Source: Alistipes sp. | GTDB lineage: Bacteria; Bacteroidota; Bacteroidia; Bacteroidales; Rikenellaceae | Length of the DNA stretch: 64,000 nucleotides | Assembly (NCBI GenBank): GCA_017555105.1 | Contig: JAFZHB010000002.1 | Location: 45,346 to 109,345 of the forward strand | Direction of reading: 5' to 3' | In this document: positions 1 to 64,000 of the stretch, in pieces | Position numbering within the stretch: position 1 is the stretch's first letter | Layout of the letters: the number at the start of each line of letters is the position of its first letter | Translations under genes and position numbers: made by a program | The notes under the pieces: model-generated | Database searches by the model: none | The model's input: the letters and a program-made list of their open reading frames with translations, nothing else | What the model was told of the DNA's origin: nothing

Positions 1-14
1 TGACCAATTGGTCA
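1..14. promoter_or_regulatory. 14-bp perfect palindrome (possible operator)
   Basis: TGACCAATTGGTCA equals its own reverse complement and lies at the left edge of the window, in non-coding DNA beyond the 3' end of the DUF4861 gene. It could be an operator for a gene to the left, but that gene is out of view. Its half TGACCAAT recurs at 25921-25928 upstream of the AraC gene, which may be chance. Confidence 0.25.
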
Positions 15-32
15 AGGGGTTTTCTTTTGTGT

Positions 33-73
33 GAAAATTCAAAATTTAGAATGTAAAATTCAATATTAAGAAT
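33..73. repeat. Dispersed AT-rich intergenic repeat, copy 1
   Basis: One of three similar elements of about 35-40 bp, built around AAATTCAAAATTTAGAAT followed by an AATTCAA-type block. The others, at 3995-4032 and 14680-14716, match in the opposite orientation. All three lie between genes and touch or nearly touch a gene end. This copy lies about 15 bp beyond the stop of the DUF4861 gene. Confidence 0.5.
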
Positions 74-88
74 TGCCTTTCAGGGTGA

Positions 89-1213
89 TTATTTCGCGCT
101 GACGATCAGCGGATTTGCGATCTTCTCCTGCTGAGCCTTCACAGCCTCGATCCAGGCTTCCATGCTCTCGACGCCACCTTCGCTCCAGCCCGAAGCGTTG
201 TAGTAGGTCATCGTGACACCCGAAATGACGGGGATAACAGCCAGCGAGTGGCCCAAGAGCTCGGCGTGCATCTCGGCATTCTCGGCGATCACAGCCTGAT
301 AGATGTCGCCATCCACCTCGGGCTGCTTCGAATCAGAAACCACCTCTACCATGGCGAGCCAGCCCTCGCCCTGTGCCGTCTGCTTTACCTCGTGGCGCAC
401 GAAACCGGCTGCGATGGGCAACTGCTCGAACGGACCGGTGTAGGTGTTCTCCATCTTGTTAAAGCGGTTGTTGGCATCGAGCGTGATGCGCTTCACGAGC
501 GATACGGGTGTGCCGTCTACATCCCAGGCTACATAGTTCAGCTCAACCGAGGTGCGAATCGGGCCGTTGTCGAGCGTTTTGGCCGTAGCGTAGTTGTGCT
601 CCATGGGGTAGAACTTGCCATTCATCATCGGAACCGAAGCTCCGCCACCCAGTGTGCGACCTACCTTGTAGCAGTCCATGCCGTCGCCGTAGTTGTGGTG
701 GTAGTCACCCTTTGCGTACCACTCGTCGATCACGAGCTTCTCGGTGCATTTTACCCATACATCGATACCCGGCGTGATGAGCTTCTCGGGCGAGGTCTCC
801 AAAGCGGGGCCATAGAGACGGTAAGCTACGAGGTTATTCTCCCAGGCGTAGTCGTCGTAACGCTCCGGAACGATGCGGCCAAAGGCCTTGGCAGGGTAGG
901 CTGCGGGAGTGCCACATTTTACGCTGTATTGAGCCGTAGCGTTGGGAGCTACATCAACCTGGAAGATCAGCGCCTGCGGCTCCTCACAGCCGGCATAAAT
1001 CACCTGCGAGGGGATCTCCTCACCCTCGGCATTCGTCACTACGAGCTGCGTTGCCGTTGCGCCGTTCAGCTTCTCGGCTACGGTGCTCCAGGCTACCTCG
1101 ATCGTCTCATTCGTGCGCTCGCCATCGGTCGGGTTCGTCACCGTCACCTCGACGCTCTTCGGGGCGCAGGCTGCCATTGCGGCGGCAGCAATCATCAGAA
1201 AAAGTTTTTTCAT
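89..1213 (-). CDS. DUF4861-family lipoprotein of the pectin/hexuronate locus
   Basis: 374 residues. The N-terminus is a lipoprotein signal peptide with Cys16 in an AMAAC lipobox, so the protein is probably anchored outside the cytoplasm. A short beta-rich stretch to about residue 110 precedes a region typical of DUF4861: a YDDYAWEN motif near residues 119-126, then YRLYGPA, IDVW and GDGMDCY. The family has no activity I can state with confidence, but its members recur beside uronate-degradation genes. Here it is divergent from uxaC across 188 bp, which suggests co-regulation. A role on unsaturated or free uronic acids or their oligomers is inference only. The start is set by the signal peptide. 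Confidence 0.8.
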   Translation of the reverse strand: MKKLFLMIAAAAMAACAPKSVEVTVTNPTDGERTNETIEVAWSTVAEKLNGATATQLVVTNAEGEEIPSQVIYAGCEEPQALIFQVDVAPNATAQYSVKCGTPAAYPAKAFGRIVPERYDDYAWENNLVAYRLYGPALETSPEKLITPGIDVWVKCTEKLVIDEWYAKGDYHHNYGDGMDCYKVGRTLGGGASVPMMNGKFYPMEHNYATAKTLDNGPIRTSVELNYVAWDVDGTPVSLVKRITLDANNRFNKMENTYTGPFEQLPIAAGFVRHEVKQTAQGEGWLAMVEVVSDSKQPEVDGDIYQAVIAENAEMHAELLGHSLAVIPVISGVTMTYYNASGWSEGGVESMEAWIEAVKAQQEKIANPLIVSAK

Positions 1214-1321
1214 CGTGCTTGGTTTTAGGAATTTATCGTTCTTGGAGGCAAATTTACAATTAAAATTGCAGAAAAGCGCACGCTTTCGGGTCGAATAAGT
1301 GTAAATTCGTTTAAAAATTGA

Positions 1322-1352
1322 TTGTTAATTTCAGAAAGTTATATTATCTTTA
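1322..1352 (+). promoter_or_regulatory. uxaC promoter
   Basis: A TTG at 1322-1324 is followed after 20 bp by TATCTTTA at 1345-1352, a near match to the Bacteroidetes TTG-N19-21-TAnnTTTG promoter. It lies about 50 bp upstream of the uxaC start and would drive the hexuronate operon. Confidence 0.6.
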
Positions 1353-1362
1353 CAATCTGAAA
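1329..1362. promoter_or_regulatory. Inverted repeat around the uxaC -7 element
   Basis: TTTCAGA (1329-1335) and TCTGAAA (1356-1362) form a 7-bp inverted repeat separated by 20 bp that brackets the -7 element. This geometry suits an operator for a uronate-responsive repressor, but no regulator gene is adjacent, so the role is inferred. Confidence 0.4.
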
Positions 1363-1401
1363 TGTGTAGTTACATAAACAATTTAAATCAAATAGCGAAC
1401 C

Positions 1402-2814
1402 ATGAAACAGTTTAATGACGACAACTTCCTGTTGCAGACGCCGGCAGCCGAGCGCCTGTATCATGAGCATGCGGCAAAGATGCCCATCATCGACTACCAC
1501 TGCCACCTGATTCCGGAGTATGTAGCCTCGAACCACAAGTTCGACAACCTGTCGAAGATCTGGTTGGAGGGTGACCACTACAAGTGGCGTGCCATGCGTA
1601 CGAACGGTGTAGATGAGCGTTTCTGTACGGGTAAGGATACGACCGACTGGGAGAAGTTTGAGAAGTGGGCTGAGACCGTGCCCTACACGATGCGCAACCC
1701 GCTTTACCACTGGACGCACCTCGAGCTTAAGACGGCCTTCGGTGTAACGAAGCTCTTGAACCCCTCGACGGCTCGCGAGATCTACGATGTCTGCACCGAG
1801 AAGCTGCAGCAGCCTGAGTTCTACGCACGCGGTCTGATGGAGCACTACAATGTGGAGGCAGTCTGCACGACGGACGATCCGATCGACTCGCTGGAGCACC
1901 ACCTGAAGGTGGCAGCCGATGGCTTCAAGGTGAAGATGCTGCCCACGTGGCGTCCCGACAAGGCGATGGCCGTAGAGGTGCCGGCAAACTTCAAGGCTTA
2001 CATCGATAAGCTCGCTGAGGTTTCGGGTGTTGAGATTAAGAAGTACCAGGATGTGATCGAGGCTCTGCGCGTGCGTCACAAGTTCTTCGAGTCGGTTGGT
2101 TGCCGCCTGTCGGATCACGGTATCGAGGAGTTCTACGCTGAGGAGTACACGCAGTCGGAGATCGACGCCATCTTCTTGAAGGTTTACGGCGGTCAGCAGC
2201 TGACCCACGAGGAGATCCTGAAGTACAAGACGGCCATGATGGTAGAGTTTGCCGTGATGGATTGGGAGTCGGGTTGGACGCAGCAGTTCCACTACGGCGC
2301 TATCCGCGACAACAACGGCCGTATGTTCCGCCAGCTGGGTCCCGACACGGGCTTCGACTCGATCGGTGACTTCACGGTAGCGAAGAAGATGTCGAAGTTC
2401 TTCAACATGCTCGACGAGCAGGATAAGCTCACAAAGACGATCATCTACAACCTCAACCCGCGCGACAACGAGTTGGTGGCTACGATGCTCGGTAACTTCC
2501 AGGACGGCCGCTACGGTGCCGGTAAGATCCAGTTCGGTTCGGGCTGGTGGTTCCTCGATCAGAAGGACGGTATGGAGAAGCAGATGAACGCCCTCTCGAC
2601 GCTGGGTCTGCTGAGCCGCTTCGTTGGTATGTTGACCGACTCGCGCTCGTTCCTCTCGTACCCGCGTCACGAGTACTTCCGTCGTACGCTCTGCAACTTG
2701 CTGGGTAACGATATCGAGCAGGGTCTGCTGCCCGCATCGGAGATCGACTTCATCGGTAAGGAGATCGTAGAGGGCGTATGCTACCGCAATGCAAAGAATT
2801 ATTTTAAGTTCTAA
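1402..2814 (+). CDS. uxaC: Glucuronate/galacturonate isomerase
   Basis: 470 residues, the usual length for UxaC. Converts D-galacturonate to D-tagaturonate (or D-glucuronate to D-fructuronate), the first cytoplasmic step of the Ashwell pathway. The protein belongs to the amidohydrolase superfamily. An early metal-site motif, IDYHCHL, lies near residues 31-37, and a TTDDPIDSLEHH motif follows near residues 150-161. It is the first gene of the operon behind the promoter at 1322-1352 and is 20 bp from kdgK. The downstream kdgK, kdgA, uxaB and uxaA genes complete the same pathway, so the assignment is firm. Confidence 0.97.
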   Translation: MKQFNDDNFLLQTPAAERLYHEHAAKMPIIDYHCHLIPEYVASNHKFDNLSKIWLEGDHYKWRAMRTNGVDERFCTGKDTTDWEKFEKWAETVPYTMRNPLYHWTHLELKTAFGVTKLLNPSTAREIYDVCTEKLQQPEFYARGLMEHYNVEAVCTTDDPIDSLEHHLKVAADGFKVKMLPTWRPDKAMAVEVPANFKAYIDKLAEVSGVEIKKYQDVIEALRVRHKFFESVGCRLSDHGIEEFYAEEYTQSEIDAIFLKVYGGQQLTHEEILKYKTAMMVEFAVMDWESGWTQQFHYGAIRDNNGRMFRQLGPDTGFDSIGDFTVAKKMSKFFNMLDEQDKLTKTIIYNLNPRDNELVATMLGNFQDGRYGAGKIQFGSGWWFLDQKDGMEKQMNALSTLGLLSRFVGMLTDSRSFLSYPRHEYFRRTLCNLLGNDIEQGLLPASEIDFIGKEIVEGVCYRNAKNYFKF

Positions 2815-2834
2815 TCCAATAAACAATTAGTAAA

Positions 2835-3854
2835 ATGAAAATCGTAACTTTAGGTGAGATTATGCTGCGTCTGTCCACCCCGGGCAACACGCGCTTTGTT
2901 CAGTCGGATTCGTTCGATGTAGTGTATGGTGGTGGTGAGGCCAATGTGGCTGTTAGCTGCGCCAACTACGGTCACGAGGCTTACTTCGTAACGAAGTTGC
3001 CGAAGCACGAGATTGGTCAGTCAGCTGTGAATGCACTGCGTCGCTATGGTGTGAAGACCGACTTCATCGCTCGCGGTGGTGATCGCGTAGGTATCTACTT
3101 CCTCGAGACGGGTGCTTCGATGCGTCCTTCGAAGGTGGTTTACGACCGCGCTCATTCGTCGATTGCCGAGGCTGACACGACGGACTTCGATTTCGATGCT
3201 ATCATGGAGGGTGCTGACTGGTTCCACTGGTCGGGTATCACGCCGGCTATCTCGGACAAGGCTGCTGAGCTGACGAAGCTCGCTTGCGAGGCTGCTAAGC
3301 GTCACGGTGTGACCGTTTCGGTTGACCTGAACTTCCGTAAGAAGCTCTGGACGAAGGAGAAGGCACAGTCGATCATGCGCCCCCTGATGCAGTATGTTGA
3401 TGTCTGCATCGGTAACGAGGAGGATGCTGAGCTCTGCCTGGGCTTCAAGCCCGATGCTGATGTAGAGGGTGGCGAGACGAACGCCGAGGGCTACAAGGGC
3501 ATCTTCAAGCAGATGGCTGCCGAGTTCGGTTTCAAGTATGTGATCTCGACCCTGCGCGAGTCGTTCTCGGCTACGCACAACGGTTGGAAGGCGATGATCT
3601 ACAACGGCGAGGAGTTCTACGAGTCGAAGCGTTACGACATCAACCCGATCATCGACCGCGTAGGTGGTGGTGACTCGTTCTCGGGTGGTGTGATCCACGG
3701 TCTGTTGACGAAGCCCAACCAGGGTGAGGCTTTGGAGTTCGCTGTTGCAGCATCGGCTCTCAAGCACACGATCAACGGCGACTTCAACCTTGTATCGGTA
3801 GAGGAGGTAGAGTCGTTGGCAGGTGGTAACGCTAACGGTCGCGTACAGCGCTAA
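2835..3854 (+). CDS. kdgK: 2-keto-3-deoxygluconate kinase (PfkB family)
   Basis: 339 residues. Phosphorylates KDG with ATP to 2-keto-3-deoxy-6-phosphogluconate. PfkB/ribokinase hallmarks are visible: an N-terminal GGGEANVA sugar-binding segment near residues 32-39, and the C-terminal GGGDSFSGG motif near residues 278-286, whose Asp is the catalytic base. Encoded between uxaC and kdgA. The kinase family alone does not prove the substrate, but its position between the isomerase and the KDPG aldolase does so convincingly. A 181-bp structured gap follows before kdgA. Confidence 0.95.
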   Translation: MKIVTLGEIMLRLSTPGNTRFVQSDSFDVVYGGGEANVAVSCANYGHEAYFVTKLPKHEIGQSAVNALRRYGVKTDFIARGGDRVGIYFLETGASMRPSKVVYDRAHSSIAEADTTDFDFDAIMEGADWFHWSGITPAISDKAAELTKLACEAAKRHGVTVSVDLNFRKKLWTKEKAQSIMRPLMQYVDVCIGNEEDAELCLGFKPDADVEGGETNAEGYKGIFKQMAAEFGFKYVISTLRESFSATHNGWKAMIYNGEEFYESKRYDINPIIDRVGGGDSFSGGVIHGLLTKPNQGEALEFAVAASALKHTINGDFNLVSVEEVESLAGGNANGRVQR

Positions 3855-3896
3855 TCGATCTTCCGTGAAGAGGGATATCGTTTAACTTTTCCAGGT

Positions 3897-3940
3897 GAGT
3901 TGCGAATGGGTAGTATGCAAAATACCGCCCATCCGCACTC
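3897..3940 (+). other. Long imperfect RNA hairpin between kdgK and kdgA
   Basis: The transcript could fold into a long stem. GAGT at 3897-3900 pairs with ACTC at 3937-3940, and an inner stem joins ATGGGTAGTAT (3906-3916) with ATACCGCCCAT through one mismatch and one G-U pair. No U-run follows, so it is not a typical terminator. It may be a processing or stability element that alters expression of the second half of the operon. Confidence 0.45.
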
Positions 3941-3994
3941 CTTGTGAAAGACGGAGACGCTCTCAACGCGGACGGATAGGGTGATACCTAATTA

Positions 3995-4032
3995 TATAAT
4001 TTGAATTCCAAATTCTCAATTTTGAATTTCTA
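3995..4032. repeat. Dispersed AT-rich intergenic repeat, copy 2
   Basis: Reverse-complement match to the copy at 33-73 and same orientation as the copy at 14680-14716. It ends only about 4 bp before the kdgA start codon, so it occupies the place where a ribosome-binding region would be. Confidence 0.5.
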
Positions 4033-4035
4033 ACA

Positions 4036-4710
4036 ATGGCAAAGTTTGATAAAATCGCCGTGATGCAGAAGATCGGCGAGACGGGTATGGTTCCCGTCTT
4101 CTATCACAAAGATGTAGAGGTTGCCAAGAAGGTTGTTAAGGCTTGCTACGAGGGTGGTGTACGCGCATTCGAGTTCACGAACCGTGGCGACTTTGCACAC
4201 GAGATCTTCGGTGAGCTGGTAAAGTGGGCTGCTGTTGAGTGCCCCGAGCTGGCGCTGGGTATCGGTTCGATCGTAGACGTTCCTACGGCTGCGCTCTACA
4301 TCCAGCTGGGTGCCAACTTCATCGTAGGCCCGCTCTTCAATCCCGATATCGCTCCGGTGTGCAACCGTCGTTCGATTCCCTACTGCCCGGGTTGCGGTAC
4401 GGTTTCGGAGATCGGTAAGGCTCAGGAGATGGGTTGCGACCTGACGAAGCTCTTCCCGGGTGATGTCTATGGTCCGAACATGGTGAAGGGTCTGATTGCT
4501 CCCTGCCCCTGGTCGAAGATCATGGTAACGGGTGGTGTTTCGCCCGACCGTGAGAATCTCACCTCGTGGTTCAAGGCCGGTGTTTATTGCGTAGGTATGG
4601 GTTCGAAGCTCTTCCCGGGTGATAAGGTGAAGGCTGAGGATTGGGCCTATGTAACCGAGAAGTGCAAGGAGTGCCTGGATATCATTGCCGAGATTCGCGG
4701 TAAGAAGTAA
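4036..4710 (+). CDS. kdgA: KDPG aldolase (2-dehydro-3-deoxyphosphogluconate aldolase)
   Basis: 224 residues, the normal size for the Eda/KdgA family. Splits 2-keto-3-deoxy-6-phosphogluconate into pyruvate and glyceraldehyde-3-phosphate. The FEFTNRG segment near residue 45 carries the family's catalytic Glu. The LTKLFPGD segment near residues 136-143 carries the Schiff-base Lys. It follows kdgK after a 181-bp gap with a hairpin and a dispersed repeat, and precedes the transporter gene by 24 bp. Confidence 0.95.
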   Translation: MAKFDKIAVMQKIGETGMVPVFYHKDVEVAKKVVKACYEGGVRAFEFTNRGDFAHEIFGELVKWAAVECPELALGIGSIVDVPTAALYIQLGANFIVGPLFNPDIAPVCNRRSIPYCPGCGTVSEIGKAQEMGCDLTKLFPGDVYGPNMVKGLIAPCPWSKIMVTGGVSPDRENLTSWFKAGVYCVGMGSKLFPGDKVKAEDWAYVTEKCKECLDIIAEIRGKK

Positions 4711-4734
4711 TAAACTAAAAAACAAAAGAATACA

Positions 4735-6177
4735 ATGACGAAAAATAATTCGAAAATGTCGAACTGGCGCTGGTGGATGTGCCTGCTGCTGTTCGTTGCT
4801 ACGACGGTGAACTACATGGACCGTCAGGTTCTTTCGCTGACTTGGAAGGACTTCATCGCTCCTGAGTTCCACTGGACCGACTCGGACTACGGTACGATCA
4901 CCGGTTTCTTCTCGATCTTCTACGCAGTTGCCTGCCTCTTCGCCGGTAAGTTCGTAGACTGGATGGGTACGAAGAAGGGTTTCCTTTGGGCTATTGGCGT
5001 ATGGTCGTTGGGTGCATGTATGCACGCAGGTTGCGGCTGGGTAACGATGCAGGTGCAGGGTTACGACTCGATTGCCGAGTTGGCTTCGCTCACGGGTGAT
5101 GCTGCAATGGCAGCTGCTGCGCTGAGTGTTTGGTTGTTCCTTGTTTGTCGTGCTATCCTGGCCCTTGGTGAGGCGGGTAACTTCCCCGCAGCCATCAAGG
5201 TTACGGCCGAGTACTTCCCGAAGAAGGACCGCGCCCTGGCTACCTCGCTCTTCAATGCAGGTGCTTCGGTAGGTGCTTTGGCAGCTCCGCTGACCGTGCC
5301 TCTGTTGGCACAGGCTTGGGGCTGGGAGATGGCCTTCATCATCATCGGTGCTCTGGGCTTCATCTGGATGTTCTTCTGGGTGTATATGTATGAGAAGCCC
5401 GAGAAGTCGTCGCATGTAAACGCTGCCGAGTTGGAGTACATCCTGCAGGATGACAAGAACGAGGAGGTGAAGGAGGTTAAGCCCGCTACGGAGGAGAAGA
5501 CGATTCCCTTCATCAAGTGCTTCGGCTACAAGCAGACCTGGTCGTTCATCGCCGGTAAGTTCTTCACCGATGGTGTTTGGTGGTTCTATCTGTTCTGGGC
5601 TCCGGCTTACTTCTCGGAGTGCGGTTACGGTATGGACACGACGCTCGGTAAGATGCTCGTATTTGTGCTCTATCTGATCGTTACCTTCATCTCGATCGGT
5701 GGTGGCTGGTTGCCCAAGTTCTTCGTAGAGGAGAAGGGTATGGAGCCCTACGCAGGTCGTATGCGCGCTATGTTGATCTTTGCCTTCTTCCCGCTCTTCG
5801 CGCTCTTCGCTCAGCCGTTGCAGGGTATGTCGGTATGGTTCCCCGCAGTAATCATCGGTATCGCAGGTGCTGGTCACCAGGCTTGGTCGGCTAACATGTT
5901 CTCGACCGTAGGTGATATGTTCCCGAAGTCGACGATCGCTACGATCACGGGTATCGGTGCTATGGCCGGTGGTTGCGGTTCGTTCCTGATCAACAAGGGT
6001 GCCGGTATGCTCTTCACCTATGCCGATCAGCAGGGTGCAGCCTTCACCTTCGCAGGTTTCGAGGGTAAGCCCGCAGGTTACATGATCATCTTCTGCATCT
6101 GCGCCGTGGCTTATCTGATCGCATGGTCGATCATGAAGACCCTGGTTCCGAAGCACAAGCCTATCGTGGTAAAATAG
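4735..6177 (+). CDS. exuT: MFS hexuronate transporter (ExuT-like)
   Basis: 480 residues with about twelve hydrophobic segments. Most similar in pattern to the anion:cation symporter branch of the MFS, which contains ExuT. The VNYMDRQVLS segment in the first helix (near residues 24-33) and an LALGEAGNFPAA motif near residues 141-152 are typical of that group. It presumably imports galacturonate or glucuronate across the inner membrane by proton symport. It sits within the uxaC-kdgK-kdgA-uxaB-uxaA operon, 29 bp before uxaB, which supports the substrate. Confidence 0.9.
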   Translation: MTKNNSKMSNWRWWMCLLLFVATTVNYMDRQVLSLTWKDFIAPEFHWTDSDYGTITGFFSIFYAVACLFAGKFVDWMGTKKGFLWAIGVWSLGACMHAGCGWVTMQVQGYDSIAELASLTGDAAMAAAALSVWLFLVCRAILALGEAGNFPAAIKVTAEYFPKKDRALATSLFNAGASVGALAAPLTVPLLAQAWGWEMAFIIIGALGFIWMFFWVYMYEKPEKSSHVNAAELEYILQDDKNEEVKEVKPATEEKTIPFIKCFGYKQTWSFIAGKFFTDGVWWFYLFWAPAYFSECGYGMDTTLGKMLVFVLYLIVTFISIGGGWLPKFFVEEKGMEPYAGRMRAMLIFAFFPLFALFAQPLQGMSVWFPAVIIGIAGAGHQAWSANMFSTVGDMFPKSTIATITGIGAMAGGCGSFLINKGAGMLFTYADQQGAAFTFAGFEGKPAGYMIIFCICAVAYLIAWSIMKTLVPKHKPIVVK

Positions 6178-6206
6178 TGTTACAAGATTAAAATAAACGC
6201 AAACAA

Positions 6207-7661
6207 ATGATTAAGAAACTGAACAAGACGACGGTCGAGAAGGTCGAGCGTCCCGTGAAGATCCTCCAGTTTGGTGAGGGTAACTTCCTCCGTGCCTTTG
6301 TAGATTGGCAGATCGACATCGCCAACGAGAAGGGTGTAATGGATGCAGGTGTGGCTGTCTGCCAGCCGATTATCGACCCCGAGAAGAAGGTCTTGAAGAT
6401 GGTTGAGATGCTCAACGAGCAGGACAACATGTACCATGTATACCTCGAGGGTATTGAGGACAAGCAGCCGAAGAAGGATGTTCGCCTCGTGAAGAGCGTA
6501 ATGGACTCGTTCAACCCCTATGAGGAGTATGCAAAGTATGAGGAGTACTTCCTCTCGCCCGATCTGAAGATCACGATCTCGAACACGACCGAGGCCGGTA
6601 TTCGCTATGAGGAGGGTGACGACCTGACGGCTTGCCCGCCGAAGTCGTATCCTGCCAAGATGACGGCGCTGCTCTACAAGCGTTTCAAGCACTTCAACGG
6701 TGATCCGGAGAAGGGTCTGGCTATCATCTGCTGCGAGCTGATCGAGAACAACGGTTCGACGCTGCACGAGTATGTGATCAAGCACGCTGAGTACCACAAG
6801 CTGGGTCAGGACTTTATCGACTGGGTAGAGGCTAACTGCTACTTCTGCGACACGCTCGTAGACCGCATCGTTCCGGGCTTCCCGCGCGAGACGATCAACG
6901 AGATCAAGGAGGAGGTAGGCTTCGACGATAACCTCGTAGTGAAGGCTGAGCTCTATCACCTTTGGGCTATCGGTGGCCCGGGCTACAAGAAGGTTATGGA
7001 GTTGCTGCCGCTCGATAAGGCCGGTCTGCATGTAATCTTCATGCCCTCGATCAAGCAGTTCCGTGACAAGAAGGTGCGTATCCTGAATGGTTCGCACACG
7101 GGTATGGTGACGATGGCACTGATGATGGGTTGCGAGACCGTGATGGACGCCTTCAACACGCCGGAGATCGAGAAGTTTGTGAACGACATGGTGGCTCAGG
7201 AGGTGATCCCGATGATCGAGGAGGACCAGGCCGAGCTGCAGGAGTTCGCTTCGAGCATCTTGGAGCGCTTCTACAACCCCTACATCAAGCACATGTTGAA
7301 GTCGATTTCGCTCAACTCGCTCTCGAAGTGGGAGGCTCGTAACTATCCGACCGTGAAGGACAACTGGTTCAAGGCTGGCAAGGTTGCCGAGCACGAGTGC
7401 CTGACCTTCGCTGCCCTGATGGCTTACTACAGCCCGAAGAGCGGCTTCGAGCCCGATGATACGGCAGAGTTCGTTGCCTATATCCGCAACAACTGGAACT
7501 CGGCTGATCTCGAGGGTACGGTATCGAAGATCGTGAAGGAGAGCGGCATCTTCACGGTGGACTTCTCGGAGGTTCCTGCCTTCGTTCCCACCGTTGCCAA
7601 GTACCTGGCCGACATCGAGGAGCTGGGTATGGCAGGTGCACTGAAGAAGTTCCTTGCATAA
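6207..7661 (+). CDS. uxaB: Tagaturonate reductase (altronate oxidoreductase)
   Basis: 484 residues. NADH-dependent reduction of D-tagaturonate to D-altronate. A member of the long-chain mannitol-dehydrogenase family. The N-terminal FGEGNFLRAF nucleotide-binding segment lies near residues 22-31, and the family signature KVRILNGSH is near residues 290-298. UxuB (fructuronate reductase) is a close relative, but the linked uxaA and lack of uxuA favour UxaB. A strong hairpin with a T-run follows the gene at 7682-7727. Confidence 0.93.
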   Translation: MIKKLNKTTVEKVERPVKILQFGEGNFLRAFVDWQIDIANEKGVMDAGVAVCQPIIDPEKKVLKMVEMLNEQDNMYHVYLEGIEDKQPKKDVRLVKSVMDSFNPYEEYAKYEEYFLSPDLKITISNTTEAGIRYEEGDDLTACPPKSYPAKMTALLYKRFKHFNGDPEKGLAIICCELIENNGSTLHEYVIKHAEYHKLGQDFIDWVEANCYFCDTLVDRIVPGFPRETINEIKEEVGFDDNLVVKAELYHLWAIGGPGYKKVMELLPLDKAGLHVIFMPSIKQFRDKKVRILNGSHTGMVTMALMMGCETVMDAFNTPEIEKFVNDMVAQEVIPMIEEDQAELQEFASSILERFYNPYIKHMLKSISLNSLSKWEARNYPTVKDNWFKAGKVAEHECLTFAALMAYYSPKSGFEPDDTAEFVAYIRNNWNSADLEGTVSKIVKESGIFTVDFSEVPAFVPTVAKYLADIEELGMAGALKKFLA

Positions 7662-7681
7662 CGAGCACTTAAACTAAACCG

Positions 7682-7727
7682 ATTCGGGCGGAGCGACCGC
7701 AAAAGCCGCCCGCCCGAATTTTTTTTA
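7682..7727 (+). terminator. Terminator or attenuator between uxaB and uxaA
   Basis: A GC-rich stem pairs ATTCGGGCGG (from 7682) with CGCCCGAAT (ending at about 7719), and eight T residues follow. It resembles a Rho-independent terminator inside the hexuronate gene run, so uxaA and the pectinesterase genes may be expressed at a lower level or from another promoter. Confidence 0.75.
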
Positions 7728-7741
7728 CATGAAGAATTACC

Positions 7742-9235
7742 ATGAAACGATTTCTGAAAATCAATGCAGCGGACAATGTAGCCGTAGCGATTGCCGATGA
7801 CCTGAAGCAGGGTGAGGTAGTCGAGATCGACGGCCGCGCGATTACGCTGAAGGAGGATATTGGTCGCGGTCACAAGTTCGCTCTGCACGCCATTGCTGCC
7901 GGTGAGAATGTGATTAAGTATGGTTATCCGATCGGTCATGCTACGGAGGCAGTCGAGGAGGGTGCTTGGATCCACTCGCACAACCTGAAGACCAACCTGC
8001 ACGACAACCTGGAGTACACCTACGACCACAAGACCTACGAGATCGCCTATCCGAAGCGCGACGATCTGAAGGTGATGGGTTACCTGCGCAAGAACAACAC
8101 GATGGGTATCCGCAACGAGTTGTGGATCGTTCCCTCGGTAGGTTGCGTGAATGGTCAGGCACAGGCTATCGCCGAGCGCGTGAAGCGTGAGTGCGACTGC
8201 TCGCACCTGGATGATGTGCGCGTCTATACGCACAACTACGGTTGCTCGCAGCTGGGTGAGGACCACGCCAATACGCAGCACGCGTTGGCAGCCCTCGTGA
8301 AGCACCCGAATGCTGGTGCCGTGTTGGTGCTGGGTCTGGGTTGCGAAAACAACCAGATCGCCTCGTTCAAGGAGGTGATTGGCGAGTGGGACGAGGAGCG
8401 CGTGAAGTTCCTCATCGCACAGGAGGTAGAGGATGAGATCGAGACCGGTTTCGAGATCTGCAAGGCGTTGGTGGAGAAGACGCGCGAGGATAAGCGCGAG
8501 CCGCTGCCGTTGAGCTACCTGCGTGTCGGTTTGAAGTGCGGTGGCTCGGATGGTTTCTCGGGCATCACGGCTAACCCGCTGGTGGGTCTGTTCTCGGATT
8601 GGCTCATTGCACAGGGTGGTACGACGATCCTGACCGAGGTGCCGGAGATGTTTGGTGCCGAGACGATCCTCATGGACCGCGCTGTTAATAAAGAGGTATT
8701 CGAGAATACGGTTTGCCTGATCAACGACTTCAAGGGTTACTTCCGCAAGTACGATCAGCCGATCTACGAGAACCCCTCGCCGGGTAATAAGAAGGGTGGT
8801 ATCACGACCCTCGAGGAGAAGTCGCTCGGTTGCGTACAGAAGGGTGGTGCACAGCAGGTGGTTGATGTGCTCAACTACTGCCAGCCGATCACGAAGTCGG
8901 GTCTGAACCTCTTGCAGGCTCCGGGTAACGACCTCGTGGCAGCCTCTTCGCTGGCACTCTCGGGTTGCCAGATCGTGCTCTTTACGACCGGTCGCGGTAC
9001 GCCGTTTGGTGCCTTTGTGCCGACGATGAAGATCTCGACCAATACGCAGCTCTCGCAGTTCAAGGCCAACTGGATCGATTTTAATGCCGGTACGATGGTC
9101 GAGGATGAGGAGCCGCAGGTTGTTTTGGAGCGTCTGATCGAGAAGATCGTATCGACGGTCAATGGCGAGCCGCTGAAGCACGAGAAGACGGGCTTCAAGG
9201 AGATCGCTATCTTCAAGACGGGTGTAACCTTGTAA
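7742..9235 (+). CDS. uxaA: Altronate dehydratase
   Basis: 497 residues, the full length of the UxaA family. Dehydrates D-altronate to 2-keto-3-deoxygluconate using a metal ion. An N-terminal SAF-type domain (about residues 1-90) is joined to the large C-terminal dehydratase domain. The latter carries cysteines in NYGCSQ near residue 170 and LGLGCENNQ near residue 200. It lies 80 bp after uxaB beyond a terminator-like hairpin and 12 bp before the pectinesterase gene. It completes the galacturonate-to-KDG path. Confidence 0.95.
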   Translation: MKRFLKINAADNVAVAIADDLKQGEVVEIDGRAITLKEDIGRGHKFALHAIAAGENVIKYGYPIGHATEAVEEGAWIHSHNLKTNLHDNLEYTYDHKTYEIAYPKRDDLKVMGYLRKNNTMGIRNELWIVPSVGCVNGQAQAIAERVKRECDCSHLDDVRVYTHNYGCSQLGEDHANTQHALAALVKHPNAGAVLVLGLGCENNQIASFKEVIGEWDEERVKFLIAQEVEDEIETGFEICKALVEKTREDKREPLPLSYLRVGLKCGGSDGFSGITANPLVGLFSDWLIAQGGTTILTEVPEMFGAETILMDRAVNKEVFENTVCLINDFKGYFRKYDQPIYENPSPGNKKGGITTLEEKSLGCVQKGGAQQVVDVLNYCQPITKSGLNLLQAPGNDLVAASSLALSGCQIVLFTTGRGTPFGAFVPTMKISTNTQLSQFKANWIDFNAGTMVEDEEPQVVLERLIEKIVSTVNGEPLKHEKTGFKEIAIFKTGVTL

Positions 9236-9247
9236 AAAACAAAAAAC

Positions 9248-10237
9248 ATGAAACACATATTAGCAATCTTTGCGTTGCTGCTGTTTGTTGGCTGCAACCA
9301 AGAACCGAAGACGGAGTATGTGGTGGATTGTAATGGAAAGGGAGACTTTACGAGCGTTCAGGCGTGCCTGGACGCTCTTCCCTCAAAATCCCCCGTATGG
9401 CGAACCGTAACGATCAAGGAGGGTGTCTATCGCGAGAAGGTCTCGATCGACTACTACAAGGATAAGCTCACGCTCATCGGCGAGGGAGATGTGAAGATTG
9501 TTTGGGACGACCATGCAGGCATCGAGCTCGAGGATGGTTACAAGATGACGACCTACGACTGCTGGACGATGACCGTCTTGGCCGACGAGGTGCATCTGAT
9601 CAACCTGACGATCGAGAACGACTCGGGCCGCAAGGGTCAGGGCGTGGCGCTCGAGACACAGGGCGACCGCATTATCATCGAGAACTGCCGCCTGCTGGGC
9701 AACCAGGATACCTTCTTTACGAAGGATTATGTGGCGCGCGTCTATGTGAAGGATAGCTACATCGAGGGTACAACCGACTTTATTTTCGGTGCTTCAACCA
9801 CGGTGTTTGACAACTGTCAGATCCACTGCAAGCAGAACAGCTACATCACGGCAGCCTCGACGGCCGAGCGCACGATTTATGGCTACATCTTCCGCAACTG
9901 CCGCATCTCGGTAGGCGAGGGGGTGACGGCTATGTATCTGGGTCGCCCCTGGAAGTCGACCGGTCGCACGGTGTGGATCGAGTGCTATATGCCCGAGGAG
10001 ATTGTTCCGGCAGGTTGGCACAACTGGGGTGCAAAGGATCGCGAGGAGCGTTGCTTCTATGCCGAGTATAAGAGCTACGGCCCGGGCGCAAGACCCGATC
10101 AGCGTGTAAAGTGGTCGCACCAGCTCACCGAGGAGCAGGTGGCCAAGGAGTACACCTTGGAGAAGATTTTTGCCCTCAAGGTGGGCTCGGAGCAGTACCG
10201 CTACAAGTGGGACGGCACCTTTAATAAGGAGAATTAA
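9248..10237 (+). CDS. Pectinesterase lipoprotein (carbohydrate esterase family 8)
   Basis: 329 residues. Signal peptide with lipobox ending in Cys16 (LLFVGC), so it is probably anchored on the outer side of a membrane. A right-handed beta-helix fold is suggested by repeated short strands. The CE8 catalytic set is present: Asp154 in GNQDTF, Asp177 in TDFIFG and Arg233 in LGRPW. It removes methyl esters from homogalacturonan, exposing galacturonate that the upstream genes degrade. It is 12 bp after uxaA and 11 bp before the GH43 gene. Confidence 0.93.
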   Translation: MKHILAIFALLLFVGCNQEPKTEYVVDCNGKGDFTSVQACLDALPSKSPVWRTVTIKEGVYREKVSIDYYKDKLTLIGEGDVKIVWDDHAGIELEDGYKMTTYDCWTMTVLADEVHLINLTIENDSGRKGQGVALETQGDRIIIENCRLLGNQDTFFTKDYVARVYVKDSYIEGTTDFIFGASTTVFDNCQIHCKQNSYITAASTAERTIYGYIFRNCRISVGEGVTAMYLGRPWKSTGRTVWIECYMPEEIVPAGWHNWGAKDREERCFYAEYKSYGPGARPDQRVKWSHQLTEEQVAKEYTLEKIFALKVGSEQYRYKWDGTFNKEN

Positions 10238-10248
10238 ACGAATCAACT

Positions 10249-11895
10249 ATGAAGAAACTACTGACTGTATTGACTGCCCTTGTGCTCGTGGCCTCGGCCT
10301 CGGCACAGACGGTTTGGACGCCCGATTTGGGCAATGGCCAGTATAAGAATCCGGTGCTCTATGCCGATTATTCGGATCCCGATGTGATCCGCGTGGGGGA
10401 TGACTATTGGCTGACGGCCTCGTCCTTCAACTGCGCGCCGGGTCTGCCGATTCTGCACTCGACCGATCTTGTCAATTGGGATATCGTGAACTATGTCTTC
10501 CTCAATCAGCCGCCCTATGATTGGTTTAACGAGCCGCGTCATGGTGACGGTGTGTGGGCCCCTTCGATTCGTTTTCACGACGATTGGTTCTATGTCTATT
10601 GGGGTGATCCGGATCGCGGTGTGATGATGTCGAAGACACAGGATCCGCGTGGTAAGTGGTCGGAACCGATCTTGGTGAAGGCCGCGAAGGGTATCATCGA
10701 CACCTCGCCCCTCTGGGATGAGGATGGCAAAGCCTACCTCGTGCATGGTTGGGCCGGTTCGCGAGCCGGCTTCAAGAGCGTCTTGTCGGTAAGCGAGATG
10801 TCGCCCGATGGTGAGCGACTGATCGGTCCCGATGTGATGATCTTCGATGGCCACGGCGAGCACCCGACGATCGAGGGTCCGAAGTTCTACAAGCGCAACG
10901 GATGGTATTATGTCTTTGCTCCGGCCGGTGGCGTGAAGACGGGTTGGCAGGTTGTCCTGCGCTCGCGTTCGCCCTTTGGCCCGTATGAGATTAAGACCGT
11001 CCTGGAGCAGGGCTCGACCGAGATCCCCGGCCCGCATCAAGGCGGTTGGGTCGAAGATGTGAAGGGCGACTGCTGGTTTATGCACTTTGTCGATATGTAC
11101 GCCTACGGTCGTGTCTGCCACCTGCAGCCGATGAAGTGGACGGAGGACGATTGGTGCACGATGGGTGTCGACTACGACGGCAACGGCATCGGTGAGCCGG
11201 TGCTGATGCACAAGAAGCCCGCTTCGCGTCTGCGTTCAGCAGTACGCACGCCGGCCGACAGCGATGAGTTCGATTCGCGTGAGCTGGGGCTGCAGTGGCA
11301 GTGGCACGCTAATCCGCAGCTGCATTGGGGCTTTACCTTCCCCTCGGCAGGTATCTTCCGCATGTATTGCCGTAAGGTTGATGGCCTCTATCCGAACCTC
11401 TCGGGTAATGGCAACCTGCTCTTGCAGAAGGTCAATGCTCCCGACTACACGGTGACGACGAAGCTCACCTTCCATCCTGCCTATGAGGGCGATCGCGCCG
11501 GTCTGATCATGATGGGTCACGACTATGCGACAATCGGTCTGAAGTATCAGAAGGGTAAGATTACGATCGAGCAGGGTCGTTGCATGGATGCCATGCGCAA
11601 GGGCAATCCCGAGGAGGTGCTTGCTACGCTTCCCTATCAGGAGCACGGCGCAGCGGTGGATGTCTACCTCCGTTGCCGCATCGAGCAGGAGTGGAAGAAG
11701 GGCGAGCAGCCGCGTATGTTCTGCCGCTTCTCGTACAGCACCGACGGCAAGCGTTTCAAGGAGCTCGGTGAGCAGTTTGAGGCGCAGGCTGGCCATTGGA
11801 TTGGTGCGAAGATCGGTCTCTATGTCGATGCTGAGATCCACAAGAATGATGGCGGTTGGGCGGATATTGATTGGTTCCGTGTTTCGGCCAAGTAG
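10249..11895 (+). CDS. Glycoside hydrolase family 43 with C-terminal beta-sandwich domain
   Basis: 548 residues. An ordinary secretion signal (cleavage near ASA-Q, residues 17-20) exports it, probably to the periplasm. The five-bladed propeller of GH43 fills about residues 30-320. Its expected acid set is Asp43 (YSDPD), Asp151 (IDTSPLWD) and Glu209 (IEGPKF). The last 200 residues look like the concanavalin-like C-terminal domain of xylosidase-type GH43 enzymes. Substrate cannot be read directly. With a pectinesterase and uronate genes beside it, an arabinose, xylose or galactose side chain of pectin is likely. It is the last gene of the operon. Confidence 0.9.
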   Translation: MKKLLTVLTALVLVASASAQTVWTPDLGNGQYKNPVLYADYSDPDVIRVGDDYWLTASSFNCAPGLPILHSTDLVNWDIVNYVFLNQPPYDWFNEPRHGDGVWAPSIRFHDDWFYVYWGDPDRGVMMSKTQDPRGKWSEPILVKAAKGIIDTSPLWDEDGKAYLVHGWAGSRAGFKSVLSVSEMSPDGERLIGPDVMIFDGHGEHPTIEGPKFYKRNGWYYVFAPAGGVKTGWQVVLRSRSPFGPYEIKTVLEQGSTEIPGPHQGGWVEDVKGDCWFMHFVDMYAYGRVCHLQPMKWTEDDWCTMGVDYDGNGIGEPVLMHKKPASRLRSAVRTPADSDEFDSRELGLQWQWHANPQLHWGFTFPSAGIFRMYCRKVDGLYPNLSGNGNLLLQKVNAPDYTVTTKLTFHPAYEGDRAGLIMMGHDYATIGLKYQKGKITIEQGRCMDAMRKGNPEEVLATLPYQEHGAAVDVYLRCRIEQEWKKGEQPRMFCRFSYSTDGKRFKELGEQFEAQAGHWIGAKIGLYVDAEIHKNDGGWADIDWFRVSAK

Positions 11896-11920
11896 GATCG
11901 TCCAATAGCATGAAAGAGAA

Positions 11921-11949
11921 AAGCCTCGGAGGTTACTCCGAGGCTTTTT
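11921..11949. terminator. Bidirectional terminator between GH43 and MATE genes
   Basis: AAGCCTCGGA (11921-11930) pairs with TCCGAGGCTT (11937-11946), followed by T residues on the plus strand and preceded by an A-rich run that serves the minus strand. The MATE stop codon lies inside the hairpin. Confidence 0.85.
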
Positions 11950-13258
11950 CGTAGAGGGTGCGCAACCGTTTGGTGAGCAGGTATTGGAATAATCCGCGCA
12001 GAATCATGTAGAGGGTGAAGGCTGCCCAGAGGGCGTTGTTCCCAATCAGCGGATAGGCCGCGAAGAAGAGCAGGAAGAAGCCCACGGTGGAGAGCGCCAT
12101 TGAGTCGCGCATGACGCGGCTCTCGGTGGCTCCGATCATGATGCCGTCGAGCGCAAAGGGGATGGCGCAGAAGATCGGAATGAGGACAATCCAACCGATG
12201 TATCGACCTGCCAGGTCGAGGATCTCTTGTGCATTGCCGCTCTCCGAGTCGACAAAGAGTGCCAAGAGATCGCGCCAGCCCACCACATAGAGCGCCACAA
12301 AGCCGATGGCGATCAGGCCGCTCCAGAGAATCGAACGGTTGATGCAGATGCGCAGGTGATGGCTGTCGCGTGCACCGATGAAGCGCCCCGTGAGCGCCTC
12401 GGCAGCGTAGGCAAAACCGTCGGTCATGTAGGAGAAGAGCGTGAAGAGCTGGATCAGGAGCGTGTTCACGGCCAGAATGTTTGCGTCGCCCATGCGGGTC
12501 GAAGCGGCGGTTAGGAAGGTGTAGACGATCACATTGCAGAGCGTGCGCAGCATGATGTCGCGGTTCACGCGGAAGAAGTTCTTCAGGGGTTCGAGGTCCA
12601 ATACGCGCTTCCAGTCGATCACCGTGAGCAGGTGCTTGTAGCGGATGTAGAGCAGCAGCAGGGAGAGTACCACACCCGTATATTGCGCCAATACCGAGGC
12701 GTAGGCGATACCGACGATGCCCAAGTCGAGTCCGAAGGCGAAGGCAAAACTGCAAGCGATGTGGATCAGGTTGACGATGATGGCTGTTGCCATCGGGATC
12801 ACGGCGTTTTGCATGCCCGTAAACCAACCGTTGAAGCCGAAGAGCAGGATGCCGGCGGGCACAGCCCAGATGCGGGCGTAGAAGTAGTCGCGCGTCATTT
12901 CGTCGCCGTTCATGATGCGCAGAGCTACCTCGCCGAGCGGATATTGAAATGCAACCAACAATAGACCGAGCACTCCGGCCACGAGCAGGGCGCGCACCAG
13001 CATGTTCGTGCACTCCTTGTAGTCTTGTGCGCCGTAGGCCTGTGCCGTGAAACCGCTTGTACCCATGCGCACGAAGGAGCAGTTCCAATAGATGAAGTTA
13101 AAGATCGATGCACCGATAGCCAGTGCTCCGATCGTGGCGGCCGAATTTGTTCCCCAATGTCCCGCGATGGCTGTCGATGCGATGCCCATGAGCGGTACGG
13201 TGATATTGGAGATGATGTTCGGAATTGCCAAACGCAATATCGCTCGATTCATCTTCAT
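11933..13258 (-). CDS. MATE-family efflux transporter (DinF/NorM type)
   Basis: 441 residues with about twelve transmembrane segments in two repeats, the normal MATE size. The N-terminal segment MNRAILRLAIPNIISN is typical of the family's first helix. Likely exports organic cations or drugs by Na+ or H+ antiport; the substrate is unknown. Monocistronic, convergent with GH43. On the minus strand a possible -7 element TACCTTTA lies at 13267-13274, just upstream of the start. Confidence 0.9.
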   Translation of the reverse strand: MKMNRAILRLAIPNIISNITVPLMGIASTAIAGHWGTNSAATIGALAIGASIFNFIYWNCSFVRMGTSGFTAQAYGAQDYKECTNMLVRALLVAGVLGLLLVAFQYPLGEVALRIMNGDEMTRDYFYARIWAVPAGILLFGFNGWFTGMQNAVIPMATAIIVNLIHIACSFAFAFGLDLGIVGIAYASVLAQYTGVVLSLLLLYIRYKHLLTVIDWKRVLDLEPLKNFFRVNRDIMLRTLCNVIVYTFLTAASTRMGDANILAVNTLLIQLFTLFSYMTDGFAYAAEALTGRFIGARDSHHLRICINRSILWSGLIAIGFVALYVVGWRDLLALFVDSESGNAQEILDLAGRYIGWIVLIPIFCAIPFALDGIMIGATESRVMRDSMALSTVGFFLLFFAAYPLIGNNALWAAFTLYMILRGLFQYLLTKRLRTLYEKASE

Positions 13259-13338
13259 TTCGGTCGTAAAGGTAGAAAGAAATTGTTGAATTTTGAAATT
13301 TGCTTGCGCGGAGTGATGAAATCCCGAAAAAAAAGAAT

Positions 13339-13346
13339 TACCTTTG
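13339..13346 (+). promoter_or_regulatory. Probable -7 element for the pseudouridine synthase gene
   Basis: TACCTTTG matches TAnnTTTG and lies about 30 bp upstream of the start at 13376. No clear TTG lies 19-21 bp further upstream, so the call rests on the -7 box alone. Confidence 0.4.
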
Positions 13347-13375
13347 TGCCCGCAAAATACCTATAATAGAAAGAG

Positions 13376-14593
13376 ATGGAAAAGAAATTCAACGACTCAA
13401 GCTCGGCCTTGTCGCGTTTTGGACGCGATAAGCGTGTGCGTACCGTGACGGCCGCCACCGAGCGTGTAGAGCGTCGTCCGCGCGCTGAGAAGAGCGAAGG
13501 TGGGCGTTTTGGCCGCCAGGAGCGCGGCGAGCAGACGGAGCGTAACTTCAACCGCGCAGAGCGTGGTGAGCGCAGCTTCAATCGTACGGAGCGTGGCGAG
13601 CGTAGCTTCAACCGCAACGATCGCGGTGCGAAGGGTGGCAAGCCGACGAAGCGTGCTTCGTATAATCCGCACTTCTCGGAGGATAACCGCCCCTTGTTCG
13701 AGGAGCAGGGCGAGCGCAAGAGCTTCGGCGCAAAGCGTACTTTCGGCGACAAGAAGTTTGCCGGCAAGGCGCAGGGCGATAAGAAGTTCGAGAAGAAGCC
13801 CTTCGATAAGAAGCGTTCGTTCAAGCGCGACGAGGAGCGTCCGCGCAGCTATCCGAAGTTCAATCCGGAGCGTCAGACGGGCGAGATGCGTCTGAATCGT
13901 TTCCTGGCGCAGTCGGGCATCTGCTCGCGTCGCGAGGCTGACGATCTGATTACGGCCGGTCTGGTAACGGTAAACGGTGTCATCGTATCGGAGCTCGGTA
14001 CGAAGGTGCTGCCGACCGATGAGGTGAAGTTCAACGACAGCCGTGTGCAGGGTGAGAAGAAGGTCTACCTCGTGCTCAACAAGCCGAAGGGCTATGTGAC
14101 CTCACTCGATGATCCGCACGCCGGCAAGCTGGTGATGGATCTGGTGAAGGGTGCTTGCGAGGAGCGTATCTACCCCGTAGGTCGCCTCGATAAGAACTCG
14201 CTGGGTCTGCTGCTCTTTACGAACGACGGCGATCTGACGAAGACCCTCACGCACCCCTCTTACCGCAAGAAGAAGATCTACCAGGTGTCGCTCGATAAGC
14301 CCCTGACGCGTGCCGATATGGACCGCCTGGCCGAGGGTATTACGCTCGAGGATGGCGAGATCTATGCCGACGAGATCTCCTACTTGAAGGATAACAAGCA
14401 GGAGGTGGGCATCGAGATCCACTCGGGTCGCAACCGTATCGTACGCCGTATGTTCGAGTTCCTGGGCTACACGGTAACGAAGCTCGATCGCGTTTACTAT
14501 GCCGGTCTGACGAAGAAGAACCTCAAGCGTGGTGCTTGGCGCTTCCTCTCGAAGGAGGAGGTGACGCGCCTCAAGGCTGGTCTCTACGAGTAG
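13376..14593 (+). CDS. RluB/RsuA-type pseudouridine synthase with long charged N-terminal extension
   Basis: 405 residues. The C-terminal 235 residues are a standard enzyme: an S4 RNA-binding domain from about Met171 (MRLNRFLAQSG), then the catalytic domain with Asp272 in GRLDKNS. It converts a uridine in 23S rRNA to pseudouridine. Residues 1-165 are an unstructured Arg/Lys/Glu-rich region that includes three ten-residue repeats of the form ERSFNRxERG and several KKFxxK blocks. Such extensions are common in Bacteroidetes homologues and may help bind RNA (inference). A terminator follows at 14629. Confidence 0.9.
   Translation: MEKKFNDSSSALSRFGRDKRVRTVTAATERVERRPRAEKSEGGRFGRQERGEQTERNFNRAERGERSFNRTERGERSFNRNDRGAKGGKPTKRASYNPHFSEDNRPLFEEQGERKSFGAKRTFGDKKFAGKAQGDKKFEKKPFDKKRSFKRDEERPRSYPKFNPERQTGEMRLNRFLAQSGICSRREADDLITAGLVTVNGVIVSELGTKVLPTDEVKFNDSRVQGEKKVYLVLNKPKGYVTSLDDPHAGKLVMDLVKGACEERIYPVGRLDKNSLGLLLFTNDGDLTKTLTHPSYRKKKIYQVSLDKPLTRADMDRLAEGITLEDGEIYADEISYLKDNKQEVGIEIHSGRNRIVRRMFEFLGYTVTKLDRVYYAGLTKKNLKRGAWRFLSKEEVTRLKAGLYE
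13538..13627 (+). repeat. Three tandem 30-bp coding repeats
   Basis: Three consecutive 30-bp units encode ERNFNRAERG, ERSFNRTERG and ERSFNRNDRG inside the N-terminal extension of the pseudouridine synthase. Their sequence similarity suggests repeat expansion by slippage or unequal recombination. Confidence 0.75.
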
Positions 14594-14628
14594 TCAAGCG
14601 TTGAAATCACACACTTGTGATACAAAAA

Positions 14629-14670
14629 ATGGCTGTCCAACCAAAAGTTGCGACAGCCATTTCTCTTTTT
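14629..14670 (+). terminator. Terminator after the pseudouridine synthase gene
   Basis: ATGGCTGTC (from 14629) pairs with GACAGCCAT (14652-14660), followed by a T-rich tail. The A-run before the left arm could also serve transcription of the minus-strand peptidase gene. Confidence 0.8.
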
Positions 14671-14679
14671 GGGAGTAGA

Positions 14680-14716
14680 GAATTTTGAATTCTATATTCT
14701 AAATTTTGAATTTCTA
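14680..14716. repeat. Dispersed AT-rich intergenic repeat, copy 3
   Basis: Same element as 3995-4032 and the reverse complement of 33-73, with the block AATTTTGAATT repeated on either side of TCTATATTCTAA. Its right end contains the stop codon (14714-14716) of the minus-strand peptidase gene. Confidence 0.5.
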
Positions 14717-15919
14717 GTGCGTTGCTTTCCACCAAGCGGTTTGCTTCTTCTCTGCGCAGGCCGAGTTAAGACTCGGATCGGAGGTCGAGATACCCGAGAA
14801 GGAGCGCATCGGGAAGATGTAGCCGCTGCTGTAGAACTTCGGGGTGTGTCCGCGATGGGTGGAGGGGATCATGCGCTCGAGCTGGGCGGCAAAGGCCGCT
14901 TTGAGCGCTTCGTCGGCCGAGTAGTGAGCTACATAGTCGCCCAAGTCGAAGAATCGGTGCTGCGAGAGGTAGTCGAAACTCTGGATCGTCTGCAGATCGA
15001 CCGCATGGGTTGCGGCGGCGTTGATCTGCTTCATGAGCGCGGCCAGCGGCTCAATCTCGCTACACTTGATCGCTGCAATGTTGCCGTAGGGGTAAGCTTC
15101 GTTGTAGTAGGTGTAGTGGTTGTAGAACTCGACAAACCCGTCGCAGATGGCGGGGTAGTCGGGCGTGCCGATCATCTTACCACCCACCTCGGCATAGGGG
15201 AAGCCGTAGTTCATGATCTCGCAGGGCGAGGCAATCAGGTAGTCAGCCACCTGGCGTAGGTCGTAGGCCACCTCGATCGATGACATGTAGCAGTTGTCGA
15301 AGAGGATGTACTCCATGTGCAGCTCACTCTCCTGCAGTGCGGTAGCCAGGGAGGCGATGTCGCAGCGATGATTCTGCGATTGCCCGCCAAACCAACGCGT
15401 CAGGGGAAGGCCGTCGGCTGCGGTGTGCTCCCAGTACTCGCGCTCGGGTGTTCCGTCGCTCGTCAGCATCGAGCCACTTGCCGAGAGCGATTGCCCGGGG
15501 TGGGCGGGGAGCCACGCCATGCCGTGGCTGCCGATCGTCATTGCATAGCGTTTGGCGGGGGCGAGTCGTTTTACATCCTTAAGCACCTCGCCGATGCCCT
15601 CCGCGGTGGTGAAGGCGATATTCTTATAGGTGGCCAGGTCGCGTTCGCAGACGATGCCCTTGCGGTCGTAGATCTCGAAGAGGCGTCCATCGGTGCTGCT
15701 CGACATGAAGTAGACCAACACACGGCAATGCTCGGGGATGCCCTGCTCGATGACGCGCTTCATATCCTCGATGTTCGTCAGGAAGAACGAGGTGAGGTTG
15801 TCCGACCACGGTAGGTACATCAGCAGCGTCTGCTCGGTGGCAGGAGGGGCGGGGTGCTCCTCTTTTTTGCAGCCAACCACCAGGAGTAGCGCCCAGAGAA
15901 GGATTGCGATCCGTTTCAT
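14714..15919 (-). CDS. Clostripain-family (C11) cysteine peptidase lipoprotein
   Basis: 401 residues. Signal peptide with Cys16 (LLVVGC) marks a lipoprotein. The C11 catalytic dyad is visible as His132 in IGSHGMAW and Cys210 in FDNCYMSS. Clostripain-like enzymes usually cleave after basic residues, but specificity here is unknown. Its start overlaps the stop of the DUF4919 gene by one base (TAATG), so the two are translationally coupled. They form the tail of the ligA-dapA gene run. The role may be host or dietary protein digestion or envelope protein processing (inference). Confidence 0.87.
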   Translation of the reverse strand: MKRIAILLWALLLVVGCKKEEHPAPPATEQTLLMYLPWSDNLTSFFLTNIEDMKRVIEQGIPEHCRVLVYFMSSSTDGRLFEIYDRKGIVCERDLATYKNIAFTTAEGIGEVLKDVKRLAPAKRYAMTIGSHGMAWLPAHPGQSLSASGSMLTSDGTPEREYWEHTAADGLPLTRWFGGQSQNHRCDIASLATALQESELHMEYILFDNCYMSSIEVAYDLRQVADYLIASPCEIMNYGFPYAEVGGKMIGTPDYPAICDGFVEFYNHYTYYNEAYPYGNIAAIKCSEIEPLAALMKQINAAATHAVDLQTIQSFDYLSQHRFFDLGDYVAHYSADEALKAAFAAQLERMIPSTHRGHTPKFYSSGYIFPMRSFSGISTSDPSLNSACAEKKQTAWWKATH

Positions 15920-16662
15920 TATTTGTATTCGCGGGGTTTGAGGTTGTTGAACTGCCAGGTGCGATCACGCTGGTAGGTGTAACCGTCGGGCTTGTTCCAG
16001 TAGACACGGCCGAAGTCGAAGTAGATACCCTTGCGCTTCTTGCCATCGACTACGCGGGGCGAGAGCAGGGGGATGAACTCCACCGTGCGGCTGATGATGC
16101 GCGGCTGGTCGTGGCTGAAGCCCTCGACGGCCATCATGTCGATGGCGTGATCGAACATCAGCACATGCATCGGGCTCTTCTGCGTGAGTCCGTCGCCCGA
16201 GGCGGCAATGGCGCGCACGATGCCCTGCTTGTGGCGTGCCCACTTGGCGGCTGCCTCGCGCTGACCGAGCATCTCGCAGGCGAAGGTCATCACATTGAGG
16301 ATCTTCGGGCTGAAGGGGTCGCGCATGCGCGCAGCGTCGGCCGTGCGGAGCAACTCCTCCAACAGCGCCTGGTCGGCCTGGTCGGGGTCGAGGTGGAGCA
16401 TCAGCGCCATCATCTGCTCGGCGTCGGGATTTGAGTTTAGCGGTTTGTAGCTCTCGTGGTAGGCGAAGCCGTAGTAGAGGTAGTGGTAGTCAAGATCCGT
16501 CAGTGTCTCGTCGCCCGTCGTGTAGCGCATCATCAGCGCCGTGTAGTAGTAGGGCGAGCGTTGGTTGGAGATCTGCTCCAGAATGTCTTGCTCAACAGGG
16601 GTCTTGGCGGCCGTCAATAACGGCAGCAACACCACCAGGAGCATAGTGAGGCGTTTCATCAT
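15919..16662 (-). CDS. DUF4919-family secreted protein
   Basis: 247 residues with a signal peptide (first 20 residues, cleavage near TAA-K). The pattern YTALMMRYTTGDETLTDLDY followed by YYGFAYHESYKPL is characteristic of DUF4919, a Bacteroidetes family of unknown function. The C-terminus (FDFGRVYWNKPDGYTYQRD) is well conserved in that family. It starts 38 bp after the dapA stop and ends in a TAATG overlap with the C11 peptidase start, suggesting a shared periplasmic or surface role. Confidence 0.8.
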   Translation of the reverse strand: MMKRLTMLLVVLLPLLTAAKTPVEQDILEQISNQRSPYYYTALMMRYTTGDETLTDLDYHYLYYGFAYHESYKPLNSNPDAEQMMALMLHLDPDQADQALLEELLRTADAARMRDPFSPKILNVMTFACEMLGQREAAAKWARHKQGIVRAIAASGDGLTQKSPMHVLMFDHAIDMMAVEGFSHDQPRIISRTVEFIPLLSPRVVDGKKRKGIYFDFGRVYWNKPDGYTYQRDRTWQFNNLKPREYK

Positions 16663-16700
16663 AAGTCAAGCGGTATGGTTCCCCGAAGAGAACGCTCCGA

Positions 16701-17597
16701 TTAGTGTAAATCGTATTTCTCGATCAGCATTTTAAAGCGTTCGCGCAACTGCTCCGTGCCGGGTACTAACGGCAGACGCATCGTCGGGCCGATCTTACCC
16801 ATCACCGAGAGTGCACACTTTGCACCGACGGGGTTGCCCTCGGCAAAGAGTGCAGCTACGGCCTCCTCCATGTTGGCCTCCTCCCAGGCTGCGCGTGCAG
16901 CGGCGTAGTCGCCCTTCTTCGCTCGGTTGATGCACTCCATAAAGCGCTTCGGGAAGGTATTGGCTGCTACCGAGATGACACCGTCGCCACCGCGTTCCAT
17001 CAGGTCGATCGTGATGCCGTCGTCACCCGACAACACGAGGAAACCCTCCGGACGGTTGTCGAGGATCTGCTGCATCTGCTCCAAGTTGCCCGAGGCCTCC
17101 TTGATGCCGATGATGTTCGGGATCTCACGCGCCAGACGCAGCGTGGTCTCGGCCGTCATGTTGACACCCGAACGACCGGGGATGTTGTAGAGAATCACCG
17201 GCAGCGGCGAGTTCTCGGCAATGGTCTTGAAGTGCTGGTAGAGACCCTCCTGCGAAGGCTTGTTGTAGTAGGGCGTAACGCTCAGAATAGCGTCAGCGCC
17301 ACGCAGGTCGAACTCGCGCAGCTGATCCAACACCTCCGAGGTGGAGTTGCCACCGCAACCCATCACCAGCGGCACGCGACCGTTGATCTTGTGCGCCGTG
17401 TACATGGCGATCACGGCACGCTCCGAGTTGTAGAGCGTGGGGGTCTCGGCGGTCGTGCCGAGGGCTACGATGTAGTCCACACCGCCCTCGATAACATAGT
17501 TGACCATATCGCCCAGGGCCTGGTAGTCGACCTGCCCCTCCTCGGTAAACGGCGTAACCAACGCTACACCCACACCGGTAAATTTCTCGTTCAGCAT
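16701..17597 (-). CDS. dapA: 4-hydroxy-tetrahydrodipicolinate synthase
   Basis: 298 residues from the Met at 17597. Condenses pyruvate with aspartate semialdehyde in lysine and diaminopimelate synthesis. The Schiff-base lysine is Lys166 in GIKEAS, with Tyr in TPYYNKPS near residue 138. I chose the start MLNEKFTGVG because the frame upstream of it is unrelated to the family and runs into the ligA stop. It lies 10 bp downstream of ligA, so the two are probably co-transcribed. Confidence 0.95.
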   Translation of the reverse strand: MLNEKFTGVGVALVTPFTEEGQVDYQALGDMVNYVIEGGVDYIVALGTTAETPTLYNSERAVIAMYTAHKINGRVPLVMGCGGNSTSEVLDQLREFDLRGADAILSVTPYYNKPSQEGLYQHFKTIAENSPLPVILYNIPGRSGVNMTAETTLRLAREIPNIIGIKEASGNLEQMQQILDNRPEGFLVLSGDDGITIDLMERGGDGVISVAANTFPKRFMECINRAKKGDYAAARAAWEEANMEEAVAALFAEGNPVGAKCALSVMGKIGPTMRLPLVPGTEQLRERFKMLIEKYDLH

Positions 17598-17607
17598 AGT
17601 TCTATTT

Positions 17608-20138
<2,531 letters not shown>

Positions 20139-20152
<14 letters not shown>

Positions 20153-20771
20153 ACATTGGCTTAAATACGCTGGTGTGTGCGCTCTGTTGGCGCTTGGCTC
20201 CGTTGCCTGTGGCTTAGCCGAGGGCGATGAGGACGAGCGTAAACGCACCGATTACATTACGCTTTCGGACCCTGCGTTCGAGGCGTTTTGTCTTGCTTAC
20301 TACGACCTGAATGGCGACGATCGCCTCTCTCGCTATGAGGCTGAGCGTGTGCGTGTAATGGATTGTTCGGGGCGGGGAATCCGCTCGTTGGCCGAGATCG
20401 ATGCCTTTTGCAACCTGCAGGAGTTGGAGTGCTCGGAGAATGAACTCACGCACCTTGACCTGGAGCGTAACCGTTCGCTCACGGAGCTGTGCTGCGCCGA
20501 GAATAGGTTGGTGGAACTCTCGGTGGTAGGGGTTCGGTCGCTCAAGCGGCTCGATTGCCACGCCAACGCCTTGCCGCGTCTTGATCTGACCACGGCTGCC
20601 AACCTGCAGCAACTCGATGCGCGCTCCAATGCCTTGGCAACGATCGATCTCTCGCTCTGCGCACGGTCGCTGACAGCCTCCCTGCGCAGCAATCCGAAGC
20701 TGACGACGATCTATGCGCGTGCCGGTCAGCAGGTCGATTACGAGTCGCCGGCAGTGCTGGTCGAGCGGTAA
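20139..20771 (+). CDS. Leucine-rich-repeat lipoprotein with one EF-hand-like loop
   Basis: 210 residues from the Met at 20139. The signal peptide ends in GSVAC, giving a probable lipoprotein. A canonical EF-hand loop, DLNGDDRLSRYE, lies near residue 50. Beyond it are about five leucine-rich repeats of roughly 21 residues with the pattern LxxLxCxxNxLxxLDL, rich in Cys. Such proteins are usually surface binding modules; the ligand is unknown. It overlaps the preceding gene by 14 bp in another frame, implying translational coupling. Confidence 0.75.
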
Positions 20772-20948
20772 AGTATGGGGCGAAAGCAGAGAATGTTTAA
20801 AAAATGGTGAAAAACTCTTGAAGATAGGCCTGCTATCTGAAAAGTTTTTTGTAATTTTGACTGCAAAATGCGTTTTGCGGTCTTTTTTATGTGATCTAAA
20901 CGCATCTTGGCAACGCTAAGACAAAAAACAACAAGCATAAAACTAACA

Positions 20949-22214
20949 ATGAAAAAAGTTGATGTGATCCTCGGTTTGCAGTGGGGCGACGAGGGTAAAG
21001 GCAAGGTGGTCGATGTGCTGACTCCGAATTACGATGTGGTAGCCCGTTTCCAGGGTGGCCCGAACGCTGGTCATACGCTCGAGTTCAATGGCGAGAAGTA
21101 TGTGTTGCGTTCGATTCCGTCGGGTATCTTCCAGGGTGGCAAGGCTAATGTGATTGGTGGTGGTGTGGTACTCGATGCCATCCTCTTCCGCAAGGAGGCA
21201 GAGGAGCTGGCGAAGAGCGGTCACGACCTGACCAAGCAGCTCTCGCTCTCGAAGAAGGCGCACCTGATCCTGCCGACGCACCGTGTGCTCGATGCTGCCT
21301 ATGAGGCTGCGAAGGGTAGCGCGAAGATCGGTACGACGGGTAAGGGTATCGGTCCTACCTATACGGACAAGATCAGCCGCAACGGTATGCGTGTAGGCGA
21401 CCTGCTCAGCCCCAATTTCAAGGCGATCTACGCTGCAGCCAAGGCACGCCACGAGGCGATCCTCAAGAGTTTGAACTACGACTACAACATCGACGAGTTG
21501 GAGCAGGAGTGGTTCGAGGCTGTTGAGTTCCTCAAGCAGTTTAACATCATCGACAGCGAGTTCTTCGTAAACAACGCCCTGAAGGCCGACAAGAGCGTCT
21601 TGGCTGAGGGTGCACAGGGTACGCTGCTCGATGTGGATTTCGGTTCGTATCCCTTTGTTACTTCGTCGAACACGGTCTGCGCAGGTGCTTGCACGGGTCT
21701 GGGTATTGCTCCCAACCGCATCGGCGAGGTGTTCGGTATCTTCAAGGCTTACTGCACGCGTGTAGGTAGCGGTCCGTTCCCCACGGAGCTCTTCGACGAG
21801 ACAGGTGCTACGCTCCGTCGCATCGGCCACGAGTTTGGTGCTGTGACGGGTCGTGAGCGTCGTTGCGGCTGGCTCGACCTGGTGGCACTGAAGTACTCGA
21901 TCATGATCAACGGCGTGACGCAGCTCATCATGATGAAATCCGATGTGATGAACGACTTCGAGACCGTGCGCGTGGCTACCTCGTATAAGGTGAACGGCGT
22001 GGAGACCACCGAGTTCCCCTATTCGATCGAGGAGCATGTCGAGCCGGTATATACCGACTTCGAGGGCTGGCAGTGCGACCTGCGTGCTTGCCGCACCTAC
22101 GAGGAGTTCCCCGAGGCCTTCAAGCGCTATGTCGATTTCATCGAGCAGGAGACAGGCGTTCCGGTGAAGATCATCTCGGTAGGCCCCGACCGCGACGAGA
22201 CGGTGATGCGCTAG
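20949..22214 (+). CDS. purA: Adenylosuccinate synthase
   Basis: 421 residues from the Met at 20949. Joins IMP and aspartate with GTP in AMP synthesis. The N-terminal GLQWGDEGKGK phosphate loop (residues 9-19) and GGPNAGHT (near 37-44) are diagnostic, as is GTTGKGIGPTY near 130. The start was chosen because family members begin right before the VDVILGLQ strand. First gene of a purA-etfB-etfA-acyl-CoA dehydrogenase run, with 21 bp before etfB. A possible -7 element TAATTTTG lies at 20852-20859. Confidence 0.97.
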   Translation: MKKVDVILGLQWGDEGKGKVVDVLTPNYDVVARFQGGPNAGHTLEFNGEKYVLRSIPSGIFQGGKANVIGGGVVLDAILFRKEAEELAKSGHDLTKQLSLSKKAHLILPTHRVLDAAYEAAKGSAKIGTTGKGIGPTYTDKISRNGMRVGDLLSPNFKAIYAAAKARHEAILKSLNYDYNIDELEQEWFEAVEFLKQFNIIDSEFFVNNALKADKSVLAEGAQGTLLDVDFGSYPFVTSSNTVCAGACTGLGIAPNRIGEVFGIFKAYCTRVGSGPFPTELFDETGATLRRIGHEFGAVTGRERRCGWLDLVALKYSIMINGVTQLIMMKSDVMNDFETVRVATSYKVNGVETTEFPYSIEEHVEPVYTDFEGWQCDLRACRTYEEFPEAFKRYVDFIEQETGVPVKIISVGPDRDETVMR

Positions 22215-22235
22215 TATGCACTAAATCCACGCTGA

Positions 22236-23111
22236 ATGGAGCAAAAATTTCAGATTGTCGTGTTGGCCAAGCAGGTGCCAGATACGCGACAAGTAGGCAG
22301 AGATGCTATGACGGCAGAGGGTACGGTGAACCGTGCCGCTCTGCCGGCTATTTTTAATCCCGAGGACCTCCACGCCCTGGAGCTGGCTCTCGACCTGAAA
22401 TCCCGCATCGCGGGGGCTGAGGTGCGCGTGCTGACCATGGGCCCGCAGCGTGCCGCCGAGATCGTTCGTGAGGCGATGTATCGCGGGGCTGATGGAGGCT
22501 ATCTGCTCTCGGGACGCGAGTTTGCCGGCTCGGATACGCTGGCGACCTCCTACGCTTTGGCGTGTGCCTTGCGCAAGGTGGGTGCCGATCTGGTGGTGGC
22601 GGGTCGTCAGGCGATTGATGGCGATACGGCGCAGGTAGGTCCGCAGGTGGCCGAGAAACTCGGCTGGCCGCAGGTGACCTATGCCGAGCAGGTCGTGAAG
22701 GTCGATGGGGATCGTCTGCAGATTCGTCGTCGTCTGGCCGAGGGTGTCGAGGTGGTGGAGTGCCCGCTGCCGATGGTCATCACGGTCAATGAGTCCGCTC
22801 CCGCGTGCCGTCCGCGCAACGCCAAGCGGCTGATGTGCTACAAGCTGGCGCGCACGCGCTCCGAACTGCTCGAGGAGCAATCGTGGGTGGTCGAGCGTGT
22901 CGAGGCGATGCCCGAGTTGCAGATTGTGGAGCTTGCGGCGGCCGATATCGAGCCCGATATGGCGCAGCTCGGTCTTGCAGGATCGCCCACGAAGGTGAAA
23001 CGAATTGAGAATGTGGTCTTTCAGGCGAAGGAGGCCAAGCGCCTCACCGCGTCGGACGAGGAGCTCGAGGCGCTGATTGTCGAGCTGATGGCCGCACATA
23101 CCATTGGATAA
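22236..23111 (+). CDS. etfB: Electron transfer flavoprotein beta subunit
   Basis: 291 residues. Forms a heterodimer with EtfA that carries electrons between acyl-CoA dehydrogenase and other redox carriers. An AMP or FAD-binding ETF domain is seen, with GRQAIDGDTAQVGPQVAE near residues 127-144 and the ETF-beta signature around VMPMVITVNE-like residues near 180. The C-terminus contains the AGSPTKVKRI loop typical of EtfB. The partner etfA follows after 11 bp and the dehydrogenase gene after that. Confidence 0.93.
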   Translation: MEQKFQIVVLAKQVPDTRQVGRDAMTAEGTVNRAALPAIFNPEDLHALELALDLKSRIAGAEVRVLTMGPQRAAEIVREAMYRGADGGYLLSGREFAGSDTLATSYALACALRKVGADLVVAGRQAIDGDTAQVGPQVAEKLGWPQVTYAEQVVKVDGDRLQIRRRLAEGVEVVECPLPMVITVNESAPACRPRNAKRLMCYKLARTRSELLEEQSWVVERVEAMPELQIVELAAADIEPDMAQLGLAGSPTKVKRIENVVFQAKEAKRLTASDEELEALIVELMAAHTIG

Positions 23112-23122
23112 AGGGTTGGCGT

Positions 23123-24142
23123 ATGAAGAATCTCTTTGTCTATATAGAATGTGAGGCGGGGCGTGTGGCCGATGTGAGCCTGGAACTGCTGACCAAGGGG
23201 CGCGAATTATCCAACCGTTTGGGCGTGCGGCTTGAGGCGGTAGCGCTGGGTAAGGGAGTCGCGGCACTGCAGCCGCTGATGGCTGACTATGGTGTCGATA
23301 CGCTCTGGGTGGCCGATGATCCGCTCTTTGAGCCCTTCCGTACGCTGCCTCATACCGCGGTGTTGACGGCTCTAATCGAGCGTGAGCAGCCGCAGATCGT
23401 TCTCTTTGGTGCGACCTGCATCGGGCGTGACTTTGCGCCGCGTGTCTCGTCGGCGCTGCATAGTGGCCTGACGGCCGATTGCACGCAGCTCGAGATCGGA
23501 GATCATAGCGATCCGAAGAGTGGTAAGCACTATACCGATCTGTTGTATCAGATTCGTCCCGCCTTTGGTGGCAATATCATCGCTACGATCATCAACCCCG
23601 ACCACCGTCCGCAGATGGCGACCGTGCGTGAGGGGGTGATGCTGCGAGCCACGGCGGCAGAGAAGGGTGCTGCCGAGGTGCGTGAGATCGCTTGGCGCGA
23701 AGCACTCTCGGATAGCGACTTGGCGGTCAAGATCATCGAGCGCGAAGTGGCCGAGCGTAAGATTGACATTAAGGGCGCTGCGATTGTTGTGGCCGGCGGC
23801 TACGGCGTAGGCTCGAAGGAGAATTTTGCGCTCTTGCACGAACTTGCTGAGGTGCTCGGTGGAGAGGTGGGCGCATCGCGAGCTGCGGTGGATGCCGGCT
23901 TTGCCGAAGCAGAGCGTCAGATTGGCCAGACGGGTGTCACGGTGCGCCCGAAACTTTACATTGCTTGTGGTATCTCGGGGCAGATTCAACATACGGCCGG
24001 TATGGATCAGTCGGCGATGGTGATCTCGATCAATACCGATCCCGATGCGCCCATGACGCGCCTGGCCGACTACGCCATTACGGGGCGTGTGGAGGAGGTT
24101 GTTCCGAAGCTGATTCAGTTCTACAAGAAAAACTCGAAGTGA
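23123..24142 (+). CDS. etfA: Electron transfer flavoprotein alpha subunit
   Basis: 339 residues. The C-terminal FAD domain is clear: VVAGGYGVGSKENF near residues 222-235, GASRAAVDAG near 251-260, and the signature SGQIQHTAGM near 290-299 leading to INTDPDAP. The N-terminal domain (1-190) is the usual ETF fold. Its stop overlaps the start of the acyl-CoA dehydrogenase gene by one base (TGATG), implying coupled translation with its redox partner. Confidence 0.95.
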   Translation: MKNLFVYIECEAGRVADVSLELLTKGRELSNRLGVRLEAVALGKGVAALQPLMADYGVDTLWVADDPLFEPFRTLPHTAVLTALIEREQPQIVLFGATCIGRDFAPRVSSALHSGLTADCTQLEIGDHSDPKSGKHYTDLLYQIRPAFGGNIIATIINPDHRPQMATVREGVMLRATAAEKGAAEVREIAWREALSDSDLAVKIIEREVAERKIDIKGAAIVVAGGYGVGSKENFALLHELAEVLGGEVGASRAAVDAGFAEAERQIGQTGVTVRPKLYIACGISGQIQHTAGMDQSAMVISINTDPDAPMTRLADYAITGRVEEVVPKLIQFYKKNSK

Positions 24143-25851
24143 TGGCTAATTTCTATCTCGATAATAAGGAGTTGCAACTCCAATTCGACCATCCGCTCAT
24201 GCAGCGCATCGTGGCGTTGCGCGAGCGTGACTTTGTCGAGCAGGAGCACTACTGCTACGCCCCGCAATCGTTCGATGATGCGATCGATTCCTACCGCCGA
24301 GTCATGGAGCTCGCGGGTGAGGTCTGTGGCGAGGTATTGGCTGCCAATGCCGAGTCGGTGGATCGCGAAGGACCGCGCCATATAGGCGATCGTGTGGAGT
24401 ATGCTGCGGGTACGCAGCGCAACCTCAAGGCCTTTCACGAGGCGGGGCTCGATGGCCTCTCCATGCCGCGTTGCTTCGGAGGATTGAACTTCCCGCTCAC
24501 GGCTTTTGTGATGGTCAACGAGATGATTGCGCGCGCGGATGCCGGGTTCCAGAATGTGTGGGGGTTGCAGGATTGTGCCGAGACGCTCAATGAGTTTGGC
24601 TCGGAGGAGCAGAAGGAGCGCTACCTGCCGATGACGGCCGAGGGGGCAACTTGGTCGATGGCGCTCACCGAGCCCGACGCCGGATCAGACCTCGGTGCCG
24701 TGATGTTGAAGGCCACCTGGTCCGAGGAGCGTGGGTGCTGGTTGCTCAACGGCGTGAAACGCTTCATTACGAATGGCGATGGCGACCTCTCGCTCGTCTT
24801 GGCGCGCACCGAGGCGGGTTCGACCGATGCCCGAGGCCTCTCGATGTTCCTCTACGACAAGCGTAATGGAGGGGTGAAGGTGCGCCGCATCGAGCATAAA
24901 CTCGGTATTGTCGGCTCGCCCACCTGCGAGTTAGTCTATACGGATGCCCCTGCCGAGTTAGTGGGTGACCGTCGCATGGGACTCATTAAATATGTTATGT
25001 CGCTGATGAATGCTGCCCGTTTGGGTATTGGCGCACAGTCGGTCGGAACCTGTGAGGCGGCCTTGCGTGAGGCGGAGAAGTATGCCTCCGAGCGTTATCA
25101 ATTCGGTAAGCCGATCTCCCAATTTACGGCTATTGGTGAGATGCTCGCTACGATGCGAGCCAAGACGCAAGGCGTGCGCGCCCTGCTTTACGAGACGGCG
25201 CGCTATGTCGAGATCTACAAGAGCTTGGCTGCCGTTGGTAAGGAGCGTACGCTCACGGCCGAGGAGCGTCAGGAGATGAAATACTACAACCGCCTGGCGG
25301 ATGCCTTTACGCCGCTCGTGAAGCTCTTCTCGTCGGAGTTTGCCAACGAGTTGGCCTACGATGCGATTCAGATCCATGGCGGATCGGGCTACATGAAGGA
25401 TTACCCCTGCGAGCGCATCTATCGCGATGCCCGCATCTTGTCGATCTACGAGGGTACTTCGCAGATGCAGGTGGTGGCGGCGATTAACGGCGTGACGAAG
25501 GGCACTTTCTTGGAAGAGATCGACCGTCTGGCTGCGCAACCCTATGCCGAGGAGTTGCAGCCGGAGTTGCAGCGCGCGAACGCGATGTATGAGCAGGTGC
25601 GTGCGATGATTGCACATTGTGACCAGCTCGATCAGCAGCATAAGGGTTTTAAGGAGCTCCATGCACGCCGCTTGGTGGAGAGTGTGGGACACCTTCTGAT
25701 GACCTACCTCTTATTGCGAGCTACTACCACGCACGCCGAACTCTATCGCACTTCGGCGCAGATCTACCTGCGCCTTGCGGAGGCCAAGATAGCCGAAGCG
25801 GCCACAAGGGTGATGAACTCGACGGAGGAGGATTTGGAACTCTATCAATAG
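24142..25851 (+). CDS. Acyl-CoA dehydrogenase
   Basis: 569 residues from the ATG at 24142, which overlaps the etfA stop. FAD-dependent acyl-CoA oxidation or, in an anaerobe, enoyl-CoA reduction. The ACAD signature WSMALTEPDAGSDLG lies near residues 171-185 and the C-terminal signature near 405-435 (IQIHGGSGYMKDYPCERIYRD). A further C-terminal domain of about 130 residues is the extension found in longer ACADs. Linked EtfAB are its electron carriers. Substrate chain length is not visible. Confidence 0.92.
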   Translation: MANFYLDNKELQLQFDHPLMQRIVALRERDFVEQEHYCYAPQSFDDAIDSYRRVMELAGEVCGEVLAANAESVDREGPRHIGDRVEYAAGTQRNLKAFHEAGLDGLSMPRCFGGLNFPLTAFVMVNEMIARADAGFQNVWGLQDCAETLNEFGSEEQKERYLPMTAEGATWSMALTEPDAGSDLGAVMLKATWSEERGCWLLNGVKRFITNGDGDLSLVLARTEAGSTDARGLSMFLYDKRNGGVKVRRIEHKLGIVGSPTCELVYTDAPAELVGDRRMGLIKYVMSLMNAARLGIGAQSVGTCEAALREAEKYASERYQFGKPISQFTAIGEMLATMRAKTQGVRALLYETARYVEIYKSLAAVGKERTLTAEERQEMKYYNRLADAFTPLVKLFSSEFANELAYDAIQIHGGSGYMKDYPCERIYRDARILSIYEGTSQMQVVAAINGVTKGTFLEEIDRLAAQPYAEELQPELQRANAMYEQVRAMIAHCDQLDQQHKGFKELHARRLVESVGHLLMTYLLLRATTTHAELYRTSAQIYLRLAEAKIAEAATRVMNSTEEDLELYQ

Positions 25852-25862
25852 ACAATTAACAG

Positions 25863-25886
25863 AAGGAACCGCTCGGTTCCTTTTGT
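25863..25886 (+). terminator. Terminator after the etf/acyl-CoA dehydrogenase operon
   Basis: AAGGAACC (25863-25870) pairs with GGTTCCTT (25875-25882) around a short loop, followed by TTGTTATT. Confidence 0.8.
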
Positions 25887-25968
25887 TATTTATAGGGGGA
25901 ACAGTGAGTTGTTCCTGATTTGACCAATAGCAGGTTCTTTTTGCGGATTTTATAGAGAAAAGAGGTGC

Positions 25969-25976
25969 TATCTTTG
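25969..25976 (+). promoter_or_regulatory. -7 element of the AraC-family gene
   Basis: TATCTTTG, a perfect TAnnTTTG, lies 26 bp upstream of the regulator gene. The nearest upstream TTG (25941-25943) is 25 bp away, longer than usual. Confidence 0.55.
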
Positions 25977-26002
25977 CCCTCGTAGAACAAACCGTAAAAA
26001 CG

Positions 26003-26911
26003 ATGAATCAAAAACCGTTAGAAAACCTCTCGCTCGATCACCTCTGCAAGGTCGTGCGTCCGAATGATAAGGTGGCCTTGAGTCGCCACTGTATGGTAGC
26101 CAAATTGGGTACAGAGTACCCCTCGTCGGTGGCGGAGATGCCCTGCCGTGTTGATGCGGTTACCTTTTGGTGTTGCCTGAAAGGTAAGGCGCGTTTGAGT
26201 TGTAACATGCACGAATATGCCATCGAGCGCGGTTCGTTTGTCGTGATTCCGCCCAACAGCATTGTAGAGTTGCATCGCGAGGAGGAGTTGCCCGAAGGGT
26301 ATGTGATGATGATCGATCCGCGCTATATGCAGGATGTCGGGATCAACTTCAAGAAGATTATCGCGGTGATGATCAGTGGCAATGTGCGCCACGGGGCATG
26401 GCAGCTCGATGAGGTGGAGCTGGATCGTATGCAGAAGGCGTTAGAACTTGCCTTTGTGACGGTGGCAAACGAGGCGCAGACGCCCTTTCGCGACGATGTA
26501 GTGCAGGCAATGATCAAACTGCTGCTCTATCAGAGCTGCGAATTGCTGACGGCACACCACGGCATCGAGGAGGCGCCCATTGTGCCTACGACGCGTGCCG
26601 AGGAGTACTTCCGTCGCTTTGTGAAAACGCTCAACGAGCACTTCATGGAGCGGCAACCGGTTACCTTCTATGCCGATCAGCTCTGTATCTCGTCGCGTTA
26701 TCTGACCACCATCGTGCGACGCGTGAGCGGTTACTCGGTGAGCGAATGGATGAATCGCTATGTGATGGCTGAGGCGAAGCAGCTGTTGAAATACTCCGAG
26801 ATGAGTATCCAGGAGATTGCCTATGCGCTCAACTTCCCGAACCAATCCTTCTTCGGTAAGTACTTCAAACAGCACGCAGGGGTCTCGCCGTCGGCCTACC
26901 GACAACTATAA
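26003..26911 (+). CDS. AraC-family transcriptional regulator
   Basis: 302 residues. A cupin-like sensing domain fills about residues 20-180 and a double helix-turn-helix AraC domain about residues 200-300 (FYADQLCISSRYLTTIVRR, then SIQEIAYALNFPNQSFFGKYF and the AGVSPSAYR end). Monocistronic, with its own promoter and a terminator shared with the convergent antiporter gene. Its target is not evident. The adjacent acyl-CoA dehydrogenase operon or the GadC-like gene are candidates by position only. Confidence 0.92.
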   Translation: MNQKPLENLSLDHLCKVVRPNDKVALSRHCMVAKLGTEYPSSVAEMPCRVDAVTFWCCLKGKARLSCNMHEYAIERGSFVVIPPNSIVELHREEELPEGYVMMIDPRYMQDVGINFKKIIAVMISGNVRHGAWQLDEVELDRMQKALELAFVTVANEAQTPFRDDVVQAMIKLLLYQSCELLTAHHGIEEAPIVPTTRAEEYFRRFVKTLNEHFMERQPVTFYADQLCISSRYLTTIVRRVSGYSVSEWMNRYVMAEAKQLLKYSEMSIQEIAYALNFPNQSFFGKYFKQHAGVSPSAYRQL

Positions 26912-26920
26912 ACGCAAAGC

Positions 26921-26955
26921 AAGAGCCTGTCTTTGGGGACAGGCTCTTTGTTTTG
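26921..26955. terminator. Bidirectional terminator
   Basis: AAGAGCCTGTC (26921-26931) pairs perfectly with GACAGGCTCTT (26938-26948). T-rich DNA follows on the plus strand. It serves the AraC gene and the convergent amino-acid antiporter gene. Confidence 0.85.
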
Positions 26956-26959
26956 CTTG

Positions 26960-28429
26960 TTATTTCTTCTCCCAGTGGAAGGGGGCAAACTCCTTGGCTG
27001 CTTCGGGATCGCGCCACGAAGGCTTGCGGTTGGCATAGATCACCAGCGGAGCACCCACCACGACGATGCAACCGATGACGAGCACCATGTACCACACCGT
27101 CTTGCTGCCCGTAGCGATCTGTGCGGGCGGCACGAAGCTCAACACGAAGGCGAGCAGTGCGCCACAGAAACCGAGCAACGCCAGCAGCCACATCAGACCG
27201 TTTCCCTTGCCGAGGCGGAACGGGCGGGGCGTATCCTTCATCTTGTAGCGCAGGGTGATCGCCGCTGCGAACATCATCATGTACATAATGAGGTAGAGCA
27301 GTACGGTGAGCTGCGAGAGGATCTGGTAGAACGATTGCACGGAGGGCATCACCACGAAGAGCAACGCCAGGCAGGTGACGATCACTCCCTGCACGAGGAG
27401 GATGTTGCGCTGCACGCCGACCTTGTTGGCCTTCTGGAAGAAGGGGGGAAGATAACCCGCCTTACCCACGGCAAAGATACCGCGCGAAGGGCCTGCAACC
27501 CAGGTCAGCACACCGGCCAAGACGCCGAACATGAGCGCCACGGCGATGATGGGTTTGGCCCACGAGAGGTGGATGTAGTCGAAGTAACGGTCGAAACCGA
27601 TCAGGAGCGACTGCGTGAGGTTGATCTCGTTGGCCGGGATGATCAGTCCGAGGGCAAAGGTGCCGAGGATGAAGATCGAAACGGTCATCAGTGCGCCGAT
27701 GATAATGGCGCGAGGGTAGTTGCGCGAGGGGTTGTCGACCTCCATCACATGAATACCCATCATCTCCATACCAGCGTAGAAGAGGAAGATACTGCTGGCC
27801 AACACCAGGTTGTCGAAGTGCTTCAGGTCGGGGAAGAAACTCTGGTACATGTTCATTTGGTTCTGACCGCCCGAGGCAATGTAGATGATGCCGAGGATGA
27901 TGAGCAGCGCGGCCGGAATGATGGTGCCGATCATACCGCCCCATTTCGAGATCTTACCCACCCACGACAGACCGCGCAGGGCTACGAGGGTTGCTACCCA
28001 ATAGATGGCCAGCACGATGACGATCGTGAAGAGCTTATCCGAGGCGAGCGCCATGTCGTGCTGCTGATTGAGTCCGATGAAGGCGATCGATACCGCACCA
28101 AAGGTGAGCACAGTGGGGTACCAGATGGTGGATTGGATCCACTGCAGAAAGATAGCCAGAAAACCGGCCTTCGCACCAAAGGCCTCGCCGACCCAGCGGA
28201 AGACGCCGCCCTGTTTGTCGGAGAACATGGCCGCCAGCTCGGCAGCCACCATGGCTGTGGGGATCAGAAAGACGATCGCCGCAAAGAGGTAGTAGAAGGC
28301 CGACGAGAGCCCATACTCGGCCTCGGCGGCCAAACCGCGCAGGCTGACCACGGCCGTTACATTCATGATCGCAAGGGTCATGACGCTGAGTTTAAACCCT
28401 TTTGAAGTAGTTGTTTGCTTCTTGTCCAT
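26960..28429 (-). CDS. APC-superfamily amino acid antiporter, GadC-like
   Basis: 489 residues with about twelve transmembrane segments. Several stretches resemble the glutamate/GABA antiporter GadC: FFPDL, the EVDNPSRNYP loop, IPANEINL and WVAGPSRGIF. The likely role is exchange of external glutamate for internal GABA, partnering the glutamate decarboxylase at 42067. It ends soon after the last helix with a short charged tail and lacks the long C-terminal plug that gates E. coli GadC at neutral pH. Another amino acid or amine exchange cannot be excluded. Confidence 0.82.
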   Translation of the reverse strand: MDKKQTTTSKGFKLSVMTLAIMNVTAVVSLRGLAAEAEYGLSSAFYYLFAAIVFLIPTAMVAAELAAMFSDKQGGVFRWVGEAFGAKAGFLAIFLQWIQSTIWYPTVLTFGAVSIAFIGLNQQHDMALASDKLFTIVIVLAIYWVATLVALRGLSWVGKISKWGGMIGTIIPAALLIILGIIYIASGGQNQMNMYQSFFPDLKHFDNLVLASSIFLFYAGMEMMGIHVMEVDNPSRNYPRAIIIGALMTVSIFILGTFALGLIIPANEINLTQSLLIGFDRYFDYIHLSWAKPIIAVALMFGVLAGVLTWVAGPSRGIFAVGKAGYLPPFFQKANKVGVQRNILLVQGVIVTCLALLFVVMPSVQSFYQILSQLTVLLYLIMYMMMFAAAITLRYKMKDTPRPFRLGKGNGLMWLLALLGFCGALLAFVLSFVPPAQIATGSKTVWYMVLVIGCIVVVGAPLVIYANRKPSWRDPEAAKEFAPFHWEKK

Positions 28430-28548
28430 GCGAATAATTGATTTGGTTGTTTTTTACACACTCCTACAACTGCAACTACCGTGCAAAAACCGTTTTTTGA
28501 AAATTGATACGGGAAAAACACCATTTCGTACATTTTACACTTTGTCCC

Positions 28549-28579
28549 TTGATAATCATAGTAAATCTCGCTATCTTTG
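28549..28579 (+). promoter_or_regulatory. Promoter upstream of a small uncertain reading frame
   Basis: TTG (28549-28551), 20-bp spacer, TATCTTTG (28572-28579): an excellent Bacteroidetes promoter on the plus strand. The next strong gene at 28881 has its own promoter, so this one should drive a transcript through 28585-28830. Confidence 0.65.
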
Positions 28580-28580
28580 T

Positions 28581-28826
28581 TTGAGAGATCTGTTTATAAT
28601 CTATGACATCTCGCCTTACCTCTTTGGAGGAGTCTGGATTCTCATCGGCTTTGTGGAGAATCCTAAGCTTGTATTCGAGGCTTGGGTATATAGCGAGGTG
28701 AACAACGCCAATCAGGTTGTTAGCTATGAAGTGCGCAGCGTCGCACTTTCCGAAACGATAACCGATTTTACAAAAGAACAGCTTCTTCAATCGATTCAAG
28801 CGCATCCGGAACTTAAACTTTGGTAA
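28581..28826 (+). CDS. Uncertain small protein or gene remnant
   Basis: The 450-bp gap between the antiporter and thioredoxin-like genes holds an open frame here. Its last 57 codons, from GTG 28653, read like real coding sequence (YSEVNNANQVVSYEVRSVAL, ending QAHPELKLW). There is no good ATG start: TTG 28581 lies at the transcription start, and the ATG at 28603 is in another frame that ends after about 30 codons. It may be a short protein with a non-ATG start or a decayed gene. I recognise no family. Confidence 0.3.
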   Translation: MRDLFIIYDISPYLFGGVWILIGFVENPKLVFEAWVYSEVNNANQVVSYEVRSVALSETITDFTKEQLLQSIQAHPELKLW

Positions 28827-28845
28827 CAAGCAGCGGAGCGGTTAG

Positions 28846-28876
28846 TTGGAAAACCGAGAAAAAATCCCTATTTTTG
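28846..28876 (+). promoter_or_regulatory. Promoter of the thioredoxin-like lipoprotein gene, near-leaderless
   Basis: TTG (28846-28848), 20-bp spacer, TATTTTTG (28869-28876). The ATG at 28881 lies only 4 bp after the -7 element, so the transcript probably has almost no leader. Confidence 0.65.
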
Positions 28877-28880
28877 CACT

Positions 28881-29801
28881 ATGCGGATAGCTCGTTTGAT
28901 CATAGCTCTATGGATTGCTTCGGCTGCAGTTGCGTGCAGTGGGCAACGGACAAAACCTGCGGAGAAGGCTTTACCCCTCCACGCCTTTACGCTGCCGATG
29001 CCGCCGGTGACGCTCAGTGAGGAGCAGCAGTTTGAGTATATGCGTCAGCACTATTGGGATCGCTTCCGCTTTGCCGATACGCTGGCGTTGCGTGAGGTGG
29101 ATACGATGCAGATGCTGCGTCGCTATGGCTACTACATCGCCCTGCTATCCGAGCGACCCAACGACCGCCGTCCGATCGACACGCTGATGCGTCGCGCCGC
29201 CTCGTCGCGCCCGATGCTCGACCTCTTCCTCTACCTGGCCGAGGCAGTGTTGCACGACCCGAATTCACCCCTGCGCAACGATGAACTCTACATTCCGGTG
29301 CTCGAGGCGCAGTTAGCCACCTCGTACTACGACGAATACGAGCGCATCGCCCCGCTCTACGACCTGGAGTTGGCACGCAAGAACCGCTTGGGTGAGCCGG
29401 CCAACGATTTCCGCTATACGCTCGCCGATGGGCGCACGGGTACGCTCCATAAGATTGAGGCGGAGTATTTGCTCCTCTTCTTCAACAACCCCGATTGTCC
29501 GATGTGTAAGGAGATCAGCCAGGCGATCCAAAACTCGGCGCTCCTGCAGCAGCGTCTGGCCGATGGTTCGTTGAAGATCCTGGCGCTCTATCCCGATGAG
29601 GACCTACAGGCGTGGCGCAACTATCGCCGTGAGATCCCCGCCGCGTGGATCAATGCCTACGATGCCGGATGCCAGCTGCGCGAGCAGGAGCTCTATGCCC
29701 TCAATGCGATTCCGTCGCTCTACCTGCTCGATCGAGAAAAGCGTGTGTTGATCAAAGATGCAACAGAGGTTACGCTTATAGAGGCTGCAATCGGACGATA
29801 G
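28881..29801 (+). CDS. DUF5106/thioredoxin-fold lipoprotein
   Basis: 306 residues. Signal peptide with lipobox ending in Cys19 (SAAVAC). Residues about 35-160 fit DUF5106, a helical domain found before thioredoxin domains in Bacteroidetes. Residues about 170-305 form a thioredoxin-like domain with the pair Cys206-Pro-Met-Cys209 and the cis-Pro loop AIPSLYLLD. Probably a periplasmic or surface thiol-disulfide oxidoreductase. The start is fixed by the signal peptide although the promoter is only a few bases away. Confidence 0.82.
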   Translation: MRIARLIIALWIASAAVACSGQRTKPAEKALPLHAFTLPMPPVTLSEEQQFEYMRQHYWDRFRFADTLALREVDTMQMLRRYGYYIALLSERPNDRRPIDTLMRRAASSRPMLDLFLYLAEAVLHDPNSPLRNDELYIPVLEAQLATSYYDEYERIAPLYDLELARKNRLGEPANDFRYTLADGRTGTLHKIEAEYLLLFFNNPDCPMCKEISQAIQNSALLQQRLADGSLKILALYPDEDLQAWRNYRREIPAAWINAYDAGCQLREQELYALNAIPSLYLLDREKRVLIKDATEVTLIEAAIGR

Positions 29802-29844
29802 TTTTTGCTGATAGCGCTATCAGAAAACAGTATGGCTAAATTGC

Positions 29845-29874
29845 TTGTTTTTTGCGTGGAATGATTTATCTTTG
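29845..29874 (+). promoter_or_regulatory. Promoter of the rubrerythrin gene
   Basis: TTG (29845-29847), 19-bp spacer, TATCTTTG (29867-29874), about 50 bp before the start codon. Confidence 0.7.
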
Positions 29875-29923
29875 CCTACGAAAACAAGAAACACACAAAA
29901 CAACTAACTAATAAGAAAAGATT

Positions 29924-30472
29924 ATGGCAAAGAAATTTCGCTGCACGGTATGTGGTTACATCCACGAGGGAAACGAGGCTCCCGCACAGTGCCCGTTGTG
30001 CAAGGTTGGCGCAGATAAGTTCGTCGAGGTAGTTGAGGATGGCGCTTTGGATTTTGTGACCGAGCATAAGCTGGGTGACGGTAAGGGTGCCGATGCCGAG
30101 TTGTGGCAGGGTCTGCAGGACCACTTTATGGGTGAGTGCACAGAGGTGGGTATGTACCTGGCTATGAGCCGTCAGGCTGACCGTGAGGGCTATCCCGAGA
30201 TCGCCGAGGCCTTCAAGCGCTACGCTTGGGAGGAGGCTGAGCACGCTGCTAAGTTTGCCGAGCTGATTGGTGAGGTGGTATGGGATACGAAGACCAACCT
30301 CTACAAGCGCATGAACGCCGAGTGTGGCGCGTGCGATGGTAAGATGCACCTGGCCAAGATCGCCAAGGAGCAGAACCTCGACGCTGTACACGATACGGTA
30401 CACGAGATGGCGAAGGACGAGGCACGCCACGGTAAGGGCTTCGAGGGGCTCTATAACCGCTACTTCAAGTAG
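29924..30472 (+). CDS. Rubrerythrin with N-terminal rubredoxin domain (reverse type)
   Basis: 182 residues. An N-terminal rubredoxin-like iron site (CTVCGY near residues 6-11, CPLCKVG near 23-29) precedes a four-helix diiron domain whose ligands lie in ExxH motifs (EEAEHAAK near 104-111 and KDEARHGK near 165-172). This order is the reverse of classical rubrerythrin. It reduces hydrogen peroxide in anaerobes. Single-gene unit with its own promoter and a strong terminator. Confidence 0.93.
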
Positions 30473-30492
30473 TCGAACCATCAGAAATAGTT

Positions 30493-30527
30493 GAGCAGGT
30501 TGCCCGTGAGGGTAACCTGCTCTGTTT
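30493..30527. terminator. Terminator between rubrerythrin and the small membrane protein gene
   Basis: GAGCAGGTTGCCC (30493-30505) pairs with GGGTAACCTGCTC (30510-30522), followed by TGTTTTT on the plus strand. Confidence 0.85.
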
Positions 30528-30881
30528 TTAGTGACGAGCCTTGAAGAAAGCCTCCATCAACCGCTCGATCACCTGCCAGAGAATCGAGGTGCGGCGTAGC
30601 GCCCAGTCGTAGCCCTCCTGGATGAGCTCGGCTACGCGCCATACGGTCTCAAACTGATCGCTGATGACCCGAATGGCGTTGCGCAGCGTGAGCAGGTAGC
30701 TCAATGTGGCAATCACCACAAAGAGGAGGCAGACCACCAGCGAGGCGCCAACCACACCGAGCCATGCGCCCAGCCAAAGAATAAGTGCTGTCAACCCCGT
30801 TACGAGGGCTCCGAGAATCCCGATCAGAAAGAGCGCCAGCGCCCATGCTATTGCTCCGCCCGATGATGCTCTACGCTCCAT
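30528..30881 (-). CDS. Small inner-membrane protein
   Basis: 117 residues. Two strong transmembrane helices (about residues 8-38 and 40-65) are followed by an amphipathic C-terminal helix region. The layout resembles small phage-holin-like or DUF1469-type membrane proteins, but I do not recognise a specific family. Its start is 15 bp after the stop of the YtxH-like gene, so the two probably form an operon linked to envelope stress. The product is likely membrane-bound. Confidence 0.65.
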   Translation of the reverse strand: MERRASSGGAIAWALALFLIGILGALVTGLTALILWLGAWLGVVGASLVVCLLFVVIATLSYLLTLRNAIRVISDQFETVWRVAELIQEGYDWALRRTSILWQVIERLMEAFFKARH

Positions 30882-30896
30882 CCCTTCTCCCGGTGC

Positions 30897-31130
30897 TTAT
30901 GCCTCCTTCTCCTCTGCACCACATTTGCAGCGGGCAGCCTCGATCTCGGCTTTCAGTTTGTCGTGTACGGCGTCGGCTTTGGTTTTGAGTTTGCTCACCT
31001 CATCATCAACAAATCCCTTGATGTGATGGCGCAGCTCGGGACCCGATTGCGGGGTGAAGAGCATGGCGAGTGCCGAGCCGATGATCAGGCCGCCCAGCAA
31101 CGAGGCGACGCACATGGTTGTGTTTTTCAT
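30897..31130 (-). CDS. YtxH-domain protein
   Basis: 77 residues. One N-terminal transmembrane helix with a glycine motif (SLLGGLIIGSALAMLFTPQSG, of which the last part is typical of YtxH), then a charged helix (DDEVSKLKTKADAVHDKLKAE) and a short tail with two cysteines (CKCG). YtxH proteins are small general-stress membrane proteins of unknown mechanism. It is the first gene of a two-gene unit with the 117-residue membrane protein. Confidence 0.8.
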   Translation of the reverse strand: MKNTTMCVASLLGGLIIGSALAMLFTPQSGPELRHHIKGFVDDEVSKLKTKADAVHDKLKAEIEAARCKCGAEEKEA

Positions 31131-31227
31131 AGTTGTAACTTTTTTTGAAGGTTCGCTTCGGAAAAGAGCAAACCACGCGCCAAAAGTTGTATCTTTACAG
31201 AAATTTTACAGCAAACTTTACTCTCTG

Positions 31228-31713
31228 ATGGATCGTCTGACCACTGTGGCATTTACGGGACACCGCACCTACCGAGGCGAGGCCGATGAGGCGCTCTTCG
31301 CGCTCTTGTGTCGGCTCTGTGAGCAGGGAATGCGTACCTTTCTCTGCGGTATGGCTGTGGGGTTTGATCTGGCGGCTACCGAGCAGGTCATCGCCCTGCG
31401 CGAACGCTATCCCGAGGTGCGGTTGGTGGCTGTGATCCCCTTCGCGGGGCAGGCTCGCAGCTTCTCGACAGTCGAGCGACGACGCTATGAACGGCTTTTG
31501 GAGGAGGCGGATGAGCAGATCCTGCTCTCGGAAACTTACTACAAGGGGTGCTACCAGGCGCGCAACTATTACCTCGTAGAGCATGCTGCGGCGCTCGTGG
31601 CGTGGTACGATGGCTCGGCCGGAGGTACGCAACAGACCTTCCTGGCAGCTTTGCATCGAGGCCTTCGGGTGGAGAACCTGGGAACGATATGCCCCGATCC
31701 GAAGCTCTTTTAA
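31228..31713 (+). CDS. SLOG-family protein (DUF1273, YpsA-like)
   Basis: 161 residues from the ATG at 31228. Begins with FTGHRTYRGE, the nucleotide-phosphate-binding start of DUF1273, followed by LCGMAVGFDLAATE near residues 40-53 and AIPFAGQ near 70. The end AWYDGSAGGTQQT is also family-typical. SLOG proteins bind nucleotides or nucleotide-derived ligands. YpsA affects cell division in Bacillus, but a role here is unknown. A -7-like box TATCTTTA lies at 31190-31197. Confidence 0.85.
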   Translation: MDRLTTVAFTGHRTYRGEADEALFALLCRLCEQGMRTFLCGMAVGFDLAATEQVIALRERYPEVRLVAVIPFAGQARSFSTVERRRYERLLEEADEQILLSETYYKGCYQARNYYLVEHAAALVAWYDGSAGGTQQTFLAALHRGLRVENLGTICPDPKLF

Positions 31714-31731
31714 GCACTCAATAGAAAAGTA

Positions 31732-31768
31732 ACGAGCCTGCGCAACGCAATGTTGGCAGGCTCGTTTT
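31732..31768. terminator. Bidirectional terminator
   Basis: ACGAGCCTGC (31732-31741) pairs with GCAGGCTCGT (31756-31765), then TTT. Lies between the convergent SLOG and phosphofructokinase genes. Confidence 0.85.
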
Positions 31769-31787
31769 CGTTGTAGGTATCAGTCGA

Positions 31788-33020
31788 TTACCAGTTCAAG
31801 ATCTTGTGGAAGTCGAACTCCTCGGGATTCTCGACATAGGCCTTCGCAGCCTCATAGTCTGCGGGCGTAACGGCGTTGATGATGTTCTCAACAACCGACG
31901 AGAACTTGTCTGAGTTGATGTCCACCAGACGCGGCGGAATCTTGCCCGTGGTGGGATCCTGCAGATCCTTCAGGTAGAGCGGAGCCACATTGCCCTCCGA
32001 ATCAACATAGACCATGCAACCGGTCTTGCCCTCCGAGAAGAGCTTGTGTACGCCGATACCCAACTCCGAGCAGTAGGTCAGGTCGTAGGCGATCGGCGTC
32101 TGGCAACGAACCTCATAACCGAGCTCTACGGGACGGCTCTTCACCTTCAGACCCAGCTCCTTCACCTTCTTCTCGATCATCTCGTTGAAGATGTGAGCCT
32201 TCGATACCTTACCCAACTCGGGGTGGCCGTGGTCGTCGTAGGTGAAGTGGATGCCGCTCTTCTTGATCTCCTCATCCGACAGCGAGTGGAATACACCCTC
32301 CGAGATGACGGCAGCACCGTAGTCCATGCCCATAATCTTACGCTTGATGATGGCCGAGATGACGAGGTTGACGATCTTCTCCACGGTGATCTCCGTCTTG
32401 TTGAACATCTCGGGGATGACGATCATCGGGTAGTGACAAGCCTCGCCAATACCAAATGCCAGGTGGCCGGCCGAGCGACCCATGGCTGCCAGCACAAACC
32501 AGTTGCCGCTGGTGCGAGCGTCCACATAGACAGCGCGAGCGATCACGGCACCCTTATCCTTGGCCGACTCATAACCAAAGGTCGGAGCACCCTTCGGAAG
32601 CGGGAGGTCGTTGTCGATCGTCTTCGGAACATGGATGTTGGCGATGGGGTACTGCTTCGCCTCCAAGAACTTGGCGATGCGGTTGGCCGTCGAGGCGGTG
32701 TCGTCGCCACCTACCGTTACGAGCAACTTGATGTTGTTCTTGGTGAAGAACTCGAGGTTGAAATTGTTCTCGAAATCCGAGTCCTTCGGCTTGAAGCGGC
32801 TCATCTGCAAGAACGAACCGCCCTGGTTGAAGATGGCATCGGCCATGCCGAAGTCGATCTCCACGGTGCGAGGAGTGGGGTTGAATAGGCCGGTGTAACC
32901 CTCGTGCAGACCAATGACTTTGTAGCCGTGGTGGAGGAAGGTCTTGGCAACGCTGCCAACCACAGTGTTCATACCGGGAGCCGGACCGCCACCGGTTAGA
33001 ATAGCAATAGCTTCTTTCAT
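31788..33020 (-). CDS. pfp: Pyrophosphate-dependent 6-phosphofructokinase
   Basis: 410 residues. Phosphorylates fructose-6-phosphate with PPi, a reversible glycolytic step. GGDD at residues 104-107, rather than the GGDG of ATP enzymes, marks PPi use. PKTIDND at 132-138 holds the catalytic Asp, and MGRSAGHLA near 180 binds the sugar phosphate. Monocistronic, with its own promoter at 33087-33117 and a 66-base leader. Confidence 0.95.
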   Translation of the reverse strand: MKEAIAILTGGGPAPGMNTVVGSVAKTFLHHGYKVIGLHEGYTGLFNPTPRTVEIDFGMADAIFNQGGSFLQMSRFKPKDSDFENNFNLEFFTKNNIKLLVTVGGDDTASTANRIAKFLEAKQYPIANIHVPKTIDNDLPLPKGAPTFGYESAKDKGAVIARAVYVDARTSGNWFVLAAMGRSAGHLAFGIGEACHYPMIVIPEMFNKTEITVEKIVNLVISAIIKRKIMGMDYGAAVISEGVFHSLSDEEIKKSGIHFTYDDHGHPELGKVSKAHIFNEMIEKKVKELGLKVKSRPVELGYEVRCQTPIAYDLTYCSELGIGVHKLFSEGKTGCMVYVDSEGNVAPLYLKDLQDPTTGKIPPRLVDINSDKFSSVVENIINAVTPADYEAAKAYVENPEEFDFHKILNW

Positions 33021-33086
33021 AGCTTTGATAATGAGTGTTTTGTATGTGAATTTGTTTTCTTTGTCCTTATAGGGCTATTAATCATT

Positions 33087-33117
33087 CAAAAATAGAGAAA
33101 AAAAATGGTCCAAACAA
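33087..33117 (-). promoter_or_regulatory. Promoter of the phosphofructokinase gene
   Basis: On the minus strand TTG (33117-33115), 20-bp spacer, TATTTTTG (33094-33087). Confidence 0.65.
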
Positions 33118-33213
33118 ATAATTTCGGGCTGTTTTAGAACTTTTTCCATGCCGATTTTTCTTTTCGACCTAAAATCACTATCTTTACGCACTAAAATTGA
33201 AACTTTATATCGA

Positions 33214-35163
33214 ATGAAAACAATTTCTATGCGCATTTTAGGCCTTCTGATGGCCCTTTTCTGCACGACGACGCTCTCGGCTCAGCAGGTTGATTGGCGT
33301 GTTGCTGCCGACCCGATCCAGGGTGACAGCTGCCGCTTGCTCTTCGAGGCGCGTATTCCCGACGGTTTCCACATGTATGACACCGAGAAGTATGTCAGTG
33401 GCCCGACCTCGACGAGCATCGAGCTCACGGTCGAGGGTGGCGAGGTGCTGGGCGAGCTCCTCTCGCTCGATACGCCGCATCGTTACTTCGATGAGATCTT
33501 CGGTATGCAGATTGGCACCTATGAGGGTACGGCGCGCTTTGCTCAGTGGGTGAAGCTGGCCGCTCCGACTGCCGAGGTGAAGGCTGCGATCGACTACATG
33601 ATCTGCAACGACATGAGTTGCATGCCTTCTGACGATGAACTTACGATTACGATCGGTGAGCCGCAGGCTGCCGTGGCTCCTGCCACTCCGAAGAATGCTG
33701 CCGATAGCGGTTCGCTCTGGTCGCAGATCATCGAGGCAATCATCTGGGGCTTCGTGGCGCTCCTGACGCCCTGCGTCTTCCCGATGGTGCCGATGACCGT
33801 ATCCTACTTCCTCAAGGGTGAGGGTGGTGTGGCTCGTGGTCGTCTGCGTGCTGCGCTCTATGGTCTCTTTATCGTGGGTCTCTACACGCTGCCGATTGCT
33901 GCGATCATCCTCGTGACGCGCCTGGTGGGTGGCGATGCCGTGACGGCCGACATCTTCAACTGGCTCGCTACGCACTGGTTGCCGAACCTGCTCTTCTTCC
34001 TCGTCTTCATGATCTTTGCAGCGTCGTTCTTCGGTGCATTCGAGATTACGATGCCCTCGTGGATGGTCAACAAGACCGACTCAAAGGCCGATACGAAGGG
34101 CTTGGGCGGTATCTTCTTCCTGGCCTTGACGCTCGTTTTGGTGTCGTTCTCGTGCACGGGTCCGATTGTGGGTTCGGTGCTGATCAAGTCGACCTCGGGT
34201 GAGTTCTGGTCGCCGATCCTGACGATGCTGGCCTTCTCGACCGCCTTTGCTCTGCCGTTTACGCTCTTCGCGTTCTTCCCCTCGATGCTCAAGAACCTGC
34301 CCAAGAGCGGTGGTTGGCTCAATTCGGTGAAGGTGGTGATTGGCTTTGTCGAGGTGGCGCTCGGTCTGAAGTTCCTCTCGGTAGCTGATCAGGTTTACCA
34401 CTGGGGCATCCTCGATCGCGAGGTCTATCTGGCCATCTGGATCGTCGTCTTTACCCTCATGGGTTTCTACTTGCTGGGTAAGCTGAAGTTTGCTCACGAC
34501 AGCGAGGTAAAGCATGTTAATGTGACGCGCCTGGCGCTGGCTATTGCAACCTTCTCGTTTGTGGTTTACCTCATTCCGGGTATGTGGGGTGCACCCCTCT
34601 CGAAGCTCTCGGGCTACCTGCCTCCGATCACGACGCAGGACTTCGTGCTGGGTGGTGAGGGTGTAACCACTGCAACTCCTGCTACTACGACCTCCACGAC
34701 CCGCAAATACAGCGATAAACTCCACCTGCCGCATGGCCTTGAGGGCTTCTTCGACCTCGACGAGGCAAAGGCCTACGCTGCACAGGTGAACAAGCCGCTC
34801 TTTATCGACTTTACGGGCCACGGTTGCGTGAACTGCCGAGAGATGGAGATGCGTGTATGGGCGGATCCTACGGTGCTCGATCTGCTGCGCAATGAGTATG
34901 TAATCTGCGCCCTCTACTCGGACGATAAGATGACGGTCGAGGAGAGCGATTGGGTGACGACCGATACGGGTAAGGTGCTCAAGCAGCTCGGCAAGATCAA
35001 CTCCTACTTCGCGCTGAAGACCTATGGCGTGAATGCACAGCCTTACTATGTGTTGCAGGGTATTGACGGCAAGCAGCTTGTTGAGCCGCGTGGCTACGAC
35101 CTGGATGTGGCAGCCTTTGTTGACTTCCTGAAGCGAGGCTTGGCAGCTCACCGTGGTGAGTAA
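33214..35163 (+). CDS. DsbD-like thiol:disulfide interchange protein
   Basis: 649 residues from the ATG at 33214. Signal peptide (cleavage near LSA-Q, residue 24), N-terminal periplasmic DsbD-alpha-like domain to about residue 150, eight or so transmembrane segments with TPCVFPMVP and SCTGPIVGS cysteine motifs, and a C-terminal thioredoxin domain with Cys538-Val-Asn-Cys541. It passes electrons from cytoplasmic thioredoxin to periplasmic thiol proteins, such as the nearby thioredoxin-like lipoprotein (inference). Possible -7 box TATCTTTA at 33179-33186. Confidence 0.92.
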   Translation: MKTISMRILGLLMALFCTTTLSAQQVDWRVAADPIQGDSCRLLFEARIPDGFHMYDTEKYVSGPTSTSIELTVEGGEVLGELLSLDTPHRYFDEIFGMQIGTYEGTARFAQWVKLAAPTAEVKAAIDYMICNDMSCMPSDDELTITIGEPQAAVAPATPKNAADSGSLWSQIIEAIIWGFVALLTPCVFPMVPMTVSYFLKGEGGVARGRLRAALYGLFIVGLYTLPIAAIILVTRLVGGDAVTADIFNWLATHWLPNLLFFLVFMIFAASFFGAFEITMPSWMVNKTDSKADTKGLGGIFFLALTLVLVSFSCTGPIVGSVLIKSTSGEFWSPILTMLAFSTAFALPFTLFAFFPSMLKNLPKSGGWLNSVKVVIGFVEVALGLKFLSVADQVYHWGILDREVYLAIWIVVFTLMGFYLLGKLKFAHDSEVKHVNVTRLALAIATFSFVVYLIPGMWGAPLSKLSGYLPPITTQDFVLGGEGVTTATPATTTSTTRKYSDKLHLPHGLEGFFDLDEAKAYAAQVNKPLFIDFTGHGCVNCREMEMRVWADPTVLDLLRNEYVICALYSDDKMTVEESDWVTTDTGKVLKQLGKINSYFALKTYGVNAQPYYVLQGIDGKQLVEPRGYDLDVAAFVDFLKRGLAAHRGE

Positions 35164-35187
35164 CGGCGTTGCTGATAAAAATAGAGA

Positions 35188-35219
35188 AGAGTCTGCTCAA
35201 AGTGCAGGCTCTTTTTTTT
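35188..35219 (+). terminator. Terminator after the DsbD-like gene
   Basis: AGAGTCTGC (35188-35196) pairs with GCAGGCTCT (35204-35212) including a G-U pair, followed by a T-run. Confidence 0.85.
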
Positions 35220-35265
35220 GTTGTTTATAGGGAGTCTTTATGAGCAAGCTCCCACGCCTCCTTAT

Positions 35266-35304
35266 AAACAATAAAAGCCACCGAAAAGGTGGCTTTTATT
35301 GTTT
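35266..35304 (-). terminator. Terminator downstream of tRNA-Pro
   Basis: A 17-bp perfect stem: AAACAATAAAAGCCACC (35266-35282) pairs with its complement at 35288-35304 around a 5-base loop. It lies immediately 3' of the minus-strand tRNA gene. Confidence 0.75.
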
Positions 35305-35310
35305 GGGTTG

Positions 35311-35385
35311 TCGGGGAGACAGGATTCGAACCTGCGACTTTCTGGTCCCAAACCAGACGCGCTAACCGGGCTGCGCTACACCCCG
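35311..35385 (-). tRNA. tRNA-Pro (anticodon TGG)
   Basis: A 75-base cloverleaf on the minus strand. Acceptor CGGGGTG pairs with CTCCCCG except for a U-U opposition at pair 6-67. D-stem GCGC/GCGC, anticodon arm TCTGG-TTTGGGA-CCAGA with anticodon TGG, and T-arm GCAGG-TTCGAAT-CCTGT. CCA is not encoded. It sits at the 3' end of the HAD-SDR-OYE-5-alpha-reductase operon. Confidence 0.93.
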
Positions 35386-35449
35386 AACTTTTTTCGACGG
35401 CACAAAGGTAGGGAAAACTCCCCGAAAAACCAATTTTCGGCTTTGATTT

Positions 35450-36076
35450 TTAAACCTCGGCCTCGAATAGTTGTTTGAACTCCCCGTTTGTTTCGGGGCA
35501 GAAGACCTGAAAACCGAGCGCATGGGCTGCGTCGGCATTGCGTGCTCCGTCGTCGATAAAGAGCGTCTCCTCGGGGCGGATATCTGCACGGCGGATCACC
35601 TCTTCGAAGATCGCCGGCGAAGGCTTCAAGATGCCCAGCTGGAACGAGAGGAAGATGCCGTCAAACATCGCATCCAACTCGCGACCGTGGCGACGGAAGT
35701 GTTCGCGGACAATCTCAATGGCTACGGGATTCGTATTCGAGAGGATGTAGGTGCGAATGCCACGAGCGCGCAACTGCTCGATGGTGCGCAGCTTCTCCTC
35801 GTCCACCCGTGAGAGGAACTCCTCATAGACCCAGCGGATCTGATCATTCGTGATGTCGGGACGGTTGTCCAGTGTGCGCATCTTCTCGCACGCCTCCTCC
35901 CAGGAGATCTGTCCGCTCTCCATCTGCTCGTTCATCTCGGCAGGGTAGCAGGGATCCATCAAGGCGGCCATCTTTGGCATGCCGATCTCGAGGAAGCAGG
36001 CACGCACACGGTCGATCTCCAGGTCGACAATCACGCCGCCCAGGTCGAAGACCACATTGCGAATATCTTGTAACAT
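35450..36076 (-). CDS. HAD-superfamily phosphatase (YihX-like)
   Basis: 208 residues. HAD motif I is VVFDLGGVIVDL (residues 8-19), motif II is ILSNTN near 115, the motif III lysine is in LKPSP near 150, and motif IV is FIDDGARN near 172. Motif I carries Gly where the second Asp of DxD usually lies, as in the YihX and epoxide-hydrolase-like group. Substrate is unknown. It starts 7 bp after the SDR stop and so is likely the last gene of the reductase operon. Confidence 0.87.
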   Translation of the reverse strand: MLQDIRNVVFDLGGVIVDLEIDRVRACFLEIGMPKMAALMDPCYPAEMNEQMESGQISWEEACEKMRTLDNRPDITNDQIRWVYEEFLSRVDEEKLRTIEQLRARGIRTYILSNTNPVAIEIVREHFRRHGRELDAMFDGIFLSFQLGILKPSPAIFEEVIRRADIRPEETLFIDDGARNADAAHALGFQVFCPETNGEFKQLFEAEV

Positions 36077-36083
36077 CGTGTTG

Positions 36084-36893
36084 CTATTTTTGAAATTTCA
36101 TGGTATAGTTGCGCAGCGGACGCAGCAGCCACATCGGCAGCAGCATGAGCAGCGGAATCCAGATTCGATTCCACCAGTCGGGCACCGAGCAGCGAGTGCC
36201 TCTCCAAAGCGCATTCAAGCCGCGTCGAGCGCAGCGATCGGCCGAGATCAATCCTCCGATGCGCAGACCCAATTGCTGGAGTTTGTGCGGCAGTCCATAG
36301 AGGTCGGTGGCGACACCTGCCGGGCAAATGGCGGTTACATGCACGCCCTGATCGCCCACCTCCTTGGAGAAGGCCACCGAGAAGGCGCGCAGATAGGCCT
36401 TCGAGGCGCTATAGACAGCCAAGCCCGGGAAGGGCATCCAGAGCGAGTAGGAGGACATATTGAGGATGTAACCCTCGATTCCGCGTTGGATCATGCGGGC
36501 AGCAAAGAGCCGACAGAGCTTGGTTGCGGTCATGTCGTGCAGCAGCAGCATGCGCTCGATGCGCTCGGCATCGGTGGTGAGCACATCGCAGAAGGAGAAG
36601 ATACCGGCGTTGTTGATCAGCACATCCACTTCGATCGAGAGCTCCTGCAGACGCTGATAGAGCCGCTCGGCGGCATCGATCGTCGCCAGGTCGAGCACCA
36701 CGGTGCGCACAATCACACCCTGACCCAACTCCAGCTCATCGCGCAGGGACAGCAGCGCCTCTTCGCGCAGATCCACCACCACGAGGTTGTAGCCCAAGGC
36801 TGCGAGGCGTTGGGCATAGCAGCGGCCAATGCCGGCACCTGCACCCGTGACCATCGCCCAGGCCGATCGTTTTTCGATTACTCGCGTTCTCAT
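36084..36893 (-). CDS. Short-chain dehydrogenase/reductase, candidate hydroxysteroid dehydrogenase
   Basis: 269 residues. TGAGAGIG (16-23) binds the nucleotide, NNAG is at 94-97, and the catalytic set is Ser148, Tyr161 and Lys165 in YSASK. The C-terminus has a hydrophobic stretch (about residues 238-262) that may anchor it to the membrane. It starts 2 bp after the OYE gene stop. In Bacteroidetes, an SDR beside a 5-alpha-reductase and an OYE-type reductase has been linked to 3-beta-hydroxysteroid dehydrogenase activity on bile acids; that function here is inference from context. Confidence 0.82.
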   Translation of the reverse strand: MRTRVIEKRSAWAMVTGAGAGIGRCYAQRLAALGYNLVVVDLREEALLSLRDELELGQGVIVRTVVLDLATIDAAERLYQRLQELSIEVDVLINNAGIFSFCDVLTTDAERIERMLLLHDMTATKLCRLFAARMIQRGIEGYILNMSSYSLWMPFPGLAVYSASKAYLRAFSVAFSKEVGDQGVHVTAICPAGVATDLYGLPHKLQQLGLRIGGLISADRCARRGLNALWRGTRCSVPDWWNRIWIPLLMLLPMWLLRPLRNYTMKFQK

Positions 36894-36895
36894 AG

Positions 36896-38122
36896 CTACT
36901 TGATCTTATTCAATTCGCGCCACAGACGATCGGGAATCGGCTCCTGGCAGTTGTGGCAGCACTGCATGTCGCGCGAGTACATGCGGGCGATGCAGTAGTC
37001 GCGGTGGTCACAGCCCGAGCGGGTTGTCAGGTCGCCCTCGCGCAGCTTGTTGACAAAGGCGGGGTCGTTGATCAGCGCGCGTGCCATCTGTACCAGCTCG
37101 AAACCCTCGTCCAGGACGCGCTCGATGCCTTCGCGCGACACCAATCCACCGACATAGACCAGTGGCAAATTCAACGCCTCGCGGAACTTCTTGGCGTTCT
37201 CCAGGAAGAAGCACTCCTTGAAGTCGTACTGCTTGATCATCCACTGCCCGAAGAGTGATACGACGATCTTCTGCAGCCACTCGTTCCAACCCATGTAGTA
37301 GCCCATCGTCTTGGTCGGGATGCGGCCGCGCATCACCGCCATCGGAGCGCGCGATACGAAGCCCGACGAGAGTACGATGCCGTGCACGCCGAGATGCTCC
37401 ATCTCTTTGGCGATCTCGATGCTTTCGTCGATCTCGATGCCCCCCTTGAAACCATCCTCCATGTTGTGCTTCACGAGCACAGCCATACCCAATCGCTCGG
37501 CCTGCTCCAGCACCTCCGTCAGACAGATCTGCATGAATCGCATGCGGTTGGTGAGTGAGCCGCCGAACTCGTCGCGACGATGGTTCGTGTAGGGCGAGAG
37601 GAACTGCGAGATCAAGTATCCGTGGCCGGCGTGCACCTCGACCGAGTCGAAGCCCGCCTCGTGGGCGGTCACCACCGCACGGCCAAAATCCTTCGCCATC
37701 TCGACACACTCGGTCGGTTTCAGACGACGATGGAAGGTGGGGGAGTAGAGGTTGAATCCGTTTGAGGCCGACACGGGGAACGACCCTGCGGTCGACCAGT
37801 GGGTCATGTTGCCGCAGTGACCGATCTGGATGCCGGCAGCAGCCCCCTCAGCGTGGATGGCATCGGTCATCTCGCGCAGTGCGGGCACGATCTCATCGCG
37901 GAGCCACAACTGCTTGTTGAACGATATACCACTGCGGTTGATTGAGGCGTAGGCCACGGTCGTCATGCCGACACCACCGCGTGCTACGGCGGTGTGGTAG
38001 GCTTTGAGTTGCTCGGTGGGGCCAAAATCCTTGCCCATCGACTCGAAGGCGGCTGAGCGAATCGTGCGGTTGCGCAGCGTCAGCGGACCCAGCTGAAACG
38101 GAGTAAAGAGTTTCGATTCCAT
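36896..38122 (-). CDS. Old-yellow-enzyme-type NADH:flavin oxidoreductase, candidate steroid ene-reductase
   Basis: 408 residues. An FMN-binding TIM barrel: FTPFQLGPLTLRNR start, IQIGHCG near 96-102, VEVHAGHGYLISQFLSP near 166-182, and VYVGGL near 320. Enzymes of this group reduce activated C=C bonds, including the 4-ene of 3-oxo steroids (5-beta-reductase type). The C-terminal cysteines fall at 371, 377, 388, 389 and 392, so the CxxCxxxC cluster seen in Fe-S relatives is not intact. It begins 4 bp after the 5-alpha-reductase gene. Confidence 0.87.
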   Translation of the reverse strand: MESKLFTPFQLGPLTLRNRTIRSAAFESMGKDFGPTEQLKAYHTAVARGGVGMTTVAYASINRSGISFNKQLWLRDEIVPALREMTDAIHAEGAAAGIQIGHCGNMTHWSTAGSFPVSASNGFNLYSPTFHRRLKPTECVEMAKDFGRAVVTAHEAGFDSVEVHAGHGYLISQFLSPYTNHRRDEFGGSLTNRMRFMQICLTEVLEQAERLGMAVLVKHNMEDGFKGGIEIDESIEIAKEMEHLGVHGIVLSSGFVSRAPMAVMRGRIPTKTMGYYMGWNEWLQKIVVSLFGQWMIKQYDFKECFFLENAKKFREALNLPLVYVGGLVSREGIERVLDEGFELVQMARALINDPAFVNKLREGDLTTRSGCDHRDYCIARMYSRDMQCCHNCQEPIPDRLWRELNKIK

Positions 38123-38126
38123 GGTG

Positions 38127-38888
38127 TTAATAGATGAAGGGCAGGATGCGTTTGCGGTTCAGCCTGGTGAACTCCTCGCCAAACTCCTGTTCGTAGCGAC
38201 GACGCAGCGATGCGGCACGCGGTGCGAGGTTGGCAAAGGTCCACAAGACGAAAACCACGCCTGCCCACGACCACGAGGCGATCGCAAAGCCGATCCACTC
38301 GGTCAGTTCACCGAAGTAGTTGGCCGAGGTGACATAGCGGAACATACCGCCGTAGGGGATATAGTGGCGTGTGTCGCCCTCCTTGCGGAGCGAGCGGATG
38401 ATGTGGTCCGAGTGGAGGTTGATCGCCATGCCGAGGAGGAAAATCACCGCGCCGATGTAGAGATAGGGCTTGGTGAGCCAATCGGCGTAGAATCCCTCGG
38501 GGGCGAGGTAGAAGATCCAACCGCCCTGCATCAGGGCATTGAGCGTGTTGAAGAGCATGCCCATCAGGACAATGCCAAGTGGCATCTTCGAGTTGCCGCG
38601 TAGGCGCAGCGGGAAGATGAACGAGCGGTGAAAGTAGTGCGCCTGGAAGAGCAGGAAGAGGAGCAACGGCGCAGCCTCAAAGCGGCGCTCGGAGCAGATC
38701 CAGAGTACCGTCATGGCGATAAATACGGGGCTCTCCATCAAGATCCAGCCCACCTTGTTCGAGAGCGGGCGGCCATATTTGGGGTTGAAGAGGTAGCCGT
38801 AACCCGCCTCCACAAAGTGTAGGGCAATAAAGACTACGACGGCCGTTGCAGCCATCACCCAAAGAAATGTGTAATAACTTTCAAGCAT
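38127..38888 (-). CDS. Steroid 5-alpha-reductase homologue
   Basis: 253 residues from the Met at 38888, with six or seven membrane helices. It matches the SRD5A family over its length. Glu52 (MESP) and Tyr85 (HYFHRSFIFP) correspond to the catalytic Glu57 and Tyr91 of human SRD5A2. The C-terminal NADPH region reads FRYVTSANYFGELTEW near 183-198, then NLAPRA near 220-225, and ends ILPFIY. It reduces the 4-ene of 3-oxo steroids, giving 5-alpha products. First gene of the operon; a promoter lies directly upstream. Confidence 0.92.
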   Translation of the reverse strand: MLESYYTFLWVMAATAVVVFIALHFVEAGYGYLFNPKYGRPLSNKVGWILMESPVFIAMTVLWICSERRFEAAPLLLFLLFQAHYFHRSFIFPLRLRGNSKMPLGIVLMGMLFNTLNALMQGGWIFYLAPEGFYADWLTKPYLYIGAVIFLLGMAINLHSDHIIRSLRKEGDTRHYIPYGGMFRYVTSANYFGELTEWIGFAIASWSWAGVVFVLWTFANLAPRAASLRRRYEQEFGEEFTRLNRKRILPFIY

Positions 38889-38893
38889 AGGCA

Positions 38894-38924
38894 CAAAGGT
38901 ATAAATTTTAAGAGGAAAGAGCAA
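38894..38924 (-). promoter_or_regulatory. Promoter of the 5-alpha-reductase operon, near-leaderless
   Basis: On the minus strand TTG (38924-38922), 20-bp spacer, TACCTTTG (38901-38894). The start codon at 38888 is only 5 bp past the -7 element. Confidence 0.7.
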
Positions 38925-38975
38925 AGTTTTTTCGCTTCGCTCTCTCCTCTTTTTTCCTCTTTTTAGGCACTTTCG

Positions 38976-39662
38976 CTATCTTTTCAGCTCTTCGACCAGC
39001 TTGGCCATGCCGCTCGAAGCACGCTCCTTGATGTGGTGGAGCGGATTGCGGATCATGCGCGTGTCGGGCTCGCCCGGATCGACCACATAGATCGGCACGC
39101 CGCTACGGGCATAGCGAACCAACATGGCAGCGGGGTAGACGGCCAGCGAGGTGCCCACCACGATCATGATATCGGCCGTGGCAGCGATCTCACAGGCGCG
39201 GTCGAACATCGGCACCGACTCGCCGAAGAAGACGATGTGCGGGCGTAGGAGAGCCCCATCGGGGGCGCGATCCTCCAACCCCTGCTCGGTGCCTTCGAGC
39301 TCGACGATCAGCTCGGGGTTGCGCATCGAGCGCAGCTTGCCGAGTTCGCCGTGGAGGTGGGTGATACAGGTCGAGCCTGCGCGTTCGTGCAGGTCGTCGA
39401 CATTCTGCGTGATGACCTCCACATCGAACCACTGCTCCAACTCCGCCACCGCCTTGTGGGCGGCATTCGGCTCGGTCTGGGCAAGCTCGCGGCGGCGTTT
39501 GTTGTAGAACTCAATCACCAACGCACGGTTGCGTGCCAGGGCTTCGGGCGTGCAGACATCTTCGATGCGGTACTCGGCCCAAAGGCCGTCGGCGTCGCGG
39601 AAGGTTTTCAATCCGCTCTCGGCCGAGATACCGGCACCGGTGAAGACAACGATCTTTTTCAT
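38976..39662 (-). CDS. Sir2-family NAD-dependent protein deacylase
   Basis: 228 residues from the Met at 39662. Sirtuin motifs: GAGISAESGLKTFRD (9-23), TQNVDDLHERAG near 99-110, catalytic His in HLHGELG near 117, and GTSLAVYPA near 178. The four zinc-binding cysteines expected between the HG motif and RPHIVFFGE are absent, as in some Bacteroidetes sirtuins. It removes acyl groups from lysines using NAD+. Its start overlaps the stop of the upstream membrane-protein gene (ATGA). It is the last gene of the SPFH operon. Confidence 0.9.
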   Translation of the reverse strand: MKKIVVFTGAGISAESGLKTFRDADGLWAEYRIEDVCTPEALARNRALVIEFYNKRRRELAQTEPNAAHKAVAELEQWFDVEVITQNVDDLHERAGSTCITHLHGELGKLRSMRNPELIVELEGTEQGLEDRAPDGALLRPHIVFFGESVPMFDRACEIAATADIMIVVGTSLAVYPAAMLVRYARSGVPIYVVDPGEPDTRMIRNPLHHIKERASSGMAKLVEELKR

Positions 39663-40171
39663 AACAACTCCATTTTTCTGCGACGCTCCGCGCGACGACG
39701 AATCTGCTCCTGCTCCTCTGCGATCTCGCGCTTGATAAAGATAAAGCGGCGCAGCGCAAAGCCAAAGAGCACGAGGAAGGCTGCCCCTGCTGCGGCAAGT
39801 CCGATGACGAGCGTTTTGTTGTCCGGTGTCCAGGGCTCCGTGGTGCCGATCAGGATCGATACGAAGAGCAGGATGGCTGCTCCCATGCCCGACTCCAAGC
39901 TGCAGTCGCGCCAACGCGGACGCGGTGCTTTGCGGCGCAGGCGATCGATCTCAAAGTAGATCAGAGCAGCAAAGAGCGCGATGAACCAGATGATCATCAG
40001 CGGTTTATTTCCTTCGCAGAGGTGGTTGAGCGGGATCATCGCCAGGATTAACGCGGCCTGCACGAAGCGCTTTCGCTTGCGCTCGGGGTGCTCGCGATCG
40101 ATGCGCTTGCTGATCTTCTGCGTCAGGCGTGTACGGCGTGAGCCGGCAATGCGTATGGCATTCATTCTCAT
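39659..40171 (-). CDS. Four-helix membrane protein, paralogue of its upstream neighbour
   Basis: 170 residues: a basic N-terminus of about 35 residues, four transmembrane helices (about 38-55, 58-75, 95-110 and 122-142), and a basic C-terminal helix ending QIRRRAERRRKMELL. The preceding gene has the same plan and a near-identical tail, so they look like a duplicated pair. Its start and stop both lie in ATGA overlaps with neighbours. I recognise no named family. Confidence 0.75.
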   Translation of the reverse strand: MRMNAIRIAGSRRTRLTQKISKRIDREHPERKRKRFVQAALILAMIPLNHLCEGNKPLMIIWFIALFAALIYFEIDRLRRKAPRPRWRDCSLESGMGAAILLFVSILIGTTEPWTPDNKTLVIGLAAAGAAFLVLFGFALRRFIFIKREIAEEQEQIRRRAERRRKMELL

Positions 40172-40713
40172 AGCATTTCCATTTTTTTACGGCGAGCAAT
40201 TCGACGACGAATCTGCTCGGCTTGGTAGGCGGCTTCACTTCGGAGCTGGCGATGGCGTACGCGGGCATATCCGAAGAGGGCGAGTGAGAGTACACCCAGC
40301 GCCATTGCGATATACATTGCTGATCGTTTTTCGGGAGCAAGCTCCTTGAAAATCAGCAGGTAGAGCGGCGCAAGGATCAAGGCCAGTCCGATGCAGAGCG
40401 CATAGGTTCGGATTCTTCTCCACTTCGTCAGCGGTGCGCAGCGGCTGTGTAGCCACAACGACTTGACGATGTAGAGCACGACTGCCCCGATGCTGACCCA
40501 CTGCAGCACGACACCTGCGCTGCCACCCTTCATCAGGGGTGAGCATGAGAGCGAGAGCAGGCAAGCATCCACAACCGCCCAAAGCGTTCTGGACGAGATG
40601 TGGCTCCACGAATCTTCCTCCTTCTTGACGATGATCTCGTGCAGGTGATCGATGCGGTCGTGGAGCTCGTTCGCGTGACGGATCTTAAAGCGGAAGTGTG
40701 GGATCAGAGCCAT
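40168..40713 (-). CDS. Four-helix membrane protein, paralogue of its downstream neighbour
   Basis: 181 residues. A charged N-terminal helix (HANELHDRIDHLHEIIVKK) leads into four transmembrane segments and a basic tail, EQIRRRIARRKKMEML. Overlaps the ribbon-helix-helix gene by 29 bp and the next gene by 4 bp (ATGA). The tail shared with the next gene and the overlaps show the two were made and kept as a unit. Function unknown. Confidence 0.75.
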   Translation of the reverse strand: MALIPHFRFKIRHANELHDRIDHLHEIIVKKEEDSWSHISSRTLWAVVDACLLSLSCSPLMKGGSAGVVLQWVSIGAVVLYIVKSLWLHSRCAPLTKWRRIRTYALCIGLALILAPLYLLIFKELAPEKRSAMYIAMALGVLSLALFGYARVRHRQLRSEAAYQAEQIRRRIARRKKMEML

Positions 40714-40888
40714 GGTCGTTCTTCTTTTTGGTTTTTTTCAAGCGTCCGCTGCGACGCAACGCCTCGGCGATGATCCACTGCAGCTGGCCGTTGACCGAGC
40801 GAAATTCATCCTCGGCCCAACGCTCCAGCTCGTTCATCGTCGCTGCATCGATACGCAGTACGAAGCTCTTTTGTGCCTCTTTGGCCAT
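40685..40888 (-). CDS. Arc-family ribbon-helix-helix DNA-binding protein
   Basis: 67 residues. KSFVLRIDAATMNELERWAE followed by EFRSVNGQLQWIIAEALRR fits the beta-helix-helix of Arc/MetJ proteins, with the DNA-contacting strand at about residues 8-14. A Lys-rich tail follows. It starts 12 bp after the SPFH gene, so it may regulate this operon. Arc-like genes next to SPFH genes are seen in other Bacteroidetes. Confidence 0.82.
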   Translation of the reverse strand: MAKEAQKSFVLRIDAATMNELERWAEDEFRSVNGQLQWIIAEALRRSGRLKKTKKKNDHGSDPTLPL

Positions 40889-40900
40889 AAAATTTCTATT

Positions 40901-41860
40901 TTAATGGTGCAGCGTTCCTGCATTGACCACCGGCGTAGCAGCCTCATCGGCGCACAGCACCACCAGCAGGTTCGATACCATGGCGGCCTTGCGCTCCTCG
41001 TCAAGCTCCACGATCTCCTCTGCCGAGAGCTTCTGAAGTGCCATCTGCACCATCGAAACAGCACCCTCGACGATCTTCTCGCGTGCCGAAATGATCGCAT
41101 CGGCCTGCTGACGACGCAGCATCACGGCTGCAATTTCGGGGGCATAGGCGAGGTAGTTGATGCGTGCCTCCATCACCTCGATACCGGCCAACTCCAGGCG
41201 CTCGTTGAGCGTGCGCTCCAGCTGCTCGTTGATCGAATCGCTATTCGAGCGAAGCGTGAGCTCATTATTGTTAGCGTCGTTATTATCATAGGCATAGCAA
41301 CCTGCCACCTGACGCAGAGCAGCATCCGACTGTACGCTCACGAAGTTCTCGAGAATGTTCATGCGCTTCGAGGCCGAAACGGGCGTGCCGTCTGCCGATA
41401 CGGAGTCAATCTCGAAGACAGCTTTGTAGATGTCGTTCTGCTTGATGCGCCATACCAACACCAGACCGATCATGATCGGGTTACCCGTCTTGTCATTTAC
41501 CTTGATCGGGTCGACATTCAGGTTGCGAGCACGCACCGAGATCTGCTTGGCACTCATGAAGGGGTTTACCCACCAGTAGCCCGTCTCGTAGAAGGTACCG
41601 CGATACTCACCGAAGAAGAGCATCACACGAGCCTGGTTCGGCTCGAGCAGCATGAAGCCGCACATGGCGATGATCGAGAGCACTACGCCCACCAGACCTG
41701 CTGCAAGGAAGATGCCGCCGTGAGGTTTGAGCCCCTCATCGAGGCGCGTACCGCCCTCGACAATCGACCAGATCGACAGTCCCAGCAGAGCCAAAGTCAT
41801 CAGCAGGGCAGCGATACCGTTGCATTTCCAACCGTTGTAGGTGTAGTTCTTGTTTTCCAT
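40901..41860 (-). CDS. SPFH/band-7 membrane protein
   Basis: 319 residues. A hydrophobic N-terminal region has two helices (about 15-35 and 48-70). The SPFH domain follows (LEPNQARVMLFFGEYRGTF near 71-89, RARNLNVDPIKVNDKTGNP near 110-128), and then a helical segment with AREKIVEGAVSMVQMALQKL. SPFH proteins form large membrane assemblies that organise lipid domains or proteases. It is the first gene of a five-gene operon with an RHH protein, two membrane proteins and a sirtuin. Confidence 0.9.
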   Translation of the reverse strand: MENKNYTYNGWKCNGIAALLMTLALLGLSIWSIVEGGTRLDEGLKPHGGIFLAAGLVGVVLSIIAMCGFMLLEPNQARVMLFFGEYRGTFYETGYWWVNPFMSAKQISVRARNLNVDPIKVNDKTGNPIMIGLVLVWRIKQNDIYKAVFEIDSVSADGTPVSASKRMNILENFVSVQSDAALRQVAGCYAYDNNDANNNELTLRSNSDSINEQLERTLNERLELAGIEVMEARINYLAYAPEIAAVMLRRQQADAIISAREKIVEGAVSMVQMALQKLSAEEIVELDEERKAAMVSNLLVVLCADEAATPVVNAGTLHH

Positions 41861-41910
41861 AGTAAATAGGTTTTAGAGGTTTGTTTTGGTTTGATATTAT
41901 TTTGATATCA

Positions 41911-41942
41911 CAAAGATAGTGCACAAGAAATCAAAAATCCAA
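41911..41942 (-). promoter_or_regulatory. Promoter of the SPFH operon
   Basis: On the minus strand TTG (41942-41940), 21-bp spacer, TATCTTTG (41918-41911), 50 bp before the start codon. Confidence 0.65.
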
Positions 41943-42066
41943 ATTTTTCGAACACTTTTTTTAATTATTTTTTTTCGAGGCTGCTCTATTATAAAGGGTA
42001 GGGTGGTCGTCGGCTTTGGCACAGTTTATGCCCGATGTGGGGCAAACCTTTCAAAACAAAGACGAG

Positions 42067-43479
42067 ATGATGAACAAACACAAACACGATGACCTCTCGA
42101 CGGAGGTTTACGCAACGACGGCCATGCGCCAGGCAGCACCCTCGCAGACTCTGCCCGAGAAGGGCACCACGGCTCAGGCAGCCTATCGCCTGGTGAAGGA
42201 TGAGACCTACGCACAGACGCGTCCGGAGCTCAATCTGGCCACCTTCGTGACGACCTACATGGAGGAGGAGGCTACGCGCCTGATGAACGAGGCGATCAAT
42301 ATCAACTACATCGACGAGACGGAGTATCCGCGCGTGGCGTTGATGTGCGGTCGCTGCATCAACATCATTGCCAACCTCTGGAACACGCCCGAGAAGAACG
42401 AGTGGAAGACGGGAGCCGTTGGTATCGGTTCGTCGGAGGCCTGTATGTTGGGCGGTGTGGCGGCCTGGTTGCGCTGGCGTCAGCGTCGCAAAGCGCAGGG
42501 TAAGCCCTGCGACAAACCCAACCTGGTGATGAGCTCGGCCTACCAGGTGGTCTGGGAGAAGTTTTGTCAGCTCTGGCAGATTGAGTTGCGCACGGTGCCT
42601 CTGACGGCGGAGTGCCTGACGCTCGACCCGGAGAAGGCACTGGCGATGTGCGATGAGAATACGATCTGCATCGTGCCGATCTGCGGCGTCACCTGGACGG
42701 GCTTGAACGACGATGTCGAGGCGCTGGATAAGGCGCTCGAGGCCTACAACAAGAAGACGGGCTACGACATTCCGATCCATGTGGATGCTGCCTCGGGTGG
42801 TTTCATTCTTCCTTTTACAAACCCCTCGTGTAAGTGGGATTTCCGCCTCAAGTGGGTCTACTCGATCTCAACCTCGGGTCATAAGTATGGTCTGGTTTAT
42901 CCGGGTCTGGGATGGGTTGTGTGGCGCGACAAGAAGGCGCTGCCCGAGGAGATGTCTTTCTCGGTGAACTACCTCGGAGCCTCGATTACACAGGTGGGAT
43001 TGAACTTCTCGCGCCCCGCAGCGCAGATCTTGGGTCAGTACTACAACTTTGTGCGTTACGGCATGGAGGGCTACCGAGCCATTCAGCAGACCTCGATGGA
43101 GGTGGCACGCTACTGCCACGAGCAGATTGGTAAGATGAACTGCTTTAAGAACTACTCGAAGGAGGTTGAGAATCCGCTCTTTATCTGGCAGATGTGTCCG
43201 AATTATGAGAAGACGGCCAAGTGGACCCTCTATGATCTGCAGGATAAACTCAAGCAGAGCGGTTGGATGATCCCTGCCTACACGATGCCGAAGAACATTG
43301 AGCAGATGGTCGTTATGCGTGTGGTGGTGCGTCAGGGTATGTCGCGTGATATGGCGGATATGCTGCTGACGGATATTCGCAATGCGGTCGAGGAGTTCGA
43401 GCAGCTCCACTATCCGACCGAGACGCGCCTGAAGTACGAAAAGCAGATCAAGCAGTGCGGCAAGGTCTTTACGCACTAA
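42067..43479 (+). CDS. gadB: Glutamate decarboxylase
   Basis: 470 residues if translation begins at 42067 (42070 is equally possible). PLP enzyme that turns glutamate into GABA and consumes a proton. The PLP lysine is about Lys273 in STSGHKYG. The length and motifs NYIDETEYPR and VDAASGGF match bacterial GadB. It stands alone, with a long hairpin terminator after it. A GadC-like antiporter is encoded at 26960-28429, 14 kb away, so an acid-resistance pair is likely but the genes are not co-transcribed. Confidence 0.95.
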   Translation: MMNKHKHDDLSTEVYATTAMRQAAPSQTLPEKGTTAQAAYRLVKDETYAQTRPELNLATFVTTYMEEEATRLMNEAININYIDETEYPRVALMCGRCINIIANLWNTPEKNEWKTGAVGIGSSEACMLGGVAAWLRWRQRRKAQGKPCDKPNLVMSSAYQVVWEKFCQLWQIELRTVPLTAECLTLDPEKALAMCDENTICIVPICGVTWTGLNDDVEALDKALEAYNKKTGYDIPIHVDAASGGFILPFTNPSCKWDFRLKWVYSISTSGHKYGLVYPGLGWVVWRDKKALPEEMSFSVNYLGASITQVGLNFSRPAAQILGQYYNFVRYGMEGYRAIQQTSMEVARYCHEQIGKMNCFKNYSKEVENPLFIWQMCPNYEKTAKWTLYDLQDKLKQSGWMIPAYTMPKNIEQMVVMRVVVRQGMSRDMADMLLTDIRNAVEEFEQLHYPTETRLKYEKQIKQCGKVFTH

Positions 43480-43500
43480 ACAAGAAGCGAACTGAATGAA

Positions 43501-43544
43501 TTTAGGGAATTTAAGGAGTCTTTCGGCTCCCTAAATTCCCTAAA
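43501..43544. terminator. Long bidirectional hairpin terminator
   Basis: TTTAGGGAATTTAAGGAG (43501-43518) pairs almost perfectly with CTCCCTAAATTCCCTAAA (43527-43544). It separates the convergent gadB and meaB genes. Confidence 0.8.
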
Positions 43545-43570
43545 TGCTTGTTATTTGTACCCTTCGGTTG

Positions 43571-44680
43571 CTACTTTTTGAAGTAGAGATCCAACAGCTC
43601 CTTGGCGGCGATGAATGAGGAGACTTTATCCTCTAGAACACGCTGCTCCAGCTCCTCGACGCGCGCCTCGATCTCCGGGTTGTGGTAGAAGGAGTTGCGG
43701 AGCGTCTCGTTGATGGTCTCATACATCCAATACTTGTTCTGGCGGTTGCGGTTATGGCGGAAGTAGCCGTTCTTTTCGATGTGCTCGATGTACTGCTCGA
43801 TCCCTTTCCATACCTCCTCCAAGCCTGTGGCGGCCACCGACGAGCAGGTGAAGACCTGCGGCTTCCAGCCCGATTCGGGGGTGGGGAAGAGGCGCAATGC
43901 GCTCTGGTATTGGGTCTTGGCTAATTCTGCCTTGTGGATGTTCTCGCCGTCGGCCTTCGTGATCACCATCATATCGGCCATCTCCATAATGCCGCGCTTG
44001 ATGCCCTGCAACTCGTCTCCGGCACCCGAAATCTGCAACATGAGGAACATGTCGACCATCGAGTGTACGGCCGTCTCGGACTGACCGACGCCCACCGTCT
44101 CGATGAAGATCACATCGTAGCCTGCAGCCTCGCAGAGCACGATCGTCTCTCTTGTCTTGCGCGCCACGCCTCCCAACGAACCGGCCGAAGGGGAGGGGCG
44201 GATGAAGATGTCGGGGTTGGTCGAGCAGCTGCTCATACGGGTCTTGTCGCCCAGAATAGAACCGCCGCTGCGCTCCGACGACGGGTCGATGGCCAGCACG
44301 GCCAGGCGGTGGTGAAGGCGTGTAACCATGTTGCCAACAGCCTCGATCCAGGTTGATTTTCCGGCGCCCGGAACGCCTGTGATGCCGATGCGGATCGACT
44401 TTCCGGCGTGGGGCAGACACCCCTCGATGATCTGCTGCGCCTGGGCGTAGTGGTCGGGGTTCGACGACTCGATGAGCGTGATGGCCTGCGAAAGGATCGT
44501 GATGTCGCCTCGCAGGATGCCGTCAATGTACTCCTCGGTGGTCAGGCTGCGGCGCTTGCGGCGCTTCAAGTAGGGGTTTACGATTGGTTGGTCGGCGACC
44601 CCCTCGGCTACCTGCAGCGCAGTGTCGTGGTGCTGGTCGATGTATTCGTGTTCGTAGTGGTTGATCTTGGTAAAAGACAT
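43571..44680 (-). CDS. meaB: Methylmalonyl-CoA mutase-associated GTPase MeaB
   Basis: 369 residues from the Met at 44680. A P-loop protein with GITGVPGAGKST near residues 92-103, VIFIETVGVGQSET near 180-193 and a C-terminal dimerisation arm. It loads and protects the B12-dependent methylmalonyl-CoA mutase, which is not in this window. It is divergent from the epimerase and decarboxylase operon, so all serve the succinate-to-propionate route. Confidence 0.94.
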   Translation of the reverse strand: MSFTKINHYEHEYIDQHHDTALQVAEGVADQPIVNPYLKRRKRRSLTTEEYIDGILRGDITILSQAITLIESSNPDHYAQAQQIIEGCLPHAGKSIRIGITGVPGAGKSTWIEAVGNMVTRLHHRLAVLAIDPSSERSGGSILGDKTRMSSCSTNPDIFIRPSPSAGSLGGVARKTRETIVLCEAAGYDVIFIETVGVGQSETAVHSMVDMFLMLQISGAGDELQGIKRGIMEMADMMVITKADGENIHKAELAKTQYQSALRLFPTPESGWKPQVFTCSSVAATGLEEVWKGIEQYIEHIEKNGYFRHNRNRQNKYWMYETINETLRNSFYHNPEIEARVEELEQRVLEDKVSSFIAAKELLDLYFKK

Positions 44681-44804
44681 CGCGCGTTGAATTTTCTGCG
44701 AAATTACAACCTCAAATCCAAAAAAACAAAATTCCAGGCGGGAATAGGGTGCTTTTTGCGTGATATTTTTTGACTTTTCTTTTCCTTTTCTTAAATATTT
44801 GGTG

Positions 44805-44812
44805 TACCTTTG
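44805..44812 (+). promoter_or_regulatory. -7 element of the methylmalonyl-CoA operon
   Basis: TACCTTTG, a perfect TAnnTTTG, lies 66 bp before the epimerase start. The -33 region is T/C-rich without a clear TTG. Confidence 0.5.
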
Positions 44813-44878
44813 TGTGCCAAAATTTGAAAATCTTGGCAAGGTAACAGTAAATTACAAATCATCTAATCAAATAAAACC

Positions 44879-45289
44879 ATGAAAGTATCTCACATTGAGC
44901 ATCTTGGCGTTGCTGTCAAGAGCCTCGACGAGGCAATTCCCTACTGGGAGAATGTATTGGGTCTGAAGTGTTACGCCATCGAGGAGGTGGCTGACCAGAA
45001 GGTGCGCACGGCATTCTTTATGCTGGGCCAGACGAAGATCGAGCTCCTGGAGCCCACTTCGGAGGAGTCGACCATCGCAAAGTATATCGAGAATAAGGGC
45101 GTAGGTATCCACCACATGGCTCTCGCTTGCGAGAACATCGAGGAGCAGCTGGCTGACGCTGAGGCTCAGGGCATCCGTCTGATCGACAAGACGCCGCGTA
45201 AGGGCGCTGAGGGTCTGACGATCGCCTTCCTTCACCCGAAATCGACGCAGGGTATCCTCACGGAGCTGTGCGAGAACAAGAACAAATAA
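44879..45289 (+). CDS. mce: Methylmalonyl-CoA epimerase
   Basis: 136 residues, a glyoxalase/VOC-fold protein. Interconverts the S and R forms of methylmalonyl-CoA. IEHLGVAVKSLDEA at the start and HHMALACENIEE near residues 79-90 hold metal-binding His residues, and Glu in ILTELCE ends the metal site. First gene of the methylmalonyl-CoA decarboxylase operon. Confidence 0.95.
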   Translation: MKVSHIEHLGVAVKSLDEAIPYWENVLGLKCYAIEEVADQKVRTAFFMLGQTKIELLEPTSEESTIAKYIENKGVGIHHMALACENIEEQLADAEAQGIRLIDKTPRKGAEGLTIAFLHPKSTQGILTELCENKNK

Positions 45290-45310
45290 TTTCATTACAA
45301 TAAACGGATT

Positions 45311-46876
45311 ATGAGCGAAATTCAAGCTAAAATCAACAAACTGATCGAAAACCGCGAGACGGCTCGCATGGGTGGCGGTCAGAAGCGTATCGATGCGCAG
45401 CACGCTAAGGGTAAGTATACGGCCCGCGAGCGTATCCAGATGCTCTTGGACGAGGGTTCGTTCGAGGAGTTCGATATGTTCGTTACGCACCGTTGCTACG
45501 ACTTCGGTATGGACAAGAGCCACACCTTCGGTGATGGTGTAGTAACGGGTTACGGTACGATCGCAGGCCGTCTGGTCTATGTATTTGCACAGGACTTCAC
45601 GGTAACGGCAGGTTCGCTGTCGCTCTCGATGGCCGACAAGATCTGCAAGATCATGGATATGGCTATGCGCAACGGCGCTCCCTGCATCGGTCTGAACGAC
45701 TCGGGTGGTGCCCGTATCCAGGAGGGTGTGAACGCCCTGGCCGGCTACGCCAACATCTTCCAGCGCAATGTGATGGCTTCGGGTGTGATCCCGCAGATCT
45801 CGGCTATCTTTGGTCCTTGCGCCGGTGGTGCTGTGTACTCGCCTGCACTGACCGACTTCATCATCATGAAGAAGGAGACCTCGAATATGTTCCTCACGGG
45901 CCCGAAGGTGGTGAAGACCGTTACGGGCGAGGATGTAACGCAGGAGCAGCTCGGTGGCGCTACGATGCACACGACCAAGTCGGGTGTAGCGCAGTTCGCT
46001 GTTGACACCGAGGAGGAGGGTATCCAGATCATCAAGAAGCTCCTCTCGTACATGCCGCAGAACAATATGGAGGATACGCCGCTGGCTGTATGCACCGATC
46101 TGCCGACCCGTCTGGAGGATTCGCTCAACGAGATCATCCCCGACAACATCAACAAGCCCTACGACATGACCGAGGTGATCAAGGCTGTTGTAGATAACGG
46201 TGAGTACCTGGAGCAGGCTGCAGGCTATGCTAAGAACATCATCACCTGCTTTGCCCGTTTCAACGGTCAGTCGGTAGGTATCATCGCCAACCAGCCGAAG
46301 TTTATGGCCGGTGTATTGGACATCAACGCTTCGCGCAAGGCTGCTCGCTTCGTGCGTTTCTGCGATGCCTTCAACATTCCGCTCGTAACCTTCGTCGATG
46401 TGCCGGGTTTCCTGCCGGGTACGACGCAGGAGTATGGTGGCGTAATCACCCACGGTGCAAAGCTCCTCTTCGCTTACTGCGAGGCTACGGTACCCAAGGT
46501 AACCGTTACGCTGCGTAAGGCTTATGGTGGTGCTTACATCGTGATGTCGTCGAAGCACATCCGCGGTGACATCAACTACGCTTGGCCGTCGGCTGAGATC
46601 GCAGTGATGGGTGCCAGTGGTGCTGTAGAGGTGCTCTACGGTAAGGAGCTCAAGGAGCTGGCTGACAAGCCGGAGGAGCGCGCTAAGTTCATCGCCGAGA
46701 AGGAGCAGGAGTACAACGACAAGTTCTCGAACCCCTACAACGCAGCCCGCTACGGCTATATCGACGATGTAATCGAGCCGCGCAACACGCGTTTCCGCGT
46801 GATCCGTGCCCTGCAGTCGCTCGCTACGAAGCGCTTGCAGAACCCCGCGAAGAAGCACTCGAATATTCCTTTGTAA
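45311..46876 (+). CDS. mmdA: Methylmalonyl-CoA decarboxylase alpha subunit (carboxyltransferase, PccB-like)
   Basis: 521 residues. Two crotonase-like carboxyltransferase halves: [18 protein letters not shown] and SGGARIQEG in the first, [13 protein letters not shown] in the second. It moves the carboxyl group of methylmalonyl-CoA onto biotin of the carrier protein. PccB is a close relative, but the OadG, biotin-carrier and beta-subunit genes right after it make the sodium-pumping decarboxylase more likely. Confidence 0.93.
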
Positions 46877-46897
46877 TCCACTCCCAAGTTTTAGGTT

Positions 46898-47254
46898 ATG
46901 ATGAACTTTTTAGCAGTAACAGGCTGGGGTTGGACGGAGGTATTGTGGTGCTCGCTCATCAGTGTAGCGTTGGTCTTCACGGTGCTTGTCCTGCTGGTCG
47001 GCGTGATGAAGCTCTTCGGCGTGGTATTCGCCGAGAAGCCCAAGCGCAAGATGGCCGCGGTGGAGACGAAGCCCGTATCGGAGGGCCAGCTCCACGAGGA
47101 GGAGATCGCCGCTATTACCGCCGCGCTGAAACTCTACAAGAGCGCGCTGCACGACCGTGAGTCGGAGGTGCTGACCATCCTGAATGTGAAGCGTGCCTAC
47201 TCGCCGTGGAACTCGAAGATCCACGGTTTAACCCAATTGCCTGACAGAAAATAA
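46898..47254 (+). CDS. OadG-family (delta/gamma) subunit of Na+-translocating decarboxylase
   Basis: 118 residues. One membrane helix (about 18-44, ISVALVFTVLVLLVGVMKLF) and a hydrophilic tail ending in SPWNSKIHGLTQLPDRK. OadG-type subunits hold the complex together in the membrane. Sequence conservation is low in this family, so the call relies on size, topology and position between mmdA and the biotin-carrier gene. Confidence 0.85.
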   Translation: MMNFLAVTGWGWTEVLWCSLISVALVFTVLVLLVGVMKLFGVVFAEKPKRKMAAVETKPVSEGQLHEEEIAAITAALKLYKSALHDRESEVLTILNVKRAYSPWNSKIHGLTQLPDRK

Positions 47255-47266
47255 GAAATTACGACT

Positions 47267-47728
47267 ATGAAAGATTATGCATTGAAAATCAATGGTCACA
47301 CCTATAATGTGCAGATTGACGAGATCAACGAGCAATCGACGCTGGCGCGTGTGACCGTAAACGGTACTTCCTACGAGGTGGAGATCGAGGGTGGTAAGGG
47401 TGCTCCCCAGACCAAGCCCCAGGTAGCTGCCGCTCCGAAGACGGCCAATAGCGCACAGATCACCCCGCAGACGGTTGCTCCGTCGGCTCCCGTACAGCGC
47501 CCCGCAGCAGCTGCTGCAGGTGCCATCAAGTGCCCGCTGCCGGGTACAGTATTGGGCGTGAAGGTTGCTGTAGGTGATACGGTTGCTGTAGGTCAGACGC
47601 TGCTCGTGTTGGAGGCCATGAAGATGGAGAACAATATCGACTCGGATCGTGCCGGTGTTGTAAAGCAGATCCTCGTACAGCAGGGTGCTACGGTGATGGA
47701 GGGTGACAACTTAATTGTGATCGAGTAA
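47267..47728 (+). CDS. mmdC: Biotin carrier protein of methylmalonyl-CoA decarboxylase
   Basis: 153 residues. An N-terminal domain, a Pro/Ala-rich linker (about residues 48-85) and a biotinyl domain whose EAMKM motif near residue 119 carries the biotin lysine. It shuttles the carboxyl group between the carboxyltransferase and the membrane beta subunit. Confidence 0.94.
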
Positions 47729-47732
47729 GGTT

Positions 47733-48956
47733 ATGTTCACTTTTCTGCAATCGAATTTTGCGCTGGAAAGCCTCGAAAAATTCGTCAGCTCGATGGGTTT
47801 CGCCGCCTTCTTCTCGGAGATGGGTTGGGGTAACCTGGTGATGATCCTGATTGCATTTTTCCTGCTTTATCTGGCTATCAAGAAGGAGTATGAGCCGATG
47901 CTGATGATGACCATCGCCTTCGGTATGCTCCTGACGAACCTCCCCGGTGCTGGTCTCTTCCATGAGGAGCTCTTCGCCGGTGGTCAGGTGCACTGGGATC
48001 TCTTCGGTGCACACGACCCGAATCTGCCTCACCCGGGCCTGCTCGACTACCTCTATCTGGGTGTCAAGCTTGGTATCTATCCCTGCTTGATCTTTGTCGG
48101 CGTGGGTGCAATGACCGACTTCGGCCCGCTGATCGCTAACCCGAAGAGCTTCCTCTTGGGTGCTGCTGCTCAGATCGGTATCTTTGCTACTTTCCTGGCA
48201 GCTTTCGCTATGGGCTTCACGCCCGAGCAGGCTGGCTCGATCGGTATTATCGGTGGTGCTGACGGCCCGACGGCTATCTTCCTCACCTCGAAGCTCGCCC
48301 CCGAGTTGCTCGGCCCGATCGCTGTGGCTGCCTACTCGTACATGGCGCTTGTTCCGGTGATTCAGCCGCCCATCATGCGTGCGCTGACGACGAAGAAGGA
48401 GCGTATGATCAAGATGAGCACGCTGCGTCAGGTCTCGAAGAAGGAGCGCATCATCTTCCCGATCGTCATTGCTTCGATCATCTCGCTCCTGCTGCCCGAT
48501 GCAGCTCCGCTGATTGGCTGCTTGATGCTGGGTAACCTGATGAAGGAGTGCGGCGTGGTGGATCGTCTCTCGAAGACGGTACAGAATGAGCTGATGAACA
48601 TCGTGGTGATCTTCTTGGGTCTGACGGTTGGTGCTACGGCTACGGCAAACACCTTCCTCAGCCCGGCAACCCTGAAGATTATGATCATGGGTGTAGTTGC
48701 CTTTGGTGTAGCTTCGGCTTGCGGTGTGCTGTTCGCCAAGTTGATGAACTGCTTCCTCAAGGAGGGTAACAAGATCAACCCGCTGATTGGTTCGGCCGGT
48801 GTATCGGCTGTGCCGATGGCTGCCCGCGTATCGCAGAAGGTAGGTCAGGAGGAGAATCCTTCGAACTTCCTTTTGATGCACGCCATGGGCCCGAATGTGG
48901 CCGGTGTGGTAGGTTCGGCCGTAGCAGCAGGTCTGTTGCTCTCGTTCCTCGGATAG
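47733..48956 (+). CDS. mmdB: Na+-translocating decarboxylase beta subunit
   Basis: 407 residues with about ten membrane segments. [14 protein letters not shown] near residues 170-183 and [11 protein letters not shown] near 306-316 are conserved in the OadB/GcdB/MmdB family; the Asp is needed for Na+ movement. It decarboxylates carboxybiotin and pumps Na+ outward, conserving energy during propionate formation. Last gene of the operon; a terminator follows. Confidence 0.95.
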
Positions 48957-48982
48957 TCCGAACGGATATACACTACGAAAAA

Positions 48983-49015
48983 AAACCGATGCTCAAAAAG
49001 CGTCGGTTTTTTTAT
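48983..49015 (+). terminator. Terminator after the decarboxylase operon
   Basis: AAACCGATGC (48983-48992) pairs with GCGTCGGTTT (49000-49009) with one G-U pair, followed by a T-run. Confidence 0.85.
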
Positions 49016-49026
49016 TTTTAAAACTT

Positions 49027-49057
49027 TTGTATAAACCAAAAACTTTTCGTACCTTTG
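49027..49057 (+). promoter_or_regulatory. Promoter of the rplM-rpsI operon
   Basis: TTG (49027-49029), 20-bp spacer, TACCTTTG (49050-49057), 57 bp before the rplM start. Confidence 0.75.
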
Positions 49058-49114
49058 CGCACCCGCAAAGTGCGGGATAAAGGATTACAACAAGTTAAAC
49101 TAAATCAAAACACA

Positions 49115-49570
49115 GTGGATTCATTAAGCTACAAGACTATCTCGGCTACGGCAGAGGGCGTTACCAAAGAGTGGTACGTGATCGATGCTACGAACGAGGT
49201 ATTGGGACGTCTTGCATCGCAGATCGCGAAGATCCTCCGAGGCAAGAACAAGCCCTGCTACACGCCCCACGCTGATTGTGGTGACTATGTCATCGTGATC
49301 AACGCGGACAAGGTGAAGCTCACGGGCAAGAAGATGACCGACAAGGTCTATGTGCGTCACACGGGTTACCCCGGTGGCCAGCGTTTCGCTACTCCGGCCG
49401 ATTATTTGGCCAAGAAGCCGACCTTCATCGTTGAGAAGGCCGTAAAGGGTATGCTCCCCAAGACCCGTCTGGGTGAGCACATTTTGAAGAACCTGAAGGT
49501 GTATGCAGGTGCTGAGCATCCGCACGCTGCACAGAGCCCGAAGGAGATTAAGTTGAACGAGATTAAGTAA
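49115..49570 (+). CDS. rplM: 50S ribosomal protein L13
   Basis: 151 residues if the GTG at 49115 is the start. Family members in this phylum begin with a D(S/T)LSYKTISA-type sequence, found right after this GTG. No ATG lies in frame nearer, and the earlier in-frame ATG at 49055 lies inside the promoter. Motifs [16 protein letters not shown] and GYPGG are standard. Followed by rpsI after 8 bp. Confidence 0.95.
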
Positions 49571-49578
49571 AGACGAAG

Positions 49579-49965
49579 ATGGAGATTGTAAACACCGTAG
49601 GTCGCCGTAAGGCAGCTGTGGCTCGCGTATTCGTGAAGCCGGGTAAGGGTCAGATTACCATCAACCACAAAGCTCTCGCCGAGTACTTCTCGCTGGATAT
49701 TCTCCAGTTCCAGGTAAAGCAGCCGCTGCTGGCTACGAACACCCTGGAGAACTATGACATCACGATCAACCTCGTTGGTGGTGGTATCAAGGGTCAGGCT
49801 GAGGCCGCTCGTCTGGGTATCGCTCGCGCTCTGTGCGAGATCGACGCCGAGATGCGCCCCGTACTGAAGAAGGCAGGCTTCATGACGCGTGATTCGCGTG
49901 TGGTTGAGCGTAAGAAGCCCGGTCAGCCCGGTGCCCGTCGCAAGTTCCAGTTCAGCAAGCGTTAA
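49579..49965 (+). CDS. rpsI: 30S ribosomal protein S9
   Basis: 128 residues. Begins with NTVGRRKAAVARVF and ends with the basic GARRKFQFSKR that reaches the decoding centre. It has the usual GGGIKGQAEAARLGIARAL segment. Cotranscribed with rplM. Confidence 0.97.
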   Translation: MEIVNTVGRRKAAVARVFVKPGKGQITINHKALAEYFSLDILQFQVKQPLLATNTLENYDITINLVGGGIKGQAEAARLGIARALCEIDAEMRPVLKKAGFMTRDSRVVERKKPGQPGARRKFQFSKR

Positions 49966-50034
49966 TCATTCGCACTGGACCGAATTTCGGCAAAGCACGG
50001 ACAGAGTTCGAAACAGCAAGGGACTACACCTATA

Positions 50035-50156
50035 TATATTTGTACTGCCCGGTTGTTGCTCGTCCGCGGAAAATCGTCGGAGACTCCCCTCGTGAGAGGT
50101 CGCTACTCGGACGATTGAAGAAAGAGAATTAAAATTAAAAAACAGATTGAATTAAA
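50035..50156 (+). promoter_or_regulatory. Probable promoter and structured leader of rpsB
   Basis: TATATTTG at 50035-50042 fits the -7 element. The next 110 bases contain a hairpin in which TCGTCCG (about 50059-50065) pairs with CGGACGA (about 50111-50117), with inner arms around CTCGTGAGAG. A leader of this kind before rpsB could mediate autoregulation by S2 (inference). Confidence 0.4.
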
Positions 50157-50999
50157 ATGTCACGCACAGATTTTAATACATTATTGGAGGCCGGTGCTCA
50201 CTTTGGTCACTTGAAGCGTAAGTGGAACCCCAAAATGGCTCCCTACATCTTCATGGAGAAGAACGGCATCCACATCATCGACCTGCACAAGACGGTGCTG
50301 AAGCTCGATGAGGCTGCTGCAGCTATCAAGCAGATCGCAAAGAGCGGTCGTCGCGTGCTGTTCGTAGCTACGAAAAAACAGGCCAAGGAGATTGTTGCCG
50401 AAAAGGTGGCAGCAGTAGGCATGCCCTATGTAACCGAGCGTTGGGCAGGCGGTATGCTGACCAATTTCCCCACCATACGAAAGGCTGTCAAGAAGATGGC
50501 AACCATCGACAAGATGTTGAACGATGGTACTTTTGATAACTTCTCGAAGCGCGAGAAGCTCCAGATCGAGCGTCAGCGTGCTAAGCTTGAGAAGAACCTC
50601 GGTTCGATTGCTGACCTGACGCGTCTGCCCGCTGCTCTGTTCGTTATCGATGTTCAGAAGGAGGCTAACGCCGTGAAGGAGGCAAAGCGACTCGGCATTC
50701 CGGTATTTGCAATGGTTGACACTTGTTGTGATCCTACCGACATTGATTATGTTATCCCTGCAAATGACGATGCATCGAAGTCGATTGCTGTTGTTCTCGA
50801 TGTAATGTGTGCTGCTCTGGCCGAGGGTTCGGAGGAGCGTCGTCTCGAGAAGGAGAAGGAGGCTCAGGAGGCTGAGGCTGCTGCACCCGCTAAGAAGGAG
50901 GCTAAGCCCCGCATCAAGAAGGCCGTTAAGGCTACCGTTGATGCTCAGGAGGCTGCTGTAGAGGAGGTTGTAGCTGCTACGGAGGCTCAGGCTGAGTAA
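50157..50999 (+). CDS. rpsB: 30S ribosomal protein S2
   Basis: 280 residues. Standard S2 core (LLEAGAHFGHLKRKWNPKM at the start, RWAGGMLTNF near 97, IPVFAMVDTCCDP near 180). A C-terminal extension of about 50 residues is rich in Glu, Ala and Lys, longer than in E. coli S2 but common in Bacteroidetes. Followed by tsf after 42 bp. Confidence 0.97.
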   Translation: MSRTDFNTLLEAGAHFGHLKRKWNPKMAPYIFMEKNGIHIIDLHKTVLKLDEAAAAIKQIAKSGRRVLFVATKKQAKEIVAEKVAAVGMPYVTERWAGGMLTNFPTIRKAVKKMATIDKMLNDGTFDNFSKREKLQIERQRAKLEKNLGSIADLTRLPAALFVIDVQKEANAVKEAKRLGIPVFAMVDTCCDPTDIDYVIPANDDASKSIAVVLDVMCAALAEGSEERRLEKEKEAQEAEAAAPAKKEAKPRIKKAVKATVDAQEAAVEEVVAATEAQAE

Positions 51000-51041
51000 T
51001 TTGAAAACCGAGTTATTAACCGAATAAACTGAGATTTTACT

Positions 51042-51872
51042 ATGGAAATCAAGGCTGCTGATGTCATGAAGCTCCGCAAGATGACGGGTGCTGGTATGAT
51101 GGACTGCAAGAAGGCGCTCATGGAGGCTGAGGGTGACTTTGCTCGTGCTCAGGATATCATCCGCGAGAAGGGTAAGCTCGTTGTAGCAAAGCGTGCTGAT
51201 CGCAATGCTACCGAGGGTATGGTTGCCACGAAGGTTGTAGGTAACAAGGCTTACATCCTCTGCTTGGCTTGCGAGACCGACTTCGTTGCACAGAACGAGG
51301 AGTATGCTGCTTCGGTAAACGCTATGTTGGATCTGGCTGTTGCTGCTGACGCTGCCGATCGCGACGCTCTGTTGGCTGTTAAGGACGCTGAGGGTCACAC
51401 GGTAGAGGAGCTCGTAACGGAGAAGTCGGGTCAGACGGGCGAGAAGATCGAGCTGGCTTACTACGCTCGCGTAGAGGCTCCCTACTGCCACGCTTACGTT
51501 CACTTCAACAAGAAGCTGGGTACGATCCTGGGCTTCAACAAGGAGATCGACGAGGCTACGGCTCACGCTGTTGCTATGTAGGCTACGGCTATGGCTCCCA
51601 TCTCGATCGATGTTGCTGACTGCCCCGCTGAGGTTGTTGAGCACGAGCGCAAGATCGCTGTCGAGGCTATGAAGCAGGATCCGAAGAATGCTAACAAGCC
51701 CGATGCCATCCTGGAGAAGATCGCCGAGGGTAAGATGCGTAAGTTCTTCGAGGAGAACACGCTCTTGAACCAGTGCGTAGTAGGCGAGAAGGAGACGATC
51801 GCTGAGCTGATCAAGAAGGCAGACAAGGAGGCTACGGTAATTGCTTACAAGCGTTTTGCGCTGGGTGAGTAA
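51042..51872 (+). CDS. tsf: Elongation factor Ts, frame interrupted by an in-frame TAG
   Basis: One continuous frame of 276 codons from ATG 51042 to TAA 51872 covers all of EF-Ts, except that codon 180 (51579-51581) is TAG. The first part (179 residues) has the UBA domain (KLRKMTGAGMMDCKKAL) and half of the core. The second part (from ATG 51591) has APISIDVADCPAEVVEHERK through the family end KRFALGE. EF-Ts normally has Gln after AxxM at this place (MQ.AAM), so one C-to-T change from CAG explains it. EF-Ts recharges EF-Tu and is expected to be essential. The frame is otherwise intact, so this is a sequence error, a suppressed amber codon, reinitiation at 51591, or a very recent mutation. Confidence 0.92.
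51579..51581 (+). other. In-frame amber codon inside tsf
   Basis: Read in the tsf frame: GCT ATG TAG GCT ACG GCT ATG. The coding frame and its family similarity continue unbroken on both sides. TAG is used as an ordinary stop at the ends of other genes here (for example purA and the MFS transporter), so the genome does not simply reassign TAG. Confidence 0.95.
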
Positions 51873-51890
51873 TTTCTACTCTCTGATAAG

Positions 51891-51921
51891 AAAACCGAGG
51901 TCGTAAGGCCTCGGTTTTTTT
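51891..51921. terminator. Terminator after rpsB-tsf
   Basis: AAAACCGAGG (51891-51900) pairs with CCTCGGTTTT (51909-51918), followed by a T-run. The A-rich left flank could serve the convergent peptidase gene too. Confidence 0.85.
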
Positions 51922-51946
51922 GTTGTATGCAGTTCGAAAATCGGCT

Positions 51947-52390
51947 TTAGAAGAGTCGCAGGCGTCGAGCAATGCCCAAGATGACGCGTCGCAGGAAGGG
52001 AGGAAGAAAGAGCCAAGCACGCGACCAGAAACGCCAACTGCGATCGCAGCATCGAATGATGCGTCCCGAGGGACGACGCACCGCAATCAGGCGACCTGCC
52101 AGATCGGTGACGGAGGCCTCCTCGAGGAGGCGGTAGTTGCCATCGCCGGCCAGTGTCAACCGTGACCCGCAACGGCCGATGATGCGGTGGAGAATGTGTC
52201 TTCCACGGTAGCGGAAGAGCACGACATCGCCGACCTTGACCTCATCTTGGATGGGGGCAACAATGACCACATCGCGTCCGTCGCGCAGGAGTGGGCGCAT
52301 ACTGTTCCCGCGAAGCAGGAACTCGGCCTGTCCACCCTCGGAGAGGAGGCGTTCGATCTCCTCGAAGAAGATTTGGTTGCAGATCTGCAT
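51947..52390 (-). CDS. S24/S26-type peptidase, signal-peptidase-like (Ser-His type)
   Basis: 147 residues. LLRGNSMRPLLRDGR places the nucleophile at Ser30. The following strand ends ILHRIIG, with His68 where bacterial signal peptidases have Lys, as in the SipW/ER-type S26B group. GDGN near 85 is also typical. The hydrophobic C-terminus (WLFLPPFLRRVILGI) may lie on the membrane. The substrate is unknown. Last gene of the ABC exporter and HprK-like kinase unit, 5 bp after the kinase gene. Confidence 0.8.
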   Translation of the reverse strand: MQICNQIFFEEIERLLSEGGQAEFLLRGNSMRPLLRDGRDVVIVAPIQDEVKVGDVVLFRYRGRHILHRIIGRCGSRLTLAGDGNYRLLEEASVTDLAGRLIAVRRPSGRIIRCCDRSWRFWSRAWLFLPPFLRRVILGIARRLRLF

Positions 52391-52395
52391 GGCGG

Positions 52396-53262
52396 TTATT
52401 GTTCGAATATGGTCTTACGCGCCAACTCGGCAGCCTCCCGGTTGGGTAGGCAACGCAGGTGGTAGGTCGGTACGCGGCGCAGCAACTCGGAGAGTAGGTT
52501 GTTGACGCGATCGAAAAGTGCCTCATCGTGTGTAAACGAGGGGGGCATGGAGGGCTGTAATGCACCATAGGCAGCGATGACGGAGAGCTTGCGGATCTCG
52601 TTCTCGGGCGCTTGCGACAGACGCATAAAGCCACGAATGGGGTAGGAGAGGTTGCGGTAGCAGGGGGTCTTTCCGCTCCAGGGCGAGCCGTAGACCGTTG
52701 CTACGCCGTCGGAGATGCGCAACATGGGGCTGTCGTCGTTTAACAGCTCCGTACCCTCGATGTGCTCGCGCCAGAGGCGTGTATGGGTGCTCTTTCCCGT
52801 GCCCGACTCCCCCAAACAGAGTACGGCACCTCCTGCATAGGTCAGCACCGAGGAGTGAATGGCCATCACTCCCTGCTCCGAGGCGCGAAGGTTGAAGGCA
52901 ACCCAGAGACCGAAGCGGAAGAGTGAACGATCGTCGCCCTCGGCAAAGTTGCAAAAGGCCTCGGCCGTGTTGTCGGGCAGGTCGAAGCGCACCTCGTGGT
53001 TGCGTGCCTCCACGGACATGGTGAAGAGATAGCCTCCTGCATAGCGATAGAGACGACAGATGGCGTTGGCGTCGGGAAAGTCGAAGGTGTCGATGCATTG
53101 CATCTCCTCGCTTACCGTGCGCGTGTTGGGATCGTAGTTCAGATCGAGCTGCTGCGGGGCATCGGAGGGTTCCTCCACCTCGAAAGGCATCAGCCCGTTG
53201 AAGTGAAATTGTGCGGCACGCAGACGCACCGCTATGGTGGCAATTTCGTACTGTTTATCCAT
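52396..53262 (-). CDS. HPr kinase-like P-loop protein
   Basis: 288 residues from the Met at 53262. Walker A GESGTGKST with Lys157 lies at about residues 151-159, and NDDSPML near 178 matches the paired Asp of HPr kinase. A variable N-terminal domain of about 110 residues replaces that of true HprK. Relatives occur in peptide natural-product clusters, where one phosphorylates a precursor peptide. It overlaps the ABC exporter gene by 8 bp and precedes the peptidase gene. Confidence 0.82.
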   Translation of the reverse strand: MDKQYEIATIAVRLRAAQFHFNGLMPFEVEEPSDAPQQLDLNYDPNTRTVSEEMQCIDTFDFPDANAICRLYRYAGGYLFTMSVEARNHEVRFDLPDNTAEAFCNFAEGDDRSLFRFGLWVAFNLRASEQGVMAIHSSVLTYAGGAVLCLGESGTGKSTHTRLWREHIEGTELLNDDSPMLRISDGVATVYGSPWSGKTPCYRNLSYPIRGFMRLSQAPENEIRKLSVIAAYGALQPSMPPSFTHDEALFDRVNNLLSELLRRVPTYHLRCLPNREAAELARKTIFEQ

Positions 53263-54970
53263 GGTAGTTGTTGTTTTCGAGTGTGATGATGCGGTCGCAC
53301 GCCTCGAGCGAACTCTCTCGGTGTGCGATGATAAGCATTGTGAGGGCCTTGTTTTCGTTGGCCAAGCGGGTGATTGAGTGGTTGATCTCCTGCTCGGTGT
53401 GGCTGTCGAGTGCCGAGGTGGCCTCGTCGAAGAGGAGCAGGTCGGCGTTGCGGTAGAGCGCGCGGGCGATGCCGATGCGCTGGCGCTGACCACCCGAGAG
53501 GCGTGATCCGCCCTCACCGATGCGGGTGTCGATGCCGTTGGGCAGCGAGGCGATCAATTCGCCCAGCTGTGCCGTCTGCAAGGCTGCCTCGACGCGTGCA
53601 CGGTCGATCGCATCACCCGTAGCTCCCAAGGCTACATTCTCGGCAAAGGTGCCATCTGTGATAAAGAGATGCTGCGAGACATAGCCGATGCGCTGCTGCC
53701 AACGACGACGCACCTCCTCGGTGAGTGCTACGCCATCAATCTCGATCGAACCTTCGGTCGGGGTGTAGAAGCCCAAAAGGAGTTGAAAGAGGGTGCTCTT
53801 TCCCGCGCCCGATGAACCGCGAATGCCCAGACACTCACCCTTGCGGATCGTGAGGTTGAAATTCCGGAAGAGCCACGCCTCGCTATCGGGGTAGTGGAAC
53901 GAGAGATCGCGGAACGCAATCTCCTGCTCGAAGGGGAGGACGGGGAGCTCTTCGGAGGGTTTTACCTGGATCACCTCGTTGGTTGCATCGTGCAGGATAT
54001 CAATCGAATAACGCTCGTATCGCATCGTGGCCCAAGCTGACATCACCCCTCGAATCGAGGGCGTGAGACGGAGCGCTGCAACGGCAAAAATACCAAAGAG
54101 AATGGGCGAGTGCTCTCCTTTAAGCGTCAGGCTCACTGCTGCCAACAACGCCACGCCGACGGCCACGCCAAACTCGGTTAACATAGTCGGCAGGAGTGCC
54201 AAATCAGCCTTGCGTGAACGGGTGGCAACCACCTCGCGCGTCGCCTGCTCAAAACGGTCGAGCATCATCGGGAAGGCGTCCGCCAGCTCAATATCGGCAT
54301 AGCCTCGGAAGGTCTCGCCGGCGATGCGGAACTTCTCGCGCTGTGCCTGGTTCTCCGATTGGCCGTAGCGAATGATGCGTTGGCGAACAAAGTGGTAGTA
54401 ACCCCACGCAACGGGCAGAAAGACTCCGATGGTGAGTAGAGCAGCCCAGGGAGAGTAGACAGCCAGGGCGGCGAAGAGCATCACGAAGAGCATCATCTCG
54501 CTGATGATCAGGGCGGCGGGCTTCAGTACTCCGGCCGTGAAGGCGAGTGTAACGACATTGATGTTGCGGTTCAGCTCGGCCGAGTTGTGCTGCTTGATGA
54601 AGTGGAGCCCGCAGGCGTGGTAGTAGAGGTAGAGGCGGCGCGAAAGCGTTGCATAAAGATCGTAGATAAAGCGTCGTTCTGCCTTGGCCAGCAGGAAGTT
54701 AATGATGCATTTCAGTGCGATGGTTACGATGATTGTAGCGGCAATTAGCCAGGCAAATTGGGTGGTCGATCCTACCCCCGTAGCGGTGTAGATGCGCGCC
54801 ATGATCCCGTCACCTATCAGCGCATCGGGCTCGAGCGCTAAGGCCAGCACGGGGAGCAGCAGCGTCAGTCCGAACATATTGAGCAGCGTGCGCAGAAAGA
54901 GCGTCAACACCACCACGAACGAGCGGTGACGGAACTCCTGCGGTAGTATGTAGAGAATCTTTTTCAGCAT
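53255..54970 (-). CDS. ABC exporter (membrane domain fused to ATPase)
   Basis: 571 residues. Six membrane helices (about 20-310), then an ATPase domain with Walker A GSSGAGKST near 375, signature LSGGQRQR near 475 and Walker B LLLFDEATSALD near 497. The layout resembles lipid- or peptide-exporting half transporters such as PglK or MsbA types. It has no N-terminal C39 peptidase domain. It starts 6 bp after the AddA-like gene stop. Linked kinase and peptidase genes suggest export of a modified peptide or protein (inference). Confidence 0.88.
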   Translation of the reverse strand: MLKKILYILPQEFRHRSFVVVLTLFLRTLLNMFGLTLLLPVLALALEPDALIGDGIMARIYTATGVGSTTQFAWLIAATIIVTIALKCIINFLLAKAERRFIYDLYATLSRRLYLYYHACGLHFIKQHNSAELNRNINVVTLAFTAGVLKPAALIISEMMLFVMLFAALAVYSPWAALLTIGVFLPVAWGYYHFVRQRIIRYGQSENQAQREKFRIAGETFRGYADIELADAFPMMLDRFEQATREVVATRSRKADLALLPTMLTEFGVAVGVALLAAVSLTLKGEHSPILFGIFAVAALRLTPSIRGVMSAWATMRYERYSIDILHDATNEVIQVKPSEELPVLPFEQEIAFRDLSFHYPDSEAWLFRNFNLTIRKGECLGIRGSSGAGKSTLFQLLLGFYTPTEGSIEIDGVALTEEVRRRWQQRIGYVSQHLFITDGTFAENVALGATGDAIDRARVEAALQTAQLGELIASLPNGIDTRIGEGGSRLSGGQRQRIGIARALYRNADLLLFDEATSALDSHTEQEINHSITRLANENKALTMLIIAHRESSLEACDRIITLENNNYHG

Positions 54971-54976
54971 ATTCTG

Positions 54977-57900
54977 TTAGATCGTGACCGATTCGATTTT
55001 TCCAAGTTTGACATACCAAAGCCACCCCTCGACCTCTGTATAACCCATCGCACGCAACAGTCGGCCGTAGGCGGCAATCTGTCGGCGATAGCGCTCCGTG
55101 TCGAGCTCACCAAATTTATAGTCAACCACCACGGCACGCTTGCCGCGAGTCATCACGCGGTCGGGACGATGCACCTTACGCTCCTTGGGAGAGAGAATCT
55201 CCTGCTCGTTGCGTACCACCTCCCACGAACCGTCGAACCAACTGTGCACGGTGGGGTTGGAGAGCGCCTTTTGGATCATCGCACGCAGGTCGCCTGCCTC
55301 CTCGGGGGAGAGTGTGCCCTCCTGCTGCATCTTCACCACCGCCTCGTTGATCGAGTTCTCATCGGAGGCTTCGGCAAAGGCGCGGTGCATCAGGATGCCG
55401 AAGTTGCGCGGCGAGAGCTCCACCTCCTGCTCCTCGGCGAAGTAGCGCTGCGAGGGGAGACGCAGTCGCAGGTCAGCGACCGAGGTGGGGTACTCCTCCA
55501 TCAGGATGGTTTGGATCTCCTTTGCGCGTTTCTTGCGAGGCTCGGGTGGAGTCATCGTGCCAAATTCAATGCGCTCCTCGAAATTCGAGAGGCGCACACG
55601 CCCCTTCAACGAGCCGATCAGGATCTCCTCCTCCTCGCGTTGCATCACCTCGCGCAGCAGGTCGCCGACATGACTTCCTCGGCGCTGGGGTAGGAAGATG
55701 TGCAGCGCTTCGGAGGCGCGGGTGAAGGCCACATAGAGCAGGTTGATGTTGTCGATGTGGGCATAGACCAACTCGCGGTAGTAGTCGGCGGCAAAGGCCG
55801 AGTTGGCCATCTGCTGCTTATAGCGTACGGGGAAGCGACCGAGCGAGGCGGCTTCGCCCTCGGTGGCTTGTGCCCAAACGATGTTCGTGATCTCACCGCT
55901 CGACTTGGGCGCGAGCGACCATTGGCAGTAGGGGATCATCACCACGGGCTTTTCTAGACCCTTGGCGCGATGCACGGTCGTGATCTCGATCGTGGTGGAT
56001 CGCTCCTCGACCGAGATGGATTTCGTGGCTCCCTGCTCCTCCCACCAACGCAGGAAGAGTGCCGGATCAGCAATGCGCGACGAACAGAAGGAGATGATCT
56101 GCTCGTGCAGAGCCTGCAGGTAGGCCGTCTCGTCAGCCTTGTGCTCCAACTGATGATAGAGCACGATGCGCTCGAAGGCCTCCTCGGGTGAAAGGTGGCG
56201 GAGCGATTTGAGAAAGAGCTCCTCCTCCTCGAGGAGCGGCTGATCGAAGTCGCGCCCCAGGTAGTGGTTGTAGTGGGCACGCGTCAACCGCTCGTTGGGT
56301 TGTAGGCTTAAGCGGAAGGCCGCAATCACGAAGCGGCAGATCGGAGCTGACCCGATGACCAGCGCATCGCGGGTCATCACATCGAAGCGGTAGCGCGGGT
56401 CGGATGTTTTGCTCTTGAATTCGAGCAGCTCGGCTGCTACGCGTGCGCCATCGCGGGCATTACGCACCAGAATCATGATGTCCGAGGGGCGGAATCCCTG
56501 ATCGAGCACTTCGCAGATGCGCTCGACAACGGCCGGCTTATCCGAAAAAGTTGAGATCGAGATGTAGCCCTCATGCTCGCCGCGTCGGCGGGGGCGTTGT
56601 GCCAGATGCTGGTAGGCATCGTGGAGCGTGTTGTGGAGCTCGTCGGCCACCTGCAACGGAAGGTGGCCCAATCCGACAGCATCACTCAACAACTTGTTCA
56701 AACGCCCGTTGTCCAGGTCGACGATGGCGCGTATCGACTCGTTGTTGAAGTGTACAATGGTAGGAAGGCTGCGCCAATTCTCTTCGAGCGGCACCACCTC
56801 CGTATCCTCCGGACCGAGCGCCTCGACCGCCTCGCGGTGGAGGATGTTCCAATCCGAGCCGCGCCAGCGATAGATCGACTGCTTGATGTCGCCCACCAGC
56901 AGCACGGCGTTTTGTTGCTCCTCGACCTGCGACATAGCATTCGAGAGGAGCGGCAGGAAGTTTTGCCACTCCTTGAGCGAGGTGTCCTGGAACTCGTCGA
57001 TCAGGAAGTGGTCATATCGGTTGCCCACCTTTTCGTAGATGAAGGGGGCGTCACTTTCGGTGACAAACTCCGAGAGAATGTGTTTCGTTTCGGAGAGGAA
57101 CATCAGCTGCTGGGCGTCGCACTGCTCCTGCACCTTGCGGTAGAGGTCACCGAGCAGGGCGAAACTGCGGAAGGTCTCGCGCATCAGCGCGGTGGTGTTC
57201 CATTGGCGTTTATTGCTGTTGTAGCGTACGGTCAACTCCTGCAAGATGGGCTGTAGCGTAGGGCGCAGGCTCTGCGAGATTGAGTTGGGTTTTCCCCAGG
57301 CTTGATCATCCTCGATGGCACGCTCTACACGACTTCCGTAATCGAAGAGTTTACCCGCGGCAAGTTGGTAGAACCACGCCACAAAGCCGCTATTCTTGTA
57401 GGGGAAATCGCTTGGAGAGGCGCCTGCCGATTCGATGATTTTGATGGCTGATTCGGCCAGCGCCACGATCTCGGCTTGTGACTGCTTCATCTGGCGGGTC
57501 GAACGCTCGATAAGTGCTTGTAACTCCTCGCGCGAGCGCATTTGGGCAATATCCTGCTTGTTGGCCTCTTTGAAGATCTCGTTGCCGAGTGCGAGCACGC
57601 CTTCGCGGATGTTCCATCGCTCGCCCTCCTCGATGCGCTCCTCGACAAAGCGGGTGAGCCACTCCAGCAGTTCGCGGTTGGTGGTGATCTCCTCGATCAG
57701 CGCGTCGGCACTCGAGGTGAGGATGGGGGCTGTTTCGAGCTCGATGTTGTAGTTTAGATCGAGGCTCAGCTCCTTGATGAAGGCGCGCAGGATGCGCTGA
57801 AAAAAGGTGTCGATCGTCAGTACCGTGAAACGCGAGTAGTCGTGTAAGATGTTTGAACGAGCCTCGCGGGCGCGCTGACAAATCTGTTTCGGGGTGAGTG

Positions 57901-58129
57901 AGAGTTCAAGCACCAAGCGATCCAGGTAGGGCGAGTTTGCCTCCTCGGCCAGGGCGTGGATCTCCTGCAAGATGCGGTTCTTCATCTCCTCGGTGGCCTT
58001 GTTCGTGAAGGTCACGGCCAGGATGTGGCGATAGATGGCGGGTTGATTCACCACATCGCGCACATATTGGTAGGCCAATTCGTAGGTTTTTCCCGATCCG
58101 GCACTCGCATTCAGGACTTTTGCTCTCAT
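54977..58129 (-). CDS. addA: AddA-like UvrD helicase-nuclease
   Basis: 1050 residues. Walker A ASAGSGKT at 8-15, the UvrD motif II region FLIDEFQDTS near 377-386, later helicase motifs (TTVHRAKGLEKPVV near 738-751) and a C-terminal nuclease motif VVVDYKFGE near 1006-1014. With the divergent AddB-like gene 68 bp away it should form the double-strand-break repair complex equivalent to RecBCD. It heads the gene run with the ABC exporter, kinase and peptidase. Confidence 0.92.
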   Translation of the reverse strand: MRAKVLNASAGSGKTYELAYQYVRDVVNQPAIYRHILAVTFTNKATEEMKNRILQEIHALAEEANSPYLDRLVLELSLTPKQICQRAREARSNILHDYSRFTVLTIDTFFQRILRAFIKELSLDLNYNIELETAPILTSSADALIEEITTNRELLEWLTRFVEERIEEGERWNIREGVLALGNEIFKEANKQDIAQMRSREELQALIERSTRQMKQSQAEIVALAESAIKIIESAGASPSDFPYKNSGFVAWFYQLAAGKLFDYGSRVERAIEDDQAWGKPNSISQSLRPTLQPILQELTVRYNSNKRQWNTTALMRETFRSFALLGDLYRKVQEQCDAQQLMFLSETKHILSEFVTESDAPFIYEKVGNRYDHFLIDEFQDTSLKEWQNFLPLLSNAMSQVEEQQNAVLLVGDIKQSIYRWRGSDWNILHREAVEALGPEDTEVVPLEENWRSLPTIVHFNNESIRAIVDLDNGRLNKLLSDAVGLGHLPLQVADELHNTLHDAYQHLAQRPRRRGEHEGYISISTFSDKPAVVERICEVLDQGFRPSDIMILVRNARDGARVAAELLEFKSKTSDPRYRFDVMTRDALVIGSAPICRFVIAAFRLSLQPNERLTRAHYNHYLGRDFDQPLLEEEELFLKSLRHLSPEEAFERIVLYHQLEHKADETAYLQALHEQIISFCSSRIADPALFLRWWEEQGATKSISVEERSTTIEITTVHRAKGLEKPVVMIPYCQWSLAPKSSGEITNIVWAQATEGEAASLGRFPVRYKQQMANSAFAADYYRELVYAHIDNINLLYVAFTRASEALHIFLPQRRGSHVGDLLREVMQREEEEILIGSLKGRVRLSNFEERIEFGTMTPPEPRKKRAKEIQTILMEEYPTSVADLRLRLPSQRYFAEEQEVELSPRNFGILMHRAFAEASDENSINEAVVKMQQEGTLSPEEAGDLRAMIQKALSNPTVHSWFDGSWEVVRNEQEILSPKERKVHRPDRVMTRGKRAVVVDYKFGELDTERYRRQIAAYGRLLRAMGYTEVEGWLWYVKLGKIESVTI

Positions 58130-58197
58130 GTGGTAAAATTACGAACAAATCTTCGAATCTGCACCTTTTTTTTACGCTTTTTTTGTATTTTAGTGCC

Positions 58198-61050
58198 ATG
58201 AAAACATTTCTTCAGGAGGTAGCCCACGATCTCTATGCCCGATACGGGGATCGAGTTTCGGAGTGCGAGGTTCTTTTCCCCTCGCACCGAGCCTATCGTT
58301 TCTTTATGGAGGCGTTGGGCGAGGAGGCCGACCGTCCGATCTGGCAACCGAAACGCGTGACGATGGATCGTTTGATGTGTGAACTCGCGGGGTTGCAGGT
58401 GGGGGATCGATTGCGCCTGCTCACTGAGCTCTATCGCATCTATGCTCGCCACCACGACGAGCCGTTTGATCGCTTCTACTTCTGGGGAGAGATGCTTTTG
58501 GCCGACTTCGATACGATCGACAAGTACTGCATCGACGCCTCGCAACTCTTTCGCAACATCGAGGATATCAAGCAGATCGAGGCTGACCTCTCCTACCTGA
58601 CACCCCGTCAGTTGGAGATTCTGCGCTTTTGGTCAACGCTGGGGGATGCCGAGAATTTAAGCAACGAAAAACGCCGTTTCTTGGAGATCTGGCGTACGCT
58701 GCTGCCGATCTATACAGCCTATCGCAAGCGGCTTGCGACGCTGGGGTTTGCCTACAACGGTATGGTGCAGCGCGCCGCCTCCGAACGCATTGCCGCAGGA
58801 GATTACACCTTCGACACCACGCGCCACTTTGTAGTAGCGGGCTTCAATGCGCTCTCTACCTGCGAGCGTCGCCTCTTTAAGTTCTTACAAACGGCTGCCC
58901 ATACCGACTTCTATTGGGATTACGATGCCTACTATGAGGCCAATCCCAAGCAGGAGGCGGGTATGTTTATTCGTCAGAATCTGCTCGATTTTCCGCCTGC
59001 AGCTGCGCTGAGCCACAACGCTATGGCGCAACCGAAAAAGCTGACGGCCGTGGCTACGACCTCGAATGCCGTGCAGTGCAAATATGTGGCGACGATTCTG
59101 GGCGAGTGGATGCAGTCGGGGAAGCTCGATAAGGAGACGGCGATTGTCCTCACGGATGAAAATCTGCTGATGCCGCTCCTCTACGCTCTGCCGAAGGATC
59201 TCGGCAAGGTGAATGTGACGATGGGCTATCCGCTGCGTCAGACGCCGGCCTACACCTTTATCGAACGGCTGATTGAGTTGCAGGCCCACGGTCGCAAGCG
59301 GGGTGAGGGGTATGCCTTCTACCATGTGGATGTGGTGGGGCTGCTGACGCATCCCTATCTGTTGGCTGCTGCTCCGCAGGTGGTGGCCGACCTGCGCAAC
59401 CGCATCGTGAAGGAGCGCCTGATGACTGTGGATGCTGCCCTGCTGGGTGAGGCGGATGCACTGTTGGCGAAACTCTTTCGCCGAGCAGCGGGGTGGCAGG
59501 ATTTCAGCAACTGGCTTACGGAGGTGCTCTCGGCCATGGCCAAGTGTGTCAATTCGGAGGAGGATAGTGCGCGTCAGGTGGAGTTCTTGGCCGTAGCAGT
59601 CGAGGAGATAACCAAACTACGGAATTCGCTCAGTCAGTGTGAGATCGAGGTGTCGGACGAGGTCTATGTGTCGCTGTTGCGTCGCCACCTGCAAACCGTG
59701 CGTGTGCCCTTCGATGGCGAGCCGCTGGAGGGAGTGCAGGTGATGGGTATTTTGGAGACTCGAAACCTCGATTTTAAGCGGGTGGTGATCCTTTCGATGA
59801 CCGATGCCAACTTCCCTGGAAACCACTTGAGCCAATCTTCGTATGTGCCTTATGCGCTGCGTGCTGCGTATGAACTGCCCACGCCCGAACACCACGAGGG
59901 TGTCTATGCTTACTACTTCTATCGCCTGATTCAGCGTGCCGAGGAGGTGGTAATGCTCTATTGTGCACGCGCCGACGAGAAATCGACCGGCGAGCAGAGC
60001 CGTTACATCCGTCAACTCGACTATGAGAGCGGCTTTAAGCTGCATCGTGTCGAGGTGGGCGTCGATGTGCATCTGGCCTATAATTCCCCCATCGAGGTGG
60101 AGAAAGATGCCGAGGTGATGCGTCGTCTGGAGCATTTCATTAGCGACGATCCCAACTCACAGAAAAGCCTCTCGCCGACGGCACTCTATCGTTATGTGGC
60201 CTGCCCGCTGCGTTTCTATTTCCACTCGGTTGCCCACTTACGCGTCGAGGATGAGATATCCGAAGAGCTTGATGCACCGATGTTTGGTACGATTCTCCAC
60301 GCTGCGATGGAGGAACTCTATAAAGCGATTCAGGGGGTGCCAGCTCCGATCAAAGAGTTGCAGGCGATGCGTCAATCTACCCGTGTGGAGGAGGTGGTTG
60401 ATCAAGCCATTGCCGAGCACTACCTGTGCGATCTGAAGGCTACGGTGGCCGACTTCTCGGGTACGCTGTTGCTGGCACGCGATATCGTGGTGCGTTATAT
60501 ACGCGATGGTGTGTTGAAACATGATTTGGCACATCCGCACTTTACGGTGGCACATCGTGAACACAAGGTGGCTTATGCCTTTCCCTTCAAGGCTGACGGC
60601 CGGGAGCGCACGATGAACTTTGCCGGTATCGCCGACCGCATCGATACGCTTGCCGATGGGCGCCTGCGCGTGGTGGATTATAAGACGGGTGTTCCGCACC
60701 TGGAGTTCAACGGCTTGGAAGCGCTTTTCAAGGGCTCGGCCGAGGAACGACGCTCCAATATCTTGCAGACGCTGCTCTATTCGATGATGCTGAGTCGCAC
60801 AAACGCGTGCGATGTGCAGCCGGCGCTCTACTATGTGCGTCAGATTCATACCGACGGCTATGCACCGCAGTTGGTGGATACGCAGACGGGTGATGCAGAT
60901 GTGAGCTATCAGGCTTATGCCGAGGAGTTTGAGTGTCTGCTGCGCGAAGCGCTGGAGGAGTTATACGACCCGACGGTACCCTTCACGCAGTGTGAAGATG
61001 AGAAGAGTTGCGCCTATTGCGACTTTAAGGAGCTCTGCCGACGCGGCTAA
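58198..61050 (+). CDS. addB: AddB-like PD-(D/E)XK nuclease subunit
   Basis: 950 residues from the ATG at 58198. An inactive helicase-like N-terminal part is followed by a C-terminal nuclease: RVVDYKTG near 822-829. The Fe-S staple of AddB is visible as one Cys in YVACPLRFY near 665 and three in SCAYCDFKELC near the C-terminus (Cys-x2-Cys-x5-Cys). It pairs with AddA for DNA end processing. Its stop overlaps that of the convergent HAD gene by 4 bp. Confidence 0.9.
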   Translation: MKTFLQEVAHDLYARYGDRVSECEVLFPSHRAYRFFMEALGEEADRPIWQPKRVTMDRLMCELAGLQVGDRLRLLTELYRIYARHHDEPFDRFYFWGEMLLADFDTIDKYCIDASQLFRNIEDIKQIEADLSYLTPRQLEILRFWSTLGDAENLSNEKRRFLEIWRTLLPIYTAYRKRLATLGFAYNGMVQRAASERIAAGDYTFDTTRHFVVAGFNALSTCERRLFKFLQTAAHTDFYWDYDAYYEANPKQEAGMFIRQNLLDFPPAAALSHNAMAQPKKLTAVATTSNAVQCKYVATILGEWMQSGKLDKETAIVLTDENLLMPLLYALPKDLGKVNVTMGYPLRQTPAYTFIERLIELQAHGRKRGEGYAFYHVDVVGLLTHPYLLAAAPQVVADLRNRIVKERLMTVDAALLGEADALLAKLFRRAAGWQDFSNWLTEVLSAMAKCVNSEEDSARQVEFLAVAVEEITKLRNSLSQCEIEVSDEVYVSLLRRHLQTVRVPFDGEPLEGVQVMGILETRNLDFKRVVILSMTDANFPGNHLSQSSYVPYALRAAYELPTPEHHEGVYAYYFYRLIQRAEEVVMLYCARADEKSTGEQSRYIRQLDYESGFKLHRVEVGVDVHLAYNSPIEVEKDAEVMRRLEHFISDDPNSQKSLSPTALYRYVACPLRFYFHSVAHLRVEDEISEELDAPMFGTILHAAMEELYKAIQGVPAPIKELQAMRQSTRVEEVVDQAIAEHYLCDLKATVADFSGTLLLARDIVVRYIRDGVLKHDLAHPHFTVAHREHKVAYAFPFKADGRERTMNFAGIADRIDTLADGRLRVVDYKTGVPHLEFNGLEALFKGSAEERRSNILQTLLYSMMLSRTNACDVQPALYYVRQIHTDGYAPQLVDTQTGDADVSYQAYAEEFECLLREALEELYDPTVPFTQCEDEKSCAYCDFKELCRRG

Positions 61051-61616
61051 TCGAACTCCACGCGGAAGTAGGAGGCACCACTCGCCTCTGCTGCGGCCAA
61101 ACCTACGGCCGAATCCTCAAAGATAAGTGTCTCACGCGGCGAGCAGCCCTCGCGGCGCATCACCTCCAAAAAAGCATCGGGGGCGGGCTTTGCGCGCTCG
61201 ATCTCCAACCCCGTTAGGATGCCGTCTACGCCCCCTTCGAGGTGGAAGTGGCGCATGGCGTTTTCGATGTTGGCGGGGCTGCCTGTCGATACGATCCAAA
61301 CACGACCTCCCTTGCGGCGAAAATCTTGGCAGAAGTTCCACAACGGCTCGTTCAGTCGCAGTGTGTCGAAGTAGGTGGGGTAGAGCTCAATCTTACGCAG
61401 TCGCAACCGCTCGCGCTCGGCGGGCGATTCAATTCCCATAGCCATCATAAACTCATTGCAGCGCATACCAAAGTAGCGCGCGAGATACTCCTCTTCGTTC
61501 AGTTCGATGCCTACCTCTTTGAGCGTAGCAATATAGGCGCGTGCATTGGCACGACGCGTGTCGACCAAGGTGCCATCGAAATCCAGAAGAATCAGTCGGA
61601 TGGGGTTGTTGCTCAT
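61047..61616 (-). CDS. HAD-superfamily hydrolase, phosphoglycolate/beta-phosphoglucomutase type
   Basis: 189 residues. Motif I LLDFDGTLVDT (9-19) with the DxD pair, motif II VSTGSP near 105, motif III lysine in AKPAP near 140, and motif IV FEDSAVG near 165. A short helical cap follows motif I. A small phosphorylated metabolite is the likely substrate. Its start is 11 bp after the stop of the second M23 gene, so it is co-transcribed with the envelope peptidases. Confidence 0.87.
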   Translation of the reverse strand: MSNNPIRLILLDFDGTLVDTRRANARAYIATLKEVGIELNEEEYLARYFGMRCNEFMMAMGIESPAERERLRLRKIELYPTYFDTLRLNEPLWNFCQDFRRKGGRVWIVSTGSPANIENAMRHFHLEGGVDGILTGLEIERAKPAPDAFLEVMRREGCSPRETLIFEDSAVGLAAAEASGASYFRVEFD

Positions 61617-61627
61617 AGCGATAGGGG

Positions 61628-62575
61628 TTAATCGAAGGCCTGCATGCCCGATTGTGCGATCTGTATCAGGCGCTGATACTCCGTCGGGGTCAGCTCCATG
61701 AAGAAGTAGTGAATCGGATCGACACGCATACCGTTTAGGCGCACCTCATAATGTAGGTGGGGTGCGAGCGAGAGACCAGTATCGCCCGAGAGGGCAATGA
61801 TGTCACCGCGACGCACGGTCTGACCCTTGCGCACCGATGTCTTCGAGAGGTGGCTGTACGAGGTCTCGTAACCATTGCCGTGATCGATCACGATGGTCTG
61901 TCCGGAGGTCGAGCTGCGATATGCCACCTCGCGCACGCGTCCGTCGGCTGTGGCGAAGACGCGCGATCCCTCGGGGATGGCGTAGTCAACACCCTGGTGC
62001 GATTGCAGCGTCTTGTAGAAGGGGTGGATGCGCATACCGTAGGAGGTTGTCAGCAGGGTCAACTGCGGGTTGATTACGGGTTGAATCGCAGGAATCGAGT
62101 GGCTATCCTTGCCAATCTGCTCGATCTCTTGGTGCAGCGCCTGGTAGCTCTCGTTGAGTTCGTCGAGCGCCTTCTCCATGTTGTTGATGCGCTTGTGGAA
62201 CGACCCTTTCAGCTCACGGTTTGACTGGTTGAAGAAGGCGTCGTAGGTGGCGTTTCGTTGCGCCTCGTAAGCGGCGTCGAAGTTGTAGGGGTCGGACTCG
62301 AAGAGTGAATGAAAGAGGTTTCGATCGCGCTCCGAGAGGTTCTCCAGCACCAACATCAGCGTGTCGTAACGCCCCTCGAGAGCTTTGTATTCGCTCTTCA
62401 TGCGGTCGGCACGGTGCTTCATCTCATACTCCACGGGCGTATCGAAGAAGATCGAAAAGGCAAAGTAGTAGAGTACAATGGCTCCGATCCACACCAAGAG
62501 CGTCAACAGCAGACGAAGGAGCCGTTGACGGAGACTTTTATGGGCGTTGTTAGGCTGTTTTACTACTCTGCTCAT
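61628..62575 (-). CDS. M23-family peptidase, second of a tandem pair
   Basis: 315 residues. One N-terminal membrane helix (about 22-42), a coiled-coil region (about 55-150) and a LytM/M23 domain with SHQGVDYA near 193 and HLHYEV near 274 that supply the zinc ligands, so it should be active. Likely cleaves peptidoglycan cross-links during growth or division. It starts 2 bp after the stop of the upstream M23 gene and shares its architecture. Confidence 0.9.
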   Translation of the reverse strand: MSRVVKQPNNAHKSLRQRLLRLLLTLLVWIGAIVLYYFAFSIFFDTPVEYEMKHRADRMKSEYKALEGRYDTLMLVLENLSERDRNLFHSLFESDPYNFDAAYEAQRNATYDAFFNQSNRELKGSFHKRINNMEKALDELNESYQALHQEIEQIGKDSHSIPAIQPVINPQLTLLTTSYGMRIHPFYKTLQSHQGVDYAIPEGSRVFATADGRVREVAYRSSTSGQTIVIDHGNGYETSYSHLSKTSVRKGQTVRRGDIIALSGDTGLSLAPHLHYEVRLNGMRVDPIHYFFMELTPTEYQRLIQIAQSGMQAFD

Positions 62576-62577
62576 GG

Positions 62578-63582
62578 TTAGAAGGCTTCAAATTTGGTTT
62601 CACGCATCTGCTCCATCAGGCGCTCGAACTCCTCCTCGCTGAGGTTGCGGTTGAAGTAGTTGACGGGATTGACCGGACGCCCCTTGTAGATCACCTCGTA
62701 GTGCAGGTGCGAGGAGGTGGATCGACCCGTATTGCCCACCGTGCCAATCCTCTGACCGCGGCGCACGGTATCGCCTCGCGAGACCTCCACATCCTGCATG
62801 TGGGCGTAACGCGTCTTGTAACCAAAGCCGTGGTTTAGGATGACTTGGCGACCAAATCCGCCGTTGAAACCCGATTTGTTGGCCTTCTCAACGATGGCGT
62901 CACCTGTGGCGTAGATGGGCGTGCCTCGGTTGCAGCCAAAATCGACTCCATTGTGGGGGCGAATGCGCTTGAGAATCGGGTGAAAACGGCGGGGGTTAAA
63001 TGCGCCGATATGGTTGTTGTGCAGCGCTTTGCGATCTACAGGCCAGATGGCTGGAATGGCCAGCGTCATCTTCTCCTTGTCGCGTGCAAGCGGCTGCAAT
63101 TCGTCGAACGAAACCGACTCCTGGTAGATCGAACGCGCCAGCTGGTCGAGCTGCATCCAGGTCGGTGTGATGAGCTGGGCGAAGGGGTCGTCGGCAAAGT
63201 GGGCATACTTCTCCTCGGGGTAGGGTTTGTTGACACCGGCAATCGAGAGCGTGTCGACCGAGAAGAGCGCACGATAGACGCTGTTGTCGCGGTGGCGAAT
63301 CTCGTCGATGTGTTGTTGTGCTACACGAATGCGCTCCTGCAAGATGCGGTATTTGATGATCAACTCGCGGTTTTCGCGGTTGATGCGGAACATCTTCGGC
63401 GTGAGGAAAAAGTAGGAGAAGAGGACATTGACGATCGATACAAAGATCAGTCCGAGCAGAATTTTTCGAATCATACGGTAGGCCCGCATGCGCAGCGTGG
63501 TAGCACGAGGACTCGTGACGAGGCTCTCGAACTCCTGCACATGGCCCGTGATGGGCTTTTCTGCGGGTTTATTTTTCTTCAT
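62578..63582 (-). CDS. M23-family peptidase, first of a tandem pair
   Basis: 334 residues. A membrane helix (about 38-60), a coiled coil, then the M23 domain with PHNGVDFG near 210 and HLHYEV near 296. The catalytic set looks complete. Tandem membrane-anchored M23 proteins of this kind occur next to alaS in other Bacteroidetes. It starts the M23-M23-HAD run and is divergent from alaS across 131 bp. Confidence 0.9.
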   Translation of the reverse strand: MKKNKPAEKPITGHVQEFESLVTSPRATTLRMRAYRMIRKILLGLIFVSIVNVLFSYFFLTPKMFRINRENRELIIKYRILQERIRVAQQHIDEIRHRDNSVYRALFSVDTLSIAGVNKPYPEEKYAHFADDPFAQLITPTWMQLDQLARSIYQESVSFDELQPLARDKEKMTLAIPAIWPVDRKALHNNHIGAFNPRRFHPILKRIRPHNGVDFGCNRGTPIYATGDAIVEKANKSGFNGGFGRQVILNHGFGYKTRYAHMQDVEVSRGDTVRRGQRIGTVGNTGRSTSSHLHYEVIYKGRPVNPVNYFNRNLSEEEFERLMEQMRETKFEAF

Positions 63583-63610
63583 GATGCAAAAAACTCTTTA
63601 TTATATGGTG

Positions 63611-63641
63611 CAAATTTAGCGTAAAATGTGTAAATTTGCAA
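63611..63641 (-). promoter_or_regulatory. Promoter of the M23 peptidase operon
   Basis: On the minus strand TTG (63641-63639), 20-bp spacer, TAAATTTG (63618-63611), 28 bp before the start codon. It overlaps the plus-strand alaS promoter. Confidence 0.65.
63631..63638 (+). promoter_or_regulatory. -7 element of alaS
   Basis: TAAATTTG on the plus strand, 75 bp before the alaS start. It lies inside the spacer of the opposing M23 promoter, so the two promoters probably compete for polymerase. Confidence 0.5.
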
Positions 63642-63713
63642 CCCGAGTTGCGGAGCGATCATTTTTTCGCTCTGTTGAGCAAACGAAAACGAATTAAAAA
63701 TTAGTATACAGCT

Positions 63714-64000
63714 ATGGAATCGAGTAAAATCCGTCAAGCCTTTTTGGACTTCTTCGCTCAGAAGGAGCACGCCATTGTGCCTTCGGCTCCGATGGTCGTT
63801 AAGGGCGACCCGACATTGATGTTTACCAATGCCGGTATGAACCAGTTTAAGGATATCTTCCTGGGCAACGCTCCGCGTAAGTACCCGCGTGCGGCCGATA
63901 CGCAGAAGTGTCTGCGCGTTTCGGGTAAGCACAACGACTTGGAGGAGGTAGGCCACGATACCCACCACCACACGATGTTCGAGATGCTCGGCAACTGGTC
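63714..64000 (+). CDS. alaS: Alanyl-tRNA synthetase, N-terminal fragment cut by window end
   Basis: The first 95 codons are present; the gene runs off the right edge. The start [14 protein letters not shown], then [15 protein letters not shown] and [13 protein letters not shown], are the conserved N-terminal catalytic-domain motifs of class II AlaRS. It charges tRNA-Ala. Confidence 0.97.

Follow-up and report, generated by a model that had tools for sequence, protein, structure and literature searches.

A single in-frame amber codon in tsf of an Alistipes draft genome most likely reflects a wrong or minority base

Does a core translation factor depend on the decoding of a stop codon, or has a stray base entered the sequence record? 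The question is raised by the gene for elongation factor Ts (EF-Ts), tsf, in a draft genome of Alistipes sp., within a 64,000-nucleotide stretch of contig JAFZHB010000002.1 that was analysed as a whole (hereafter, the window). The full-length tsf frame (51042..51872, + strand) extends over 276 codons from the ATG at 51042 to the TAA at 51870-51872, and its sole internal stop is a TAG at codon 180 (51579..51581, + strand), which was read directly from the sequence. The product carries the EF-Ts domain, scoring 165.8 bits against PF00889 (EF_TS), for which the curated cut-off is 27. When the two halves of tsf were tested separately, the first matched profile positions 1-112 and the second positions 117-204. 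Together with the + strand reading, these matches bear out the sequence-only reading from which this analysis started, namely that the EF-Ts frame is intact save for the TAG at codon 180.

The genomic setting agrees with this identification. The order rpsB-tsf is a mark of tsf, and the gene lies directly downstream of rpsB (ribosomal protein S2; 50157..50999, + strand), an intact open frame whose product matches PF00318 at 306 bits and shows 91-95% identity to stop-free relatives. The assembly that contains the window is a draft of 1,769,299 bases in 22 contigs and is 86.17% complete, with about 14% missing. A genome-wide search returned the tsf with one TAG inside as its only tsf match, and no second copy was found in this assembly (86% complete).

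We compared codon 180 across 109 tsf loci from two homologue sets, of which 108 were alignable at this codon and in which some genomes are possibly represented twice. The codon was CAG in 67 loci, CAA in 38, CAC in two and CAT in one, corresponding to Gln in 105/108 and His in 3/108, and no stop codon was present in any of the 108 relative alignments. A further comparison yielded CAG in 25/25 loci, 20 of them new. The six named loci that match best all come from Alistipes assemblies, and the host is accordingly probably Alistipes-like. The proposed conservation of Gln at this position consequently holds among the aligned relatives and is not universal, given the three loci with His and the His at the aligned position of E. 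coli EF-Ts.

The sequence on either side of the TAG was then evaluated for constraint. The tsf of the nearest relative found (G481) shares 91.2% identity at the DNA level and 96% at the protein level, and has no stop. Against this gene, dS was 0.451 upstream of codon 180 and 0.362 downstream of it, with dN at 0.022 and 0.018, respectively, giving a dN/dS of ~0.05 on both sides and indicating that the downstream part is as constrained as the upstream part. Ten further relatives displayed similar constraint on both sides. Because the last 96 codons have not drifted, the stop must be very recent, absent from the organism, or read through. Judging from this divergence, any real TAG stop in tsf would be very recent.

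Decoding of TAG in this genome was assessed from its tRNAs, its release factor and its stop codon usage. An Rfam search of the genome identified 38 tRNAs, 37 of which were assigned anticodons by ARAGORN, the remaining one being read by eye as tRNA-Phe (GAA). The anticodon CTA was found in none of the 38 by these combined means in the 86%-complete genome, so the suppressor tRNA that had been offered as one explanation gained no support. A tRNA-Leu with the anticodon TAG is present; it reads CUA, not amber. Some expected tRNAs (e.g. Trp and Ile) were not found in the assembly, which fits its incompleteness. RF1 is intact, with a score above the profile cut-off and an open frame of 365 residues. 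In a screen of ~445 kb, comprising the window and 20 further stretches (about a quarter of the genome), the 287 coding-like frames terminated in TAA (186), TAG (88, the tsf TAG included) or TGA (13), confirming that TAG serves as a normal stop here. The same screen detected 25 places where a coding-like frame continues past a stop, 19 of them at TAA and six at TAG; a domain check on the TAG cases revealed that the five same-frame pairs other than tsf are different genes, each with its own Pfam domains. Reassignment of TAG was therefore rejected, given its common use as a terminator, the intact RF1 and the absence of a CTA tRNA among those found; none of the marks of amber reassignment or suppression (a CTA tRNA, TAG in several conserved genes, rarity of TAG or loss of RF1) was observed in the sequence covered.

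Premature stops elsewhere in the genome were examined as well. We aligned the window to three relatives (G034, G008 and G020); in the ~41 kb that aligned, the stop at 51579 was the only one inside a gene. An initial listing contained many in-frame stops, mostly in antisense shadow frames or in frames overextended upstream, and was subsequently filtered. Among the stops retained in the window, the one at 4032 falls at the third-last residue of the relative's protein, those at 40189 and 40237 lie within a 33% match, those at 41875-42028 and 44825-44864 are upstream of gene starts, and the one at 49968 is antisense. Comparison with G481 added a stop at 36908 (residue 36/309), which precedes the gene start found in G034. 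At eleven stop positions outside the window, the stop-bearing frame was coding in 0/11 and another frame was coding in 8/11. The stop at L180:11363 corresponds to residue 18 of the relative's frame and hence lies upstream of the likely start; for the stops at L171:10682 and L179:4978, the matched relatives' frames score below their own opposite strand; and in L178 and L190, stops occur in weak matches only (30-40%). The search for other in-frame TAG codons in conserved genes, as had been suggested, thereby returned tsf only, within the ~41 kb of aligned window and the TAG cases of the ~445 kb screen, and left the proposed read-through unsupported among the conserved genes compared.

Breaks in essential genes were, by comparison, detectable in sister drafts. 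A tsf search of the genus returned a match in 126/151 genomes, this one included, and in 59/61 of those of good quality; a stop was present in 2/126, namely this genome and G493. In G493 (contig C176, loci L198 and L223), the TAG occupies codon 250, where relatives have Lys, and the 26 tRNAs of that genome include none with the anticodon CTA. At least 2/131 genomes with an rpoC match were flagged for breaks in that gene, among them G001 (C45, locus L216), where TAA stands in place of a Tyr codon, and G456 (C168, locus L217), where the frame changes within the gene. In-frame stops in rpoB were absent from the 125/150 genomes with a match; in G471, two adjoining rpoB pieces (C52, 4685-5062 and 5056-8481) lie in different frames and resemble another frame change. 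For ileS and EF-G, no in-frame stop occurred in the genus among the matches listed, and in an order-wide tsf search (373/393 genomes with a match) a stop occurred only in this genome among the matches listed. Among drafts of the genus, essential genes thus seldom carry an isolated stop, although this case is not unique. The two stops detected in tsf are both TAG, and two in a gene this short slightly exceed what an even scatter would lead one to expect. Once G493 had been found, we considered whether amber codons might be a common tendency of the genus and rejected the idea: the codons differ, G493 yielded no CTA tRNA, and the rpoC breaks consist of one TAA and one frame change. The sister breaks, being rare, scattered and mixed in kind, would fit stray consensus errors or minority bases met through the reading of many windows.

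Collectively, these findings make it highly probable that one wrong or minority base in a metagenome assembly gave rise to the tsf TAG; the codon is truly in the sequence record and most likely absent from the organism. The consensus would hold a sequencing error at codon 180 or, alternatively, a base from a rare strain may have been taken into the consensus at low coverage, and the living population would carry an intact tsf. The reads would then be expected to contain a sense codon at this position, a step that we infer, as we do the error itself. We favor this interpretation because one codon alone is broken, both flanks are equally constrained, TAG is a normal stop and no suppressor tRNA was found, and because comparable stray breaks occur in essential genes of sister drafts and this genome is itself a draft in 22 contigs. 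A sequence error or strain polymorphism had headed the initial list of explanations, an option now favored by the evidence. Against it stand the rarity of such breaks and the occurrence of TAG in both tsf stops detected in the genus. Other drafts with an isolated nonsense or frame break in an essential gene, such as G001 (rpoC) and G493 (tsf), likewise have a conserved housekeeping gene interrupted at one place, and we found no relevant difference between these breaks and the present TAG when assemblies were compared with assemblies. Since stray breaks occur at a low rate in drafts of the genus (tsf and rpoC), a lone stop of this kind argues only weakly for recoding, and the case is mainly a caution.

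If the amber were instead real and recent, it might be tolerated through read-through or because a suppressor tRNA decodes codon 180 as an amino acid, which we regard as improbable. The preserved constraint downstream of the TAG and the second same-genus draft with a TAG in tsf are compatible with such tolerance, as is the 14% of the genome missing from the assembly; however, no CTA tRNA was found here or in G493, the TAG of G493 replaces another codon, one for Lys in relatives, and a strong suppressor would be expected to lengthen many proteins because TAG is a common stop. The five other TAG-separated pairs being different genes, and the lack of another premature stop in genes within the aligned portion of the window, argue in the same direction. 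PMC8954436 reports that highly expressed bacterial genes seldom end in UAG and that UAG read-through inserts Gln. According to PMC7886860, many crAss-like phages of Bacteroidetes encode UGA or UAG suppressor tRNAs, and some have TAG reassigned to Gln; in these phages, conserved genes carry in-frame TAG codons, often, but not always, together with suppressor tRNAs. The likeness to tsf lies in a TAG where relatives have Gln and in the Bacteroidota context, whereas here a single codon of one cellular gene is affected, TAG ends 88/287 frames and no CTA tRNA was found. Neither PMC8954436 nor PMC7886860 alters the artefact verdict. A literature search on EF-Ts essentiality and on stops in metagenome assemblies returned nothing usable, and a scan of viral contigs returned five distant homologues (36-49% identity), which were uninformative.

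A stricter form of the same idea, in which the amber is fixed and EF-Ts synthesis in this lineage requires read-through at codon 180 or a suppressor encoded in the unassembled 14%, appears extremely unlikely. Were it true, the efficiency of amber decoding would set translation capacity, G493 with its own tsf amber would count as an independent second case, and the gene would represent a rare example in which the decoding of a stop codon controls a core translation factor. That the strain has truly lost the function, and is dying or surviving without full-length EF-Ts, is very improbable: the clean break may have arisen very recently, but tsf is matched in nearly all good-quality genomes of the genus, and a variant that is not viable would not be expected to end up as the consensus.

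Production of EF-Ts as two assembling pieces, through termination at the TAG and re-initiation at the ATG at 51591 (51591..51593, + strand), is likewise exceedingly improbable. The ATG does lie 9 bases past the TAG, as had been pointed out when re-initiation was proposed, and both pieces are recognised as parts of the EF_TS domain. However, an ATG occupies this position in 10/10 same-genus tsf genes checked, and 51591 is therefore an ordinary, conserved Met codon. Gene starts in Bacteroidota are marked by A-rich leaders; the 20 bases before this ATG contain 15% A, below all 19 window gene starts compared (mean 42%, range 20%-70%), making it a poor context for initiation. The break, moreover, falls inside one Pfam domain, and no tsf divided at codon 180 was seen in the genus-wide search.

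The genus survey also recovered eleven diverged, longer EF-Ts with 46-55% identity, from genomes placed in the same genus (G005, G439, G441, G449, G450, G460, G462, G470, G479, G510 and G530); their open frames measure ~335-364, and the query matched them in two pieces, as if they bore an insertion.

Elsewhere in the window, a stretch of ~21 kb (14600-35450) separates two stretches that are adjacent in the relative G020 (L169). It adjoins a tRNA-Pro (35310-35385) and holds genes for NAD-dependent DNA ligase, electron transfer flavoprotein and phosphofructokinase, among other housekeeping genes, a content that makes a rearrangement likelier than a mobile element.
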